NCBI RefSeq assembly: GCF_000964005.1
Contig: NZ_JXYP01000014.1
Coordinates: 124,001 to 188,000, forward strand
DNA: 64,000 nucleotides
From: Williamsia herbipolensis
Lineage (GTDB): Bacteria > Actinomycetota > Actinomycetes > Mycobacteriales > Mycobacteriaceae
Reading direction: 5' to 3'
Part shown: piece by piece, positions 1 to 64,000 of the stretch
Position numbering within the stretch: the first letter of the stretch is position 1
How the letters are laid out: the number at the start of each line of letters is the position of its first letter
Made by a program: the position numbers and the translations under genes
The notes under the pieces: generated by a model
What the model saw: the letters and a program-made list of their open reading frames with translations, nothing else
What the model was told of the DNA's origin: nothing
The model's database searches: none

Positions 1-1
1 C

Positions 2-727
2 ATCGCGATCACCACCGTGCTGCTGCTGTTCATGCTGACCGGCTCGATCCTGCTGCCGCTCAAAGCGCTGGTGCTCAACGTGCTCTCGCTGAGCGCGACC
101 TTCGGCGCGATGGTGTGGATCTTCCAGGACGGTCACCTCGGTGGGCTCGGGACGACGGTCACCGGGACCCTCGCGGCGACGATGCCGGTCGTGATGTTCT
201 GCATCGCCTTCGGACTCTCGATGGACTACGAGGTGTTCCTGCTGTCGCGGATACGCGAGGAGTGGCTGCGCACAGGCCGCGCCACCCGGGTCGACAGCGA
301 GACCGCGGTCGCCTACGGACTGGCCCGCACCGGCCGGGTCGTCACCGCGGCGGCGGTGTTGATGGCGATCGTGTTCGCGGGCATCGTCGCGTCGCAGGTG
401 TCGTTCATGCGCATGTTCGGGCTCGGGTTGATGATCGCCGTCCTCGTCGACGCGACACTCGTCCGCATGCTGCTGCTGCCGGCCATCATGAAGCTCGCGG
501 GGCGGGCGAACTGGTGGGCACCGGCGCCTCTGCGTCGACTGCACGACCGCTTCGGACTCGCCGAACCCGGCCTCCCCGCCCCGCCGCGCCCGCCGGGGGA
601 GACCGACGACTCGGCACCGCGTCGCGGGGGCATCACCAGGTCCCCGGCCCGCCCGCCTGTCGCCCGGGGCGCGCGGACGCGGGTGTCGTCGACACGGCTT
701 TCTGCGACAAAGGTCAAGAGGAAGTAA
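2..727 (+). CDS. MmpL/RND-family transporter, C-terminal part (5' end outside window)
   Basis: The reading frame is open from the window edge, so only about the last 240 residues are present. They form the C-terminal membrane half of an RND/MMPL exporter. Hydrophobic helices run through roughly residues 1-165 of the fragment. The characteristic loop FGLSMDYEVFLLSRIREE is followed by an Arg/Thr-rich linker and paired helices ending in VDATLVRMLLLPAIM. A Pro/Arg-rich cytoplasmic tail closes the protein before the TAA stop. MmpL proteins export lipids or siderophores across the inner membrane, driven by the proton gradient. The substrate cannot be read from this part. No partner gene such as mmpS is visible downstream. 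Confidence 0.9.
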   Translation: MAITTVLLLFMLTGSILLPLKALVLNVLSLSATFGAMVWIFQDGHLGGLGTTVTGTLAATMPVVMFCIAFGLSMDYEVFLLSRIREEWLRTGRATRVDSETAVAYGLARTGRVVTAAAVLMAIVFAGIVASQVSFMRMFGLGLMIAVLVDATLVRMLLLPAIMKLAGRANWWAPAPLRRLHDRFGLAEPGLPAPPRPPGETDDSAPRRGGITRSPARPPVARGARTRVSSTRLSATKVKRK

Positions 728-830
728 AGTCGAACCGGAACTCACCGACGACCTCGGTCGTTGAACGGGTAATCGCTCGACCAGTCGGTCACGGGCGAGG
801 AGATCACAGACGAATCGAAGGGACCAGACG

Positions 831-1700
831 GTGCGAGAAAGTAGCAATCCGGTGATGCGGGGTGTCCTCCGCGACAACCAGAAGGCGGGTGGCTATGCCG
901 GGTTCGGAACCGGGATGGCCGGTGCCGGCCAAGGAGCCGTGTTCGGCCAGACCGGACAGCCCCAGCAGGTCGATCCCTACGCCCGCCCCGGGCAGCCGGT
1001 CGGCTCCCGCTCACTGACCATCGACGACGTCGTCACCAAGACCGCCAGCACCCTCGGCGTCCTGATCGTGTCGGCGATCATCTCCTACTTCCTCGTGCAC
1101 CAGAACGAGGGCCTGGCGATGCCGCTGCTGCTGATCGGCGCGCTCGGCGGACTCGCGCTCGTCCTGGTCGCGACGTTCGGTCGCAAGCAGGACAACCCGG
1201 CCATCGTGCTCTCCTACGCGGTGCTCGAGGGCCTGTTCGTCGGCGCGATCTCGTTCGTGTTCGCCAACTACGCGGTCAGCGGCATCTCCGCCGGAGTGCT
1301 CATCGGGCAGGCCGTCCTCGGCACGTTCGGTGTCTTCGCGGGCATGCTCGTCGTCTACAAGACGGGCGCCATCCGCGTCACCCCTCGCTTCACCCGCATG
1401 CTGTTCGCCGCGATGATGGGCGTCATCGTCCTCATCCTCGGCAACCTGGTCGTCGGCTTCTTCAACGGCGGCTCGGGCCTGGGCCTGTACGACGGTGGCC
1501 CGCTGGCCATCATCTTCTCGCTGGTCTGCATCGGCCTGGCGGCGTTCAGCTTCCTCGTCGACTTCGACTCCGCCGACCGCCTCATCCGCGCCGGCGCACC
1601 GGAGAAGGCGGCCTGGGGCATCGCCCTCGGCCTCACCGTCACCCTGGTGTGGCTGTACGTCGAGATCCTGCGACTGCTCAGCTACTTCAACTCCGACTAG
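831..1700 (+). CDS. Bax inhibitor-1/YccA family membrane protein
   Basis: This 289-residue protein has a soluble N-terminal stretch of about 55 residues rich in Gly, Gln and Pro. Seven hydrophobic segments follow. The C-terminal block DFDSADRLIRAGAPEKAAWG followed by a last helix (LTVTLVWLYVEILRLL) is typical of the actinobacterial BI-1/YccA (TMBIM) family. Family members are proposed pH-sensitive calcium leak channels or membrane stress proteins; the role in actinobacteria is not established. The GTG start at 831 has GAAGGGA about 10 nt upstream. The gene is monocistronic and ends in a shared hairpin facing the convergent thiolase gene. Confidence 0.9.
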   Translation: MRESSNPVMRGVLRDNQKAGGYAGFGTGMAGAGQGAVFGQTGQPQQVDPYARPGQPVGSRSLTIDDVVTKTASTLGVLIVSAIISYFLVHQNEGLAMPLLLIGALGGLALVLVATFGRKQDNPAIVLSYAVLEGLFVGAISFVFANYAVSGISAGVLIGQAVLGTFGVFAGMLVVYKTGAIRVTPRFTRMLFAAMMGVIVLILGNLVVGFFNGGSGLGLYDGGPLAIIFSLVCIGLAAFSFLVDFDSADRLIRAGAPEKAAWGIALGLTVTLVWLYVEILRLLSYFNSD

Positions 1701-1710
1701 TCACCCGATG

Positions 1711-1759
1711 ACGCAGAGAACCCCGCACCTCCTCGAAGGGGGTGCGGGGTTCTCTGCGT
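1711..1759. terminator. Bidirectional hairpin terminator
   Basis: A perfect 19-bp inverted repeat (1711-1729 with 1741-1759) encloses an 11-nt loop. It lies between the stop codons of the convergent BI-1 and thiolase genes. No long T run follows, as is usual in high-GC actinobacteria. Confidence 0.9.
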
Positions 1760-1775
1760 TGCGGGAGAGGTGCGC

Positions 1776-2996
1776 TCAGCTGAGGCGCTCGAGCACCATC
1801 GCCATACCCTGACCGCCACCGACACACATCGACTCGATGCCGAAGGTCTTGTCGTGGGTGGTGAGGTTGTTGAGCAGCGTGGTGGTGATCCGCGCACCGG
1901 TCATGCCGAACGGGTGACCGAGGGCGATCGCACCGCCGGACACGTTCAGCTTGTCGTGGTCGATGCCGAGCTCGGCGGCCGAACCGAGCACCTGGACGGC
2001 GAACGCCTCGTTGATCTCGACGAGGTCGATGTCGGAGATCGTCATCCCGGTGTTCTTGAGCACCTTGCGGATCGCCTCGATCGGACCGAGACCCATGATC
2101 TCCGGCGACAGGCCGGTCGCCGCGGTCGCGACCACGCGCGCCAGCGGGGTGAGGCCGAGTTCCTTGGCCTTGGTGTCGCTCATGATGACCAGCGCCGCGG
2201 CGCCGTCGTTGAGCGGACACGCGTTGCCGGCGGTGATGGTGCCGTCGGGACGGAACACCGGCTTGAGCTGCGACACCTTCTCGTAGGTGGTGCCGGCGCG
2301 CGGACCGTCGTCGGTGGAGACCACGGTGCCGTCGGGCAGGGTCACCGGATCGATCTCGCGCTCGAAGAAGCCCGACTTGATGGCCTCCTCAGCGCGGTTC
2401 TGGCTGAGCACACCCCAGCGGTCCTGGTCCTCACGCGAGATGCCGGTCATGGAGGCGACGTTCTCGGCGGTCTGGCCCATCGGGATGTAGACGTCGGGGA
2501 TGAGGCCCGAGCCGCGCGGATCGGTCCATGCGGGGGCGCCGCCCTGTGCGGTCTTGTCGGTGCGGGCCATGGCCTCGTCGAACAGCGGGTTCTTGCTGTC
2601 GGGCCAGCCGTCGGCGCTGCCCACGGCGAAACTGGAGACGCTCTCCACGCCGCCGGAGATGAAGACGTCGCCCTCGCCGGCCTTGATGGCGTGCAGCGCC
2701 ATACGGGTGGTCTGCAGCGACGACGAGCAGTAGCGGTTGACCGTCACGCCGGGGACGTGATCGAGGCCGAGCTCCACGGCGACGACACGGGCGATGTTGA
2801 AGCCGCCCTGTCCGCCCGGCTGGCCGATGCCGAGGTGGATGTCCTCGATGTCGGCACGGTCGAGTGCGGGCACCTTGTCGAGTGCGACCTGCACCATCTG
2901 GCGGGCCAGTTCATCGGGGCGGAGATCCTTCAACGAGCCCTTGCCGGCTCGGCCGATGGGCGAGCGCGCAGTGGAGACGATGACGGCTTCGGGCAT
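1776..2996 (-). CDS. Acetyl-CoA C-acyltransferase (thiolase)
   Basis: This 406-residue protein is a full-length thiolase, which cleaves 3-ketoacyl-CoA or condenses two acyl-CoAs. The acyl-accepting cysteine lies in VNRYCSSSLQ (Cys90). The catalytic His is in ALGHPFG (His361) and the second Cys in SMCVGGGQG (Cys391). The ATG at 2996 has a GAGGAG ribosome site about 8 nt ahead. By position it corresponds to the Rv1074c (fadA3) locus of M. tuberculosis, next to an SGNH hydrolase and cbs. The sequence does not decide between a fatty-acid beta-oxidation role and a biosynthetic one; the lone gene context favours degradation. Confidence 0.93.
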   Translation of the reverse strand: MPEAVIVSTARSPIGRAGKGSLKDLRPDELARQMVQVALDKVPALDRADIEDIHLGIGQPGGQGGFNIARVVAVELGLDHVPGVTVNRYCSSSLQTTRMALHAIKAGEGDVFISGGVESVSSFAVGSADGWPDSKNPLFDEAMARTDKTAQGGAPAWTDPRGSGLIPDVYIPMGQTAENVASMTGISREDQDRWGVLSQNRAEEAIKSGFFEREIDPVTLPDGTVVSTDDGPRAGTTYEKVSQLKPVFRPDGTITAGNACPLNDGAAALVIMSDTKAKELGLTPLARVVATAATGLSPEIMGLGPIEAIRKVLKNTGMTISDIDLVEINEAFAVQVLGSAAELGIDHDKLNVSGGAIALGHPFGMTGARITTTLLNNLTTHDKTFGIESMCVGGGQGMAMVLERLS

Positions 2997-3071
2997 GACG
3001 AGGCTCCTCAGGAGTTCGTGGGTGATGCGTGGGCCAATCGGACGTTACGCCATCACCGTCACGCGACCGAC

Positions 3072-4037
3072 CTAGCGCTCGGCCAACGCGACCTCGGCCC
3101 GCCTGCGGCGCAGTCTGACCGGCCATCCGAGGCGCCGGCGCACACGCACCACCAGCCGATTGTTCTCGGCGAACTCCGAGACCTCGGGCGGGTCCGGCAG
3201 AGGTCCTGCGCCCCACTCGCCGATCGCGGCGAGCACCTCGGGGAGCATCGTCTGCGCGGCGAGCAGATACCCCGCCGCCGACGGGTGGTAGTTGTCGGCG
3301 GAGAACATCCGCTCGGGGGCGGCGAGGAACTCCTTGGCCAACAGATCGGCCAGGGGGACCGGGCGTCCGCCGGCGGCGCGCACCTCGTGCTCCTGGGCGG
3401 CGGCGAGCCGGAAACCCCACTGCCGCAGCACCGATCGCAGTGGCTGGGGGATCGCGGTGACCGCCCCGAGGTCGGGGCACGTGCCCACGATGACGTGCGC
3501 GTCGACCTCCCGGAGCCTCCGGACCGCCGACCCGAGCCGCCGCGCCGCGGGGCCGGGGCGGTTGCGGGCGGTGATGTCGTTGGCGCCGACGAGGATCACC
3601 GCGACGTCGGGTGGGGCGCCGGCGATGAGCATCGCGTCGACCTGTCCGGACAACCCGCGCGAGGTGGCACCCACGATCGCCTTCGTGCTCAACCGCACGG
3701 AGAGCCCGCTCTCGCGACACAGCATCCGGGTCAGCGCCACCCCCGGTGTCTCGTCGGCGACGTCGGCACCGAGACCCGCGGCGGTCGAGTCGCCGAACAC
3801 CATCAGGTGCAGGTCGAACTCGCTGCGCGGGGTGATGCGTTCGGGACCGGATCCGTCGGGGAGATAGAGGCCGTCACCGTTGGGGGCGTTGTCGGTGCGG
3901 TGGGGGATCACCTCGCGTGCGGTGCGCGCCTGACCGGTGAGGAACGAGTACACCGCCCACCCGGCGCCGGCACTGCCCGCCGTCGCCGCCACCGTCGCGG
4001 TGACATCGCGGACCACTCGCCGCCGGGTTGCAGGCAC
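3072..4037 (-). CDS. Membrane-anchored SGNH/GDSL hydrolase (Rv1075c-like)
   Basis: An SGNH-type esterase of 321 residues from the chosen start. Block I is MVFGDSTAAGLGAD (nucleophile Ser84), block III contains ILVGANDIT, and the Asp/His pair is in SADNYHPSAAGY. A basic segment (TRRRVVRD) followed by a hydrophobic stretch near residues 10-35 suggests an N-terminal membrane anchor with the enzyme outside the cell. The GTG at 4037 is preferred because a -10 box TACGCT (4044-4049) ends 6 nt before it, predicting a leaderless mRNA. An upstream start at 4106 or 4118 would add about 25 residues and almost touch cbs. The position matches Rv1075c in M. tuberculosis. Confidence 0.88.
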   Translation of the reverse strand: MPATRRRVVRDVTATVAATAGSAGAGWAVYSFLTGQARTAREVIPHRTDNAPNGDGLYLPDGSGPERITPRSEFDLHLMVFGDSTAAGLGADVADETPGVALTRMLCRESGLSVRLSTKAIVGATSRGLSGQVDAMLIAGAPPDVAVILVGANDITARNRPGPAARRLGSAVRRLREVDAHVIVGTCPDLGAVTAIPQPLRSVLRQWGFRLAAAQEHEVRAAGGRPVPLADLLAKEFLAAPERMFSADNYHPSAAGYLLAAQTMLPEVLAAIGEWGAGPLPDPPEVSEFAENNRLVVRVRRRLGWPVRLRRRRAEVALAER

Positions 4038-4147
4038 GGGTTCAGCGTATCGGCTCGGACCGGTCGAACCGGCGCGAAGGCCGAGGGCTCGCCGGGTCGA
4101 GGGCATCGCCTGCGACACCTCGCGCGCGGGTCTGGAACGATGGACGC

Positions 4148-5554
4148 ATGCGCATCGCCAATCACGTCGTCGACCTGGTCGGCGGCACCCCGCTGGTCAA
4201 GGTGAACTCGGTCGTCAGCCCCGGATCGGGGCTGGTGGCGGCCAAGGTCGAGTACCTCAACCCCGGTGGATCCTCCAAGGACCGCATCGCGGTCAAGATG
4301 GTCGACGCCGCCGAGGCGTCCGGGGAGCTCAAGCCCGGCGGCACGATCGTCGAGCCCACGTCGGGCAACACCGGCGTCGGCCTGGCCCTCGTCGCCCAGC
4401 AGCGCGGGTACCACTGCGTGTTCGTGTGCCCCGACAAGGTCGGCGAGGACAAGCGCAACGTGCTCAAGGCCTACGGCGCCGAGGTCGTCGTGTGCCCGAC
4501 CGCGGTCGCCCCGGAGGATCCGGGCAGCTATTACAGCGTCTCCGACCGGCTGGTCCGCGAGATCGACGGCGCGTGGAAGCCGAACCAGTACGCCAACCCC
4601 GCCGGCCCGCAGAGCCACTACGAGACCACCGGTCCCGAGATCTGGGCCGACACCGAGGGCAAGATCACCCACTTCGTCGCGGGTGTCGGCACCGGCGGCA
4701 CCATCACCGGTACCGGCCGCTACCTCAAGGAGGTGTCCGACGGTCGCGTGAAGATCATCGGCGCCGACCCGGAGGGTTCGGTCTACTCCGGTGGCACCGG
4801 TCGCCCCTACCTCGTCGAGGGTGTCGGCGAGGATTTCTGGCCCAGTGCCTACGACCCGTCGATCCCCGACGAGATCATCGCCGTCTCCGACGCCGACTCG
4901 TTCGACATGACCCGACGTCTGGCCCGCGAGGAGGGCCTGCTGGTCGGTGGTTCCTGCGGCATGGCGATGGTCGCGGCCCTCAAGGTGGCCGAGCGTGAGG
5001 GCCCCGACGCGATCGTCGTCGTCCTGCTGCCCGACGGCGGCCGCGGCTACATGGCGAAGATCTTCAACGACCGGTGGATGAGCAGCTACGGATTCCTGCG
5101 CACCCCGCTCGACGGCAAGGACAAGGGCGACCCGTCGGTCGGCGACGTGCTGCGCGGCAAGTCCGGCGCCCTGCCCGACTTCGTGCACACCCACCCCTCG
5201 GAGACCCTGCGCGACGCCATCGAGATCCTGCGCGAGTTCGAGGTGTCGCAGATGCCCGTCGTCGGTGCCGAGCCGCCCATCATGGCGGGCGAGGTCGCCG
5301 GTGCGGTCACCGAACGTGAACTGCTCTCCGCGGTGTTCGAGGGCCGCGCGAGCCTCGCAGACCCGGTCTCGGCCCACATGGGTGAGCCGTTCCCGCTGAT
5401 CGGCGCCGGCGAGCCGGTGTCGGCGGCCACCAAGGCCCTGAGCGAATCCGACGCGCTGATGGTCGTCGAGGACGGCAAGCCGATCGGCGTCATCACCCGT
5501 CACGACCTGCTGGCCTTCGTCAGCTCCTCACCCCGGATCGGAGCATCGTCATGA
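4148..5554 (+). CDS. cbs: Cystathionine beta-synthase
   Basis: This 468-residue enzyme condenses serine with homocysteine to cystathionine, the first step of reverse transsulfuration. The N-terminal two thirds is a fold-type II PLP domain with the Schiff-base lysine in NPGGSSKDR (Lys44) and the phosphate loop SGNTGVG. A pair of CBS domains fills about residues 340-468. There is no N-terminal heme domain, as in other bacterial enzymes. The ATG at 4148 gives MRIANHVVDLVGGTPLVKV, the normal family start; an in-frame upstream extension exists but has no family similarity. The stop overlaps the metB start as ATGA, so the two genes are translationally coupled. Confidence 0.95.
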   Translation: MRIANHVVDLVGGTPLVKVNSVVSPGSGLVAAKVEYLNPGGSSKDRIAVKMVDAAEASGELKPGGTIVEPTSGNTGVGLALVAQQRGYHCVFVCPDKVGEDKRNVLKAYGAEVVVCPTAVAPEDPGSYYSVSDRLVREIDGAWKPNQYANPAGPQSHYETTGPEIWADTEGKITHFVAGVGTGGTITGTGRYLKEVSDGRVKIIGADPEGSVYSGGTGRPYLVEGVGEDFWPSAYDPSIPDEIIAVSDADSFDMTRRLAREEGLLVGGSCGMAMVAALKVAEREGPDAIVVVLLPDGGRGYMAKIFNDRWMSSYGFLRTPLDGKDKGDPSVGDVLRGKSGALPDFVHTHPSETLRDAIEILREFEVSQMPVVGAEPPIMAGEVAGAVTERELLSAVFEGRASLADPVSAHMGEPFPLIGAGEPVSAATKALSESDALMVVEDGKPIGVITRHDLLAFVSSSPRIGASS

Positions 5555-6723
5555 GTGAACAGCGCAGTCGTGTCGACGCGAGTCGGTGGCAGGGCTTCGG
5601 TACCAAGGCGATCCACGCCGGGTACGAACCCGACCCGCTGACCGGCGCGGTCAACCCCCCGATCTACGCCAGCTCCACCTTCGCCCAGGACGGCGTCGGC
5701 GGGATGCGCGGGGGCTTCGAGTACGCGCGTACCGGCAATCCCACCCGACAGGCCCTCGAAGGCAACCTCGCGGCGATCGAGAGCGGTTCGTACGGACGGG
5801 GATTCGCCTCCGGTATGGCGGCGACCGACGCGCTGCTGCGCGCCACGCTGCGCCCCGGTGATCACCTGGTGATCCCGCACGATGCCTACGGCGGCACGTT
5901 CCGACTGATCGACAAGGTGTTCACCCAGTGGGGGATCAGCTACTCGGTCGCCCCGGTCTCCGACATCGACGCGGTGCGTGCGGCCATCACCCCGGCGACC
6001 AAGCTCGTGTGGGTCGAGACGCCCACCAACCCTCTGCTCAACATCGGTGACATCGAGGCACTCTCGGGTGTCGCCCACTCCGCCGGCGCCAAGCTCGTCG
6101 TCGACAACACCTTCGCCTCGCCGTATCTGCAGCAGCCGTTGACGCTCGGGGCCGACGTGGTGCTGCACTCGACGACCAAGTACCTCGGCGGGCATTCCGA
6201 CGTCGTCGGTGGCGCACTGGTCACCGACGACGAGCAGCTCGACACCGATCTGGCGTTCCTGCAGAACGGTGCCGGCGCGGTCCCCGGACCGTTCGACGCC
6301 TATCTGACGATGCGCGGCATCAAGACCCTCGCGGTGCGTATGGACCGGCACAGCGACAACGCCGAGAAGATCGTCGAGTACCTGCAATCGCATCCCAAGA
6401 TCGAGAAGGTGCTCTACCCGGGCCTCGAGTCGCATCCGAACCACGCCGTCGCGGCGCGGCAGATGAAGCGCTTCGGCGGCATGATCTCGGTGCTCGTCGC
6501 GGGCGGAGCCCCGGCGGCGCAGGAGTTCTGTGCCCGCACCGAGGTGTTCACACTCGCCGAGTCGCTGGGCGGCATCGAGTCGTTGATCGAGCACCCGGCG
6601 GCCATGACGCACGCCTCCACCGAGGGCTCCCTGCTCGAGGTCCCCGCCAACCTCGTCCGCCTGTCGGTGGGCATCGAGGACATCGCCGACCTCCTCGGCG
6701 ACGTGGAGAACGCGCTGAGCTGA
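5551..6723 (+). CDS. metB: Cystathionine gamma-synthase
   Basis: A fold-type I PLP enzyme of 390 residues in the Cys/Met metabolism family. Visible motifs are EYARTGNPTR, the FASGMAATDA phosphate-binding loop, VVDNTFASPYLQQP, and the PLP lysine in VLHSTTKYLGGHSD (Lys210). It joins cysteine to activated homoserine to make cystathionine. Family members in actinobacteria can also act as a cystathionine gamma-lyase. Coupling to cbs by a 4-nt overlap suggests the pair moves sulfur between homocysteine and cysteine. The arrangement matches Rv1077-Rv1079 except that nothing lies between the two genes. Confidence 0.95.
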   Translation: MSEQRSRVDASRWQGFGTKAIHAGYEPDPLTGAVNPPIYASSTFAQDGVGGMRGGFEYARTGNPTRQALEGNLAAIESGSYGRGFASGMAATDALLRATLRPGDHLVIPHDAYGGTFRLIDKVFTQWGISYSVAPVSDIDAVRAAITPATKLVWVETPTNPLLNIGDIEALSGVAHSAGAKLVVDNTFASPYLQQPLTLGADVVLHSTTKYLGGHSDVVGGALVTDDEQLDTDLAFLQNGAGAVPGPFDAYLTMRGIKTLAVRMDRHSDNAEKIVEYLQSHPKIEKVLYPGLESHPNHAVAARQMKRFGGMISVLVAGGAPAAQEFCARTEVFTLAESLGGIESLIEHPAAMTHASTEGSLLEVPANLVRLSVGIEDIADLLGDVENALS

Positions 6724-6762
6724 GCGAGGCGCGCGACCGATACGGGGTCTACCGTCGGATCC

Positions 6763-7962
6763 ATGGTGATCACCTCTGCGCAGATCGACGAGGTGGTGGC
6801 GATGTTGGCGCCGGTGATGCGCCGGACGCCGATGGTGGCGTCCCGCGCACTGTCGGACATGTGCGGTGCGGACGTGTGGCTGAAGTGCGAGAACCTGCAG
6901 CGCACAGGGTCGTTCAAGCCCCGAGGGGCCTATCGGCGCATCGCCGGACTCACCGACGCCGAACGTGCGCGAGGAGTCGTCGCGGCGAGTGCGGGCAACC
7001 ACGCTCAAGGTGTGGTGTGGTCGGCCACGACGCTGGGCATCACCTCGCGGGTGTACATGCCCACGGGCGCATCGTTGCCGAAGGTGACCGCGACCCGTGC
7101 CTACGGCGCGGAGGTGGTGCTCGAGGGCGAGATCATCGACGAGAGTCTCGTTGCCGCACAGGCGTTCTCCGAAGAGACCGGCGCCGTGCTGATCCACCCG
7201 TTCGATCACGCCGACATCGTCGCCGGCCAGGCGACGGTCGGGGTGGAGATCGCCGAGCAGATGCCCGACGTCGGCACCGTGGTGGTGCCGCTGGGTGGAG
7301 GTGGGCTGCTCGCCGGGGTGGCTGCGGCCATCAAATCAGTACGTCCGCAGACGCGTGTCGTGGGCGTGCAGGCGGCGGCGGCCGCGGCCTGGCCCGGCTC
7401 GATCGCCGCGGGTACGCCGACCCGGGTGGCCGAGATGAACACGATGGCCGACGGCATCGCAGTGGCGATGCCGGGCGCGGTCACGTTCGCCCATGTCGAC
7501 GAGCTCGTCGACGAGATCGTGACCGTCGGTGAGGATCTCATCAGCCGCGCGGTCCTGCTGATGCTCGAGCGCGCGAAGTTGTTGGTCGAGCCCGGCGGCG
7601 CGGTGGCGGTGGCCGCCCTGATGGAGCCCGGTGCGCTGGCGCTACCCGGGCCGGTGTGCGCGGTGCTCTCCGGAGGCAACGTCGACCCGTTGTTGCTGTC
7701 GCACCTCACCACCCACGGTTTGCAGGCGGCGGGCCGGTACCTCACCGTCGCGGTGACGGTGCCCGACCGGCCGGGCGGCCTCGCGATGCTGCTGGAGACC
7801 CTGCGCGATTCCGGGGCGAGCGTGGTCGACGTCATCCATTCCCGCGTCGCGGGCGAACTGCGTCTCGGCGAGGTCCAGGTGACGGTCAGTCTCGAGACCC
7901 GCGGACCGGAACACCAGGCGATGGTGCGCGAGGCGCTGCGCTCGGCGGGGTTCTTCGACTGA
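6763..7962 (+). CDS. ilvA: Threonine ammonia-lyase with C-terminal ACT domain
   Basis: This 399-residue PLP enzyme deaminates threonine to 2-oxobutyrate, feeding isoleucine synthesis or threonine breakdown. The PLP lysine is in RTGSFKPRGAYRR (Lys52) and the glycine loop is VPLGGGGLLAGVA. One ACT domain starts near residue 325 (LTVAVTVPDRPGGLAMLL). This layout resembles the TdcB-like short enzymes with one ACT domain. An ACT domain usually binds an amino-acid effector. A -10 box TACCGT (6750-6755) lies 7 nt before the ATG, so a leaderless transcript is likely. The gene is not at this position in M. tuberculosis. Confidence 0.92.
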   Translation: MVITSAQIDEVVAMLAPVMRRTPMVASRALSDMCGADVWLKCENLQRTGSFKPRGAYRRIAGLTDAERARGVVAASAGNHAQGVVWSATTLGITSRVYMPTGASLPKVTATRAYGAEVVLEGEIIDESLVAAQAFSEETGAVLIHPFDHADIVAGQATVGVEIAEQMPDVGTVVVPLGGGGLLAGVAAAIKSVRPQTRVVGVQAAAAAAWPGSIAAGTPTRVAEMNTMADGIAVAMPGAVTFAHVDELVDEIVTVGEDLISRAVLLMLERAKLLVEPGGAVAVAALMEPGALALPGPVCAVLSGGNVDPLLLSHLTTHGLQAAGRYLTVAVTVPDRPGGLAMLLETLRDSGASVVDVIHSRVAGELRLGEVQVTVSLETRGPEHQAMVREALRSAGFFD

Positions 7963-8280
7963 TCAGGCCGCGAGGGCGACGGTGTGCTCCGCGGTGTCGT
8001 CGAGAGTTGCACGCATCGGGTCGATGACGAGGTCGAGGGGGCCGAAGCACGAGCGTGCCGTGACCATGAGAGCGTCGCGGGCCGCGGCGTCACCGTGGTC
8101 GCCGACCACGGCCGCGGCGCGGGCGGAACCATATCCGCGCACTGCGTCGAGCAACACCCCGACGTCGGTCCCGATCACCACCACGCGGCATCCGCGGCGC
8201 AGCATCAGCTGAGCCAGATCGACGGCCAGGTGGTCGGGTGTCGCGTCGGTGGGGACGAGGAGAAGCACTGTTGTGGTCAT
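7963..8280 (-). CDS. Small SDR-like Rossmann half-domain protein (copy 2)
   Basis: A 105-residue protein of unknown function that looks like the first half of a short-chain dehydrogenase. It has strand 1 (TTVLLLVPT), a helix, strand 2 (GCRVVVIGTDVGVLL), and a segment CFGPLDLVIDPM at the place where SDR enzymes carry FGxLDxLVNNAG. The glycine-rich TGxxxGxG nucleotide loop and the catalytic Tyr-x-x-x-Lys are absent. The gene directly downstream of its neighbour (8350-8697) encodes a paralogue with the same layout. Its stop codon abuts the ilvA stop with no intervening base. Cofactor binding is doubtful; a non-catalytic or heteromeric role is possible. Confidence 0.7.
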   Translation of the reverse strand: MTTTVLLLVPTDATPDHLAVDLAQLMLRRGCRVVVIGTDVGVLLDAVRGYGSARAAAVVGDHGDAAARDALMVTARSCFGPLDLVIDPMRATLDDTAEHTVALAA

Positions 8281-8349
8281 GTCCCCAGCACACCGGGCGA
8301 GTGTGAGGAAACTCTGTTGCCGTGATGAGGAGTCGGCAACGATGTGGTC

Positions 8350-8697
8350 TCACGCCGCCGCAGCGGACTCCCTGCCGCCGGCCACGACGTCGTCGGTGCG
8401 CCACGGGCCGACGGTGATGGCGCCACCCGGATCGGCGACGAGTGTTACCGGACCCAGGCGACGTCCGACGCGGGTGAGCATGTCGCCGACCATCGTGGGG
8501 TCGTCGAGATCAACGACCATCGCCGGCGCCGAGGTCCCGGCGACCAGATCGACGAGTCGGGTGATCCGCGGGCCGGCGACGGCGACATGGTGGCCGGCCT
8601 TGATCAGGTCGCGTGCCAGATCGGCGCCGGCGCGATCGGCCACGGCGACGACGATGACGTCGAGTGGGCCGGGGGATGTGATTCGTGCGGATGCCAT
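8350..8697 (-). CDS. Small SDR-like Rossmann half-domain protein (copy 1)
   Basis: A 115-residue paralogue of the product of 7963-8280. The shared pattern is a hydrophobic strand (LDVIVVAVAD), a helix with ADLARDLIKAGHHVAVAGP, an acidic stretch VVDLDDPTMVGDML, and LGPVTLVADPGG in place of the SDR NNAG strand. Neither the TGxxxGxG loop nor the Tyr-Lys pair is present. The ATG at 8697 is chosen because GAGAGGA lies about 9 nt ahead; an in-frame upstream codon lacks such a site. The two small genes are 69 nt apart in the same direction and were probably produced by tandem duplication. Confidence 0.72.
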   Translation of the reverse strand: MASARITSPGPLDVIVVAVADRAGADLARDLIKAGHHVAVAGPRITRLVDLVAGTSAPAMVVDLDDPTMVGDMLTRVGRRLGPVTLVADPGGAITVGPWRTDDVVAGGRESAAAA

Positions 8698-8830
8698 GTG
8701 TGCGTTCCTCTCGTGGGGGTTGTCGGTGCGCAACCCACGACACCCCACGAGCCTGTGCGGACGCTGCCCGTGCGCTGGGAGCCCGGCGGCAGTCGCCGGT
8801 CCGGGGTCAGGGGAGCGGGCCCTCCACGAC

Positions 8831-8862
8831 GACAGCCCGCGTCCAGGCGGACGCGGGCTGTC
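8831..8862. terminator. Hairpin terminator after greA
   Basis: A perfect 14-bp inverted repeat (8831-8844 with 8849-8862) with loop AGGC starts 13 nt after the greA stop on the minus strand. Confidence 0.85.
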
Positions 8863-8875
8863 AGGTCGATCGTGA

Positions 8876-9370
8876 TCAGGAGTGGTACGGCTCCGCGCTG
8901 ACGAGCGTCACCTTCACCACGGCGCCACTGGGCACCGAGTACTCGCGGGTCTCGCCGACCTCGGCGTCGATGAGCGCGCCTCCGAGAGGCGACACCGGCG
9001 AGTACACCTCGAGCGACGAGTCGCCGGCGCCCTCTTCGCGGGTGGCGATGAGGAAGGTCTCGGTGTCGGACTCGTCGCCGTCGTAGTAGACCTTGACGAC
9101 CGAACCCGGGAGGGCGACACCCGACTTGGTGGGCGTCTCACCGACCTTGGCGTTGTTCAGGAGCTCCTGGAGCTGGCGGATGCGGGCTTCCTGCTGGCCC
9201 TGCTCCTCGCGGGCGGCGTGGTAGCCGCCGTTCTCCTTGAGATCGCCCTCTTCGCGTCGCTCGTTGATCTCCGCGGCGATGACGGGTCGATTGGCGATCA
9301 GGCCATCGAGTTCGTTCTTGAGCCGATCATGGGACTCCTGGGTCAGCCAGGTCACCTGTGTGTCGGTCAT
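8876..9370 (-). CDS. greA: Transcription elongation factor GreA
   Basis: This 164-residue factor rescues backtracked RNA polymerase by stimulating transcript cleavage in the secondary channel. The N-terminal coiled coil carries the acidic tip [22 protein letters not shown]-terminal FKBP-like domain contains [18 protein letters not shown]. The length equals that of M. tuberculosis GreA. The ATG at 9370 has AGGAG 8 nt upstream; a longer upstream reading lacks family similarity. It corresponds to Rv1080c, but a transporter and three lipoprotein genes are inserted between it and the DUF4307 gene that adjoins greA in M. tuberculosis. Confidence 0.96.
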
Positions 9371-9456
9371 GGACGTCACTCCTGTCGAATCTTCTCCGCC
9401 CGCGATTCGGGCCGCGCGGTGTACCCAACTCCTGCAGGCACCTGCAAAATGCAGCA

Positions 9457-9481
9457 ACACGGCCCCACCCTGGGGCCGTGT
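9457..9481. terminator. Hairpin terminator between transporter and greA
   Basis: A perfect 11-bp inverted repeat (9457-9467 with 9471-9481) with loop CCC lies after the yhhQ-type stop and before the greA start, both on the minus strand. It should insulate greA from the upstream lipoprotein/transporter string. Confidence 0.75.
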
Positions 9482-9532
9482 GTCGTTCGATGTTACCAGG
9501 TCTGCCCCGGTGAGAGCCCACACCGACGCAGC

Positions 9533-10321
9533 TCAGGCCGCGGCGTCGATGCGTGTGAGCGCCTCCTGATAGCTCGGTTCCGCCTTCTTCAGTCGACCTA
9601 CGACGGCGTAGGTGATCGGCATGACGACGATCTCGACGAGCGTCTTCCACACGAAGCCGATCACGGTGTAGTTGACGAAGTCCTGCCAGGTGGAGATGCC
9701 CAGTGCCGACGCCGCGATGGAGCAGAACACGAGGGTGTCGAAGAACTCCCCGACGATCGTGGAGCTGATGAGACGTGCCCACAGGCGGCGTTCGCCGCTG
9801 CGCTCCTTCATCTTGACCATCACGTAGGAGTTCAGGAACTCGCCGACGAGGTACCCCGAGAGGCCCGCGAGCAGGAACTGCGGGACCACGCCGGCGACGG
9901 TCTCGAAGGCCTGCTGGCCGTCGTAGAAGTCGGCGGCGGGTAGGTGAATCGTCAGCCAGAAGCATCCCGAGGCGAGCAGGAGGACGCCGAACCCGCTGTA
10001 GATGACCCTGCGCATGGCGCGAAAGCCGTAGACCTCGCTGATCACGTCGCCGAGGACGTAGGCGAGGGGGAAGAGGTAGAAGGCGCCGTCGGTGACGAGT
10101 CCGTGCACCGAGAGGGGGCCCAGATCGAAACTCAGCGACGGGAACAGCAGCACACCCTTGGTGCCGGTGATGTTGCTGATGATCATCACCCCGACGAACA
10201 GGGCGACGAGGATAGGGAAGTAGGGACTGGTGAGCGAGGCGAAGGCCGGTGTCGCCGGGCGTGAGGCCCGCTGATCGGGATCAGTCTGCGAAACCGGCCG
10301 CCCAGACTTGGCGGTGGTCAT
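9533..10321 (-). CDS. yhhQ: Queuosine precursor transporter, YhhQ family
   Basis: A 262-residue polytopic membrane protein with about six hydrophobic helices. Family hallmarks are VGVMIISNITGTKGV, the block FYLFPLAYVLGDVISEVYGFRAMRR, LAGLSGYLVGEFLNSYVMVKMK and STIVGEFFDTLVF. The family (vitamin uptake-like, COG1738) imports queuosine precursors such as preQ0/preQ1 for tRNA modification. The ATG at 10321 is chosen over a TTG three codons upstream. A CATACT box lies 8 nt before the ATG, so its own leaderless start is possible. No preQ1 riboswitch was seen upstream. The three lipoprotein genes lie upstream in the same direction. Confidence 0.85.
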   Translation of the reverse strand: MTTAKSGRPVSQTDPDQRASRPATPAFASLTSPYFPILVALFVGVMIISNITGTKGVLLFPSLSFDLGPLSVHGLVTDGAFYLFPLAYVLGDVISEVYGFRAMRRVIYSGFGVLLLASGCFWLTIHLPAADFYDGQQAFETVAGVVPQFLLAGLSGYLVGEFLNSYVMVKMKERSGERRLWARLISSTIVGEFFDTLVFCSIAASALGISTWQDFVNYTVIGFVWKTLVEIVVMPITYAVVGRLKKAEPSYQEALTRIDAAA

Positions 10322-10352
10322 GGTGGCCAAGTATGCCGCTCGTGGCGACGGA

Positions 10353-11024
10353 TCAGCACTTTCCCTGGGTCACCGCGAACGGAAGTGTTCCGTCCATCAC
10401 CACACGCGACCCGTTCCATCGGAACGTCACCTGCGTCGATCCCTGCGGTGCGGCGAGCGGCTCGTCGCCGGTGAGGTACCGGTATCGCACGGTGATCCGG
10501 TCGCGGCTCGCGCCGATCACCTCCTGGTAGCCGACGTTGCACTTGATCCCCGTCCCGATGAACCGCATGTCGCGGTTGAAGATCAGCAGTTGCTGCGGCG
10601 AGGACACGGTGGCTCCCTGGGTGTCGAGCTCCATGTAGGAGATGTCGTTGCAGCTGTCGAAATTCGCGGCGCCCGTCACCCAGCGATATCCGGGCCCGTC
10701 GGTGGGGACCGACGCGATGGCCCTGTCGAGCTCTGCGGGAGCAGGGTTGGTCGTGCCGCATCGGCGCAGCGGCGCCCGGTCAGAGGTGGGCGCGGGCGCG
10801 GCGACGTCGCCCCCGCTGCCGCCGTCGGAGCCCGAGCCACCCTGCGCCGTGTCGGCGACGTCGGTCTCGGGTGCGTCCACCGACGTGGTCGTGCTCGGCG
10901 ACGATGCGGTGACCGTCACGGTCGCGGGGGTCGCGGTGGTCGCGTCGTCGGAACCGCAGGCGGCGAGGGAGGCAACTGCGCAGAGTCCGAGAACGGCTGT
11001 CGCGGTGCGTGTCACGATGGTCAT
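10353..11024 (-). CDS. LppP/LprE-family lipoprotein (third of three tandem copies)
   Basis: A 223-residue secreted lipoprotein. The signal peptide ends in the lipobox SLAAC (Cys about residue 23). A Thr/Ser/Pro-rich linker to about residue 75 is followed by a compact domain with paired cysteines. The C-terminal signature FRWNGSRVVMDGTLPF ends in QGKC. This signature is shared with the two genes upstream (11080-11781 and 11783-12481) and resembles the LppP/LprE lipoprotein family of mycobacteria. No ligand or enzyme activity is known for these domains. It lies 31 nt upstream of the transporter gene, so co-transcription is likely. Confidence 0.8.
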   Translation of the reverse strand: MTIVTRTATAVLGLCAVASLAACGSDDATTATPATVTVTASSPSTTTSVDAPETDVADTAQGGSGSDGGSGGDVAAPAPTSDRAPLRRCGTTNPAPAELDRAIASVPTDGPGYRWVTGAANFDSCNDISYMELDTQGATVSSPQQLLIFNRDMRFIGTGIKCNVGYQEVIGASRDRITVRYRYLTGDEPLAAPQGSTQVTFRWNGSRVVMDGTLPFAVTQGKC

Positions 11025-11079
11025 GATCGTCTTTCGGGTCGGGTGGTCTCGGGTTGTGGGGGCGGGTGTGACGAGGTGG

Positions 11080-11781
11080 TCAGCATCGGCCTCGGGTGAT
11101 CTCGTACGGCAAGGTCCCCTCCATCACGATGCGAGATCCGTTCCAGCGGAACTCGACGTTCGCGACGCCCACCGGGTTCTGGGTCGTCGACTGGAGGGGG
11201 TCGGAGGGGTCGGGAGAACGGTAGGTCACGCGGATGCCGTTGTTCGCGGGCAGCGACACGTACTCGGGATACCTGGTCTGACAACGGATACCGGTTCCGA
11301 GAAACCGGCCGTCGTGGTAGATCAGGAGTTGCCGTGGTGGTTGGATCACCGCCGCAGACGCGAACACCTCGACCCAGCTCAGGCCGACGCACGGGTTGCC
11401 ACCCACCTGGGATACGCGCCACGTCGGGGACGTGATCGGCGGAGCGATACGTCGCATGTCGGCCGACACGGTCGACGGCACGCCCGAATCGGGGTCGCAT
11501 GACGCTGTCGCCTGCTGCGCGCCCGAGCCGGAGCCACCGGAATCCTCTCCGCCGCTTGCGGAGTCACCGCCAGAGACGTCCGTTTCCGCCGCGGCGGAGG
11601 ACGACGCAGTTGGCGCGGATGGGGACGACGTCGCGGTGACTGTCACGGTAGAGGGTGACGCGGTACCGGGGGTGTCGCCACAGCCGGTGAGCACGCCGCC
11701 GGTGGCGAGGGCCAGGACGAGGGCACAGGTGAGCCGGCGCCCGCCGTACATCGCCACAGTCGAGCGTCGAGTCGCGGTCAT
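11080..11781 (-). CDS. LppP/LprE-family lipoprotein (second of three tandem copies)
   Basis: A 233-residue paralogue. A long signal peptide with the lipobox VLTGC (Cys about residue 34) is followed by an acidic, Ser/Gly-rich linker. The domain then carries NPCVGLSWVEVFA, LLIYHDGRFLGTGIRC and the ending FRWNGSRIVMEGTLPY...RGRC. Cysteines fall at the same places as in its neighbours, which suggests conserved disulfides in the periplasm. The start is 1 nt after the stop of the first copy (11783), so the two are tightly coupled. The third copy follows after 55 nt. The function is not known. Confidence 0.8.
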   Translation of the reverse strand: MTATRRSTVAMYGGRRLTCALVLALATGGVLTGCGDTPGTASPSTVTVTATSSPSAPTASSSAAAETDVSGGDSASGGEDSGGSGSGAQQATASCDPDSGVPSTVSADMRRIAPPITSPTWRVSQVGGNPCVGLSWVEVFASAAVIQPPRQLLIYHDGRFLGTGIRCQTRYPEYVSLPANNGIRVTYRSPDPSDPLQSTTQNPVGVANVEFRWNGSRIVMEGTLPYEITRGRC

Positions 11782-11782
11782 G

Positions 11783-12481
11783 TCAGCACTTCCCCTCGGT
11801 GAAGGCGTACGGCAGCGTGCCGTCCATCACGACGTGAGAACCGTTCCAGCGGAACGTGACATCGACCTTGCCGACACCGCCCTGAGAGTGCTGTTGCGCC
11901 GGATTGGTCAGGTCTATGTAGGTGTACTGGACGGTGATGGCGTCCGGTGAGGTCGCGAGAACGTATTGCCCCCAGCGCGCTTCGCACCTGATCCCGGTGC
12001 CCTGGAAGTGGCCGTCGTGATAGATCAATATCTGGTGCTCACGGACCGGTGCGAGTGCGCCTGCCCGATCGAGTTCGATCCGGCTCAGTCCTCGGCACCA
12101 CGCACCGCCGGCGTTGTACGCGTGCCACGAACCGTTGCCGCCGGGCTGCGGGATGCGCGGGGCGTCTCGTACGGCCGCGGCGGCGGTTCCGATGTTCGGT
12201 GCGCAACCGGAGTTGCCCGTGCCGTCGGAATCCGACCCTCCGGTGCCCCCACCCCCGCCGGACGCGGGAACGACCGCGGTCACCGTGGTGGTCGAGGGGA
12301 GGGGTGTCGTCACCGGAGCGACATCGGAGGATGGATCTGCGGTGGCCGTGGCGGTTGCCGTGCGGTCGCGCGTGGGGAACGACACATCGTCTGTGCCGCA
12401 GCCGGCGAGGACGCCGACCGCGCACGCGCTGAGGCTCAGAAGGGCGACGGAACGGGGAAACGAGGGGAGGGCAATTCTCAT
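11783..12481 (-). CDS. LppP/LprE-family lipoprotein (first of three tandem copies)
   Basis: A 232-residue lipoprotein and the promoter-proximal copy of the triplet. The signal peptide ends in VLAGC (Cys about residue 28). A Thr/Ser/Gly-rich linker runs to about residue 90. The domain shows AWCRGLSRIELDRAG, ILIYHDGHFQGTGIRC and FRWNGSHVVMDGTLPY...EGKC. The strong conservation of the last 20 residues across three adjacent genes, against very different linkers, points to duplication with selection on the domain only. The 126 nt upstream (12482-12607) contain no gene. Confidence 0.8.
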   Translation of the reverse strand: MRIALPSFPRSVALLSLSACAVGVLAGCGTDDVSFPTRDRTATATATADPSSDVAPVTTPLPSTTTVTAVVPASGGGGGTGGSDSDGTGNSGCAPNIGTAAAAVRDAPRIPQPGGNGSWHAYNAGGAWCRGLSRIELDRAGALAPVREHQILIYHDGHFQGTGIRCEARWGQYVLATSPDAITVQYTYIDLTNPAQQHSQGGVGKVDVTFRWNGSHVVMDGTLPYAFTEGKC

Positions 12482-12607
12482 GGCGGGGTCTCTGCTCTCT
12501 ACCGGGACGTGTTGTCCGGTATCTCGCAGTACCGCTGCACTTCGTTAGCGGAGAAAAACGACTGATACCAACCTGTTATCGGATGTGGTCCGATCGTATG
12601 AAGCAGA

Positions 12608-13042
12608 TCAGTCGGTGGGCGGCCGCAGATAGGCCGGCACGGTCTGCGAGCACCCGAACACCTCGCCGATGGCGGGTGCGGCGGAGGTCCGGACCCGCGA
12701 CACGACGCCGGTCTGCTGCGCATCGCCCGGGGCGACGAGGACCTCGCGGCGTCCGACCTCGGAGCCGTCGCGCGCACGGGCGCGCACCACGCAGGCGACC
12801 GGCTCGCGCGGGTCGCTGCGGGTGACGGTGAACTGGACGTCGATGGTGGTGGCGTCGACGATGTCGTAACCGGTCGCCTCGCCCGAGACCGGCGGGTCGG
12901 CGAACTTCTTGTAGCCGACGAAGGCGACGGTGAGGCCCGCGGCGACCACGACGATCGACAGGATGATCAGCCAGCGGCGCCGGGTGCTCACCGGACGCTC
13001 GGTGGGGTACCGGCCGGGGGGCGGTGTGAGGCCGGTGGTCAT
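12608..13042 (-). CDS. DUF4307 domain membrane-anchored protein (Rv1081c-like)
   Basis: A 144-residue protein with a short cytoplasmic Pro/Arg-rich N-terminus, one transmembrane helix (about residues 25-45, WLIILSIVVVAAGLTVAFVG) and an extracytoplasmic beta-type domain. That domain contains DIVDATTIDVQFTVTR, ACVVRARARDGSEVGRREV and two cysteines. This is the DUF4307 family, found beside mca in Mycobacteriales as Rv1081c. Its function is unknown. It is divergent from mca, sharing a 182-nt intergenic region. Confidence 0.85.
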   Translation of the reverse strand: MTTGLTPPPGRYPTERPVSTRRRWLIILSIVVVAAGLTVAFVGYKKFADPPVSGEATGYDIVDATTIDVQFTVTRSDPREPVACVVRARARDGSEVGRREVLVAPGDAQQTGVVSRVRTSAAPAIGEVFGCSQTVPAYLRPPTD

Positions 13043-13224
13043 GGTCCATACCTACCATGAGTGCGAGGGCGCTCCGGTTCGGCAGCAGTGGTGCGATCAG
13101 GGGCGCGCGGCCCGTCGGGACCTCCCGGTGGGAGAATTGCTGCAGCGAGCGGTGACGGAGCCCGACCGGGCCGATGAGCGGCGAGCGATGACGAGCGGTG
13201 TCGAAAGAAGTGAGGACGAGTGCA

Positions 13225-14106
13225 GTGAGTGGCCTTCGGTTGATGGCGGTGCACGCGCACCCCGACGACGAGTCGAGCAAGGGTGCGGCGACCATGGCCA
13301 AGTACTCCTCGGAGGGCCACGACGTCCTGGTGGTGACCCTGACCGGCGGCGAACGTGGCGACATCCTCAACCCGGCGATGGACCTGCCGGGGATCAAGGA
13401 GCGCATGCCCGAGGTCCGCAAGGAGGAGATGGCCAAGGCCGCCGCGGCGCTGGGTGTCGAACAGACGTGGTTGGGTTACGTCGATTCCGGTCTGCCCGAG
13501 GGCGATCCGCTGCCACCGCTCCCGGAGGGCTGTTTCGCGCTCGTCCCCCTCGAGGAGTCGACCGAGGCGCTGGTCCGGGTCGTCCGCGACTTCCGTCCGC
13601 ACGTGATGATCACCTACGACGAGCGCGGCGGGTACCCGCATCCCGATCACATCCGTTGCCACGAGGTCTCGATGGCCGCCTACGAGGCGGCTGGTGACCC
13701 TGAGCGGTTCCCCGACGCGGGAGACCCCTGGACGGTCCCGAAGATCTACTACACACACGGCTTCATCCGCGACCGGATGATCCGTTTCTCCGACGAGTTC
13801 GACAAGCACGGGCAGGACAACCCGTACAAGGAATGGCTCGCGAACTGGGACCCCAGTCGCGGTGACCTGATGGGGCGCGTCACCACACAGATCACCTGCG
13901 GTGACTTCTTCACCGCGCGCGACGAGGCGTTGCGGGCGCACGCGACACAGATCGACCCGAACGGGGTCTTCTTCGCCGTGCCGATGGAGTGGCAGCAGCG
14001 GCTGTGGCCCACCGAGGAGTACGAGCTCGCGAAGACGCGGGTGAAGACGGCCATCCCCGAGACCGACCTGTTCGCCGGCCTCGACGCCGCCGCGGAGCAG
14101 TCGTGA
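13225..14106 (+). CDS. mca: Mycothiol S-conjugate amidase
   Basis: This 293-residue LmbE-type zinc amidase cleaves mycothiol S-conjugates to a mercapturic acid and GlcN-inositol, so it detoxifies electrophiles and drugs. Zinc ligands are visible in [12 protein letters not shown] (His12, Asp15) and [13 protein letters not shown]. The C-terminal segment [13 protein letters not shown]...[11 protein letters not shown] matches Mca rather than MshB. GTG at 13225 aligns with the M. tuberculosis start (followed by [12 protein letters not shown]) and has a GTGAGGACGAG purine stretch ahead; an upstream GTG at 13198 would add 9 residues. The presence of mca shows that this organism makes mycothiol. Confidence 0.96.
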
Positions 14107-14384
14107 ACAGCACCCTGGTCCTTGCCGGCGCGCACGTCACCGACGTGCTCGCACGCGACGCCGACGGTCCGGAGTTCGGCAAGGCGTCGCCGCTGGGCCT
14201 TCTGCTCGTCCTGTTGCTGCTGGTGGGAACCGTGTTCCTCATCCGGTCGATGAACAAACGACTGCGCAAGCTGCCCACGAGTTTCTCCCGCGACGAGCCC
14301 GAGCCCGATCAGGCCGCCGACGACGGAACCGATCCCGGCAGCGTGGGGAACGACACCGGCCCCGCACGAGGTCGCGACAACTAG
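14103..14384 (+). CDS. Small single-pass membrane protein (Rv1083-like)
   Basis: A 93-residue protein with one membrane helix at about residues 30-48 ([19 protein letters not shown]), then a basic segment ([11 protein letters not shown]) and an acidic disordered tail. Its GTG start overlaps the mca stop as GTGA, so it is translationally coupled to mca. Both the size and position match Rv1083. The coupling suggests a membrane link to mycothiol-dependent detoxification, but nothing in the sequence gives a function. Confidence 0.8.
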
Positions 14385-14425
14385 TAGCGACAACGCACGG
14401 GGCCGGATGGGTCGGACCCGATCGA

Positions 14426-14935
14426 TCAGGACAGGGTGAAGGCCGGGTTCGGCTTGACGGTCAGGTTGTTGATCGTGCAGTTGCCCGGCAGCGACTGGTT
14501 GGTCGAGGTCAGGGTGTTGGTCAGGTTGTCGAACGATCCCGCGAGGGTCGCCGGGCCGCAGTTGCTGCTCAGCACCGAGAACGCGACGCCGGAGACCTGG
14601 CCGGTGGTGGCGCTGGTGGGCGTGAGGGTCCACGGCAGGCCCTTGATCACGGGCACGCCGCAGAGGAAGTTGCTGCCGCTGACCTTCGCGCCGGTGATCG
14701 ATGCGGCACTGCCGTCGGCGTTCACCGAGCCGGTGAGGGTGATGTTGCAGTTGACCGGCACGCCGAACGACGCGTCCGAGGTGACCGAGATCGTTCCGGG
14801 TGCGGTGAACGCGGTGTTCGCCGGGGAGATCGTCGCGGCACCGGCCACTCCGGCCCCGATCGTCGCGCCGACGACGGCAACCGTCGCGGCGACGGTGGCG
14901 AGAGCGCGCGAGCGGACGGTGGTGTTGAACCTCAT
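14426..14935 (-). CDS. Secreted beta-rich protein of unknown function
   Basis: A 169-residue protein with a clear Sec signal peptide; cleavage is likely after VAGAA around residue 33. The mature part is rich in Thr, Ser, Asn and Val in alternating patterns (NITLTGSVNADGSAASITG), suggesting a beta fold. Four cysteines could form two disulfides. There is no lipobox and no C-terminal anchor. Similar small secreted proteins are common in Gordonia and Rhodococcus without assigned function. The ATG at 14935 has GGAGGA about 9 nt upstream. Confidence 0.75.
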   Translation of the reverse strand: MRFNTTVRSRALATVAATVAVVGATIGAGVAGAATISPANTAFTAPGTISVTSDASFGVPVNCNITLTGSVNADGSAASITGAKVSGSNFLCGVPVIKGLPWTLTPTSATTGQVSGVAFSVLSSNCGPATLAGSFDNLTNTLTSTNQSLPGNCTINNLTVKPNPAFTLS

Positions 14936-15093
14936 GGGTGTGTCCTCCAGGTAAGGGTGTCGAACGGGTGATCGTGACGTCGATCACTCGAAAAGGGACG
15001 TTAGGCTCACGAACTTCAGGTAACGCACCCTTCCGAACAGGTCTGTGAGAAAACACAACAAGCCCGATTTGTCGTGGTGACGAAGGGCTCGTG

Positions 15094-15099
15094 TACATT
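15094..15099 (+). promoter_or_regulatory. -10 box for aromatic leader transcript
   Basis: TACATT ends 7 nt before the GTG of the leader peptide, the same spacing seen at many leaderless genes in this window. No strong -35 box is visible. Confidence 0.6.
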
Positions 15100-15106
15100 C
15101 GCAAAT

Positions 15107-15190
15107 GTGATCACCACCGGCTGCGCCTATTACTGGCGTTTTATCGAGGCTCCGGGTGGAGCCGTCGATGGAGCGCGTCGAGCGACGTAG
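15107..15190 (+). CDS. Aromatic amino acid leader peptide
   Basis: A 27-codon frame, GTG to TAG, reading MITTGCAYYWRFIEAPGG before its Arg/Ala-rich end. It places Tyr-Tyr-Trp-Arg-Phe together, so all three aromatic residues are sensed within five codons. It lies 114 nt before the DAHP synthase start and is followed by a terminator-like hairpin with a T run. This is the layout of ribosome-mediated attenuation. A comparable leader, aroR, has been described before a DAHP synthase gene in Corynebacterium glutamicum. The peptide itself probably has no function; stalled ribosomes on its codons would favour read-through. Confidence 0.82.
   Translation: MITTGCAYYWRFIEAPGGAVDGARRAT
15148..15163 (+). 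promoter_or_regulatory. Leader hairpin / antiterminator strand
   Basis: GGCTCC and GGAGCC (15148-15153 with 15158-15163) form a short hairpin just past the aromatic codons. The same strand (15148-15159) can instead pair almost perfectly, with one bulge, with 15202-15214. The two pairings are mutually exclusive, as expected for an attenuator switch. Confidence 0.6.
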
Positions 15191-15218
15191 CCAGCGAACC
15201 CCCACCCCGGAGCCCCGA

Positions 15219-15246
15219 GCAGTGACCGTCACGGTCGCTGCTTTTT
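15219..15246 (+). terminator. Attenuator (intrinsic terminator) before DAHP synthase
   Basis: A 10-bp stem (15219-15228 with 15232-15241, one G-U pair) with a 3-nt loop is followed by TTTTT at 15242-15246. It stands between the leader peptide stop and the aroG start. A T run after a hairpin is uncommon in the other terminators of this window, which supports a dedicated attenuator. Confidence 0.8.
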
Positions 15247-15304
15247 GTTTGTCGGCGCCGGGGCGGATCGCAACGTGTGCCGTAGTCCACGAAAGGCACA
15301 CCCC

Positions 15305-16411
15305 ATGACCACCGACCTGACCGACATGGCCGCGGAATCGACGTCGGATCGACGTATCCGCGCCTTCCGGCCGATCCCCTCGCCGCACACGTTGCTGGCC
15401 GAACTCCCGTTGACCGACCGTCGTGCGCGACGGGTCGCCGCCGATCGGGCCGAGATCGCCGACATCCTCGCCGGCACCGACGACCGCCTGCTCGTGGTGG
15501 TGGGACCGTGCTCGGTCCATGACCCGGTGGCCGCGCTCGACTACGCGCGGCGGCTGGCCGTGGTGGCCGACACCCACGCCTCGCGTCTGAAGATCGTGAT
15601 GCGGGTGTACTTCGAGAAGCCGCGCACCACGGTCGGATGGAAGGGCCTCATCAACGACCCCGCCATGGACGGCAGCTTCGACATCGAACGCGGGCTCCGG
15701 ACCGCGCGGGCCCTGCTGCTCGACGTCATCGACCTCGGCCTGCCGGTCGGATGCGAGTTCCTCGAGCCCACCAGCCCGCAGTACATCGCCGATGCGGTGT
15801 CGTGGGGCGCCATCGGTGCCCGCACCACCGAATCGCAGGTGCACCGGCAACTCGCCTCGGGTCTGTCGATGCCGATCGGGTTCAAGAACGGCACCGACGG
15901 CGACGTACAGGCCGCAGTCGACGGTGTGAACGCCGCTGCGGCGCAACACGTCTTCTTCGGCGTCGACGACCAGGGTCGAGCGGCGGTGGTCGAGACCGCG
16001 GGCAACGCCGACTGTCACGTCATCCTGCGCGGCGGCCGATCCGGGACCAACTTCGACATCGACTCGGTGCGGGCCGCCGCGGACGTCCTCTCGGCGGCCG
16101 GCAACCCGCCGCGCGTGATGATCGACTGCTCGCACGCCAACTCAGGCAAGGATCACCGTCGTCAGGCCGAGGTGGGCACCGAGGTCGCCGCGATGATCGG
16201 CCGCGGCACACAGGAGGTCTCGGGGATCATGCTCGAGAGCTTCCTCGTCGCCGGTGCCCAGTCGCTCGATCACCGGACACCGGGCGAGCCGCTCGTCTAC
16301 GGGCAGTCGGTGACCGACAAGTGCATGGACTTCGACACCACCGTCGACGTGATCGAGTCGCTGTCGGCAGCGGTCGCGAGAAGGTCCGCGAGCGCGGCGA
16401 TGTCGGCCTGA
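15305..16411 (+). CDS. aroG: 3-deoxy-7-phosphoheptulonate synthase (DAHP synthase), type I
   Basis: This 368-residue enzyme condenses phosphoenolpyruvate with erythrose 4-phosphate, the first step of the shikimate pathway. Type I (AroF/G/H) hallmarks are VVVGPCSVHDP, MRVYFEKPRTTVGWKGLINDP, GARTTESQ, IGFKNGTDGD, ILRGG and MIDCSHANSGKDH, which include the metal and substrate ligands. M. tuberculosis relies on a type II enzyme, so this type I gene is a lineage difference. The ATG at 15305 has GAAAGG about 10 nt before it. Expression is predicted to be controlled by the aromatic leader upstream. Its 3' end overlaps the convergent MocR gene by 115 bp. Confidence 0.95.
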   Translation: MTTDLTDMAAESTSDRRIRAFRPIPSPHTLLAELPLTDRRARRVAADRAEIADILAGTDDRLLVVVGPCSVHDPVAALDYARRLAVVADTHASRLKIVMRVYFEKPRTTVGWKGLINDPAMDGSFDIERGLRTARALLLDVIDLGLPVGCEFLEPTSPQYIADAVSWGAIGARTTESQVHRQLASGLSMPIGFKNGTDGDVQAAVDGVNAAAAQHVFFGVDDQGRAAVVETAGNADCHVILRGGRSGTNFDIDSVRAAADVLSAAGNPPRVMIDCSHANSGKDHRRQAEVGTEVAAMIGRGTQEVSGIMLESFLVAGAQSLDHRTPGEPLVYGQSVTDKCMDFDTTVDVIESLSAAVARRSASAAMSA

Positions 16412-17772
16412 AACCTGTGTTCGGGGGGTGTGGCGAAGCCGACCACGATCCCCCCGGACGGCAGTGGGGTGGCGTCCGGATGTCGGAACCCGTCGAGTCC
16501 CGCGACGACGAACCGGCGCTGTGCCGCGAGCTCCAGAGCCCTCGCCTCGACCGTCGGCGACACGGTGAGCACGGCGTGCAACCCGGCCGACATCCCCGAC
16601 ACCTCCACCCCGCGGGCCTGCATGGTGGCGGTGATGGCGTCTCGCCGCACCCGGTAGTGCGATCGGCTGCGCCGCACGTGGCGGTCGTAGGCACCCGATT
16701 CGATCATGTCGGCGAAGACCATCTGATCGACGATGCTGGCCGTCGCCTCGCGAAGCCCCTTGGCGCGCACCACGTCCGCCAGTATCCGGTCGGGCACCAC
16801 GATCCACCCGATGCGCACGGCCGGCGACAGCGACTTGCCGGCCGAACCGAGGTAGATCACGTCCTCGGGAGCCAGCCCCTGGATCGCGCCGACCGGGTCG
16901 CGGTCGTAGCGCAGCTCCCCGTCGTAGTCGTCCTCGACGATGAGGCCGCCACGCGTACGTGCCCAATCCACGAGGTGGGCCCGCCGGCGGGGGTCGAGTG
17001 CGTGACCGGTGGGGTACTGGTGACTCGGGGTGACGACCACGGCCGTCGCCGCCGATTCCGCGAGTCGGGAGACGTCGAGACCGCCGGCGTCGATCGCGAT
17101 CGGTGTGACCCGGGTGCCGCCGCGTTCGATGACCTCGCGGTGGAACGGCAGGCCATAGCTCTCGACGGCGACGGTGTCACCGAACACAGTGCGCGAGAGC
17201 AGTTCCAACGACTGTGAGACCGATGTGGTGAGCACGATGTGGTGTTCGTCGGTACGCACGCCCCGCACGCGGCCGAGGTATGCCGCCAACGCCTTTCGCG
17301 TCGCGAGATGGCCCTGCGGATCGCCCACCCCGAACGCGGAGTGAGGCGCCGCCTCCACAGCTCGGCGGGTGCTGCGGATCCAGTCGGCGCGGGGGAACAG
17401 TGCCGGCTGGGGCTGGCCGAGTCGGAAGTCGTACGCGGGGACCGCCGGCTGATCGGGGCGGGAGTACGGGGTGGTCGCGACGTGTGTCAGATCGGCGACG
17501 CGGGTGGCCGATCCGACCCGCGCGACCAACCACCCCTCCGCGATCAGCTCCTGGTAGACGCCGGCGACGGTTCCGCGGGCCATCTGCAGGTCAGCGGCGA
17601 GTGAGCGGTAGGGCGGCAGCGTGCTGCCCGGGACGAGACGTCCGTCGGTGATCGCCGCGCGCAGTGCGGCCGCCAGAGCGGTCCGTCGCCCCCGCGAACC
17701 GGGTGCGGACTCGACGTCGAGAATCAGGTCGGCACCCAGCCGTCCGGCCAGATCGGCCCACGAATTCGTCAT
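16297..17772 (-). CDS. MocR/PdxR-type transcriptional regulator (GntR-aminotransferase)
   Basis: A 491-residue MocR regulator. The N-terminal winged helix of the GntR class spans about residues 25-95 (LPPYRSLAADLQMARGTVAGVYQELIAEGWL). The rest is a fold-type I aminotransferase domain with VVVTPSHQYPTG, IVEDDYDGELRYDR and the PLP lysine in YLGSAGKSLSPAVRIGW. Such proteins sense PLP or PLP-amino acid adducts and usually regulate a divergent gene. Here the divergent neighbour is an AhpD-like gene. A -10 box TAGAGT (17781-17786) lies 8 nt before the ATG. The last 38 codons run antisense into the DAHP synthase gene. Confidence 0.9.
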   Translation of the reverse strand: MTNSWADLAGRLGADLILDVESAPGSRGRRTALAAALRAAITDGRLVPGSTLPPYRSLAADLQMARGTVAGVYQELIAEGWLVARVGSATRVADLTHVATTPYSRPDQPAVPAYDFRLGQPQPALFPRADWIRSTRRAVEAAPHSAFGVGDPQGHLATRKALAAYLGRVRGVRTDEHHIVLTTSVSQSLELLSRTVFGDTVAVESYGLPFHREVIERGGTRVTPIAIDAGGLDVSRLAESAATAVVVTPSHQYPTGHALDPRRRAHLVDWARTRGGLIVEDDYDGELRYDRDPVGAIQGLAPEDVIYLGSAGKSLSPAVRIGWIVVPDRILADVVRAKGLREATASIVDQMVFADMIESGAYDRHVRRSRSHYRVRRDAITATMQARGVEVSGMSAGLHAVLTVSPTVEARALELAAQRRFVVAGLDGFRHPDATPLPSGGIVVGFATPPEHRFQADIAALADLLATAADSDSITSTVVSKSMHLSVTDCP

Positions 17773-17780
17773 CGGATTGG

Positions 17781-17811
17781 ACTCTACTGCGTGTCAATCG
17801 GTCCCTAGCGT
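17781..17811. promoter_or_regulatory. Overlapping divergent leaderless promoters (MocR / AhpD-like)
   Basis: The whole intergenic space is 46 bp. The -10 box of the MocR gene is TAGAGT on the minus strand (17781-17786), and that of the AhpD-like gene is TAGCGT on the plus strand (17806-17811). Only 19 bp separate them, so each promoter occupies the other's -35 region. One MocR operator in between could repress both. Confidence 0.6.
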
Positions 17812-17818
17812 GGCTCGT

Positions 17819-18298
17819 ATGACCACAGAAACGCACCCTGCGCCCAGCCGGCGAGTGGCCATCCCGGCGACCAATCCCAGGGTCTACGACGCGCTCGTCG
17901 CCCTGCAGGCCGCGGCAGCGGACGGCGTCGACGCCGAACTCGGCGAACTGATCAAGATCCGGGCCTCGCAGTTGAACGGCTGTGCCTACTGCCTGCACAT
18001 GCACGTCTCCGACGCGACCGCCCTGGGCATGTCCGACAGCAAGCTGCACATGGTCGCCGTGTGGCGTGAGGCGCCGAACTTCTTCACGGTAAGGGAACAG
18101 GCGGTGCTCGAGTTCACCGAGGCCGTCACCCGCCTCGGCGACCGCGGGGTACCCGACGACGTCTACGCGCGCGCCGCCGAACACTTCGACACCCGCGCGA
18201 TGGGACAGCTGCTCGCCACCGTCATCATGATCAACGCGTGGAACCGGATCGCCGTCACGAGCCGCTATCCCGCAGGTGCCGACGAACGGCGGGCCTGA
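17819..18298 (+). CDS. AhpD-like carboxymuconolactone decarboxylase family protein
   Basis: A 159-residue helical protein of the AhpD/CMD family. The redox motif is NGCAYCLHMHVSDA, a CxxC followed by His three residues on, with the upstream acidic relay in LGELIKIRASQLN. This supports peroxidase or disulfide-relay activity rather than gamma-carboxymuconolactone decarboxylation. The C-terminal helix LLATVIMINAWNRIAV is typical. The ATG at 17819 follows a TAGCGT -10 box by 7 nt. It is divergent from a MocR regulator, which probably controls it. Its natural substrate cannot be deduced. Confidence 0.88.
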   Translation: MTTETHPAPSRRVAIPATNPRVYDALVALQAAAADGVDAELGELIKIRASQLNGCAYCLHMHVSDATALGMSDSKLHMVAVWREAPNFFTVREQAVLEFTEAVTRLGDRGVPDDVYARAAEHFDTRAMGQLLATVIMINAWNRIAVTSRYPAGADERRA

Positions 18299-18310
18299 CG
18301 ACGCCCCGGC

Positions 18311-19066
18311 TCAACCGACGGTGAACACCACGAGCCACACGGCGATGTAGTGCACGAGCGCAGCGATGACGGTGGCCGCGTGGAAGAACTCGTGGTGGCC
18401 GAAAGTGGACGGCCACGGGTCGGGCCACTGGATCGCGTACAGGACGGCACCGACGCTGTAGAAGAACCCACCGACCGCGAGGAGAACGACCACCGCGACC
18501 CCGGTGCGGTCGAGCAGCTGGGGGAGCACGGCGACGATGGTCCACCCCAGCAGCAGGTACAGCGGCACCCCGACCCAGCGAGGTGCGCGGGGCCACACCA
18601 TCTTCAGGGTGACCCCGGCGGCGGCACCCGACCACACGACGGCCAGGACGATCCACTTCGCCGGCGCGGTGAGACCCAGCACGCAGAACGGGGTGTAGCT
18701 GCCGGCGATGAAGATGAAGATCATCGAGTGGTCGGCGCGTTTCATCCAGACGCGGGCACGTGCGGTCGACCAGTTCACCCGGTGGTAGGTGGCGCTGACC
18801 CCGAACACGCCGCACACGGTGAGAGCGTAGAGGCCGCACGCCGCGGCGGCGACCGGGCCGACCAGCGCCCACGAGACCGAGACGAGCGTCGCGCCGGTGA
18901 CGATGGCGACGAACCCCGAGTAGAGGTGGATCCAGCCGCGCATCCGGGGCCTGAGGTCGGCGAGCACCGACAACTCGGCGACGTCGTGGGCGCGCGTACT
19001 CACTGGGATGTGCCCGGGGGATCGCCCTGCCGGAGGTCGATCCGTCGAGAACTGCTCGGTCACCAT
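18311..19066 (-). CDS. Hemolysin III / PAQR family membrane protein (Rv1085c-like)
   Basis: A 251-residue protein with seven predicted helices, matching the hemolysin III branch of the PAQR family. Conserved polar motifs are GVSATYHR, MKRADHSMIFIFIAGSYTPFC and FGHHEFFHAATVIAA. The Asp and His residues in these motifs form the buried metal site in the family. Possible roles are membrane lipid homeostasis or ceramidase-like hydrolysis; hemolytic activity is a historical label. The ATG at 19066 has GGAAGG about 8 nt ahead. The position matches Rv1085c next to the Rv1086 homologue. Confidence 0.9.
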   Translation of the reverse strand: MVTEQFSTDRPPAGRSPGHIPVSTRAHDVAELSVLADLRPRMRGWIHLYSGFVAIVTGATLVSVSWALVGPVAAAACGLYALTVCGVFGVSATYHRVNWSTARARVWMKRADHSMIFIFIAGSYTPFCVLGLTAPAKWIVLAVVWSGAAAGVTLKMVWPRAPRWVGVPLYLLLGWTIVAVLPQLLDRTGVAVVVLLAVGGFFYSVGAVLYAIQWPDPWPSTFGHHEFFHAATVIAALVHYIAVWLVVFTVG

Positions 19067-19220
19067 GGGTGCCGCCTTCCGTCGGAGTGATCGTACGGCG
19101 TGAAACCTACGGTAGCGTAGGTTCCTGGCTCGATGGTTCCGGTGACACGCAGGGAGGGCGAGTATTCTTCCGTTCCGTGAAGGCGATCCGTGATGACTCC
19201 GCCGCCGAGAGCCTGATGTC

Positions 19221-20003
19221 GTGAGACTGATCCCGACCGGTGTCCGCGGACCGATGTACCGGATCTACGAGAGCCGCCTCGTCCAGCTCATGGACGCCGA
19301 GCGACTGCCCCGGCACATCGCGATCATCTGTGACGGGAACCGGCGGTGGGCTCGCGAGGCGGGGTTCGAGGACGTCAGTCACGGCCACCGGGTCGGTGCC
19401 CAGAAGATCGCCGAGATGCTGCGCTGGTGCTCGGAACTCTCCATCGAGACCGTCACCATCTACCTGCTCTCCACCGAGAACCTCCAGCGCGCCTCCGACG
19501 AGCTCGAGGCGCTGATGGAGATCGTCCCCGACATCGTCGAGGAGATCGCGACCCCCGACGAGCAATGGCGGGTGCGGATCGTGGGCACCCTCGACCAATT
19601 GCCCGAACAGGTGGCCCGTCGGTTGAAGACCGCTCAGGAACGCACGATCGACCGCACCGGCATGCACGTCAACGTGGCCGTCGGGTACGGCGGTCGGCAG
19701 GAAATCGTCGACGCGGTGCGCTCGCTTCTGGCCGATCGGGTCGCCGAGGGTGCCGATGTGGACGATCTGGTGGCGGCGGTCAGCGTCGAGGCGATCGACG
19801 CCCACCTCTACACCAAGGGACAGGCCGACCCCGATCTGGTGATCCGGACCTCCGGGGAACAGCGACTCTCGGGATTTCTCCTGTGGCAGAGCGCGTATTC
19901 GGAGATCTGGTTCACCGATGCCTACTGGCCCGAGTTCCGCCGTGTGGATTTCCTTCGCGCACTGCGCGATTACGCTGCACGCAGCCGTCGCTTCGGGCGC
20001 TGA
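19221..20003 (+). CDS. Short-chain Z-isoprenyl diphosphate synthase (Rv1086-like)
   Basis: A 260-residue cis-prenyltransferase. The catalytic Asp is in IICDGNRRWAR (Asp38). Substrate-binding segments include HVNVAVGYGGRQEIVDAV and PDLVIRTSGEQRLSGFLLWQ. It matches Rv1086 closely along the whole length, including the N-terminal IPxxxxxPxYRxYE segment, which supports the GTG start at 19221. Rv1086 makes omega,E,Z-farnesyl diphosphate, the primer for decaprenyl phosphate used in cell-wall arabinogalactan synthesis. The same product is likely here. It converges on coaA with a 23-nt gap. Confidence 0.92.
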   Translation: MRLIPTGVRGPMYRIYESRLVQLMDAERLPRHIAIICDGNRRWAREAGFEDVSHGHRVGAQKIAEMLRWCSELSIETVTIYLLSTENLQRASDELEALMEIVPDIVEEIATPDEQWRVRIVGTLDQLPEQVARRLKTAQERTIDRTGMHVNVAVGYGGRQEIVDAVRSLLADRVAEGADVDDLVAAVSVEAIDAHLYTKGQADPDLVIRTSGEQRLSGFLLWQSAYSEIWFTDAYWPEFRRVDFLRALRDYAARSRRFGR

Positions 20004-20026
20004 ACCACACCCTGCACGCGTGCGAT

Positions 20027-20959
20027 CTAGATCTTTCTCAGCCGGACCCTGTTGATCGAGTGGTCGGCGTCCTTGCGCAGCACCAGCGTCGCGCGCGGTC
20101 GCGACGGGAGGATGTTCTGCACCAGGTTCGGCAGGTTGATGCCGTGCCAGAGGTCGTGCGCGGCCTGCGTGGCCGCGGCGTCGGAGAGCGACGAGTACGC
20201 GTGGAAGTGCGAGTTCGGGTCGGCGAAGGCGGTCGACCGCATCGCGAGGAAACGGTGCACGTACCAGTCCTCGATGTCCTCGATGCGGGCGTCGACGTAG
20301 ACCGAGAAGTCGAACAGGTCCGACACCATGAGCCGCTGCCCGGTCTGCAGGACGTTGAGGCCCTCGAGGATGAGGATGTCGGGTTGGCGTACGTGATGTC
20401 GCTCGCCGCGCACGATGTCGTAGGTGAGATGGGAGTACACCGGTGCGGCGGCGTCGGCGGCACCGGATTTGACCTCGGTGACGAATCGCAGCAGGGCGCG
20501 TCGATCGTAGGATTCCGGAAATCCCTTGCGGTGCATGATGCCCCGGCGCTCGAGCTCCTTGGTGGGGTAGAGGAAGCCGTCGGTGGTGACGAGATCGACG
20601 CGCGGGTGGGCGTCCCAGCGCGACAGCAGCGCCTGCAGCACGCGCGCGGTGGTCGACTTGCCCACGGCCACACTGCCGGCGACCCCGATCACGAACGGCA
20701 CCTGGCGTTCGGGCTGGCTCTCGCCGAGGAACGTCGACGTGGCGGCGAACAGGCGTTGCCGCGCGGCCACCTGCAGGTGGATCAGTCGCGACAGGGGCAG
20801 ATAGACGTCGGCGACCTCGGAGAGATCGATCTGCTCGCCGAGACCCCGGTGACCGCGGAGTTCCTCCTCGTTCATCGCCAACGGCACCGACTGACGCAGC
20901 TGCCGCCACTGGGCGCGGTCCAGCTCGATGTACGGGCTGGGTTCGGTCACGCGGGACAC
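20027..20959 (-). CDS. coaA: Pantothenate kinase, type I
   Basis: This 310-residue enzyme phosphorylates pantothenate, the first and regulated step of coenzyme A synthesis. The Walker A loop is [15 protein letters not shown]. Other conserved blocks are [36 protein letters not shown] and [13 protein letters not shown]. Start codon GTG at 20959 gives a protein beginning near [18 protein letters not shown], as in M. tuberculosis CoaA, with AGGGGT just ahead. A longer upstream reading is not family-like and would run into the divergent DUF885 gene. The position equals Rv1092c. Confidence 0.95.
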
Positions 20960-21131
20960 GCCACCCCTGACCGCCGGACCCGCATCCCCGATCGCCGTGT
21001 GGTCGGCGATGTCGCCTGGCGAGGAGGCCTGGAGGGGAGTCGCTCGATCCCGAGTGCGCGCGGCATGGGGACAAGTGTCGCGAACGTGACGACGAACCGA
21101 CACCCCGGGGTGGCCCGGTAGCGTCGCCCGC

Positions 21132-22358
21132 ATGGATGACGCCACCGATTCCGAGTCGCTGATCACCGACTACCTGCGTGCGGGCCTGGCGTTCGACCGG
21201 CTCGAGGAGGGCTTCGTCGACGCCTACACCGGTGATCCGCAGCTGCGTGCGCAGTCGCAGCGCGACGCTGCCCCCGACCCCGCGGAACTCGCCCGTCGGG
21301 TGCGCGGGATGCGCGCCGATGTGGAGGCGTCGGATCTGCCCGCCGCCCGGCGCGACTTCGTCGCCTCGCACCTGCGCGCGATGGAGTGTTCGGCCCGACG
21401 GTTCGCCGGCGAGGAGATCGGGTTCGTCGAGGAGGTGTCGCACTATTTCGACGTCGACATCGCGATGGGCGACCCCGACACCTACCGGGCATCCCACAGT
21501 GCGCTCGACGAGGTGCTGGCCGGACGCGGCGATCTCGCCGAGCGCTACGCCGCGCACCGCTCCGCCGACGAGATCCCCGCCGACCGACTCGACGAGTGTG
21601 TGTCGGCGTTCAGTTCGGCTCTGCGCGAACGGGTCCGGGCCGATCACCCACTGCCCGACTCCGAGGTCGTCGAGTTCGAGGTGGTGGGCGACAAGCCGTG
21701 GTCGGGCTTCAACTACTACCTCGGTGACTACCGCTCGAAGGTCGCGATCAACTCCGATCTCACCCAGCACATGGCGTCGCTGCCGCACCTCATCGCCCAC
21801 GAGGCCTATCCGGGCCACCACACCGAGCACTGCCGCAAGGAGCAACTGCTCGTCGGGTCGGGGCAGCGCGAGCAGACGATCTTCCTGGTCAACACCCCGC
21901 AGTGCCTGATGGCCGAGGGCCTCGCCGACCACGCGCTGACCGCGACGATCGGTCCGGACTGGGGGCTGTGGGCGCAGGAGATCTACGCCGATCTCGGTCT
22001 GCGGTTCGACGGCGAGCGGGCCCAGCGCATCGCAACGGCCACCGGTGGCCTGCTCGGGGTCCGACAAGACGCGGTGCTGCTGCTGCACGACCGCGGTCGC
22101 GACAGCGACACCGTCGCGCAGTACCTGCAGACCTGGCTGCTCGCGTCGCCGGCCCGGGCGCGACAGATGCTGCGCTTCCTGTCCTCGCCGCTGTGGCGGG
22201 CCTACATCAGCACCTACGTCGAGGGCTATCGACTGCTGGCGCAATGGCTCGAGTACGGACCGGGTGCGACGTCGGTGGCCGCACGGTCGGCCCGCTTCGG
22301 TCGGTTGCTCGACGAGCCGCTGACCCCGGCGGCCCTGCGGACCGAATTGGCGCAATAG
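21132..22358 (+). CDS. DUF885-type putative zinc metallopeptidase
   Basis: A 408-residue mostly helical protein. The signature [12 protein letters not shown] (first His at residue 223) contains an HExxxxHH-like metal motif of the DUF885 family. A later Glu-containing helix ([13 protein letters not shown]) may give the third ligand. Related proteins are gluzincin-like peptidases of unknown substrate. There is no signal peptide, so it is cytoplasmic. A -10 box TAGCGT (21119-21124) lies 7 nt before the ATG, predicting a leaderless mRNA. It sits between coaA and glyA, where M. tuberculosis has no such gene. Confidence 0.8.
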
Positions 22359-22367
22359 ACTGGGCGC

Positions 22368-23678
22368 ATGACCGCCCACGATGTGACCTCCGCGTCCCTG
22401 GCCGAACTCGACCCCGACGTCGCCGCGGCGATGAACGGCGAGCTCAGCCGTCAACGCGACACGCTCGAGATGATCGCGTCGGAGAACTTCGTGCCGCGTG
22501 CGGTGCTGCAGGCCCAAGGCAGTGTCCTGACCAACAAGTACGCCGAGGGATATCCGGGCCGTCGCTACTACGGCGGCTGCGAATACGTCGACGTCGTCGA
22601 GGACATCGCTCGCGACCGCGCGAAGTCGCTGTTCGGCGCCGAGTTCGCCAACGTGCAGCCCCATTCGGGTGCCTCGGCCAACGCCGCGGTGCTCATGGCG
22701 CTGATGGAGCCCGGCGAGAAGCTCCTCGGTCTCGACCTCGCCCACGGCGGCCACCTCACCCACGGGATGCGCCTGAACTTCTCGGGCAAGCTCTACGACA
22801 TCTCGACCTACGGCGTGAGCAAGGAGGACTTCCGCATCGACATGGACGAGGTCCGGTCGATCGCGGTGGAGAACAAGCCGAAGGTCATCGTCGCAGGATG
22901 GTCGGCCTACCCGCGGACCCTCGACTTCGAGGCGTTCCGCTCGATCGCCGAAGAGGTCGGCGCACTGCTCTGGGTCGACATGGCGCACTTCGCCGGACTC
23001 GTCGCCGCCGGTGTGCACCCGTCGCCCGTGCCCTACGCCGACGTGGTGTCGACCACCGTCCACAAGACCCTGGGTGGCCCCCGCTCGGGTCTGATCCTCG
23101 CCAAGAAGGAGTGGGCCAAGAAGCTCAACTCCGCGGTGTTCCCCGGCCAGCAGGGCGGGCCGCTCATGCACGCCGTGGCGGCCAAGGCGGTCACGTTCAA
23201 GATCGCCGCGACCGAGGAGTTCGCCGAGCGTCAGCGCCGCACCCTGGAGGGCGCGCGCATCCTCGCCGACCGACTCACCGGTGCCGACGTCGCCGGCGCG
23301 GGGGTGTCGGTGCTCACCGGTGGCACCGACGTCCACCTCGTGCTGGCCGATCTGCGCAACAGCGAACTCGACGGCCAGCAGGCCGAGGACTTGTTGCACC
23401 AGGTCGGGATCACCGTCAACCGCAACGCCGTGCCGTTCGATCCCCGCCCGCCGATGGTGACCTCCGGACTGCGGATCGGCACCCCGGCCCTGGCCACCCG
23501 CGGGTTCGGCACCGAGCAGTTCACCGAGGTCGCCGACATCATCGGCACCGCGCTCGCCGCGGGCACCGACGCCGACGTCACCGCGCTGCGCAGCCGCGTG
23601 TCGCAGCTGGCGCTGGACTTCCCGCTCTACGACGGACTCGAGGACTGGGGGATGCTCAGCACCCCTGCGCGCGTCTAG
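22368..23678 (+). CDS. glyA: Serine hydroxymethyltransferase
   Basis: This 436-residue PLP enzyme interconverts serine and glycine while charging tetrahydrofolate with a one-carbon unit. The PLP lysine is in [16 protein letters not shown] (Lys233). Other hallmarks are [25 protein letters not shown] and the [10 protein letters not shown] loop. The upstream stop codon TAG is the first part of TAGACT, a -10 box 6 nt before the ATG, so glyA likely has its own leaderless promoter. The order glyA, desA2-like gene, phoH2 is that of Rv1093-Rv1095. Confidence 0.97.
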
Positions 23679-23728
23679 AGGACGGGGTTCGTTTCCCTCC
23701 CGCACGGGCAGTCACTATCCTGACCAGC

Positions 23729-24592
23729 GTGACTTCAATCGCCGACGACGAACTGATCATGGTCCTCGAGAAGGCGCTGCCTGAGATCGCCGAGGAACAC
23801 GAGAACAACTCGATCACGTGGAACCCGCACGACCTCGTGCCGTGGGACGAGGGCCGCAACTTCTCGTTCCTCGGGGGCGACGACTGGGAGCCCGGCGAGT
23901 CGACGATGTCCGACGAGGTCCGCGCGGCGGTGCTGGCTCTGCTGATGACCAAGGAGAACCTGCCGTCGTTCCACCGCGTCCTGGGGATCCACTTCCCGCC
24001 CTTCTCCGAATGGCGTGCGCTGGTCGGGCGTTGGACCGCCGAGGACAACCGCCACTCCATCGCGCTGCGTGACCACCTCGTGGTGACACGCCAGGTCGAT
24101 CCCGAGCGGGTCGAGGCGCTGCGACTGTCGCACGTCACGCACGGCTACCAGCAGAACCCCGAGTCGCGCACCATGTCGCCGGCGTACGTCCTCGCCACGA
24201 TGGCCGTCCACGAGAACCAGAGCGTCGCGTTCGCGAACCGTCTGGCCGAGAAGGTCGAGACCGAGAGTCTCGCCGGGATCCTGCGCAACGTGGCCAAGGA
24301 CGACGAGATCCAGGCGTCGACGTTCGCCGCGTTCCTCAACGCGACGCTCAACGCCCAGCCCGACGCCACCGTCATCGCGGTGGCCACCGCTCTCGACAAC
24401 GCCGTCCCGATCGGCGCCGACATCTCCGGCTTCGAGGCCGAGCAGGCCCTCATCGCCGACTACGGCGACGAGTCGGTTCTGGTCGGCGTCGCGAAGACCC
24501 TGGTCGAGCAGCTCGGTCTGCGTTCGCTCGACGGACTCTCCGACTCCGCCGAGGCGGCCCGTCAGAAGCTGCTCACCCGCGCGGACAGCTGA
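23729..24592 (+). CDS. desA2: DesA2-like acyl-ACP desaturase family protein with altered diiron ligands
   Basis: A 287-residue ferritin-like protein of the acyl-ACP desaturase family, at the Rv1094 (desA2) position. The helix pattern is clear: NFSFLGGDDW, LLMTKENLPSFH, WTAEDNRHSIALRDHLVVTR, VHENQSVAFANR and VAKDDEIQASTFAAF. The canonical two ExxH pairs are incomplete. The first reads Asp106-Asn-Arg-His109, and in the second the His is replaced by Ala196 (Glu193-Ile-Gln-Ala). A normal diiron centre is therefore doubtful. The GTG at 23729 follows TATCCT by 7 nt. It may be a binding or regulatory relative rather than an active desaturase. Confidence 0.85.
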   Translation: MTSIADDELIMVLEKALPEIAEEHENNSITWNPHDLVPWDEGRNFSFLGGDDWEPGESTMSDEVRAAVLALLMTKENLPSFHRVLGIHFPPFSEWRALVGRWTAEDNRHSIALRDHLVVTRQVDPERVEALRLSHVTHGYQQNPESRTMSPAYVLATMAVHENQSVAFANRLAEKVETESLAGILRNVAKDDEIQASTFAAFLNATLNAQPDATVIAVATALDNAVPIGADISGFEAEQALIADYGDESVLVGVAKTLVEQLGLRSLDGLSDSAEAARQKLLTRADS

Positions 24593-24606
24593 CGCCCGCG
24601 GGCGTC
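24591..24606. terminator. Short palindrome between convergent genes
   Basis: A 16-bp palindrome (GACGCC and GGCGTC around CGCG) begins inside the stop codon of the desA2-like gene, just before the convergent phoD stop. It may act as a weak bidirectional terminator. Confidence 0.4.
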
Positions 24607-24615
24607 GCGCTCCGG

Positions 24616-26256
24616 TCAGGCCGTCACGTCGGCGCGTGAACGACCGTCGGGGATGGTGACCGTCGCCCGACGGTGCAGCGTGGTCCGCGGGTCGGCGATC
24701 GAATCGGCGACCCGGAACTCCGCCTCCCACTGCGTCCGCGTGACGCGGTTGAGCACGTAGCCGCGCTGGGCGTTGCCGAACTGTACGTGGGGTGAGGCGG
24801 CCTTGAGCAGCTTGTCCGACGCGTCGCTGTCGGCGCCGTCCTTGCCCGAAGCGATCGATGTCCCCGCGAGTTCGATTCCCACCGTGGGGGATTCGCGGGT
24901 GTAGGTCGACCGCAGGTCGGAGACCACGTTGCGGTGGATGTCGCCGACGATGGACACCAGGTTGCGGACACCCCGCTGCCGCGCGCCGTCGAGGATGCGT
25001 GCCCGCGACGCCTCGTAGCCGCTCCAGCCGTCCATGCTCACCACACGGCGACCGTCGACCTGTCGCGCGAGGTCGGCGATGGTCGTCTGGTGGGCGAGCA
25101 CGTTCCACCGGCGCCCGCTGTTGCCCAGGCCGTCGAGGATCCACTTCTCCTGCCGCGCACCGGTGATGGTGCGGCGCGGGTCGGCGGTCTGTGCGTCCTG
25201 CGGGGAATCGTTGTCGCCGTTGACCTGGTCGCTGCGGTATTGGCGGGTGTCGAGGACAGAGAACCGCGCGAGATCACCGAAGTCGAAGCGTCGGTAGGCC
25301 TGCACGTCGGCACCGCGGGGGCGTTGGGCGGCACGTACCGGGGTGTTCTCCCACCAGGCCTTCATCGCGCCGGCGCGGCGGAGGAGGAACTCGGGGATCG
25401 GTGCGTTGTCCTCCGAGATCGGGCCCGCCCAGTTGTTCTCCACCTCGTGGTCGTCGAAGACGGTGATGAACGGACTGGCCCGATGTGCCTGCTGCAGTTG
25501 GGGATCGAGCTCGTACAGCGCGTAGCGGTCGCGGTAGTCGTCGAGCGCCATCATCTCTCGGGCACATGATTCGGGCAGGGCCACCGAGGTGCGGCGTCCG
25601 CTGCCGACGATGCCCTTCTCGTACACGTAGTCGCCGAGATGGAAGACGACATCGGGTGCCGCTGCGGCCATGTCGGCGAACGCGTTGAAGTATCCGTCAC
25701 CCCACGACTGGCACGACGCCCACGCGAACGTCAATGCCGCGAGCGGTGATCCGGGCGCCGGGGCGGTGCGTGTGCGACCGACGTCGGAGACGTGGCCGTC
25801 GGCGCGGAAGCGGTAGAAGTAGTCGCGCGCGGGGGCGAGTCCGCGTACGTCGACGTGCACGCTGTGACCGTCGGCCGCGGTCGCCAGCGCTACGCCCCGG
25901 CGCAGCACCGACCGCATCGCCTCGTCGCCGGCGAGTTCCCACTCTACGAGCACGGGTCGCTGTCCCATACCGCCGCCGCGGGCCAGGGGATCTGCGGCCA
26001 GTCGTGTCCACAGCACCACGCTGTCGGGAAGCGGATCACCCGACGCCACCCCCAGGGTGAAGAGGTGGTCGCCCCGTGAGGGGGACGGACCGATGGGTGC
26101 GGCGTCGGCGACGAGCCCTGGGGTGAAGGCCAGCGCGCCGGCGACACCGGTCCAGGTGAGGAAGCGACGCCGGGAGACCCCTGCGTGCAGGGTCTTGTCG
26201 GGGCCGACGGTGATGTTCGTGGCGTCGCGCGACGATGCGGAGAGACGGTTGCTCAT
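24616..26256 (-). CDS. phoD: Tat-exported PhoD-family alkaline phosphatase
   Basis: A 546-residue secreted phosphodiesterase/phosphatase. The twin-arginine signal SRRRFLTWTGVAGALAF is at about residues 28-45. A beta-sandwich N-terminal domain precedes a metallophosphoesterase core with ASCQSW, VVFHLGDYVYEKG, FITVFDDHEVENNW, SVLDTRQYRSD and VSIVGDIHRNVVSDL. These supply the Fe/Ca ligands of the PhoD fold. Export through Tat fits a metal-loaded enzyme that releases phosphate outside the cell. The ATG at 26256 puts the twin-Arg motif at a normal distance; a longer upstream frame is possible. The gene lies between the desA2-like and phoH2 genes, unlike M. tuberculosis. Confidence 0.93.
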   Translation of the reverse strand: MSNRLSASSRDATNITVGPDKTLHAGVSRRRFLTWTGVAGALAFTPGLVADAAPIGPSPSRGDHLFTLGVASGDPLPDSVVLWTRLAADPLARGGGMGQRPVLVEWELAGDEAMRSVLRRGVALATAADGHSVHVDVRGLAPARDYFYRFRADGHVSDVGRTRTAPAPGSPLAALTFAWASCQSWGDGYFNAFADMAAAAPDVVFHLGDYVYEKGIVGSGRRTSVALPESCAREMMALDDYRDRYALYELDPQLQQAHRASPFITVFDDHEVENNWAGPISEDNAPIPEFLLRRAGAMKAWWENTPVRAAQRPRGADVQAYRRFDFGDLARFSVLDTRQYRSDQVNGDNDSPQDAQTADPRRTITGARQEKWILDGLGNSGRRWNVLAHQTTIADLARQVDGRRVVSMDGWSGYEASRARILDGARQRGVRNLVSIVGDIHRNVVSDLRSTYTRESPTVGIELAGTSIASGKDGADSDASDKLLKAASPHVQFGNAQRGYVLNRVTRTQWEAEFRVADSIADPRTTLHRRATVTIPDGRSRADVTA

Positions 26257-26457
26257 GCGTACAACCCGACCAGTCTGTGCTGGACCGCTCGCGACCTGCG
26301 CACGACGCGTCGATGACCGGTTCGTGAAGATCGACTCCCCGCGCACCGCGCGGTGTGAACGCCGGCCGAACGGCGGTCCGCGGCGCGTTACGCGTTGTTC
26401 ACGAACACGCGTTCTCGCCTGACGCGAAAGTCGACCGCGCCGGGCGTACGTTCAGCA

Positions 26458-26607
26458 GTGACGGACCGCGGGGAAGTGGTTCGTCCGGGAGGTTCTATTC
26501 GTGGTTTGGTCACACACCGCGAGGGGACCGGCCCCGGTCCCTGTACCGGCCCGGTCCTGTCGAAACTGCCTGCGCGGGAGCCGCGTCGGCCGAGGAGCCC
26601 TTCGTGA
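26458..26607 (+). CDS. Candidate PhoAT-like antitoxin ORF upstream of phoH2
   Basis: A small frame ends in TGA that overlaps the phoH2 GTG as GTGA. From the GTG at 26458 it encodes 49 residues ([12 protein letters not shown]...); a TTG at 26395 would give 70. The peptide is rich in Arg, Pro and Gly and has no recognised domain. In mycobacteria a small gene called phoAT precedes and overlaps phoH2 and counteracts it. The overlap and position are the only evidence here. The rest of the 347-nt space between phoD and phoH2 shows nothing else that I can assign. Confidence 0.35.
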
Positions 26608-27902
26608 CCACACGCACCTATGTCCTTGACACCTCTGTGCTGCTGTCCGACCCCTGGGCGGTGACGCGATTCGCCGAGCATCGCGTCGTCCTTCCCCTGG
26701 TGGTGATCAGCGAGCTGGAGGGCAAACGGCATCACCACGAGCTGGGATGGTTTGCGCGCGAGGCGTTGCGGATGCTCGACGATCTCCGTCTGGAGCACGG
26801 TCGGCTCGATATGCCGGTCCCGATCGGTGACGAGGACGGCACCGTCCAGGTCGAGCTCAACCACACCGATCCGGCCGTGCTGCCCGCGGGCTTCCGCACC
26901 GACACCAACGATTCGCGAATCCTCGCCTGCGCGTTGAACCTCCGCGCCGAGGGCAAGGATGTCGTGTTGGTCTCGAAGGACACCCCGTTGCGTGTGAAGG
27001 CCGGTGCCGTCGGCCTCGCCGCCGACGAGTACCACGCGCAGGACGTGGTGGTGTCGGGCTGGTCGGGGATGGCTGAGGTGGAGGTCGACTCCGGTGACAT
27101 CGACAGGTTGTTCGCCGAGGGCGTGACCGACATCGACGCCGCGCGAGAGATGCCGTGCCACACCGGCGTTCGGCTCCTCGGGGGCTCCTCGAGTGCACTG
27201 GGTCGGGTGAACGCCGACAAGCAGGTCCAGCTCGTGCGCGGCGAGCGCGAGGCGTTCGGGTTGCGCGGGCGTTCGGCCGAACAGCGCGTCGCGCTCGACC
27301 TCTTGCTCGACGAGAGCGTGGGCATCGTGTCTCTCGGCGGCAAGGCGGGTACCGGCAAGTCGGCGCTGGCGCTGTGCGCGGGACTCGAGGCGGTTCTCGA
27401 ACGACGAACCCACCGCAAGGTGGTCGTCTTCCGCCCGCTCTACGCCGTCGGCGGCCAGCAGCTCGGATACCTCCCGGGCAGCGAGGCCGACAAGATGGGC
27501 CCATGGGCGCAGGCGGTGTTCGACACCCTCGAGGGACTGGCCTCGACCGAGGTCATCGAGGAGGTCCTCAGCCGCGGGATGCTCGAGGTGCTGCCGCTGA
27601 CCCACATCCGCGGTAGGTCGCTGCACGACTCGTTCGTGATCGTCGACGAGGCGCAGTCGCTGGAACGTAACGTCCTGCTGACGGTGTTGTCGCGCTTGGG
27701 ATCCGGCTCGCGGGTGGTGTTGACCCACGACGTCGCCCAGCGAGACAATCTCCGGGTCGGCCGTCACGACGGTGTCGCCGCGGTGATCGAGAAGCTCAAG
27801 GGGCACCCGCTCTTCGCCCACATCACCCTCACCCGCTCGGAGCGGTCGCCGATCGCGGCGCTCGTCACCGAGATGCTCGAGGAGTTCGCGCCGGGAGCCT
27901 GA
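26604..27902 (+). CDS. phoH2: PhoH2: PIN-domain RNase fused to PhoH ATPase/helicase
   Basis: A 432-residue two-domain protein. The PIN nuclease domain occupies about residues 1-150, with acidic residues in [27 protein letters not shown] and [11 protein letters not shown]. The PhoH ATPase domain follows, with Walker [17 protein letters not shown] and Walker [12 protein letters not shown]. In mycobacteria PhoH2 is a sequence-specific RNA helicase and RNase. The GTG at 26604 ([18 protein letters not shown]) aligns with Rv1095 and has GAGGAG about 9 nt upstream. The stop codon lies within a 15-bp tandem repeat (27888-27917). Confidence 0.95.
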
Positions 27903-27929
27903 GCGCCGGGAGCCTGAGCGCCGGCAGCG
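27888..27929. repeat. 15-bp tandem repeat across the phoH2 stop codon
   Basis: GCGCCGGGAGCCTGA occurs twice in direct succession (27888-27902 and 27903-27917), followed by a partial third copy from 27918. Each full copy carries the TGA stop in frame. Confidence 0.9.
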
Positions 27930-28035
27930 CGGCTCGCGAGTAAGCCAGCTCACACGCCGATCGGTGACCGTATATCTGCTGTGTTGTGACCGCGCGGATA
28001 TCGATTACCGGTCGGCGTGCTCGCATACTTCTCTG

Positions 28036-28749
28036 GTGTCTGAGTTACGTATGTGGTCAATGTTGCGCATGAGGTCCGCCCTCACCGCGCTGTCCCTGTC
28101 GGTTCTCGTGGTCGCCGGCGGCGCCCTGGGATCGGCGTCCGCCTCCGCCGACCCCGTGGTCGCGGGCCCGGTTGATTTCCCCTCGACCACGCAGATGGTC
28201 ACCGTCTCGGTGGCCAAGCGATCGGACACCACCGGGACCCTGACCGCCTACGACAAGGTCGACGGCGTGTGGCGGCCGGTCATCGGGCCGGTGAAGGCGT
28301 TCGTGGGCTCGATGGGCATCGGCGTCCCCAAGGACGACGTACCGCGTACCCCCGAGGGCACCTTCGCCTTCGACCAGGCCTTCGGCCGCCAGGCGAACCC
28401 GGGCACGAAGATGCCGTACTTCCAGGCCGACACCCAGGACTGGTGGGACGAGTTTCCCTCGTCACCCACCTACAACACCCACGTTCGACAGGTCGCGAGC
28501 CCCGGCGGCGACAGCGAGAACCTCTACACCAGCGGCCCGGTCTACGACTACGCGGTCAACATCGCCCACAACCCGCAGCGCCGTCCCGGATACGCCTCGG
28601 GCATCTTCCTGCACGTCACCGACGGCAACCCCACGCAGGGATGTGTCGCGATCGACAGGGCGACGATGATCTCGGTCCTCAAATGGCTCGATCCCGCACG
28701 CGACCCGGTGATCGACATCGGCGTCGTCGGTGCAGCGCAGACGGCGTAG
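28036..28749 (+). CDS. Secreted L,D-transpeptidase-like protein
   Basis: A 237-residue exported protein. A basic start and hydrophobic core lead to signal cleavage near GSASASA (about residue 40). The body resembles the L,D-transpeptidase (YkuD-type) fold, with GSMGIGVPKDDVPRTPEGTF and the end motif IFLHVTDGNPTQGCVAID. His193 and Cys203 would be the catalytic pair, but they are closer than in the standard HX14-17[S/T]HGC pattern. The role would be peptidoglycan cross-linking or modification. The GTG at 28036 follows a CATACT box by 6 nt; ATG at 28051 or 28069 are alternatives. Confidence 0.78.
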   Translation: MSELRMWSMLRMRSALTALSLSVLVVAGGALGSASASADPVVAGPVDFPSTTQMVTVSVAKRSDTTGTLTAYDKVDGVWRPVIGPVKAFVGSMGIGVPKDDVPRTPEGTFAFDQAFGRQANPGTKMPYFQADTQDWWDEFPSSPTYNTHVRQVASPGGDSENLYTSGPVYDYAVNIAHNPQRRPGYASGIFLHVTDGNPTQGCVAIDRATMISVLKWLDPARDPVIDIGVVGAAQTA

Positions 28750-28840
28750 ACGACACCGCAAAGAGGACAAGGCCGGTCATACGGTCGGACGACAGGTTCT
28801 CGATGCGCGGAATCCACGTACCCAATGCAAGAATGACCGC

Positions 28841-29881
28841 ATGCAACGCTCTTCTTTGCGAGTCTTCATCGTCGGTGTGGTCTCCGCAATCGCTCTGGCG
28901 CTCTTCTCGGTACCGACGGCCTCGGCCGCTCCGCTGGTCCCCGCGGCCGGGTACGGCTTCACCGAGGGTGCCCTGATCACCACGTTGTCCCAGCAGGACA
29001 TCGATCGTGAGATGAACACCGTCGCGCAGACCAACGCGAGTTGGTTCCGGGTGCTGATCGACCGCAGCACCATCGAGAAGAGCCCCGGCGTCTACGACTG
29101 GTCGGGCACCGACCGCGTCGTGAACGCGGCCCGTTCGCGCGGACTGCGGATCATCGGTCTCATCGCCTTCACCCCGTTCTTCCAGGGCGGCGGGATCCTG
29201 CGCACCGCACCGCCGGCGCGTGCCACCGATTTCTCCGACTTCGTCGGCAAGGCCGTGCAGCGCTACCGCGGCAGCTCGAACACGTGGGAGATCTGGAACG
29301 AACCGAACCTGCCGGCCTTCTTCGGTCTGGTGCCGAACAAGCCGCAGCGCTACACCGAACTGCTGCGCGTGAGCTACCCGGTGATCAAGCGGATCCAGCC
29401 GCAGTCGACGGTGATCGCCGCGGGTCTGAGCCGCATCTCCGGTACCGACTCACCGCCGCAGTTCATCGCCGACATGTACAAGGCGGGCGCGCGCCCGTTC
29501 TTCGATGCCGCCGCCCTGCACCCGTACGTGTTCCCGAACGGGATCGCGAACGCCCCCGACAACGCCATCTCCGACGTCGCCCGGGTGCGCGCACTCATGG
29601 TCGCCAACGGTGACGCGAACAAGAAGATCTGGTTCACCGAGATCGGCGCCCCCAGCAACGGTCCGGGCCGAGGTGGCAACACACCCGAGCAGCAGCGCGA
29701 TCAGATCCGCGATCTCCTCGCCTTCATCGCGCGCCTGCCCTACGCAGGGCCGGCGATCATCTACAGCATCCGTGACTTCTCGAGTGATCCCCGCACTCTC
29801 GGCGATCGCGAGACCCGGTTCGGCGCCCTGCTGACCCAGGACTACAAGCTCAAGCCGACGTACTTCCTGCTCAAGAAGTAG
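28841..29881 (+). CDS. Secreted glycoside hydrolase, clan GH-A (GH5/GH39-like)
   Basis: A 346-residue secreted protein with a signal peptide ending in PTASAA (about residue 28). The TIM-barrel signature is complete: WFRVLIDRSTIEKSPGVYDW, the acid/base in TWEIWNEPNLPAFF (Glu154), AALHPYVFPNG, and the nucleophile in KIWFTEIGAPS (Glu267). These place it in clan GH-A, near GH39 and GH5 enzymes. The substrate is not evident; extracellular or cell-wall glycans are possible. It follows the L,D-transpeptidase-like gene, hinting at an envelope function. A very strong hairpin ends it. Confidence 0.88.
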   Translation: MQRSSLRVFIVGVVSAIALALFSVPTASAAPLVPAAGYGFTEGALITTLSQQDIDREMNTVAQTNASWFRVLIDRSTIEKSPGVYDWSGTDRVVNAARSRGLRIIGLIAFTPFFQGGGILRTAPPARATDFSDFVGKAVQRYRGSSNTWEIWNEPNLPAFFGLVPNKPQRYTELLRVSYPVIKRIQPQSTVIAAGLSRISGTDSPPQFIADMYKAGARPFFDAAALHPYVFPNGIANAPDNAISDVARVRALMVANGDANKKIWFTEIGAPSNGPGRGGNTPEQQRDQIRDLLAFIARLPYAGPAIIYSIRDFSSDPRTLGDRETRFGALLTQDYKLKPTYFLLKK

Positions 29882-29886
29882 TCACC

Positions 29887-29946
29887 CGCGACCAAAACAG
29901 CCTCCCGCGACCATCCTGATGGTCGCGGGAGGCTGTTTTGGTCGCG
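29887..29946. terminator. Long perfect hairpin, bidirectional terminator
   Basis: A perfect 27-bp inverted repeat (29887-29913 with 29920-29946) encloses a 6-nt loop between the convergent glycoside hydrolase and fumarase genes. Each arm contains an A4 or T4 tract, which helps termination in both directions. Confidence 0.92.
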
Positions 29947-29956
29947 CCGGGTGTTG

Positions 29957-31363
29957 TTACCGCTCGTGGTCGAGGTTGGCCATCTTCAGCACGTCGAGGC
30001 GGGCGTCGAGTTCGGCTTCGGAGAGCGTGTCGCCGATCAGTCCGCGATCGATCACCGTCTGGCGGATCGTCTTGCCCTCCTTGAGGGCCTGCTTGGCGAC
30101 GGCAGCCGCCTCCTCGTAGCCGATGGCCGAGTTGAGCGGCGTCACGATCGATGGCGAGCTCTCGGCGAGGGTCTTGAGGTGATCGGTGTTCGCCTCGAGG
30201 CCACTGATGCAGCGATCGGCGAACAGGCGGGACACGTTGGCCAACAGCTTCAGTGACTCGAGGACGTTGCGCGCCATCATCGGGATGTACACGTTGAGCT
30301 CGAAGGCGCCGTTGCCGCCACCCCAGGTGACGGCGGCGTCGTTGCCGATGACCTGCGCGGCGACCTGCGTGACCGCCTCGGGCAGAACGGGGTTGACCTT
30401 GCCGGGCATGATCGAGCTACCGGGCTGCAGGTCGGGCAGACGGATCTCGCCGAGACCGGTCAGCGGACCCGACCCCATCCAGCGGACGTCGTTGGCGATC
30501 TTGGTGAGCGACACCGCGATGGTCTTGAGGACGCCGGAGAGCTCGACGAGACCGTCGCGTGCGGCCTGGGCCTCGAAGTTGTCCTTCGCGAGGCTGAGGT
30601 GCTCGACACCGGTGCGCGACACGAGATCTGCGACGACCTTCGTGCCGAAACGGGCGGGTGCGTTGAGCCCGGTACCGACGGCGGTGCCGCCGATGGGCAG
30701 CTCGCCGACACGCACCAACGATGCCTCGACGCGCTCGATGCCGGCCTCGATCTGACGGGCGTACCCGCCGAACTCCTGGCCGAGGGTGACCGGCACGGCA
30801 TCCATCAGGTGGGTGCGACCGGACTTGACGACCTCGCGCCACTGCGTCGCCTTGCCGACGAGCGCCTCGTGAAGGTGCGCGAGAGCCGGGATGAGGTCGG
30901 TGGCAGCGGCTTCGGTGGCCGCGACGTGGGTGGCGGTGGGGAAGGTGTCGTTCGACGACTGCGACATGTTGACGTGGTCGTTGGGGTGGACCTCGACGCC
31001 GTTCGACTTCGCGATCGACGCGATGACCTCATTGGCGTTCATGTTGGAGCTGGTGCCCGAACCGGTCTGGAAGACGTCGATCGGGAACTGGTCGTCGTGT
31101 GCACCGTCGGCGATCTCGGTCGCCGCGGCGATGATCGCATCGGCCTTCTCCGCATCGAGCAGCCCGAGATCTTTGTTCACCTGTGCGCAGGCCGCCTTCA
31201 GCAGACCCATCGCGCGGATCTGGGTGCGCTCGAGCGGACGGTGCGAGATCGGGAAGTTCTCGACAGCGCGCTGGGTCTGGGCCCGCCACAAAGCGGCCGC
31301 AGGAACGCGGACCTCGCCCATCGTGTCGTGTTCGATGCGGTATTCGGTGGCGTCGTTGCTCAT
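29957..31363 (-). CDS. fum: Fumarate hydratase, class II
   Basis: This 468-residue enzyme interconverts fumarate and malate in the TCA cycle. The superfamily signature [11 protein letters not shown] is intact. Other blocks are [32 protein letters not shown] and [18 protein letters not shown]. The iron-free class II type is expected in aerobes. A -10 box TAGGGT (31371-31376) ends 7 nt before the ATG, so fum probably has its own leaderless promoter in addition to any read-through from glpX. It corresponds to Rv1098c. Confidence 0.97.
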
Positions 31364-31426
31364 GTTGGGTACCCTAACGGGCCGCCGCGCACCGCGCCGC
31401 GACAGCCCTCGTCGCCGCGGGGGCGG

Positions 31427-32440
31427 TCAGTCGCCGGGGCCGAGGTCGACCGAGGCGAACTCGCGCAGCTTTGCCAACTGGTGCACACCCTCGATGTGGC
31501 GGATGGTGCCAGACTTCGACCGCATGACCAGCGACCGGGTGGTCGCGCCGTTGCGGCGGTAGGTGACCCCGCGCAGCATGTCGCCGTTGGTGACGCCGGT
31601 GGCGCAGAAGAACATGTTCTCGCCGCTGACGAGATCGTCGGTCTTGAGGACCCGTCCGAGATCGTGTCCGGCGTCGATCGCCTTCTGCTTCTCCTCGTCG
31701 TCGCGCGGCCACAGGCGTGCCTGGATCTCTCCGCCCATGCACTTCATCGAGACCGCGGTGATGATGCCCTCGGGCGTACCGCCGATGCCCATGAGCATGT
31801 CGACGGAGCTGTACTCGCCGGCCGCGGCGATGGCGCCGGCGACGTCGCCGTCGGAGATGAGGCGCACCTTCGCGCCGGCGGCGCGGATCTCACCGATCAG
31901 ATCGGCGTGGCGCGGACGGTCGAGCACGACGACGGTCACGTCACCGACCTCGATGCCCTTGGCGTCGGCGACGGCGCGGACGTTCCACTCGACGGGCTTG
32001 GTGATGTCGATCGATCCGGCGGCCTCGGGACCGACGGCGATCTTCTCCATGTAGAACACCGCCGACGGGTCGAACATGGTGCCGCGCTCGGACACCGCGA
32101 TGACGGCGATCGAATTGGGGCGGCCCTCGGCCATCAGGGTGGTGCCGTCGATCGGGTCGACGGCGACGTCGACCTCGGGCCCCTGGCCGTTGCCGACCTC
32201 CTCGCCGTTGTAGAGCATCGGCGCCTCGTCCTTCTCGCCCTCACCGATGACCACCACGCCGCGCATCGACACCGTCGACAGCAGTTCGCGCATCGCGTCG
32301 ACAGCGGCCTTGTCGCCACCGTTCTTGTCTCCGCGACCCACCCACCGGCCCGCGGCCAGCGCCGCGGCCTCGGTCACACGCACCAGCTCCATCGCCAGGT
32401 TGCGGTCCGGGGCCTGCGGGTTACGGGTGGGGGTGGACAT
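31427..32440 (-). CDS. glpX: Fructose-1,6-bisphosphatase, class II
   Basis: This 337-residue GlpX-type phosphatase provides the gluconeogenic step from fructose 1,6-bisphosphate to fructose 6-phosphate. Metal and phosphate ligands lie in [20 protein letters not shown] and [12 protein letters not shown], with [12 protein letters not shown] and [16 protein letters not shown] downstream. The alignment with Rv1099c is nearly complete, minus the N-terminal tail. The ATG at 32440 has AGGAGG about 7 nt ahead. It precedes fum by 63 nt on the same strand and is divergent from the DUF4245 gene. Confidence 0.96.
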
Positions 32441-32508
32441 CTACGGCCTCCTGGGGTCGTCTGGTGTGGTGGGGTAATCCTGTCACGAGCGGGGTGGATA
32501 CTGGTCTG

Positions 32509-33093
32509 GTGGCTGCCAAACCCCGGATCCTCACCGATCACAAGGACATGATCTGGTCGCTGATACCGCTCATAGCGATCTGCGCCATCATCGCCGTCGT
32601 CTCGGGCAACTGCTCGGTGGGTCTCACCGGGGGTGCGAGCGACGACAAGACGCCCGCCTACGACGTACGGGCCGGGCTCACCGCCAACGCCGCGTCGCTG
32701 CCGTTCCCGGTGCGTCTGCCCGAGACACCGCGGGGCTGGAAGCCCAACACCGGCAGCACCGCGGGCATCGACGCCACCTCGGTGAGCAACACCGGATACC
32801 TCACCACCGACGGCGCGTACATGCAGCTCAGCCAGACCAACGCGCCCGAGGACTCGCTGGTCGGATATCTGTCACCGGGCGAGTCCCTGGGCCGCGGGAC
32901 CATCACGGTCGGCGAGAAGCAGTGGGTGCAGTACCGCACCGACAACGACCGGTCGATCTGGGTCGCCAACCTCGGCGACGTCCGTATCGGGCTCTACAGC
33001 AAGGGCGGTGACGGGGACTTCACCACGATGGCCATGGCGGTCCTGGCCGCCCCCGTCATCCCGCGCAGCGCGCTGCCCGTCCCGACGGGATAG
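32509..33093 (+). CDS. DUF4245 membrane-anchored protein (Rv1100-like)
   Basis: A 194-residue protein with one N-terminal transmembrane helix (about residues 17-35, WSLIPLIAICAIIAVVSG) and an extracytoplasmic domain. Conserved pieces are FPVRLPETPRGWKPNTGS, TTDGAYMQLSQTN, GTITVGEKQWVQYRT and RIGLYSKGG. This is the DUF4245 family, always next to glpX/fum or xse genes in Mycobacteriales. Its function is unknown. The GTG at 32509 follows a GATACT box by 6 nt. The stop is 18 nt from the convergent xseB stop. Confidence 0.85.
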   Translation: MAAKPRILTDHKDMIWSLIPLIAICAIIAVVSGNCSVGLTGGASDDKTPAYDVRAGLTANAASLPFPVRLPETPRGWKPNTGSTAGIDATSVSNTGYLTTDGAYMQLSQTNAPEDSLVGYLSPGESLGRGTITVGEKQWVQYRTDNDRSIWVANLGDVRIGLYSKGGDGDFTTMAMAVLAAPVIPRSALPVPTG

Positions 33094-33111
33094 GTCGCGG
33101 CGCGCGGGCGC

Positions 33112-33417
33112 TCAGTCGTCGAGGTCGTCGTCATCGGCGAGATCGCCGTCGGCGTCGTCCGCGTCGACGTCACCGAGCGCGGTCTCGATCCGCTCGCGAG
33201 CACCCTCGAGATGTTCCTCACATCGGCGCGCCAACGCCTCGCCGCGTTCCCACAGCGTCAGCGACGCATCGAGATCGAGGCCGCCCTGCTCGAGGGTCCG
33301 CACCACACCGATCAACTCGTCGCGCGCCTGTTCGTAGCCCAGCGACTCGATCGATTCCTCGGCGTCCGACCCCCCGGTACTTCCGTCGGTCGCGGCGTCG
33401 GGCTTGCGGGTGGCCAT
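33112..33417 (-). CDS. xseB: Exodeoxyribonuclease VII small subunit
   Basis: A 101-residue helical protein. The core [41 protein letters not shown] is the XseB signature; the ends are acidic. It binds the C-terminal helices of XseA to form exonuclease VII, which degrades single-stranded DNA. The ATG at 33417 is 2 nt after the xseA stop. Confidence 0.95.
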
Positions 33418-33419
33418 GA

Positions 33420-34682
33420 TCAGCGGTCCTCACGTCGGGTGATGGGTTTCTCGGCGGCCTGCATGACCGCGGCGCGCATCGCGCCGTCGGCCACGCGGAC
33501 CCGGATCTGCGACCCGATGGGCATGTCGTCGACCGAACCGACCACGTGTGGGGGTTCGTCGCCCGAGATGCGTTGCACCACGGCGTAACCGCGGGCGAGG
33601 GTCTGTGCGGGTCCCAGCGTGGCCACCCGCGACGACAGGTTCTCGATGCGCTGCTCCTCGTAGCCCACGAAACGCGCCACCTCGCGGCGCAACTCGCCGC
33701 GGGCGCGCTCGATGCCGGCCACGCGTTCGTCGATCATGCGCAGGGGATCGGCGAGTACCGGCCGGGCACGCAGGCCCGCGAGCCCGTGCTGCTCGCGCGA
33801 CACCCAGTTCCGCAGCGCGCCGGCACATCTCGCACGCAGCTCACCCAGCAGGGCCAGTTCGGCGGCGACATCGGGAACCACGCGTTTGGCGGCGTCGGTC
33901 GGGGTCGCGGCACGCAGATCGGCGACGAGGTCCAACAGCGGGTGGTCGGGCTCGTGGCCGATCGCCGAGACGATCGGCGTGCGGGCCCGCGACACCGCGC
34001 GGCACAGGGCCTCGTCGGAGAACGGCAACAGATCCTCCACCGAACCACCGCCACGGGCGATCACGATGACCGACACCGACGGATCCGCGTCGAGATCGGC
34101 GAGTGCCTTGAGTATCGCCGGCACCGCCGTCGGTCCCTGAACGGGGGTGTTGCGCACCATCATCCGCACCGATGGCCACCGGCCCTGCGCGACGCTCACC
34201 ACGTCCCGCTCGGCCGCACTGGCCCGTCCGGTGATCACACCGACGCCGTGCGGCAGGAAGGGCAGTGGTCGTTTGAGTCGGTCGTCGAAGAGTCCCTCGG
34301 CGGCGAGGAGGCGGCGCAGACGCTCGATGCGCGCGAGGAGTTCCCCGATGCCGACGGGCCGGATCTCGGTGACCCGCAACGAGATCGTCGCCCGCCCGGC
34401 GTAGAAGCTGGGTCGACCGGCCATGATGACGCGGGCACCCTCGGTCAGCGGTACCTCACAGCGGTCGATCACCGTCGGCGAGCACGTGATGGTCAGCGAG
34501 ATGTCGGCCGACGGGTCCCGCAGCTGCAGGAACGCCGTCTTCGTGCCCGGCCGTCGGCTGATCTGGGTGATCTGACCCTCCACCCACACCTGCCCGAGCC
34601 GGTGGATCCAGTCACCGATCTTCGCGTTGAGCGTCCGCACCGGCCACGGCGCCTCCGGTGTGGACTTGCCCGGCGCGGTCAC
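33420..34682 (-). CDS. xseA: Exodeoxyribonuclease VII large subunit
   Basis: A 420-residue nuclease subunit. The N-terminal OB-fold domain includes [23 protein letters not shown]. The catalytic core contains [58 protein letters not shown] and [14 protein letters not shown] long coiled region and a C-terminal barrel ([11 protein letters not shown]) follow. GTG at 34682 is chosen; the frame continues upstream but without family similarity. It is 49 nt downstream of the Rv1109c-like gene and 2 nt upstream of xseB. Confidence 0.93.
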
Positions 34683-34731
34683 CGTGTGGAGGAACGGGTT
34701 CGGGAGTCGGCGGGGACGGTGTCCACGCCGA

Positions 34732-35619
34732 TCACTTCGCCGATGCGGCGGTGATCCGGTTGTCGAGCATCGTCTGGAACGGGGCGCGTCCGCGATGGCC
34801 GCGCTCGTAGTCGGCCAGCGCGCGCAGGTCGTCGAGATCGACCGAACGGATCTTCGCCCGCAGCTGGGCGAGGGTGAGGGCGTCGTAGTCGAGGAACTCG
34901 ACGATCTCGGGGGCATCGGCCGCGGGGGCGGCGGGGGACGACTCGACGTCGGACTGCAGGACGGTCTCCGGTGCCGAGCTGTACAGCGCGAAACGGCCCT
35001 TGCCCGTCGCGCCCGTCTCGTCGTCGGATGCGCTGGCGGCAGCTGCCTTCGCAGGTGCCTTCTTCGCGGGCGCCCTGGCCGGGGCCTTCTTCGCCGGGGC
35101 CTTCGCCGCCGCCTTTTTGGCGGGTGCCTTCTTCGCCGGGGCCTTCTTCACGGGCGGGGTGGGCTCGACGGTCTCGGCCTGGTGTTCGGGCATGTCGGCG
35201 GGGGTGGCCGCCGCGGCGCCGGGTGCGGCCGAGATCGGGGTGACGGTGGCGCCACCGTCGGACTCAGCGGTCCCGTTGTCGCCGGACGCCGGCGAGTCGC
35301 CGTCGCCGTGGTCACCGTCGCGGTCGGCAGCGGGGGAGCGGTCGGTGCGTGTCGGCGACGGGTCCATGAACGCGTCGTCGTCGTCGAAGGTGGCCCACTC
35401 GGGCTTCTCCTCGGCGCGGTGGAAGAGCGTGTCGAACACCTCGTCGCCCTTGATGGCGAGTTCGGCGATGTTCTGTTGCCACCGCATCGCCGCCTGCACC
35501 GTGGAGCTCACGGCGGTCATGGGCAGGGTGACCGCGGTGGTCGGAAGCTTTTTCGTCTCCTCGATCGCGGTCACTATCAGACCGGTGACCACTCGAGCCG
35601 CAAACGGTGGGCGAAACAT
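34732..35619 (-). CDS. Lipid droplet-associated protein, Rv1109c-like, with H1-type Lys-Ala-Pro repeats
   Basis: A 295-residue protein in three parts. The N-terminal 75 residues ([19 protein letters not shown]...[20 protein letters not shown]) match the Rv1109c lipid-droplet family. The middle is disordered, first acidic and then a histone H1-like [18 protein letters not shown] stretch at about residues 155-195. The last 50 residues ([29 protein letters not shown]...) form a helical hairpin found at the end of other actinobacterial proteins. A basic tail could bind DNA or acidic lipid surfaces, linking droplets to the nucleoid. That link is inference. It precedes xseA. Confidence 0.8.
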
Positions 35620-35735
35620 GGCTCAACTCTGCCTCATCAGCGCGGCGGTGACCACTGACGGGGTGGTCGCCGACACCGTCGGTGTCGGTTCCGGCGGAAT
35701 CCCCACCATCGGATGGGGGCCGTAGGCTGGGGGAC

Positions 35736-36701
35736 ATGACCACCACTGCCGAGCCCACCAAGCGAGTGCTGTTGGCCGAGCCGCGCGGATACTGCGCCGG
35801 CGTGGACCGCGCCATCGAGACCGTCGAGAAGGCCCTCGAGAAGCACGGCGCGCCCGTCTACGTCCGCAAGGAGATCGTCCACAACCGCCACGTGGTGGAG
35901 ACGTTGACCGGCAAGGGCGTCGTCTTCGTCGACGAGACCGACGAGGTGCCCGAGGGCCAGCTCGTCGTGTTCTCCGCCCACGGTGTGTCGCCCGCGGTCC
36001 ACGAGACGGCGGCGTCGCGCAACCTGCGCACCATCGACGCGACCTGCCCCCTGGTGACCAAGGTGCACCAGGAGGCCAAGCGCTTCGCCCGCGACGACTT
36101 CGACATCCTGCTCATCGGCCACGAGGGCCACGAGGAGGTCGAGGGCACCGCGGGTGAGGCCCCCGAGCACATCCAGCTCGTCGACGGACCCGCGAGCGTC
36201 GACGGCGTCACCGTCCGCGACGAGTCGAAGGTGATCTGGCTGTCGCAGACGACGCTGTCGGTCGACGAGACCATGGAGACGGTGTCGAAGCTGCGCGAGC
36301 GGTTCCCGCTGCTGCAGGACCCGCCGAGCGACGACATCTGCTACGCCACCCAGAACCGTCAGGTCGCGGTGAAGGCGATGGCCCCGCACTGCGACCTCCT
36401 CATCGTCGTCGGGTCGACCAACTCCTCGAACTCGGTGCGACTGGTCGAGGTGGCGCTGCAGGCCGGCGCCCGGGCCTCGTACCTGGTCGACTACGCCCGC
36501 GACATCGACACCAGCTGGTTCGAGCGCGCGCAGACCGTCGGTGTCACCTCGGGCGCCTCGGTGCCCGAGGTCCTGGTTCGCGGTGTCGTCGACCTGCTCG
36601 CCGAGCACGGATTCGGGTCGGTCGAGACCGTGACCACCGCCAACGAGACGCTCACCTTCGCCCTGCCGCGCGAACTGCGACCGGCCCGCAACGCGGGCTG
36701 A
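35736..36701 (+). CDS. ispH: 4-hydroxy-3-methylbut-2-enyl diphosphate reductase
   Basis: This 321-residue iron-sulfur enzyme makes IPP and DMAPP in the last step of the MEP pathway. The three cluster cysteines are in [14 protein letters not shown] (Cys20), [13 protein letters not shown] and [10 protein letters not shown]. Substrate-binding His residues appear in [11 protein letters not shown] and FSAHGVSP. The ATG at 35736 follows TAGGCT by 7 nt, which suits a leaderless transcript; GGGGGA could also serve as a ribosome site. It is the Rv1110 homologue and the last gene of the left syntenic block. Confidence 0.96.
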
Positions 36702-36710
36702 GGACCACCG

Positions 36711-38015
36711 GTGTCGGGGGACGCCCACGAACGAACCGGTGACGCCGAGCAGCGCGACACCGTCACGGTCGAGCGGTCGACGGTCGTCGACGTCGCCTAC
36801 GCGCGCCTCGAGGTCGGTGGCCGACCTGGTGTGCGGGTCGGCACGTTGATCGAGTCGATCGACAGCGACCACGTCCAGCTCCACGGCGCGCGGCGTCAGA
36901 TCGCCGATGGCTGGGCGCAGGCGATCGGTGACGTCCTCGGGCCGCGTCTGCCGCGCTCGCTCACCATCGCCCACCCCACCACGTGGGGTAGTCGTCGCGC
37001 GGGGATCGTCATCGACGCGGCGCGGACCGTCGTCGCACGCGCCGGAGCGTCGACCACCGTGCACGCCGGCCCACGCGCGGTCCTGGTGGCGGCGACCCAC
37101 CTCGAACCGTCGGCGCGGGTCTGCGTGGTCGCCGAGAGTCACGACGGCCGCCTCGACGTGCATCGCGTCGCCCGGGACGACGACGGATGGCAGGTGGCGC
37201 GGACCGACGTCCTCGACGATCCCGCCGACCCCGCAGTCCTGGGGGAACTGGTCGACGACACGGTCGAGGCGATCCTCGTCGACGGTGACAACCGTGACCG
37301 CCTCGCCGCCACGATCCGCCTGTTCGAGGACGCGACCCCGACCGGCCGTGTCGCCGCGGCCGAGCGGGCACTGATCCACCGTTTCGGGGGAGAGGTGCTC
37401 CCGTCGAGCCCACCCCCGCGACCACCCGACACCACCGCCGTCCGGCGGCCGAGCCGTCGCACCCTGGTCGTCGGTGCGGTCGCCGTCGCTGTCGTGATCG
37501 CCGCCGCCGTCGCGGGCACCGTCGTCGTCGGCGGGTCCGACGACGACCCTCCCTCCGCGTCCGCGGCCCCGGCGACGTCAGTTCGGGCCGATGTGGGTCG
37601 GGTGTCGATGGTGGTGCCCGTCGACTGGCGCCGCGCGAGCGACAGCGCCGACGACACCGGAGCCATCCCCTTCACCACCTTCGCCGCGCGTACCGACGAC
37701 CGGCGGATCATCGTCGTGCAGAACGCGGTGCGGATCGATTCGACCCCGACCACGGTGGCGACCAGCCTGCGCAACCGGCTGCAGCAGAGCGGGGGCGACA
37801 CGGTGTCGGAGTTCTCGGCCGTCACCCGGTACGCCGACCGCGACGTGATCAGCTACCGGGAGACACCGGGCTCGGGTGCGGCGATCCGGTGGTACGTGAT
37901 GGTCTCCTCGGCGCTGCAGGTGAGCGTCGGGTGCCAGCCCGGCACCCGCGGGGAGTCCGTCGACGCCGCCTGCGCCGCCGCGGTCGGCTCGGTCACGATC
38001 GCACCGCTGCGCTGA
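36711..38015 (+). CDS. Type VII secretion-associated protein, Rv3446c family
   Basis: A 434-residue single-pass membrane protein. The N-terminal 230 residues have Hsp70/actin-like features (GVRVGTLIESID, LTIAHPTTWGSRRAG, GPRAVLVAATHL). A Pro-rich linker leads to one helix at about residues 251-272, then an extracytoplasmic domain with VGRVSMVVPVDWRR and SVGCQPGTRGESVDAAC. This is the Rv3446c family, encoded in the ESX-4 locus of mycobacteria. No ecc, mycP or esx genes accompany it here. It starts 9 nt after ispH, so the two may share a transcript. Confidence 0.82.
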   Translation: MSGDAHERTGDAEQRDTVTVERSTVVDVAYARLEVGGRPGVRVGTLIESIDSDHVQLHGARRQIADGWAQAIGDVLGPRLPRSLTIAHPTTWGSRRAGIVIDAARTVVARAGASTTVHAGPRAVLVAATHLEPSARVCVVAESHDGRLDVHRVARDDDGWQVARTDVLDDPADPAVLGELVDDTVEAILVDGDNRDRLAATIRLFEDATPTGRVAAAERALIHRFGGEVLPSSPPPRPPDTTAVRRPSRRTLVVGAVAVAVVIAAAVAGTVVVGGSDDDPPSASAAPATSVRADVGRVSMVVPVDWRRASDSADDTGAIPFTTFAARTDDRRIIVVQNAVRIDSTPTTVATSLRNRLQQSGGDTVSEFSAVTRYADRDVISYRETPGSGAAIRWYVMVSSALQVSVGCQPGTRGESVDAACAAAVGSVTIAPLR

Positions 38016-38052
38016 GGAGCATCGGGCCAGGTGAGGCGCCCACCCGAGCGTT

Positions 38053-38081
38053 TTGACCGGCCCGGGGCGACCCCGTACTCT
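38053..38081 (+). promoter_or_regulatory. Promoter of rplM-rpsI
   Basis: TTGACC (38053-38058) and TACTCT (38076-38081) are separated by exactly 17 nt. This is a near-consensus housekeeping promoter. It leaves an untranslated leader of about 115 nt before rplM, in which no structure was assigned. Confidence 0.8.
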
Positions 38082-38203
38082 GAACTGCTGGTGCGCGGCA
38101 CCCCGTCATGCGGGGCGAACCGGGTCCCCGGGTCCCCACTGGTCGCCGGGAATCACCCCGCCGTCGCATCCGACCAGCTCCACACCAACGGAACGGAACA
38201 CCT

Positions 38204-38643
38204 GTGTCCACCTACACCCCGAAGGCCGGTGACATCACGCACGCGTGGCACGTCATCGACGCCACCGACGTGGTGCTCGGCCGGCTCGCCGTGCAGACCG
38301 CCCATCTGCTGCGCGGCAAGCACAAGCCGACCTACGCCCCGCACATGGACGGCGGCGACTTCGTCGTCATCATCAACGCCGAGAAGATCGTGCTCACCAG
38401 CAACAAGGCCGAGCGCAAGCTCAACTACCGGCACTCCGGGCATCCGGGTGGTCTCACCTCGCGTACCACCGCACAGCTGCTCGAGACCCATCCCGAGCGC
38501 GTGATCGAGAAGGCCGTCAACGGCATGCTCCCCAAGACCAAGCTGGGCCGGGCGATGTTCGGCAAGCTCAAGGTCTACGCCGGCCCCGACCATCCCCATG
38601 CGGCACAGCGTCCCGCTCCCTTCGAGATCAAGCAGGTGTCCCA

Positions 38644-38647
<4 letters not shown>
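38204..38647 (+). CDS. rplM: 50S ribosomal protein L13
   Basis: A 147-residue ribosomal protein. Signature pieces are [57 protein letters not shown] and [22 protein letters not shown]13 is an early assembly protein of the large subunit. The GTG at 38204 has GGAACGGA about 6 nt ahead and gives the standard length. Its stop overlaps the rpsI start as GTGA. It corresponds to Rv3443c. Confidence 0.98.
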
Positions 38648-39213
<566 letters not shown>

Positions 39214-39246
39214 TCACTGCGCCTGTGCGCTGATCTCCGCCTGCAC

Positions 39247-39282
39247 CGAGCAGGTGTTCAGGATCCTCTGGACACCTGCTCG
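39247..39282 (+). terminator. Hairpin between rpsI and glmM
   Basis: An 11-bp perfect inverted repeat (39247-39257 with 39272-39282) spans a 14-nt loop containing the palindrome GGATCC. It starts 33 nt after rpsI and ends 46 nt before glmM, so it may end or attenuate the ribosomal transcript. Confidence 0.65.
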
Positions 39283-39328
39283 AGTGCGTTCTGTGACACC
39301 TTTCTCCCGATCGAACAGGGGCACCGGA

Positions 39329-40681
39329 ATGGGACGACTCTTCGGCACCGACGGCGTACGTGGTCTCGCCAACGCCGATCTCACACCCGAGCTGGCCGTG
39401 AGCGTGGCCCGCGCGGCCGCGAACGTGCTCGCCGCACCGTCCGCCGACCCCGGCGTCCGGCCCGTGGCGGTCGTCGGACGCGACCCCCGAGCCTCCGGTG
39501 AGATGCTCGAGGCCGCCGTGTGCGCCGGTCTCACCGCCGCCGGCGTCGACGCTCTGCGCGTCGGGGTGCTGCCGACGCCCGCCGTCGCGTTCCTCACCGA
39601 TCATCACCGCGCCGCCTTCGGCGTGATGATCTCGGCCTCGCACAATCCCATGCCCGACAACGGGATCAAGCTCTTCGCCGCCGGCGGCCACAAGCTCGCC
39701 GACGACCTCGAGGAACGCATCGAGGCGGCGATCGCCGATCCCGCGGATGCCCCGGCACGGCCGGTGGGTGCGGGAATCGGTCGCGTCCTCGACGCCGCCG
39801 ACGCCGCGCGCCCCTACCTCGACCACCTCGCCTCCGTGGTGTCCGCACCGCTCGACGGCATCACTGTCGTGGTCGACTGTGCCCACGGCGCGGCGAGTCT
39901 CACCGCCCCGACCGCCTACCGCGCGGCCGGTGCCACGGTCATCTCCCTGAACGCAGAGCCCGACGGGCTCAACATCAACGACGGGTGCGGCTCGACCCAT
40001 CTCGACGTGATCCGCAAGGCGGTCATCGAACACGGCGCCGACATCGGGCTCGCCCACGACGGCGATGCCGACCGTTGTCTCGCCGTCGACGCGGCCGGTG
40101 ATGTCGTCGACGGCGACGCCATCCTGGCGGTGCTCGCGGTGGCGATGAAAGAGTCGAACACGTTGACCCACAACACCCTCGTCGCCACCGTCATGAGCAA
40201 CCTGGGGCTGCACATCGCGATGCGGTCGGCCGGTATCGACCTGCGCACCACCGCCGTCGGCGACCGGTACGTGCTGGAAGAACTCCGCTCCGGGGCGTTC
40301 GCGCTCGGCGGGGAGCAATCCGGACACGTGGTGCTCCCGTCGTTCGCCACCACCGGTGACGGCATCCTGACCGGGCTGATGCTGATGGCGCGCATGGCGC
40401 AGACCGGACGCGATCTGGCCGACCTGGCGTCGGTCATCACCACGCTGCCGCAGATCCTCATCAACGTCCCCGTCGCTGACAAGGACGCCGTCGCCGGTGC
40501 GGAATCGGTGCGCGAGGCGGTCGTCACCGCCGGTGCCGAACTCGGCGATTCCGGGCGAGTTCTGTTGCGCCCGTCGGGAACCGAGCAACTCGTACGAGTG
40601 ATGGTGGAGGCCACCACCGCGCACGAAGCCGACAGCATCGCCCGGCGGATCGCCGACGTCGTCGGATCGGTCGGGCAGTGA
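39329..40681 (+). CDS. glmM: Phosphoglucosamine mutase
   Basis: This 450-residue enzyme converts glucosamine 6-phosphate to glucosamine 1-phosphate for UDP-GlcNAc and cell-wall synthesis. The start [15 protein letters not shown] is standard. The phosphoserine loop is [12 protein letters not shown] (Ser104), the metal loop [14 protein letters not shown], the sugar loop GGEQSGH and the phosphate loop [14 protein letters not shown]. It makes the substrate for GlmU from the product of GlmS (44558-46420). The stop overlaps the next start as GTGA. Confidence 0.97.
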
Positions 40682-41442
40682 CCGGAGACGACGGGCGGTC
40701 TCCGACCGGAGACGACGGGCGGTCTCCGACCGGAGACGACGGGCGGTCTCCGACCGGGAACGTCGCGGCGGTCCTCTTCGATTTCTCGGGCACCCTGTTC
40801 CGCTTCACCGAGCGGGCCGAGTGGTTCACCGAGCTGCACGACGAGGATGGCGCCCCGATCGACGGGCACCTGCAGGCCGAGTTGATCCGCCGGATGACGG
40901 CCCCCACCGGTGTACCCGCGGAACTCGACGACGAGATGCGCGCGGCCTGGCTGCGCCGCGACCTCGATCCCGCTCTGCACCGGGCGTCCTATCTCGCGGT
41001 GCTGCGCGCATCGGGTCTCGCTGTGCCCGGCCACGCCGAATCCCTGTACGAGCGGGTCCTCGCCGCCGAGTCGTGGGATGCCTACCCCGACACGGTGTCG
41101 GCGCTGACACTGCTGGCCGAGCGCGGCATCGCCATCGGCATCGTCAGCAACATCGCCTTCGACCTGCGGGCGGTGTTCGCCCGCCACGGCATCGACCACC
41201 TCGTCGACGTGTGGGCGCTGTCGCACGAGGTCGGGATCACCAAGCCCGATGCGGGCATCTACCGATTCGCGACCGATCACCTCGACGTCGATCCCTCCCG
41301 GACGCTGATGATCGGTGACAGCGAGGAGGCCGACGGCGGCGCACGCGGTATCGGTTGCTCGTTCGCCCTCGTCGCACCCCTCCCGGTGCCCGACCGCCCA
41401 CACGCGCTCCTCGACGCACTGTCCGCGGCGCACATCGCCTGA
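40678..41442 (+). CDS. HAD-superfamily hydrolase-like protein with repeated N-terminus
   Basis: A 254-residue HAD protein coupled to glmM by GTGA. The first 27 residues contain GDDGRSPT three times, encoded by a 24-bp tandem repeat. The HAD core follows: motif [10 protein letters not shown] (Asp35), motif [11 protein letters not shown], motif [13 protein letters not shown] and motif [14 protein letters not shown]. Ser37 stands where phosphatases have the general acid Asp, so classical phosphatase activity is uncertain; HAD dehalogenases and phosphonatases also lack that Asp. A helical cap lies between motifs I and II. The gene sits between glmM and the type VII-related genes; its substrate is unknown. 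Confidence 0.85.
40680..40751 (+). repeat. 24-bp tandem repeat, three copies
   Basis: Three identical 24-bp units start at 40680, 40704 and 40728, with the first six bases of a fourth. Each unit contains GGAGAC and GTCTCC as inverted arms, so each can fold on itself. They encode the GDDGRSPT repeats of the HAD protein. Confidence 0.95.
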
Positions 41443-41562
41443 GGCGCCTGCTCCGCGATCTGCCCTGTCAGGGGAACCCATCGGGCCCGGTCGGCGTCCT
41501 ATCATCGTCGAACCGAGAATCGGCGGGTCAGGGACGGACACAGGGACAGGGGGTAGGCGCGC

Positions 41563-41874
41563 ATGGACGAGTCGTTGCGGATCGACGTCGGCGGCGTCGG
41601 GGAACTGGCTGACGAGGTGCATCGCGCCGGCGAGTCGCTCGCCGCCGCCACACGCGCCGTCGACATGCCGGTGTTCGGCCCCCGATCGGTCGGCGCCGCA
41701 TACCTCGGCCACGCCGAGGCGTACGTCGCGGGCATGCACGCACTGCACCGAGAGATCGCGGCGATGCGTTCGTCGATCGACCGGCTCGCCGACGGATCGC
41801 GCACGGCGGCAGCTGTTCTCGCCGACACCGACTCCGGATCGGCCGGCCGGATCGGTGGATCGGGACTGCGATGA
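41563..41874 (+). CDS. EspC/WXG100-like helical protein (Rv3440c-like)
   Basis: A 103-residue, all-helical protein with no signal peptide or membrane segment. Size and helix pattern (LADEVHRAGESLAAATRAV, AMRSSIDRLADGSRTAAAVL) resemble the small EspC/WXG100-type substrates of type VII secretion, though no WXG is present. Its length equals Rv3440c, which sits at the same place between glmM and glmS in M. tuberculosis. The stop overlaps the next gene as ATGA, so the two are probably partners. A TATCAT box near 41497 may be the promoter. Confidence 0.72.
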   Translation: MDESLRIDVGGVGELADEVHRAGESLAAATRAVDMPVFGPRSVGAAYLGHAEAYVAGMHALHREIAAMRSSIDRLADGSRTAAAVLADTDSGSAGRIGGSGLR

Positions 41875-43346
41875 CCACCGCACAGCCCATCGACAACCGT
41901 GTCGACACCCTGCGTCCCGCCGCGCTGGCGGGGCTGCGCTGGTTCGCGGTCGTGCGCCCCATCGCCACCGCGATCGGGGTGGCGATCCCCTCCGACGCCG
42001 ACCTCGCCGCCCGGTTCGAGGTGACCGAGGGGATCGACCTGTCCGCGCTCGTCCACGACGCGTCGGCCCTGCGATCGGTCATCACGGCCGCCACCGACGC
42101 CACCCGGAGCGTCGATGCCGTCGGTGACCGGATCCCCGCGGTGTGGACCGGCGTGGCCTCCGACGCCATGGGCGCGGCACTCGACCGACACGTGGTGCGG
42201 GCCGACGACGCTTTCGATCAGATCCGCGACGTCGCCACCACCGTCGAGGCGACGGCTGCGGCCCTCTCACGTGTGCTGGTCGCGAAGTACCTCTCGATCG
42301 CGGCCCTCGCGACCGACCTCGTGGCGGGTCGTCCGATGACGTCGGTCACGGTCGCCGACGCCGAGGAGAACCGCGATGCGATCGCGGCCGACATCGCGGC
42401 CAAGACAGCGTTGTTCGGTGCCGCCGTCGAGGTCGCCGACGCCGCCGTCGGTGAGATCCTCACCGTCCTCGCCGCGTCGTTCGAGGGACTCGCGACCCGC
42501 GCGCCGTATCCGGACGGTCTCACCGTCGTGGCGCAGGGCATCCGATCCCACCGCCCGACGTCCCCTCCCGGCGGGACGCGAACCGACATCGCGCTCGCGG
42601 CACCCGCGGGCGGGGCGGTGTCGCGAGCGGTCGCGCCGACAGGTCGAACCGGCGGCGGTCGCGGTGACGGGGCCCGCATCGTCGAGCCCGACGTCGCGCC
42701 GGCCGGCGTGGGGCACTCGGCGACGATCGGGGGAGTCGACCCGGTACCGCTGGCGTCGGCCCTGGCCCAGGCCGCCGTGGCGTCGGCATCCGCGGTGGGG
42801 ATGGCGGCCGCCGGGGGACTCGGCGCCGTGTTGAACCTCGCCGTCGAGGCACTCGGTGGCGCGCAGGATCAGGGCCGCGGTGGCCTCCTGCCCGACGCGT
42901 CCACGAGATCTGGTCCGACGCTGTCGCTGAACCTCGACCTCGGCCTCGACATCGGCCACGACCACGACCAGGGCCGTGATCGCGACGCCGGCGACTCGGA
43001 TCACCCGCGCGACACCGCGCCCGAGGGCCCGCAACCGAGATCGGCGCCGCGCCCGGTCGTGCCCGAGACCGTGTCGCCACCCGCCCCGCCGTCACCCTCT
43101 CCGGTGTCGCCGACTCCGCCGACGCCTGCGCCGGCAATGCCGTTCGTCGACGAGGAGAGCCGGGAGGCACCGACGCCTCCCGATCCGCCGATACGTCCCG
43201 AGCCGACCGTCGGCCCCGGTTCGTCGGCCGAACCGAGAGTCCGTCCCGATCGCGTCGAGGAGCCCGCCGCCGACACGAGCCGTCCACCGCGTGCGAGCCC
43301 CGACCCCGGAGACGACGGCGGTCTGGCGCTGGCCGGTGACCGGTGA
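41871..43346 (+). CDS. Ala/Pro-rich protein with WXG-like helical domain (Rv3439c-like)
   Basis: A 491-residue protein. The N-terminal 220 residues are helical and contain IPAVWTGVASDAMGAALD, where Trp92-Thr-Gly94 forms a WXG turn between two helices. A hydrophobic Ala/Gly-rich segment at about residues 290-325 could interact with membranes. The last 120 residues are a disordered Pro/Ser/Asp tail. The order and coupling with the 103-residue protein match Rv3440c-Rv3439c (alanine- and proline-rich). A type VII substrate pair is the best guess, but no secretion machinery is nearby. Confidence 0.72.
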   Translation: MTTAQPIDNRVDTLRPAALAGLRWFAVVRPIATAIGVAIPSDADLAARFEVTEGIDLSALVHDASALRSVITAATDATRSVDAVGDRIPAVWTGVASDAMGAALDRHVVRADDAFDQIRDVATTVEATAAALSRVLVAKYLSIAALATDLVAGRPMTSVTVADAEENRDAIAADIAAKTALFGAAVEVADAAVGEILTVLAASFEGLATRAPYPDGLTVVAQGIRSHRPTSPPGGTRTDIALAAPAGGAVSRAVAPTGRTGGGRGDGARIVEPDVAPAGVGHSATIGGVDPVPLASALAQAAVASASAVGMAAAGGLGAVLNLAVEALGGAQDQGRGGLLPDASTRSGPTLSLNLDLGLDIGHDHDQGRDRDAGDSDHPRDTAPEGPQPRSAPRPVVPETVSPPAPPSPSPVSPTPPTPAPAMPFVDEESREAPTPPDPPIRPEPTVGPGSSAEPRVRPDRVEEPAADTSRPPRASPDPGDDGGLALAGDR

Positions 43347-43588
43347 GACCCGCCGATCAGATCGAGGAGATCCTGCGCACGGCGACCGAGACGCTGGAAC
43401 GTGCACGCAACCGTCACCACCGCGCGTCGATCACGGCCGCGCAGGCGTGGCGGGACCCGACGCCCTCTGATGACGATCCGGACGACGATCGCACCGAGCG
43501 CGACTCCGACGGTCGCGACCGCGACCCGGGTGATGACAACGTGGAGGTGCGGCGCCGACGACCGATCCTGGACTCCGAACCGCGATGA
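43343..43588 (+). CDS. Small charged protein coupled to the Rv3439c-like gene
   Basis: An 81-residue hydrophilic protein. A helix rich in Arg and Glu (DQIEEILRTATETLERARNRHHRAS) is followed by an Asp/Arg-rich disordered part. The GTG overlaps the upstream stop as GTGA, which supports a real coupled gene. No domain is recognised. It could be a chaperone or partner of the type VII-like pair upstream, but this is a guess. Confidence 0.6.
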   Translation: MRPADQIEEILRTATETLERARNRHHRASITAAQAWRDPTPSDDDPDDDRTERDSDGRDRDPGDDNVEVRRRRPILDSEPR

Positions 43589-43618
43589 CCGGGGCCCGGT
43601 GAGGCGGGAGCCGCCGGG

Positions 43619-44494
43619 TCAGCTGCGCAGCAGGCGGGTGATCGGATCGGTGGTGTCGATCTCGACACCGGCGGGATCGACGGTCTCGAGCTTGCCGATG
43701 GCGACCGACGGGTCGGCGAAGTCGGAGTAGGTGGGGTCGCCGATCGCGGTCTTACCGCGTGCCGCCGTGCCCCCGAGATGCGCGAGCAGGAATCCGGTGA
43801 GCATGGCGCGCGTGGCCTTCTGGGTCTTCGAGTGGTCCGAGCCGTCGCCCAGGCGCTTGCGCACGCTGAACCCCTCGGCGAGTCCGCGGTTGGTCGACTT
43901 CGGGACCGTGCGCAGCGCGACCCGGTCGCCCTGCAGAGCGTTGCGCAGCGCCAGCGCGTTGGAGGTGATGCCGTCGAGGTCCTTCGGCGCCGCGAGGATC
44001 AGCGCCGGCACCCGGGCGCGATGCGCGGCGGGCAGTACCGCCGGCCCGGTCGGGGCGGGGAACAGGGCGGCCAGCGCCTTCGCCCGCTGCGAGTCCCCGG
44101 CGGCGAGAACGGCCGCCGAGGCGCCCAGACCGTGTCCGGCCAGCGCGAGCCGTTCGGGATGCACGGTGATCGCGCCGGAGCCCAGTCGGACACTCGAGAT
44201 GATCGCCAGCGCGGTCTCGAGATCGACGGCGAGCGCGCGGTCCGACGCCAGCGGGCCCCGCTCGGTGTCGGGGACGGCGACGACGATGCCCCACGAGGCG
44301 AGGTGCTCGAGGGTGTCGCGGTACTGCCTGCTGTGGGTGAGCCATCCGTGGCCGAACGCCACCCCGGGCAGGTCGTTGCCCGATTCGGGGGTGTAGACGA
44401 GGCCCGGGAGTCCGACGATGGCCATGTCGCCCCGCAGCACACGGTGCGGTCCGCGACGGGACAGCTGCGCAAACAACTTCTTCACCGAGGTCAC
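43619..44494 (-). CDS. Alpha/beta-hydrolase-fold protein lacking the nucleophile (Rv3438-like)
   Basis: A 291-residue protein of the dienelactone/PET-hydrolase-like alpha/beta fold. LPGVAFGHGWLTHSRQY is the oxyanion-side loop. At the nucleophile elbow the sequence is LALAGHGLGASAAV, so Gly122 (codon GGT) replaces the expected Ser of GHSxG. ILAAPKDLDGIT gives a plausible acid and DGSDHSKTQ a His. Hydrolysis by a classical triad is therefore not expected. The position and orientation match Rv3438. The GTG start at 44494 follows TAGGGT by 6 nt; it is divergent from glmS. Confidence 0.8.
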   Translation of the reverse strand: MTSVKKLFAQLSRRGPHRVLRGDMAIVGLPGLVYTPESGNDLPGVAFGHGWLTHSRQYRDTLEHLASWGIVVAVPDTERGPLASDRALAVDLETALAIISSVRLGSGAITVHPERLALAGHGLGASAAVLAAGDSQRAKALAALFPAPTGPAVLPAAHRARVPALILAAPKDLDGITSNALALRNALQGDRVALRTVPKSTNRGLAEGFSVRKRLGDGSDHSKTQKATRAMLTGFLLAHLGGTAARGKTAIGDPTYSDFADPSVAIGKLETVDPAGVEIDTTDPITRLLRS

Positions 44495-44557
44495 GGCTCG
44501 ACCCTATGACACCCGGGGTGCCGAACGTGCCGCCCGACCCCCGGTAACCTGTGTCGA

Positions 44558-46420
44558 ATGTGCGGAATCGTCGGATACGTGGGTCACCGGGACGCCCTGG
44601 AGATCGTCGTGGAGGCCCTGCGCCGGATGGAGTACCGCGGGTACGACTCCGCGGGCGTCGCCATTCTCGACGGAGCCGGTCACACCGCCGTCGAGAAGAA
44701 GGCTGGTCGGCTCGAGAACCTCGACAAGCAGCTCGCGACCGTGGGTCGCGAGGCGTTCGCGGGTACCAGCGGGATGGGCCACACACGGTGGGCGACCCAC
44801 GGGCGTCCCACCGACCGCAACGCCCACCCCCACGTGAGCCGCGACGGGAAGTTCGCGGTGGTCCACAACGGGATCATCGAGAACTACGCTGCGCTGCGCG
44901 CCGAGGTGGAGGCGGCCGGGGTCGAGTTCAGCTCCGACACCGACACCGAGACCGCGGTCCACATGCTCGACCTCGAGTACGCCAACGGTGCGAATGCGGG
45001 TGACTTCGTCGCGTCGGCGTACGCCGTCCTCGGTTGCCTCGAGGGTGCGTTCACGCTGGTGTTCACCCATTCCGATCACCCGGGCACCATCGTCGCCGCC
45101 CGGCGGTCGACCCCGCTGGTGGTCGGCGTCGGGGTGAACGAGATGTTCGTGGGCTCCGATGTCGCCGCGTTCATCGAGCACACGCGCGACGCCGTCGAGC
45201 TCGGACACGACCAGGTGGTCGTCATCACCGCCGAGCGCTACACCATCACCGACTTCGACGGCACGCCGCAGGAGGGCAAGCCGTTCCACATCGACTGGGA
45301 TCTCGCCGCCGCCGAGAAGGGTGGCCACGATTTCTTCATGCTCAAGGAGATCGCCGAGCAGCCGCAGGCGCTCGCCGACACCCTCGTGGGGCACTTCGAG
45401 AACGGTCGCATCGTCCTCGACGAGCAACGCATCACCGATCAGGACCTGCGCGACATCGACAAGATCTTCGTCGTCGCGTGTGGCACCGCCTATCACGCGG
45501 GCATGTTGGCGAAGTACGCGATCGAGCACTGGACCCGGCTGCCGGTCGAGGTCGAGTTGGCCAGCGAGTTCCGCTACCGCGACCCCGTGCTGGACCGGTC
45601 GACCCTCGTGGTCGCCATCTCGCAATCGGGGGAGACCGCCGACACCCTCGAGGCGGTCCGGCACGCCAAAGAACAGAAGGCGCGCGTGCTGGCGATCTGC
45701 AACACCAACGGTGCGCAGATCCCGCGGGAGTCCGATGCGGTGCTCTACACCCACGCCGGACCCGAGATCGGTGTCGCGTCGACCAAGTGTTTCCTCGCGC
45801 AGATCGCCGCGGCGTACCTCGTCGGCCTGGCGCTCGCGCAGGCCCGGGGTACGAAATACCCCGACGAGGTCGCGCGCGAGTTCCGTGAGCTCGAGCAGAT
45901 GCCGCACGCGGTCGAGCGCGTTCTCGAGACCGTCGAACCCGTTCGCGCCCTGGCCCGTTCGCTCGTCGACGCGCGCACCGTGCTGTTCCTGGGCCGTCAC
46001 GTCGGCTATCCGGTGGCGCTCGAGGGCGCGCTCAAGCTCAAGGAACTGGCCTACATGCACGCCGAGGGCTTCGCGGCGGGCGAGCTCAAGCACGGCCCCA
46101 TCGCGCTCATCGAGGACGGCCTGCCGGTGATCATCGTGATGCCGTCGCCGAGTGGCCGACCGCTGCTGCACTCGAAGATGGTCAGCAACATCCGGGAGAT
46201 CCAGGCGCGCGGCGCCCGCACCATCGTCATCGCCGAGGAGGGCGATGTCGCCGTGGCCGGGTTCGCCGATCACCTCATCGAGATCCCGGTGACCTCGACC
46301 CTGCTGCAACCGCTGGTCTCCACCGTGCCACTGCAGGTGTTCGCCGCGGCGGTCGCGCAGGCGCGCGGTTACGACGTCGACAAGCCGAGGAACCTCGCCA
46401 AATCGGTGACGGTCGAGTAG
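44558..46420 (+). CDS. glmS: Glutamine-fructose-6-phosphate aminotransferase (isomerizing)
   Basis: This 620-residue enzyme makes glucosamine 6-phosphate, the entry to amino-sugar synthesis. The N-terminal glutaminase begins MCGIVGYVG, with Cys2 as nucleophile after Met removal, and has GHTRWATHGRPT and VVHNGIIENY. Two SIS sugar-isomerase domains follow (VVACGTAYHAGM, ISQSGETADTLEAVR, AGELKHGPIALI). The end DKPRNLAKSVTVE is invariant in the family. A TAACCT box lies 7 nt before the ATG, so the mRNA is probably leaderless; no glmS ribozyme was seen. It corresponds to Rv3436c. Confidence 0.97.
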   Translation: MCGIVGYVGHRDALEIVVEALRRMEYRGYDSAGVAILDGAGHTAVEKKAGRLENLDKQLATVGREAFAGTSGMGHTRWATHGRPTDRNAHPHVSRDGKFAVVHNGIIENYAALRAEVEAAGVEFSSDTDTETAVHMLDLEYANGANAGDFVASAYAVLGCLEGAFTLVFTHSDHPGTIVAARRSTPLVVGVGVNEMFVGSDVAAFIEHTRDAVELGHDQVVVITAERYTITDFDGTPQEGKPFHIDWDLAAAEKGGHDFFMLKEIAEQPQALADTLVGHFENGRIVLDEQRITDQDLRDIDKIFVVACGTAYHAGMLAKYAIEHWTRLPVEVELASEFRYRDPVLDRSTLVVAISQSGETADTLEAVRHAKEQKARVLAICNTNGAQIPRESDAVLYTHAGPEIGVASTKCFLAQIAAAYLVGLALAQARGTKYPDEVAREFRELEQMPHAVERVLETVEPVRALARSLVDARTVLFLGRHVGYPVALEGALKLKELAYMHAEGFAAGELKHGPIALIEDGLPVIIVMPSPSGRPLLHSKMVSNIREIQARGARTIVIAEEGDVAVAGFADHLIEIPVTSTLLQPLVSTVPLQVFAAAVAQARGYDVDKPRNLAKSVTVE

Positions 46421-46425
46421 TCGGC

Positions 46426-47886
46426 GTGATCGGCCATCACACCGCCGACGAGATCCGGGCGGCCGAGCAGGCGACGGGTGAGCTGTTGACCTCGGGCGTG
46501 CTGATGCGCCGCGCCGCAACCGGTCTCGCGCACGTGATCCTCGCCGAACTCCGCCTCCGGCGGGGCGCGATCTACGGGGCGCGGGTGGTGCTGATCGTCG
46601 GTGCCGGTGACAACGGAGGCGATGCGCTCCACGCCGGTGCACTCGTGCGCGCCCGGGGTGTGGTCGTCGACGCCGTGCTCACCGCAGCCGACCGCGCGCA
46701 CCCCGGCGGTCTGGCCGCGCTGCGGCGAGCGGGTGGTCGCGTCGTGTCGGTCGCCTCCGGGGCATACGACCTCGCCGTGGACGGAGTCGTGGGTATCGGG
46801 GGATCGGGTCCGCTACGCCCGACGGCGGCCGCGGCATTCGAGCACGTCACCGCACCGATCATCGCCGTCGACATCCCGTCGGGTGTCGACGCCGACACCG
46901 GAGAGGTGCACGATCCGTCGGTCCTCGCCGAGGTGACCGTCACCTTCGGTACCCGTCGCCGAGCCCACGCACTGGCCGCGCACCGCTGCGGTCGCATCGA
47001 GTGCATCGACATCGGTATCGATCCGCCCGCAGCGCATCTCGTCGCCCTCGGCGACGCCGAGATCGGTGACCTGTGGCCGGTCCCGGGCCCCGCCGACGAC
47101 AAGTACACCCAGGGCGTGACCGGGGTCATCGCCGGGTCTGATCGCTTTCCCGGTGCTGCGGTCCTGTGCACGGGAGCCGCCGTCGCCGCCACGTCCGGAA
47201 TGGTCCGGTACGCGGGATCGGCCGCATCGCAGGTGGTGTCGCGTCATCCCGAGATCGTCGCGTCGATGGTGCGTGAGGCGGGCGATCTCGACGACGTGGG
47301 TCGGGTCCAGGCGTGGGTCATCGGTCCCGGGGCCGGGACCGACAGCCGCGCCGCCGATCTCGTCGCTGCCGTGCTCGACACCGATCTCCCCGTCCTCCTC
47401 GACGCCGACGCCATCACCGTCGTCTCCGACCACCGGTCGTGGGTCGCCGACCGCGCGGCGCCGACGCTGCTGACGCCGCACGCGGGCGAGTTCGCGCGAC
47501 TCGCCGGACGCCCTGTGGGTGCCGATCGCGTGGCCGCGGTCACCGAGCTCGCCGTCGAGCTCGGCGCCACCGTGCTGCTCAAGGGCCGCGCGACGCTCGT
47601 CGCCGACGGCGCGGGACCGGTACTGGTCAACGACGCCGGATCGTCCTGGGCGGCGACCGCGGGCGCGGGAGATGTGTTGTCGGGCATTGCCGGTGCGTTG
47701 CTGGCGGCCGGCCTCGCCCCGCGACCGGCCGCCGCGGCGGCCGCACGTGCCCACGCCCGGGCGGCGTCGCTGGCGGCACAGGGCGACGGTGACGGCCGGG
47801 GCGCGCCGATCGGGGCGTCGGATCTGCTGGCTGCGGTGCGCCCGGCCATTCGCGCCCTGCGCAGCGCCCGAGACGGGCAGCGATGA
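46426..47886 (+). CDS. nnr: Bifunctional NAD(P)HX epimerase / dehydratase
   Basis: A 486-residue fusion that repairs hydrated NADH and NADPH. The N-terminal epimerase (about residues 1-210) carries LIVGAGDNGGDALHAGALV and IIAVDIPSGVDADTG. The C-terminal ADP-dependent dehydratase, of the ribokinase-like fold, shows KYTQGVTGVIAGSDRFPGAA, LLDADAITVV, LTPHAGEFARL and ATAGAGDVLSGI. It starts 5 nt after glmS and ends overlapping alr (ATGA). It equals Rv3433c; the gene between it and alr in M. tuberculosis (gadB) is absent. Confidence 0.93.
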   Translation: MIGHHTADEIRAAEQATGELLTSGVLMRRAATGLAHVILAELRLRRGAIYGARVVLIVGAGDNGGDALHAGALVRARGVVVDAVLTAADRAHPGGLAALRRAGGRVVSVASGAYDLAVDGVVGIGGSGPLRPTAAAAFEHVTAPIIAVDIPSGVDADTGEVHDPSVLAEVTVTFGTRRRAHALAAHRCGRIECIDIGIDPPAAHLVALGDAEIGDLWPVPGPADDKYTQGVTGVIAGSDRFPGAAVLCTGAAVAATSGMVRYAGSAASQVVSRHPEIVASMVREAGDLDDVGRVQAWVIGPGAGTDSRAADLVAAVLDTDLPVLLDADAITVVSDHRSWVADRAAPTLLTPHAGEFARLAGRPVGADRVAAVTELAVELGATVLLKGRATLVADGAGPVLVNDAGSSWAATAGAGDVLSGIAGALLAAGLAPRPAAAAAARAHARAASLAAQGDGDGRGAPIGASDLLAAVRPAIRALRSARDGQR

Positions 47887-49058
47887 CCGCCGACATCACC
47901 GCAGCGCCCGCGCTCTCGGTGCCCGCCCTCGAAGCCGTGGTCGACCTCGACGCGATCGCCCACAACGTGGGGGTGCTGCGTGCGCGCGCGGGCGCCGACG
48001 TGATGGCGGTCGTGAAGGCCGACGGCTACGGTCACGGCGCGGTCGAGGTCGGCCACGCCGCGCTCGCCGCCGGTGCCCGCGCACTGGGTGTCGCCACGGT
48101 GGCCGAGGCCCTCGCCCTGCGCGCAGGCGGTGTCGTCGCTCCCGTTCTGGCCTGGTTGCACTCCTCGGCCACCGATTTCGCGGCCGCCGTCGCCGCCGAC
48201 ATCGACATCGCGGTCTCCTCGACCGCGCACCTCGACGCCGTCGTGGCCGCGGCACGGGGGCTCGGACGAACGGCGACGGTGACGATCAAGATCGACACCG
48301 GACTCGCCCGCAACGGGGTCGGCCCGGCCGACTGGCCCGACCTGCGCGACGCCGTCGCGACGGCCGTGGCCGAGGGATCGATCGTGCTCGGCGGCATGAT
48401 GTGCCACCTCGCGCACGGCGACACCCCCGACCACCCGCTCAACGACTCCCAGGCCGCGCGACTCGACGCCTGCGTCGCCGAGATGGCCCGCCTCGGGGTC
48501 ACACCGCAGACGGTCCACATCTCCAATTCCGCTGCCGCACTGACCCGTCCGGACCTCTCGCGCGACCTCGTCCGCCCCGGTATCGCGGTGTACGGGCTCT
48601 CCCCGCTGCCCCACGGCTTCGACGACCTCCCGCTGATCCCCGCGATGACGCTGACGGCCGAGGTGGTGATGGTGAAGGCGGTTGCCGCAGGACAGGGTGT
48701 GTCGTACGCGCACACGTGGACCGCGCCGCACGACACGACGCTCGGGCTGGTGCCGGCCGGATACGCCGACGGTGTCCCGCGCCTGCTGTCGAACCGATTG
48801 CGGGTACGCATCGGTGACCGTGTCTACCCGGGCGTCGGGCGGGTGTGCATGGACCAGATGGTGATCGACCTCGGCGCGGACACCACCGTGCGCGAGGGCG
48901 ATCGGGCCGAGCTCTTCGGTCGCGGCACGCAGGGCGGACCGACCGCCACCGAGTGGGCCGACACGATCGGCACCATCGACTACGAGATCGTCAGCGGCAT
49001 CCGCGGGCGCACGGTCCGCCGCCATCGCGGCGGACCGCAGAGCGGCTCGACGCGATGA
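47883..49058 (+). CDS. alr: Alanine racemase
   Basis: This 391-residue PLP enzyme supplies D-alanine for peptidoglycan. The PLP lysine is in VMAVVKADGYGHGAVE (Lys45). Other conserved pieces are IKIDTGLARNG, HISNSAA, RPGIAVYGLSP and the catalytic Tyr region GVSYAHTWTAPHDT from the C-terminal barrel. VCMDQMVIDL and YEIVSGIRGR complete the family pattern. Coupling to the NAD(P)HX repair gene (ATGA) suggests a shared transcript running from glmS. Confidence 0.97.
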   Translation: MTADITAAPALSVPALEAVVDLDAIAHNVGVLRARAGADVMAVVKADGYGHGAVEVGHAALAAGARALGVATVAEALALRAGGVVAPVLAWLHSSATDFAAAVAADIDIAVSSTAHLDAVVAAARGLGRTATVTIKIDTGLARNGVGPADWPDLRDAVATAVAEGSIVLGGMMCHLAHGDTPDHPLNDSQAARLDACVAEMARLGVTPQTVHISNSAAALTRPDLSRDLVRPGIAVYGLSPLPHGFDDLPLIPAMTLTAEVVMVKAVAAGQGVSYAHTWTAPHDTTLGLVPAGYADGVPRLLSNRLRVRIGDRVYPGVGRVCMDQMVIDLGADTTVREGDRAELFGRGTQGGPTATEWADTIGTIDYEIVSGIRGRTVRRHRGGPQSGSTR

Positions 49059-49083
49059 CCGTCCACCGTGGGAGGAGTCCAGG

Positions 49084-50139
49084 ATGAGCGGAGACCAACG
49101 GCCACAACGACTCGGGATCCTCGCCGGTGTCGCGGGCGTCGCGGCGCTCGGCGCGGTCACCATCGGCGGTGTCGCCCGCAACCTCACGCGCCGCCCGTCC
49201 GGCCGTGCCGACCCGAACGCGGAGGAGAACTTCCGCACCATCTACTCCGACCGCGCCAGCATCGTCACCGCCGACGACGGGGTACCCCTCGCCGTCCGCG
49301 AGGTGGGACCGCCCGATGCGCCGGTGACCGTCGTGTTCTCCCACGGGTTCACGATGCGACTGTCCAGCTGGCACTTCCAGCGCCGGCGGCTCGAGGAGGT
49401 GTGGGGCGACCGTGTGCGCCTGGTGTTCTTCGACCACCGCGGGCACGGGAAGTCCGGTGCGGCACCGGCGCACACCGCGACCATCGCCCAGCTGGGCGCC
49501 GACATCGCCACGGTCATCCGCGCCGTGGTCCCCGACGGCCCCGTCGTCCTCGTCGGTCACTCGATGGGTGCCATGGCCATCATGGGTCTCGCCACGCGTC
49601 GTCCGGAACTGTTCGGCGACAAGATCATCGGCGTCGGGCTCATCGCGACAGCCGCGAAGGGTATCACCGAGGCCGGCCTGGGTCAGGGATTGCAGAACCC
49701 GCTGATCGACGCGTTCCGGTACTCGGTGCGCACCGCGCCGCGCGCCGTACAGGCCGGACGCGGGGTGACCCGGGTGATCATGTCGCCGATGTTCACCGCC
49801 GCGGCGTTCGGTTCGACGTTCCACTCACCGGCGACGAGTGCGTTCGTCTCGGCGATGATCCAGAGCACCCCGATCGACACCGTCGTCAACTTCCTCCGGT
49901 CGCTCGAGAGTCACGACGAGACCGGCGCGCTGCCCGTGCTGGCCCGGGTGCCCACGGTGGTGGCGTGTGGTTACGAGGACAAACTCACCCCGCTGCCGAA
50001 CTCGGTCGACCTGCACTCCGCGCTGCCCGGCAGCGAACTCGTCGGCGTCCCCGACTGCGGGCACCTCGTGCTCCTCGAACGGCCCGCCGTCGTCACCGAC
50101 GCGATCGAGAGACTCGTTCAACGCAGCGTGGCCCCGTGA
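49084..50139 (+). CDS. Alpha/beta-fold hydrolase with N-terminal hydrophobic segment
   Basis: A 351-residue hydrolase. A hydrophobic stretch at about residues 10-32 (LGILAGVAGVAALGAVTIGG) may be a signal anchor. The catalytic triad can be read: Ser in VVLVGHSMGAMAIMG, Asp in ACGYEDKLTPL, and His in VPDCGHLVLLERP. The oxyanion region is VVFSHGFTMRLSSWHFQ. The substrate is unknown. It lies between alr and tsaE, and its stop overlaps tsaE as GTGA. GGGAGGAG upstream supports the ATG at 49084. Confidence 0.88.
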   Translation: MSGDQRPQRLGILAGVAGVAALGAVTIGGVARNLTRRPSGRADPNAEENFRTIYSDRASIVTADDGVPLAVREVGPPDAPVTVVFSHGFTMRLSSWHFQRRRLEEVWGDRVRLVFFDHRGHGKSGAAPAHTATIAQLGADIATVIRAVVPDGPVVLVGHSMGAMAIMGLATRRPELFGDKIIGVGLIATAAKGITEAGLGQGLQNPLIDAFRYSVRTAPRAVQAGRGVTRVIMSPMFTAAAFGSTFHSPATSAFVSAMIQSTPIDTVVNFLRSLESHDETGALPVLARVPTVVACGYEDKLTPLPNSVDLHSALPGSELVGVPDCGHLVLLERPAVVTDAIERLVQRSVAP

Positions 50140-50624
50140 CGACGACCGACCGGACGCAGACGCTGGCGACGGTTCACGACACCGAGGCCTTCGGGGCGGG
50201 ACTGGCGTCCGAGCTCTCCGCCGGTGACCTCGTGATCCTCGACGGGCCGCTGGGTGCGGGCAAGACCGCCCTGACCCGGGGCATCGGCGCCGGACTGCGC
50301 GTGCAGGGACGCATCACCTCACCGACGTTCGTGATCGCCCGTGTGCACCCGCCCGGCACACCCGGCGGGATCGGACTGGTGCACGTCGACTCCTACCGGC
50401 TCGGCACCACCGGGTCGGACGTGCTCGCCGACCTCGACGCCCTCGACCTCGACACCGAACTCGACACCGCCGTGGTCGTCGTCGAATGGGGCGCCGGCGT
50501 CGCCGAACGACTCACCGACCGGCATCTGCTCGTACGCCTGCAGCGCAACCCCGACGGATCCGATCCCGACTCGGACGAGCGCACGGTCACCTGGGGTTGG
50601 CGCGCGTCGGCCGACCTCACCTAG
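50136..50624 (+). CDS. tsaE: tRNA t6A synthesis ATPase TsaE
   Basis: A 162-residue ATPase with the P-loop ILDGPLGAGKTALTRGIG, the switch SPTFVIARVHP and the block VHVDSYRLG. The acidic VVVVEWGAGVAERL is the usual ending motif. TsaE works with TsaB and TsaD to form N6-threonylcarbamoyladenosine on ANN-decoding tRNAs. GTG at 50136 overlaps the hydrolase stop. It corresponds to Rv3422c. Confidence 0.94.
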   Translation: MTTTDRTQTLATVHDTEAFGAGLASELSAGDLVILDGPLGAGKTALTRGIGAGLRVQGRITSPTFVIARVHPPGTPGGIGLVHVDSYRLGTTGSDVLADLDALDLDTELDTAVVVVEWGAGVAERLTDRHLLVRLQRNPDGSDPDSDERTVTWGWRASADLT

Positions 50625-50635
50625 GCTCGGCGACC

Positions 50636-51307
50636 GTGCTTGTTCTGGCCATCGACACCTCGACACCCACGGTGACCACCGGGGTCGCCGAGGTGACCCC
50701 GGGCGACGGGATCGTGGTGCGCGCCGAGCGTGCCGTCGACACCCCGCGCGGCCACGCGGAGATCCTCACCACCCTGATCCTCGACTGTCTCACCGAGGCC
50801 GGCGTGGCCCGCGCCGTCCTCGACGCCGTCGTGGTGGGGTGCGGGCCGGGTCCGTTCACCGGGCTGCGTGTGGGGATGGCCACGGCGGCGGCGTTCGCCG
50901 ACGCGCTGGGGTTGCCGCTGCACGGGGTGTGTTCGCTCGACGCGATCGCCTCCGACGCCGCCGCGACCGGCGCAGGGCGGGTCCTCGTCGTGACCGACGC
51001 CCGTCGTCGTGAGGTCTACTGGGCGCTCTACGGACCCGACGGCCGCCTGGCCGGTCCCGCCGTGGACACCCCCGCAGACCTGATCGAGTGGTTGCGCGGC
51101 GAGCAGGCTCCGGACGTCACGGTCGGGTCGCCCGACCACGTCCGCCTCATCGGAGCGCAGCACGTCGACGCGGCCACGTCCCCGACCACCGCGGGTCTGG
51201 TCGCGACGGCGCGCTCCTCGGTGGAGTCGCGAGCCACCCCCGAACCCGTTGTCCCGCTGTATCTGCGGCGCCCCGACGCCGTCGCCACCGCGGATCGCGC
51301 CCGATGA
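50636..51307 (+). CDS. tsaB: tRNA t6A synthesis protein TsaB
   Basis: A 223-residue ASKHA-fold protein. Family marks are VLAIDTSTPTVTTGVAE, GCGPGPFTGLRVGMATAAAFA and VTDARRREVYWALY. It is the scaffold that dimerises with TsaD. The tsaE stop codon begins TAGGCT, a -10-like box 8 nt before the GTG at 50636, so a second, leaderless start within the operon is possible. Its stop overlaps rimI as ATGA. Confidence 0.93.
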   Translation: MLVLAIDTSTPTVTTGVAEVTPGDGIVVRAERAVDTPRGHAEILTTLILDCLTEAGVARAVLDAVVVGCGPGPFTGLRVGMATAAAFADALGLPLHGVCSLDAIASDAAATGAGRVLVVTDARRREVYWALYGPDGRLAGPAVDTPADLIEWLRGEQAPDVTVGSPDHVRLIGAQHVDAATSPTTAGLVATARSSVESRATPEPVVPLYLRRPDAVATADRAR

Positions 51308-51801
51308 TCGGCCCACTGGCCCCCGCCGATGCCGCGCGCTGCGCCGAGCTGGAGGCGATGATCTTCCCCGACGAATCGCCGTGGCCGGTCGAGGCGTTCA
51401 CCGCGGAGATCGCCTCCCCGCATAACCGTTACTTCGCTGCCCGTGACGCCGACGGGCAGACGCTCATCGGGTACGCGGGGATCTCGCTGCTGGGTCGGAT
51501 CGGGACGTTCGAATGCGAGATCCACACCATCGCGGTCGATCCCGCGCACCGCGGCGCCGGACACGGCGCAGCGCTGATGGCGGCCATGCTCGAGGTGGCC
51601 GACTCCCATGGGGCCGAGGTGTTCCTCGAGGTCCGCACCGACAACGACGTCGCCATCGACATGTACCGACACAACGGCTTCGAACAGATGGGGCTGCGCA
51701 AGCGCTACTACCAACCCAGTGGGGCCGATGCGTACACGATGCGGCGACCGCCGCGCAGCAGCGGCGAGGGGTCGTCGCGGCAGGGGGGCGGTGACTCGTG
51801 A
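51304..51801 (+). CDS. rimI: Ribosomal-protein-alanine N-acetyltransferase-type GNAT
   Basis: A 165-residue GNAT acetyltransferase. The acetyl-CoA loop is [19 protein letters not shown], followed by [22 protein letters not shown], typical of RimI. RimI acetylates the N-terminus of S18 and other proteins. Its place inside the tsaB-tsaD block is conserved in actinobacteria (Rv3420c). It is coupled on both sides by 4-nt overlaps. The last 17 residues are a Ser/Gly-rich tail. Confidence 0.93.
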
Positions 51802-52829
51802 TCGTGATGGGGATCGAGAGTTCGTGCGACGAGACCGGTGTCGGCATCGTGCGGTGGAACGACGACGCGACGACCACCCTGCTCGCCGACGAGGTCGCCT
51901 CGAGCGTCGCCGAACACGCGCGCTTCGGCGGCGTGGTGCCCGAGGTCGCCTCGCGGGCCCATCTCGAGGCGATCGTGCCGACCATGTCCCGCGCCCGTGA
52001 CGTCGCCGGCGTCGACCGTCCCGACGCGATCGCGGTGACGATCGGGCCGGGTCTGGCGGGTGCCCTGCTGGTCGGGGTCGCGGCGGCGAAAGCCTATGCG
52101 GCGGCGTGGGACATCCCCCTCTACGCGGTGAACCACCTCGGGGGGCATGTGGCCGTCGACACCCTCGAACACGGTCCGATGCCGCAGTGCGTCGCGCTAC
52201 TGGTGTCGGGTGGGCACACCCACCTGCTGAAGGTCGACGATCTCGGTGCGCCGATCGTCGAGTTGGGCACCACGGTCGACGACGCGGCCGGCGAGGCCTT
52301 CGACAAGGTGGCCCGCCTGCTCGGGCTCGGATACCCGGGTGGCCCCGCGCTCGATGCCGCCGCCGAGCAGGGCGATCCCACCGCGATCCGGTTCCCGCGC
52401 GGTATGACCGGCCCGCGGGACGCGCGCTACGACTTCTCGTTCAGCGGACTGAAGACGGCGGTCGCCCGATTCGTCGAGAAGTGCGAGCGGGCCGGCGATC
52501 CGATCCCGCTCGCCGATGTGGCCGCGTCGTTCCAGGAGGCCGTCGCCGACGTGTTGAGCCTCAAGGCGATGCGTGCCTGTGAGGACTCCGGCGTCGACAC
52601 GCTCGTCCTCGGCGGTGGCGCGACCGCGAATTCCCGCATCCGGTCGTTGACCGCGCAGCGATGCGCCGATGCCGGTGTGACGCTGCGGGTCCCGCGTCCG
52701 CGCCTGTGTACCGACAACGGGGTGATGATCGCGACGCTGGGTGCCCACGTCATCGCCGGAGGTGCACAGGCCTCGCCGCTGACGGTGGCCACCGATCCGG
52801 GTATGTCGGTGCAGATCAGCGCGTACTGA
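51798..52829 (+). CDS. tsaD: tRNA N6-adenosine threonylcarbamoyltransferase TsaD
   Basis: A 343-residue catalytic subunit of t6A synthesis. Signature pieces are [39 protein letters not shown] (metal His residues), [22 protein letters not shown] and [13 protein letters not shown]. The C-terminal CTDNGVMIA is standard. GTG at 51798 overlaps rimI as GTGA. The 3' end overlaps the convergent marR by 14 bp. It corresponds to Rv3419c. Confidence 0.96.
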
Positions 52830-53310
52830 CCCGCGAACCGTCGTCCACAGCGGCGGCGGCGGCCGCGAAATCGTCCGCGCCGCAGAGCGAGCCGGTGTCG
52901 GCGTCGACCGTGGCGGCACGAAGGATCGCGCGCTGTACGGGGCGCGCGCGCTCGTAGAGGTCGCGTCCGGCGGTGGTCAACGCGGTGAACACCGATCGAC
53001 GGTCGTTCTCGCACATGGTCCGCTGCGCGAGGCCGTTCTTCTCCAGACCCGCGACCAGTCGCGACAACGCGCTCTGACTGAGGTGCACCTGGCCGGCGAG
53101 CTCACTCATCCGCAGCGAACAGTCCGGTTGCGCGGCGAGCAGCTCGAGGACCTCGAACTCGCTCCCGCTGATCTGGTGACTCGCCTCGAGGGTCCGGTCG
53201 ATCTCGCAGTGCAGCCGGTGATACCGGACGGTGAGCTGATGCCACGCGGCCGCGAGGGCGTCCTCGTCACAGGAGCCACCCGAGGTGGGTGAGTGCACGG
53301 CGTCGGACAT
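52816..53310 (-). CDS. MarR-family transcriptional regulator
   Basis: A 164-residue winged-helix regulator. The recognition region is [41 protein letters not shown], with the wing Asp-Arg-Arg in place. Flanking helices form the dimer interface. It is divergent from a DHA2-type exporter, the classical MarR-efflux arrangement. A TAACAT box (53317-53322) lies 6 nt before the ATG, and a palindrome (53340-53353) covers its -35 region, so it likely represses itself and the exporter. The ligand is unknown. Confidence 0.92.
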
Positions 53311-53339
53311 GGGCCGATGTTACCAGATGTGATCGCATT

Positions 53340-53388
53340 ATTTGCAGGCAAATTATTTGTAGACACATTGAATGCAATTGCATATGGT
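53340..53388. promoter_or_regulatory. MarR operator region and exporter promoter
   Basis: This AT-rich stretch holds palindromes ATTTGCAGGCAAAT (53340-53353), CAAATTATTTG (53349-53359) and ATGCAATTGCAT (53372-53383). The exporter promoter is TAGACA (53360-53365), a 17-nt spacer and TATGGT (53383-53388), which lies 7 nt before its ATG. The third palindrome fills the spacer, and the first overlaps the -35 of marR. Confidence 0.75.
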
Positions 53389-53395
53389 TCTCCGC

Positions 53396-54937
53396 ATGAC
53401 AGTTCATTCACCGGTCACACCAGCGGACGACCCGACCGACGTCGGGTCACGAACAGAGGGGGAAGCCCGGGCAGGGACGGTGCAGCAGGGGAGCGCCGCG
53501 CACGAGGTGACATCGGCGCGAGGGTGGGCGACGGCGACGTGGATCCTGCTCGTCGTCCTGGCCGGCGCCCTATTCCTCGACGGTCTCGACATCTCCATGG
53601 TGGGCGTGGCGCTGCCGTCCATGGGCGCCGATCTCGGCATGGATCAATCGCACCTGCAATGGATCGTCAGCGGATACGTGCTCGGGTACGGCGGGTTCCT
53701 GCTGTTGGGAGGACGTGCGAGTGACCTCTTCGGTCGTCGGCAGGTCTTCCTTGCGGCGCTCGCGGTGTTCGGTGTCGCGTCGATCGTCAGCGCGGTCGTC
53801 CAGGTCGATGCGGCGATCACTGCCCTGCGTTTCGTGAAGGGGGTCGCCGCGGCCTTCACCGTCCCGGCGGGCCTGTCGATCATCACGACGACGTTCGCCG
53901 AGGGCCCGGCCCGCAACCGGGCGCTGAGCATCTACACCGTGTGCGGCGCCAGCGGGTTCTCGCTCGGCCTCGTGTTCGGTGGTCTGCTCACCGAGGTCTC
54001 GTGGCAGGCCACGCTGCTGTTCCCCGGACCTGTCGCCGCACTGCTGTTCCTCGCCGGCATGAAGGTGATCCCGAGGACCGGGCGCCCGGCGATCACCTGG
54101 TCGCACCTCGATGTCGGCGGAGCCCTCACGAGCACCGGTGCGCTGCTCGTCCTCGTCTACGCGGTGGTCGCCGCCCCGGAGGCGGGGTGGGCCGCGCCCT
54201 CGACGATCGGGCTCTTCGTCGCCGCGGCGGCGTTCGGCGTCGCGTTCGTGCTGATCGAGGCGCGCCACGGCAACCCGCTCCTGCGACTGGGCATCCTGCG
54301 GTCGTTGACCCTGGTGCACGCGAACGTGTCCGCGGCGGTGATGTTCGGCAGCTACGTGGCCTTCCAGTTCCTCGTCACTTTGTACCTGCAGGACACGTTG
54401 GGATGGTCGCCGATCGCGATGGCGCTCGGATTCCTGCCCGCCGGTCTGCTGGTGGTCGCCAGCGCCCTGCGGATGGACCGGGTGCTCGACCGGGTGGGCA
54501 CGCCGATCCTCATCGCGGTCGGGCTCACGGCGTTCGTCGGTGGGTACCTGCTGTTCCTGCGTGCTCAGCCGGGCATGGGGTACGTCGACTTCCTGCTGCC
54601 CACCATCGTGTTGCTGGGCATCGGTTTCGCGCTCTGCTTCCCGTCGGTGAACGCCCAGGCGACCACCGGCGTGTCCGACGACGAGCAGGGCCTGGCGTCG
54701 GGGCTGGTGAACACCAGCATCCAGGTCGGCGGTGCGGTGATGCTCGCGGTGGTCACGGCCATCGTGACCAGCGCGCAGGCCGGCGGTGAGCAGGGTTCGG
54801 GGCTCCCCGCGGGCATGTCGTCGGCGATCGTCCTGATCTCGGTGTTGTCGGTGCTCGGGGTCCTCGGGAGCCTGGTCGTCATCGCGCTGCGGCGTCGGCG
54901 GGCCACGGCCGCGCCGCTGGCACTCCCGGGTACTTGA
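53396..54937 (+). CDS. MFS exporter, DHA2 (14-helix) type
   Basis: A 513-residue drug:proton antiporter-type permease. After a 45-residue polar N-terminus the first helix carries LFLDGLDISMVGVALPSMG, and loop 2-3 contains GGRASDLFGRRQVF, the motif A of the family. About 14 hydrophobic helices follow, and the C-terminus is basic. The ATG at 53396 is chosen because a -10 box lies 7 nt ahead and an operator palindrome covers the earlier ATG at 53372. Control by the divergent MarR gene is likely. Its stop codon lies in the -35 region of groES. Confidence 0.9.
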   Translation: MTVHSPVTPADDPTDVGSRTEGEARAGTVQQGSAAHEVTSARGWATATWILLVVLAGALFLDGLDISMVGVALPSMGADLGMDQSHLQWIVSGYVLGYGGFLLLGGRASDLFGRRQVFLAALAVFGVASIVSAVVQVDAAITALRFVKGVAAAFTVPAGLSIITTTFAEGPARNRALSIYTVCGASGFSLGLVFGGLLTEVSWQATLLFPGPVAALLFLAGMKVIPRTGRPAITWSHLDVGGALTSTGALLVLVYAVVAAPEAGWAAPSTIGLFVAAAAFGVAFVLIEARHGNPLLRLGILRSLTLVHANVSAAVMFGSYVAFQFLVTLYLQDTLGWSPIAMALGFLPAGLLVVASALRMDRVLDRVGTPILIAVGLTAFVGGYLLFLRAQPGMGYVDFLLPTIVLLGIGFALCFPSVNAQATTGVSDDEQGLASGLVNTSIQVGGAVMLAVVTAIVTSAQAGGEQGSGLPAGMSSAIVLISVLSVLGVLGSLVVIALRRRRATAAPLALPGT

Positions 54938-54967
54938 GTGCTGGCACTCGCATGTATAGAGTGCCAG
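54934..54967 (+). promoter_or_regulatory. groES promoter with CIRCE operator
   Basis: The CIRCE element is CTGGCACTC-N9-GAGTGCCAG (54941-54967), a perfect inverted repeat and the binding site of HrcA. It overlaps a promoter with -35 TTGAGT (54934-54939), a 17-nt spacer and -10 TAGAGT (54957-54962). Additional half-sites CTGGCACTC (54917-54925) and GAGTGC (54936-54941) lie just upstream. Heat-shock derepression of groES is expected. The untranslated leader is about 130 nt. Confidence 0.92.
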
Positions 54968-55096
54968 GTGGCACCGAGTGAGGTTTCGGCTCCCGCGACG
55001 ACGGAACCGAGCAAGGCGCCGTAATCATCTGTCATCAGAAAACGGGCACGGACGTCCCAGTCCGGCCCAGTACCCCGAAAGTGGAGGGCTCACATC

Positions 55097-55396
55097 GTGG
55101 CGAGCGTGAACATCAAGCCCCTCGAGGACAAGATCCTCGTCCAGGCCAACGAGGCCGAGACGACGACCGCCTCCGGTCTGGTCATCCCCGACACGGCCAA
55201 GGAGAAGCCCCAGGAGGGCACCGTCATCGCCGTGGGCGAGGGACGCGTGACCGAGCAGGGCAACCGTGTGCCGGTCGACGTCAAGGAGGGCGACACCGTC
55301 ATCTACAGCAAGTACGGCGGCACCGAGATCAAGTACTCCGGCGAGGAGTACCTGATCCTCTCGGCACGCGACGTGCTGGCGGTCATCTCCAAGTAG
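55097..55396 (+). CDS. groES: Co-chaperonin GroES
   Basis: A 99-residue co-chaperonin that caps the GroEL ring. It shows [27 protein letters not shown] (mobile loop), [10 protein letters not shown] and [16 protein letters not shown]. The GTG at 55097 has GGAGGG about 8 nt upstream. It lies under a CIRCE-controlled promoter and precedes groEL1 by 168 nt, with a hairpin between. It corresponds to Rv3418c. Confidence 0.98.
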
Positions 55397-57184
<1,788 letters not shown>

Positions 57185-57220
57185 GCGGTCCGACATGATC
57201 GGCTGAGACAGAGCGAACAC

Positions 57221-57252
57221 GAAGGGCACCCGGGAGAACCCGGGTGCCCTTC
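57221..57252. terminator. Bidirectional hairpin terminator
   Basis: A perfect 14-bp repeat (57221-57234 with 57239-57252) with loop AGAA separates the convergent groEL1 and whiB3 genes. Confidence 0.92.
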
Positions 57253-57277
57253 GTCGTGGACATCGTGTGCGGCGCGA

Positions 57278-57574
57278 TCAGCCCGCCATGCGGCGACCGA
57301 CGCCGCGCTTCATGAGGATGCTGCGCTCGCTCTCGGAGAGGCCGCCCCAGATCCCGTAGGGCTCGGCGACGGCGAGCGCGTGCTCGCGGCACTGGGCGAT
57401 CACGGGGCACTGGTGGCACAGTTCCTTGGCGCGGCGTTCGCGGTGTGCCCGTGCCCGGCCGCGCTCACCGTCGGGATGGAAGAACATCGACGAGTCGACA
57501 CCGCGGCACAGGCCCTTCATCTGCCAGTCCCAGATGTCGGCGTTCGGTCCGGGAAGGTGGTTTGGCTGAGGCAA
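57278..57574 (-). CDS. whiB3: WhiB3-like iron-sulfur transcription factor
   Basis: A 98-residue WhiB protein. Four cluster cysteines are in GLCRGVDSSMFFHPDGER, ELCHQCPVIAQCREHAL. The turn GGLSESERSILMKRG links to a basic C-terminus (GRR). It binds a 4Fe-4S cluster and the sigma-A subunit and responds to redox state and nitric oxide. The start is TTG at 57574: AAGGAG lies 7 nt ahead and the reading LPQPNHLPGPNADIWDWQ aligns with M. tuberculosis WhiB3. A longer upstream frame has no similarity. It corresponds to Rv3416. Confidence 0.94.
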   Translation of the reverse strand: MPQPNHLPGPNADIWDWQMKGLCRGVDSSMFFHPDGERGRARAHRERRAKELCHQCPVIAQCREHALAVAEPYGIWGGLSESERSILMKRGVGRRMAG

Positions 57575-58032
57575 TGTGGAGCTCCTTGTACGTGCCGATT
57601 TCGGCGTGAACTGGTTGGGTGAAGCAGTTCTCCGGAGTCGAGTACGACGTTGTCCCCGCCCGACTCGCTCAACGTAGGCGACGGTCGGAAAACCAGTCAA
57701 CAACCCCGCACGGCTGAGCAAAACCCTTGGTGGGAACCAGATGTTAAGCAGATGTTGCGTCGGTGCCCGGTCTGATCGAAGGCCACATCGGACGTCGCGG
57801 CGGGCCGTGAACAGAGGTGAATCGCCACGCCACAGGGCACTTCGCGCCGTGCGTGACGATCGTGTCGACACGCGGCCGGATGTCCGTCGGTGTCCGATCG
57901 GGTCCGAGTGGTTAACGTCGCGGACATCCGCGGGTGACCTCGGGGTGACACCCGGGCCGAAATCGGTCGGTCACGAGCAGGTTAACTTTTCGCTAAATCG
58001 GGGCTCGGATGCCCTGAAGGAGGCCCACAGCT
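57575..58032. other. 458-nt divergent regulatory region without a gene
   Basis: This stretch holds the whiB3 leader and promoter on the left. On the right it holds the start region of the Rv3415c-like gene, with GGTTAAC at about 57910 and 57980 and a GAAGGAGG ribosome site near 58017. No convincing extra ORF or RNA was seen in between. Confidence 0.6.
57671..57700 (-). promoter_or_regulatory. Promoter of whiB3
   Basis: On the minus strand TTGACT (57695-57700) and TACGTT (57671-57676) are 18 nt apart, giving an untranslated leader of about 90 nt. Two direct repeats of AACATCTG (57738-57745 and 57749-57756) lie 11 nt apart start to start, about 40 bp upstream of the -35. Confidence 0.7.
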
Positions 58033-58911
58033 GTGATCGACATCGCTTTCGGGGCCCGTCCCGACGCCGTCGTCGATGCCTCGTCCGGGGTCGACGACGG
58101 CGTGACCGGCCACGACAGATGGCTGCGCGCGGTGGCTCTGGGCGCGAGCGGTCACTACGCACGCGCACTAACAGAACTGCAGCGGTCGCGCGCAGCGACG
58201 GCCGCCGGGCCGCACTCGTCGGCGCTGCTGTCCCTCGTCGCCTCGACGCAGGCGTCGCATCTGCGCCAGTGCGGCCGGCATGCCGACGCGCGTCGCCTCG
58301 ACGGGGACGCCCTGGCGCTCGCGGTGGCGGCGCCCCCGTCACCCACGGCGACCTCGGCGACCGCGGACGCCCTCGTGGGGCTGGCCGCCGATCATCTCGG
58401 ACTCGCCGCCTTCGATGTCGCGGAGCGTCTCCTGGATCGCGCCGTGTCGGGGTCGGCGGATCGCGACGGGATCGGACGGGCTGAGTCCGAGGGCGACGCG
58501 CATCTGTGGACATGGGTGCACGGCGGCCGACTCGCGCTGCGTGCAGCCTGGGTGCGGACCGAACTGTGTCTGTATCGCGGCGATCCCGTGGGCGCCCGGC
58601 GCAGCGCGGACACCGCCATCGCCGCGGCGCAGGGGTGCCCGTCGGTGCGGCACGTGCTCAAGACCGACCTCATCGAGGCGGCGACGCGCGCGACGTGCGG
58701 CGACATCGGCGGCGCGATCGATCTGGCCGCCGACTGCGTCCGGGGGGCCGATTGTCTGGGGCTCGACCCGTTGCGATGGGCTGCGGCGGCGCTGCTCGTG
58801 GGTCTGTCGCCGCACCTGGACCAGCCCACTTCACGCTGGGCGGACGAGCAGGAGGCGCGGGCACGTCGGGCGGTGAACGCACGCGGCGGTCACCTGCAGC
58901 CGGCTCGGTAG
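58033..58911 (+). CDS. Rv3415c-like helical-repeat protein
   Basis: A 292-residue Ala-rich protein made of helix pairs with TPR-like spacing (GASGHYARALTELQRS, LRQCGRHADARRLDGDALAL, LCLYRGDPVGARRSADTAIAAA). No catalytic motif, signal or membrane segment is visible. It occupies the Rv3415c position between whiB3 and sigD, which is conserved in Mycobacteriales. A protein-binding role linked to SigD or WhiB3 is possible but unproven. GTG at 58033 has GAAGGAGG about 8-9 nt upstream. Confidence 0.8.
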   Translation: MIDIAFGARPDAVVDASSGVDDGVTGHDRWLRAVALGASGHYARALTELQRSRAATAAGPHSSALLSLVASTQASHLRQCGRHADARRLDGDALALAVAAPPSPTATSATADALVGLAADHLGLAAFDVAERLLDRAVSGSADRDGIGRAESEGDAHLWTWVHGGRLALRAAWVRTELCLYRGDPVGARRSADTAIAAAQGCPSVRHVLKTDLIEAATRATCGDIGGAIDLAADCVRGADCLGLDPLRWAAAALLVGLSPHLDQPTSRWADEQEARARRAVNARGGHLQPAR

Positions 58912-59100
58912 GTGCAGAGGTGTCCAGTGGGATGCCAGGACACCGATGTGACCCGCGACCGCTCGCTAAGCTGACTACCGAGTTGGCGCCGCACGACGGC
59001 CCACCCCGCCGACTCTCCTCCGCCGCACGCCGGTCCGACGCCCCGAACCGCCCCGCCCACCCGAACTCCGACGCATGTAACGCAGGGACCTCACTCGACG

Positions 59101-59676
59101 ATGATTCTCACAGGTGACGAGTTGGATCGCGCTGTCGCCGCCGCAGGGCGGGGTAGTCGGTCTGCTCTCTCCGATGTACTCGAGAGTGTTCGACCCCTCG
59201 TCGTGCGGTATTGCCGGGCGAGGGTGGGGGCAGGCGAGCGGCACACGCTGTCCGCCGACGATGTGGCGCAGGAGGTCTGTATGGCCGTTATGACCGCGCT
59301 GCCCAGGTATACCGACCAGGGGCGGCCGTTCATGGCCTTCGTGTACGGCATCGCCGCACACAAGGTGGCGGACGCGCATCGTGGTGCCGCGCGGATCAAG
59401 TCCGATCCGTTCGAGACCATCCCCGAGACGATGGACGTCGACGACGGCCCCGAACAGGCCGCTCTGAACGCCGATGCGAGCAGGCGGATGGATCGCCTGC
59501 TGAGCAGGCTGCCGGAGAAGCAGCGCGAGATCCTCGTGTTGCGCCTGGTGGTGGGGCTGTCGGCCGAGGAGACCGCCGATGCGGTCGGGAGCACGCCCGG
59601 CGCGGTGCGCGTCGCACAGCACCGGGCCCTGAACAAGTTGAAGAACGAGATGACGAGAGCAGGTGAGGGACGATGA
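59101..59676 (+). CDS. sigD: ECF RNA polymerase sigma factor SigD
   Basis: A 191-residue ECF sigma factor. Region 2 includes LSADDVAQEVCMAVMTALPRY and FMAFVYGIAAHKVADAHRG. Region 4 is LSRLPEKQREILVLRLVVGLSAEETADAVGSTPGAVRVAQHRAL. In M. tuberculosis SigD controls stationary-phase and ribosomal genes. The ATG at 59101 is preceded by CAGGGA. Its stop overlaps rsdA as ATGA, so factor and anti-factor are made together. It corresponds to Rv3414c. Confidence 0.95.
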   Translation: MILTGDELDRAVAAAGRGSRSALSDVLESVRPLVVRYCRARVGAGERHTLSADDVAQEVCMAVMTALPRYTDQGRPFMAFVYGIAAHKVADAHRGAARIKSDPFETIPETMDVDDGPEQAALNADASRRMDRLLSRLPEKQREILVLRLVVGLSAEETADAVGSTPGAVRVAQHRALNKLKNEMTRAGEGR

Positions 59677-60593
59677 ACGACGACGATCGCACGTCGCCCT
59701 TCGGTCGAGGTCCGTCCGGACGTGACCGCTCTGGTCGGTGGGAAACAGTGAACGCACACGGCGGAGACGCACCCGACGGAGTCGACGCGGCGACGGTCGA
59801 CATGGAGGCCGTCCGCGCCGACGATCGCCTCCTCGACGCGCTGGCCCGCAACCAGATGCCCGGCGGCTTCGGTACCGACGCGTCCGATCAGCAGCTCGCC
59901 TCGCTCCTCGCGGGCTGGCGGTACGAGATCGACGCCGTCCCGATGCCCTCGGGGCCGACGATCGACGAGATCGAGGCGGAGATCGCCCGTGGCGGCCGAA
60001 TGGACTCGCGCAGGACGGCCATGCGTCGCCTGCGGGTCGTCGCCGGTGCGGCCTCGGTCGCGCTGGTGGCGTTCGGTGCGGTCACGGTGCTGGCCCAGAA
60101 CTCCAACCCCGGCGATCCGCTGTGGGGTGTGAAGCAGGCGATGTTCGGTTCCGCGGCCAGCGCGACCGTGGCCTCGGCCGATGCGCAGTCGAACCTCGAA
60201 CAGGCCGAACAGGCCCTGTCGACGGGCGACAAGCGCCGCGCCGCGGAACTGTTGGTGGAGGCGCAGAAAAAGGTCGGCGGCATGTCCGGCGACGACTCGC
60301 GTCAGCGGATGCAGGACTGGACGCAGCGTCTGGCCCAGCAGGTCGGACCGATCCCGAACAACCCGCTGACGTCCATCACGAATCTGCCGTCGATCTCCGG
60401 GATCCCGCCGATCCAGCTGCCGCCGGACGTCACGCTTCCCTCGATCGAGATCCCGTCGAACGTCCCGGACCCGCGCACGCTGTTGCTGCGTCCGATGCCC
60501 CCGAAGTCGACCGCGCCGACCACGACGACCCCGATCCCGTCCAGTGCGGCGCCGTCGGACACCACGACGACGACCACGACGCCGGCAGGCTAG
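59673..60593 (+). CDS. rsdA: Anti-sigma-D factor RsdA
   Basis: A 306-residue membrane-bound anti-sigma factor. The cytoplasmic SigD-binding region is about residues 45-100 (VDMEAVRADDRLLDALARNQ). One transmembrane helix lies at about 121-142 (VVAGAASVALVAFGAVTVLA). The extracytoplasmic part starts with QNSNPGDPLWGVKQAMFG and ends in a long Pro/Thr-rich tail. RsdA has no zinc-binding HxxxCxxC motif, consistent with its family. Release of SigD is known to involve proteolysis. It corresponds to Rv3413c. Confidence 0.93.
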   Translation: MNDDDRTSPFGRGPSGRDRSGRWETVNAHGGDAPDGVDAATVDMEAVRADDRLLDALARNQMPGGFGTDASDQQLASLLAGWRYEIDAVPMPSGPTIDEIEAEIARGGRMDSRRTAMRRLRVVAGAASVALVAFGAVTVLAQNSNPGDPLWGVKQAMFGSAASATVASADAQSNLEQAEQALSTGDKRRAAELLVEAQKKVGGMSGDDSRQRMQDWTQRLAQQVGPIPNNPLTSITNLPSISGIPPIQLPPDVTLPSIEIPSNVPDPRTLLLRPMPPKSTAPTTTTPIPSSAAPSDTTTTTTTPAG

Positions 60594-60636
60594 TCCCAGC
60601 AGCGTTCGGCACGGTGGGAACGAGAAAACCTCGAGC

Positions 60637-62828
<2,192 letters not shown>

Positions 62829-62903
62829 TCGCCCTGACCACAGGGTGTCGCCGGTTCTCGGCGGCACCGGCGGGGGCGCGGCTCACAACGGAAAGGTGCA
62901 CCG

Positions 62904-64000
62904 GTGCGTGACCTGGTGGACATCGGCATGGGCAGAACGGCCCGGCAGACCTTCGAACTCGACGACATCAACATCGTCCCGTCGCGGCGGACCCGCTCGT
63001 CGAGTGAGGTGTCAACGGCGTGGCAGCTCGACGCCTACCGCTTCGACACCCCGATCCTGACCCACCCGACCGACGCGTTGGTCTCACCGGAGTCGGCGAT
63101 CGAACTCGGTCGACAGGGGGCGCTCGGCGTCCTCAACGGTGAGGGACTGTGGGCGCGACACCGCGACGTCGAGGCGAAGATCGCCGAGGTGATCGCGATC
63201 GCGATCGAGGAGGTCGATCCGTCGGCGGCCATCCGACGCCTGCAGGAACTCCACGCCGCCCCGCTCGACACGGGACTGCTGGGGGAGAACGTCGCCCGCG
63301 TCCGCGAGGCCGGGGTGACGACCGCGGTGCGCGTCAGCCCGCAGCACGCGCAGGAGATCACGCCGACACTCGTCGCCGCCGGGGTCGACCTGCTGGTCAT
63401 CCACGGCACGATCATCTCCGCCGAGCACGTCTCGCACGACGGCCGTGAACCGCTGAACCTCAAGACTTTCATCAGCGAGCTCGACATCCCGGTGGTCGCC
63501 GGCGGCGTCCACGACCACCGCACCGCGCTGCACCTGATGCGGACCGGCGCGGCGGGCGTGATCGTCGGATACGGCTCGGCCGAGGGGTCGACCACCACCG
63601 GTGAGGTGCTGGGGATCGGTGTGCCGATGGCGACGGCGATCGCCGACGCCGCGGCCGCGCGCCGCGAGTACCTCGACGAGACCGGTGGCCGCTACGTGCA
63701 CGTGATCGCCGACGGCGACATCCACACCTCGGGTCACCTCGCCAAGGCGATCGCGTGTGGCGCCGACGCCGCGATGCTGGGTACCCCGCTCGCCGCCGCC
63801 GCGCAGGCGCCGGGCCAGGGCTGGTTCTGGACCGCAGCGGCCGCTCACCCCTCGCTTCCCCGCGGCGCCCTGCTGCAGGTGGCCCTCGGCGACGACCGTC
63901 CCGGCCTCGATGTGGTGCTGCACGGTCCGTCCTCGGAGCCGTTCGGGCAGCTCAACGTCGTCGGAGGTCTGCGCCGGTCGATGGCGAAGGCGGGCTACTC
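62904..64000 (+). CDS. guaB3: GuaB3-type IMP dehydrogenase family protein (3' end outside window)
   Basis: The frame runs from GTG at 62904 to the window edge (365 codons) and lacks only about the last 10-20 residues. It aligns with Rv3410c throughout (VDIGMGRTARQTFELDDINIVPSRRTRSS, GVLNGEGLWARHRDVEAKIA, VVAGGVHDHRTALHLMRTG). CBS domains are absent. The loop that holds the catalytic Cys in IMP dehydrogenase reads GYGSAEGSTTTGEVLG here. GuaB3 proteins have been linked to GMP reductase activity in some bacteria, so IMP dehydrogenase activity should not be assumed. GGAAAGG precedes the start; the gap to guaB is 75 nt. Confidence 0.92.
   Translation, partial: MRDLVDIGMGRTARQTFELDDINIVPSRRTRSSSEVSTAWQLDAYRFDTPILTHPTDALVSPESAIELGRQGALGVLNGEGLWARHRDVEAKIAEVIAIAIEEVDPSAAIRRLQELHAAPLDTGLLGENVARVREAGVTTAVRVSPQHAQEITPTLVAAGVDLLVIHGTIISAEHVSHDGREPLNLKTFISELDIPVVAGGVHDHRTALHLMRTGAAGVIVGYGSAEGSTTTGEVLGIGVPMATAIADAAAARREYLDETGGRYVHVIADGDIHTSGHLAKAIACGADAAMLGTPLAAAAQAPGQGWFWTAAAAHPSLPRGALLQVALGDDRPGLDVVLHGPSSEPFGQLNVVGGLRRSMAKAGY

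Follow-up and report, generated by a model that had tools for sequence, protein, structure and literature searches.

Upstream of the type I DAHP synthase gene in the window (the whole 64,000-nucleotide stretch of Williamsia herbipolensis DNA analysed here) lies a real and conserved aromatic leader-peptide element, probably a relative of the aroR attenuator with an enlarged amino acid code. The leader ORF itself is confirmed in the sequence. The following parts of the locus are referred to below.

15094-15099, + strand: -10-like box TACATT, by its sequence a putative leader promoter
15107-15190, + strand: leader ORF MITTGCAYYWRFIEAPGGAVDGARRAT, GTG start, 27 codons plus stop TAG (15188-15190), seen in the sequence and kept in relatives
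15128-15142, + strand: sensor codons TAT TAC TGG CGT TTT (Tyr Tyr Trp Arg Phe), from the sequence
15137-15158, + strand: region 1, made of a lower stem arm (15137-15147) and a switching segment GGCUCCGGGUG (15148-15158)
15158-15175, + strand: region 2, which pairs with region 1 in a local hairpin (1:2); conserved pairing
15203-15214, + strand: region 3 CACCCCGGAGCC, the long-range partner of region 1 (1:3); covarying helix
15217-15243, + strand: terminator-like hairpin with tail TTTGTTTGTC, from a consensus scan; both-sided changes at 11 of 11 pairs
15242-15249, + strand: U-rich tract TTTTTGTT, overlapping the last hairpin pairs; from the sequence and the scan
15254-15263, + strand: region 4 GGCGCCGGGG, whose pairing with region 3 (3:4) would enclose the terminator; conserved pairing
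15275-15281, + strand: region 5 GUGUGCC, complement of 15295-15301, a candidate Shine-Dalgarno sequestering arm; by eye
15291-15301, + strand: Shine-Dalgarno-like GAAAGG (15291-15296) and region 6 GGCACAC (15295-15301); by eye
15305-16411, + strand: type I DAHP synthase (aroF type), the candidate regulated gene, ATG at 15305, 368 residues; TIGR00034, PF00793

A preliminary description of this DNA had proposed a leader peptide reading Tyr, Trp and Phe. The ORF is indeed present, opening with GTG ATC ACC ACC GGC TGC GCC followed by TAT TAC TGG CGT TTT, and its aromatic codons are kept in relatives. TACATT is separated from the GTG at 15107 by a spacer of 7 nt, with no -35 match; a consensus scan of 15000-15320 found no two-hexamer promoter. 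The same scan places the hairpin with a T run, also proposed earlier, at 15217-15243 with a T-rich tail, and a second terminator-like site in this interval lies on the - strand (mean 0.3 in shuffles). The 199-nt leader folds with z = -5.63, and none of 200 shuffles is equally stable. The leader stop and the DAHP synthase start are more than 100 nt apart. No Rfam 15 model matched 15050-15310 up to E 5. The sole Rfam family found in the window, the ASdes sRNA family (RF01781; 24044-24111, - strand, 49 bits, above the gathering score), lies away from the leader. A regulator ORF with GntR and aminotransferase domains, which we take to be MocR-like, is convergent with the DAHP synthase gene (16297-17772, - strand), and its coordinates overlap the 3' end of that gene. 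The 7-bp complement over the aroF Shine-Dalgarno sequence varies in step, judged by eye in the window and three other loci (L005, L008, L036), as GUGUGCC/GGCACAC, GAGUGCC/GGCACUC, and GGGUGCC/GGCACCC.

The leader is conserved far outside this genome. All eight genomes of the genus carry the DAHP synthase gene, and all eight upstream regions encode a leader with WRFIEAPGG or WRRFIEAPGG. Type I DAHP synthase is found in 322 of 401 sampled genomes of the family (E 1e-80) and in 25 of 148 genomes of the class (E 1e-60). A strict leader rule asks for an ORF of 10-50 codons, no more than 330 nt upstream, in which some stretch of six residues holds three or more F/Y/W. It is passed at 77 of 83 type I loci, 64 from the family and 19 from the class sample, against 8 of 83 on the reverse strand and 5.6% of dinucleotide shuffles, so that the leader is not a chance occurrence. 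Many of these loci are closely related and thus not independent; the shuffle counts are therefore no probabilities. The six failures are L146, L156, L157, and L159, together with L006 and L152, where the leader is present in weaker form, while L153 passes with what appears to be a chance ORF. 

In a scan of named genomes, which covered 36 of 80 loci, a leader of this family was recognized by eye at 21 of 29 actinobacterial loci. Carriers include Williamsia, Gordonia, Tsukamurella, Dietzia, Mycobacterium, Nocardia, and Rhodococcus, and further Amycolatopsis, Pseudonocardia, Streptomyces, Catellatospora, Glycomyces, Isoptericola, and Kribbella. By eye, the same scan showed no leader in two Nocardiopsis, three Bifidobacteriaceae MAGs, Gardnerella, Gryllotalpicola, and a Streptosporangiales MAG. 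A Streptosporangiaceae MAG (L074) has the core with no stop within 150 nt. When the class was searched with an exact pattern, a single one of 148 genomes matched, the pattern being too strict. The conservation of aromatic codons and stems in relatives, which the preliminary description had asked to see, thus extends well beyond the genera it proposed. Within the genus it is incomplete: L006 keeps Trp and Phe but lacks Tyr. Proteobacterial DAHP synthase genes have aromatic-rich short ORFs of their own upstream at four of six loci examined (L079, L088, L098, and L104, among them a MAG with FYFYFFAF, Xanthomonas with SFYFWYYGF, Bordetella with FYFYFYGF, and Bradyrhizobium with SYFWYFSY); none was seen at Serratia L123 or Pantoea L144.

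The aromatic code differs by branch (YWRF, YFWF, RFYF, and RYPYF). Type A comprises 72 loci picked by a pattern on the YWRF-like core. Type B comprises YFWF-like leaders, with Rhodococcus, Nocardia, and Amycolatopsis among its named members, and type C the RFYF leaders from the small genomes of genus g3, which we infer to be Corynebacterium (L174, lacking the pattern, is left out). The RFYF core occurs in six of seven g3 leaders tested and also in L048, with a TANNNT box close upstream. One locus, L173, appears to belong to a near relative of C. glutamicum, judging by eye from its likeness to primers printed in a section of PMC7356990. These g3 leaders occupy the same place, and the kinship with a Corynebacterium DAHP synthase leader suggested earlier is upheld to that extent. 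The leaderless geometry proposed for the window also recurs: with a spacing of 5-9 nt allowed, every one of the 72 type A loci has a TANNNT box 6-8 nt ahead of the start codon, 63 of them at exactly 7 nt, a pattern that would suit translation from the 5' end. All three amino acids Y, W, and F are encoded in 63 of the 72 type A leaders; W is missing from seven, Y from one, and F from one. The ...APGG... tail is widely conserved and its frame remains open.

Codon choice in the leaders is the reverse of that in the genes behind them. In 71 type A leaders (L074 is dropped from codon and ribosome-masking counts) Tyr is encoded by 79 TAT and 3 TAC, versus 5 TAT and 340 TAC in the DAHP synthase genes, and Phe by 69 TTT and 8 TTC, versus 5 TTT and 603 TTC. 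Ile codons in the leaders match the preference of the genes (91 ATC, 4 ATT). Three genes of the window show the same gene-side bias (TAT 1, TAC 24; TTT 1, TTC 30), and the bias of type B leaders is weaker (TAT 20, TAC 3; TTT 24, TTC 17). The U-ending codons may heighten stalling or may serve the RNA stem. Counted from its first base, the last aromatic codon stands 8 nt ahead of region 1 in 68 of the 72 type A leaders; the other four (spacing 2) are Dietzia-type leaders with an extra Trp after that Phe. Comparison of sequences thus leaves the sensor side of the element well supported.

The preliminary description had also named two mutually exclusive pairings. Both exist and both are conserved, but the coordinates it gave for the local one (15148-15159 with 15148-15163) are garbled. 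The local pairing is 15148-15153/15158-15163, extended by 15137-15147/15165-15175, and the long-range pairing is 15148-15158/15203-15214. RNAalifold, applied to an alignment of 35 loci (A2), picked the long-range 1:3 helix together with the terminator. In a larger alignment (A4), 66 of 92 source loci were fitted to the model and 26 poorly matching ones were left out (type B and seven of eight g3), so that all A4 pairing figures lean towards the model. With this bias, 1:3 and terminator are paired in 97.9% of cells, slid versions reaching at most 51.5%, with both-sided changes at 15 of 20 pairs and a covariation of 0.332 versus 0.131 when shuffled. The 1:3 helix alone is paired in 99.7% of cells with both-sided changes at 4 of 9 pairs. 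For 1:2, 85.1% of cells are paired (slid controls at most 51.0%); both-sided changes occur at 7 of 17 pairs, a level also reached by 122 of 500 shuffles, and the 43 doubly changed cells exceed all 500 shuffles. The 3:4 helix covaries little; 90.9% of its cells are paired, against 62.3% at most in slid controls. Note that 1:2 and 1:3 share region 1 and exclude each other, yet both are kept.

In the type B alignment (A5; 21 loci, L063 and L064 left out), the pairs of 1:2 and the hairpin are 96.4% paired and those of 1:4 are 92.1% paired; these pairs are almost invariant and therefore give no covariation support. Judged by eye, the type B hairpin takes its 5' arm from region 3. The U-run terminator seen in the window is weak or absent upstream of DAHP synthase in many relatives. 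Of the 54 type A loci with a located hairpin, 26 have at least five T in the 9 nt that follow it; the 18 of 72 loci without an exact inverted repeat are dropped from this count. Among the 19 type B hairpins found, only that of L052 has a clear U-run; L064, whose hairpin was missed by the finder, also has a T6 run.

These features suggest a ribosome-mediated attenuation element in which stalling promotes 1:3 and thereby DAHP synthase expression, a reading that we consider likely but well short of settled. RNA polymerase would start at or beside the GTG, and a ribosome would initiate on the 5' end of the transcript and translate the short peptide. Too little charged Tyr-, Trp-, or Phe-tRNA would make this ribosome stall on TAT TAC TGG CGT TTT. 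Folding predicts that its leading edge, at the border of region 1, opens the lower part of the 1:2 hairpin, and that the freed switching segment pairs with region 3 beside the terminator. If the tRNAs are charged, the ribosome would run through and leave, 1:2 could re-form, and transcription would stop at the terminator. Both this polarity and the route from 1:3 to less termination are conjectural; 1:3 ends a few nt from the hairpin and may exert its effect by stacking or by way of the kinetics of folding. The lack of Tyr in L006 and of a two-hexamer promoter count against attenuation, as do the weak T tract in many relatives and the reported indifference of the C. glutamicum operon to Tyr (PMC11802643).

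Folding with masked ribosomes makes position sensing plausible. In 71 type A leaders, predicted 1:3 pairing is 0.64-0.76 when the A-site lies one to four codons ahead of the last aromatic codon, compared with 0.37 without a ribosome (15-nt edge). At the same A-site positions it is 0.69-0.87 in 21 type B leaders (0.61 without a ribosome) and 0.76-0.86 in seven type C leaders (only three of them at the fourth codon; 0.52 without a ribosome). Three codons past the last aromatic codon it falls to 0.01-0.04. On stalling, 1:3 rises by more than 0.1 in 35-42 of the 71 type A leaders and falls in two or three, the rest being little changed. With an 18-nt edge the type A value drops to 0.48 at one codon ahead of the last aromatic codon and to 0.21 when the A-site is on that codon. 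In the window, a 176-nt transcript gives 0.84-0.91 when stalled versus 0.27 without a ribosome, and a 144-nt transcript ending at the U-tract gives 0.93 without a ribosome, 1.0 for Tyr and Trp, 0.63 for Phe, and 0.57 at the stop. A ribosome at the stop gives a type A mean of 0.70 (up in 40, down in 10, n=71). In these models 1:3 separates stall from completion poorly. Since the gain on stalling depends on the length of the window transcript, and the stop gives a similar mean, position sensing is plausible rather than decisive.

The preliminary description held that the region has what ribosome-mediated attenuation needs. The folding does not support this as stated: predicted terminator pairing stays at 0.91-1.0 at every ribosome position in six type A leaders, including that of the window. 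Classical exclusion between terminator and antiterminator is accordingly rejected; no antiterminator overlapping and excluding the terminator was found, neither pairing overlapping its stem. Because the pairings miss that stem and the hairpin persists, simple exclusion does not explain how ribosome position would affect termination.

Other outputs have to be weighed. The switch could act on initiation of aroF translation, with the pairings hiding or exposing the start region and the terminator being secondary, which we think unlikely. It draws its strength from type B, whose hairpins mostly lack a U-run. In the 21 type B loci, by energies computed with no shuffled control, the aroF start region opens by 2.4 kcal/mol when the ribosome stands three codons ahead of the last aromatic codon and by 1.9 kcal/mol at two codons (16 and 17 of the 21 loci become more open, two each more closed); at one codon the opening is 0.5 kcal/mol (13 open, 6 closed). 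On the last aromatic codon, two codons past it, and at the stop, the start region closes by 2.0, 2.4, and 1.05 kcal/mol. The step-wise difference of GUGUGCC/GGCACAC versus GAGUGCC/GGCACUC in the genus of the window (by eye) fits a role for the start region, and a passage of PMC7356990 calls aroR a translational regulatory leader peptide. Type A speaks against it, for the window has a good terminator and stalling causes no consistent change in the start region of 70 loci (two of 72 without a found start are dropped). Mean changes there are -0.31 kcal/mol for Tyr stalls (29 more open, 17 more closed of 80), -0.06 for Trp (25 and 21 of 71), +0.22 for Phe (14 and 32 of 74), and +0.14 at the stop (5 and 11 of 70). 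Even in type B, the 1:4 helix beside the Shine-Dalgarno sequence, which lacks covariation, rises on stalling from 0.23 to 0.30-0.33. A Shine-Dalgarno domino (1:2, 3:4, and 5:6 versus 1:3 and 4:5) in the branch of the window is unsupported over the 70 loci. On these predicted energies a translational output looks tenable for type B (Nocardia/Rhodococcus-type) only, and the output may differ between branches.

The polarity could also be reversed, which strikes us as improbable: a ribosome at the stop would mask region 2, 1:3 would form, stack on the terminator, and favour termination, while a Phe stall would mask region 1 and prevent 1:3. The distance from the end of the leader stop to the CCGGAG core of region 3 is measurable in 62 of 72 type A loci (ten without a recognized region 3 are left out) and amounts to 9-22 nt, so a ribosome at the stop should mask region 2 and not region 3. 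Type A 1:3 is also higher at that stop than the 0.46 predicted once the A-site reaches the last aromatic codon, and the C. glutamicum response is reported, in part of PMC11802643, to follow Phe and not Tyr. Yet mean 1:3 is maximal at earlier aromatic codons in all three types, and in the window it is only 0.37 at the stop, or 0.01 with a wider edge. In type B, where region 3 is the hairpin arm, 1:3 would therefore oppose the hairpin. A conserved small protein or translation-coupling ORF without a sensing role is very improbable. The kept tail and open frame would suit it, but the conserved tail codons are also the stem-forming bases, the aromatic code varies between branches, and the distance from leader stop to DAHP synthase start in the window is long. 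Least credible by far is a chance ORF before a constitutive terminator: only the shuffle background of the leader rule favours it, and the leader-rule counts, start spacing, codon bias, and covariation all contradict it.

A covariance model of the element (R1) matches 19 of 148 genomes of the class, 14 of them directly upstream of type I DAHP synthase, and its only strong match in the window is the element itself (15131-15270, 107.8 bits). In four f17 genomes (L199-L202), the element lies upstream of a different protein; the leader there reads MNRCFAFTEPAPGSRS, MGRYSSFTRPAPGGPVA or a near copy of the latter, or MTCRYAFIEPAPGGPVGG. The three of these proteins that were checked by profile combine a DAHP_synth_1 region, matched weakly, with a chorismate mutase domain; DAHP_synth_1 is below the Pfam cut-off in L201, and the L200 protein is judged by eye. 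Such a fusion is unusual, and its DAHP synthase part is putative. The R1 match at L203 (G458) looks like a chance hit, for no aromatic leader stands where one would be expected, and another matching site lies antisense to a genuine one. No R1 match was obtained in 11 of the 25 class genomes with type I DAHP synthase, though a smaller search did match three of these, L161, L162, and L163. Among g3 loci, five of eight match at E<=0.01; L169 scores 58 bits, and four score 20-27 bits, within the range of antisense artefacts (best 27.0). R1 matched none of 19 type B loci. The idea that the gene in the window senses everything as the sole DAHP synthase fails, because type II DAHP synthase is present in all eight genomes of the genus; it is found in the C. 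glutamicum control as well.

The flux towards every aromatic amino acid, and towards many natural products of actinobacteria, is determined by DAHP synthase. The element is a compact RNA that may read all three end products at once, and its rare U-ending codons keep a constant spacing to the switch; such a design opens combined sensing by a single stalled ribosome to direct test. Sister branches with and without a U-run offer a natural comparison of transcriptional and translational output, and the element is a possible engineering target in Gordonia, Rhodococcus, and relatives. A bolder and quite tentative idea is that of an ancient leaderless three-amino-acid sensor RNA across Actinomycetes, which moves between non-orthologous DAHP synthase genes, carries a branch-specific code, and has switched its output from termination to start-region exposure in the Nocardia/Rhodococcus branch.

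Several known systems invite comparison. The attenuators suggested for gamma-proteobacterial aroF, according to part of PMC2659441, likewise precede a DAHP synthase gene, in another phylum and with a single amino acid; the Shewanella survey there lists aroF as 'Attenuator sensing tyr-tRNA', citing work on E. coli. The trp attenuators of Corynebacterium and Streptomyces share the leader peptide, alternative hairpins, and terminator, and respond to a single amino acid, as covered in sections of PMC1262725. The same sections describe the LEU element before leuA in Actinobacteria, whose leader codons pair over a long range with the Shine-Dalgarno region; it differs in its pseudoknot, its leucine codons, and its gene. 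That 2005 actinobacterial survey reports, in those sections, no conserved structure or attenuator upstream of phenylalanine or tyrosine operons. The S. lividans leaders leuL, trpL, and ilvL are also described as leaderless in excerpts of PMC8079986, where Table 4 lists eight leaders and none for DAHP synthase. In open-access full-text literature, no actinobacterial case outside Corynebacterium stands among the matches listed, and the portions of PMC8079986, PMC4833913, and PMC2965389 at hand describe no such leader there.

The closest system is the aroR attenuator before aroF (cg1129) of C. glutamicum, which like the window has a short aromatic leader peptide before DAHP synthase. Among our own loci, an aromatic leader directly upstream of a type I DAHP synthase related to that of the window occurs in g3. 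It is reported in parts of PMC4046766 and PMC3890552 that a Phe-Tyr-Phe leader precedes C. glutamicum aroF, and in part of PMC11802643 that transcription of the aroF operon rises on stalling within the AroR leader under Phe limitation and that Tyr availability has no effect. In C. glutamicum without (p)ppGpp, attenuated aro genes and their leaders rise under total starvation (PMC6892785, in part), and aroR has been deleted for engineering (PMC7356990, in part). The element of the window probably works like aroR and is probably homologous to it, its code YYWRF adding Trp to the FYF of aroR.
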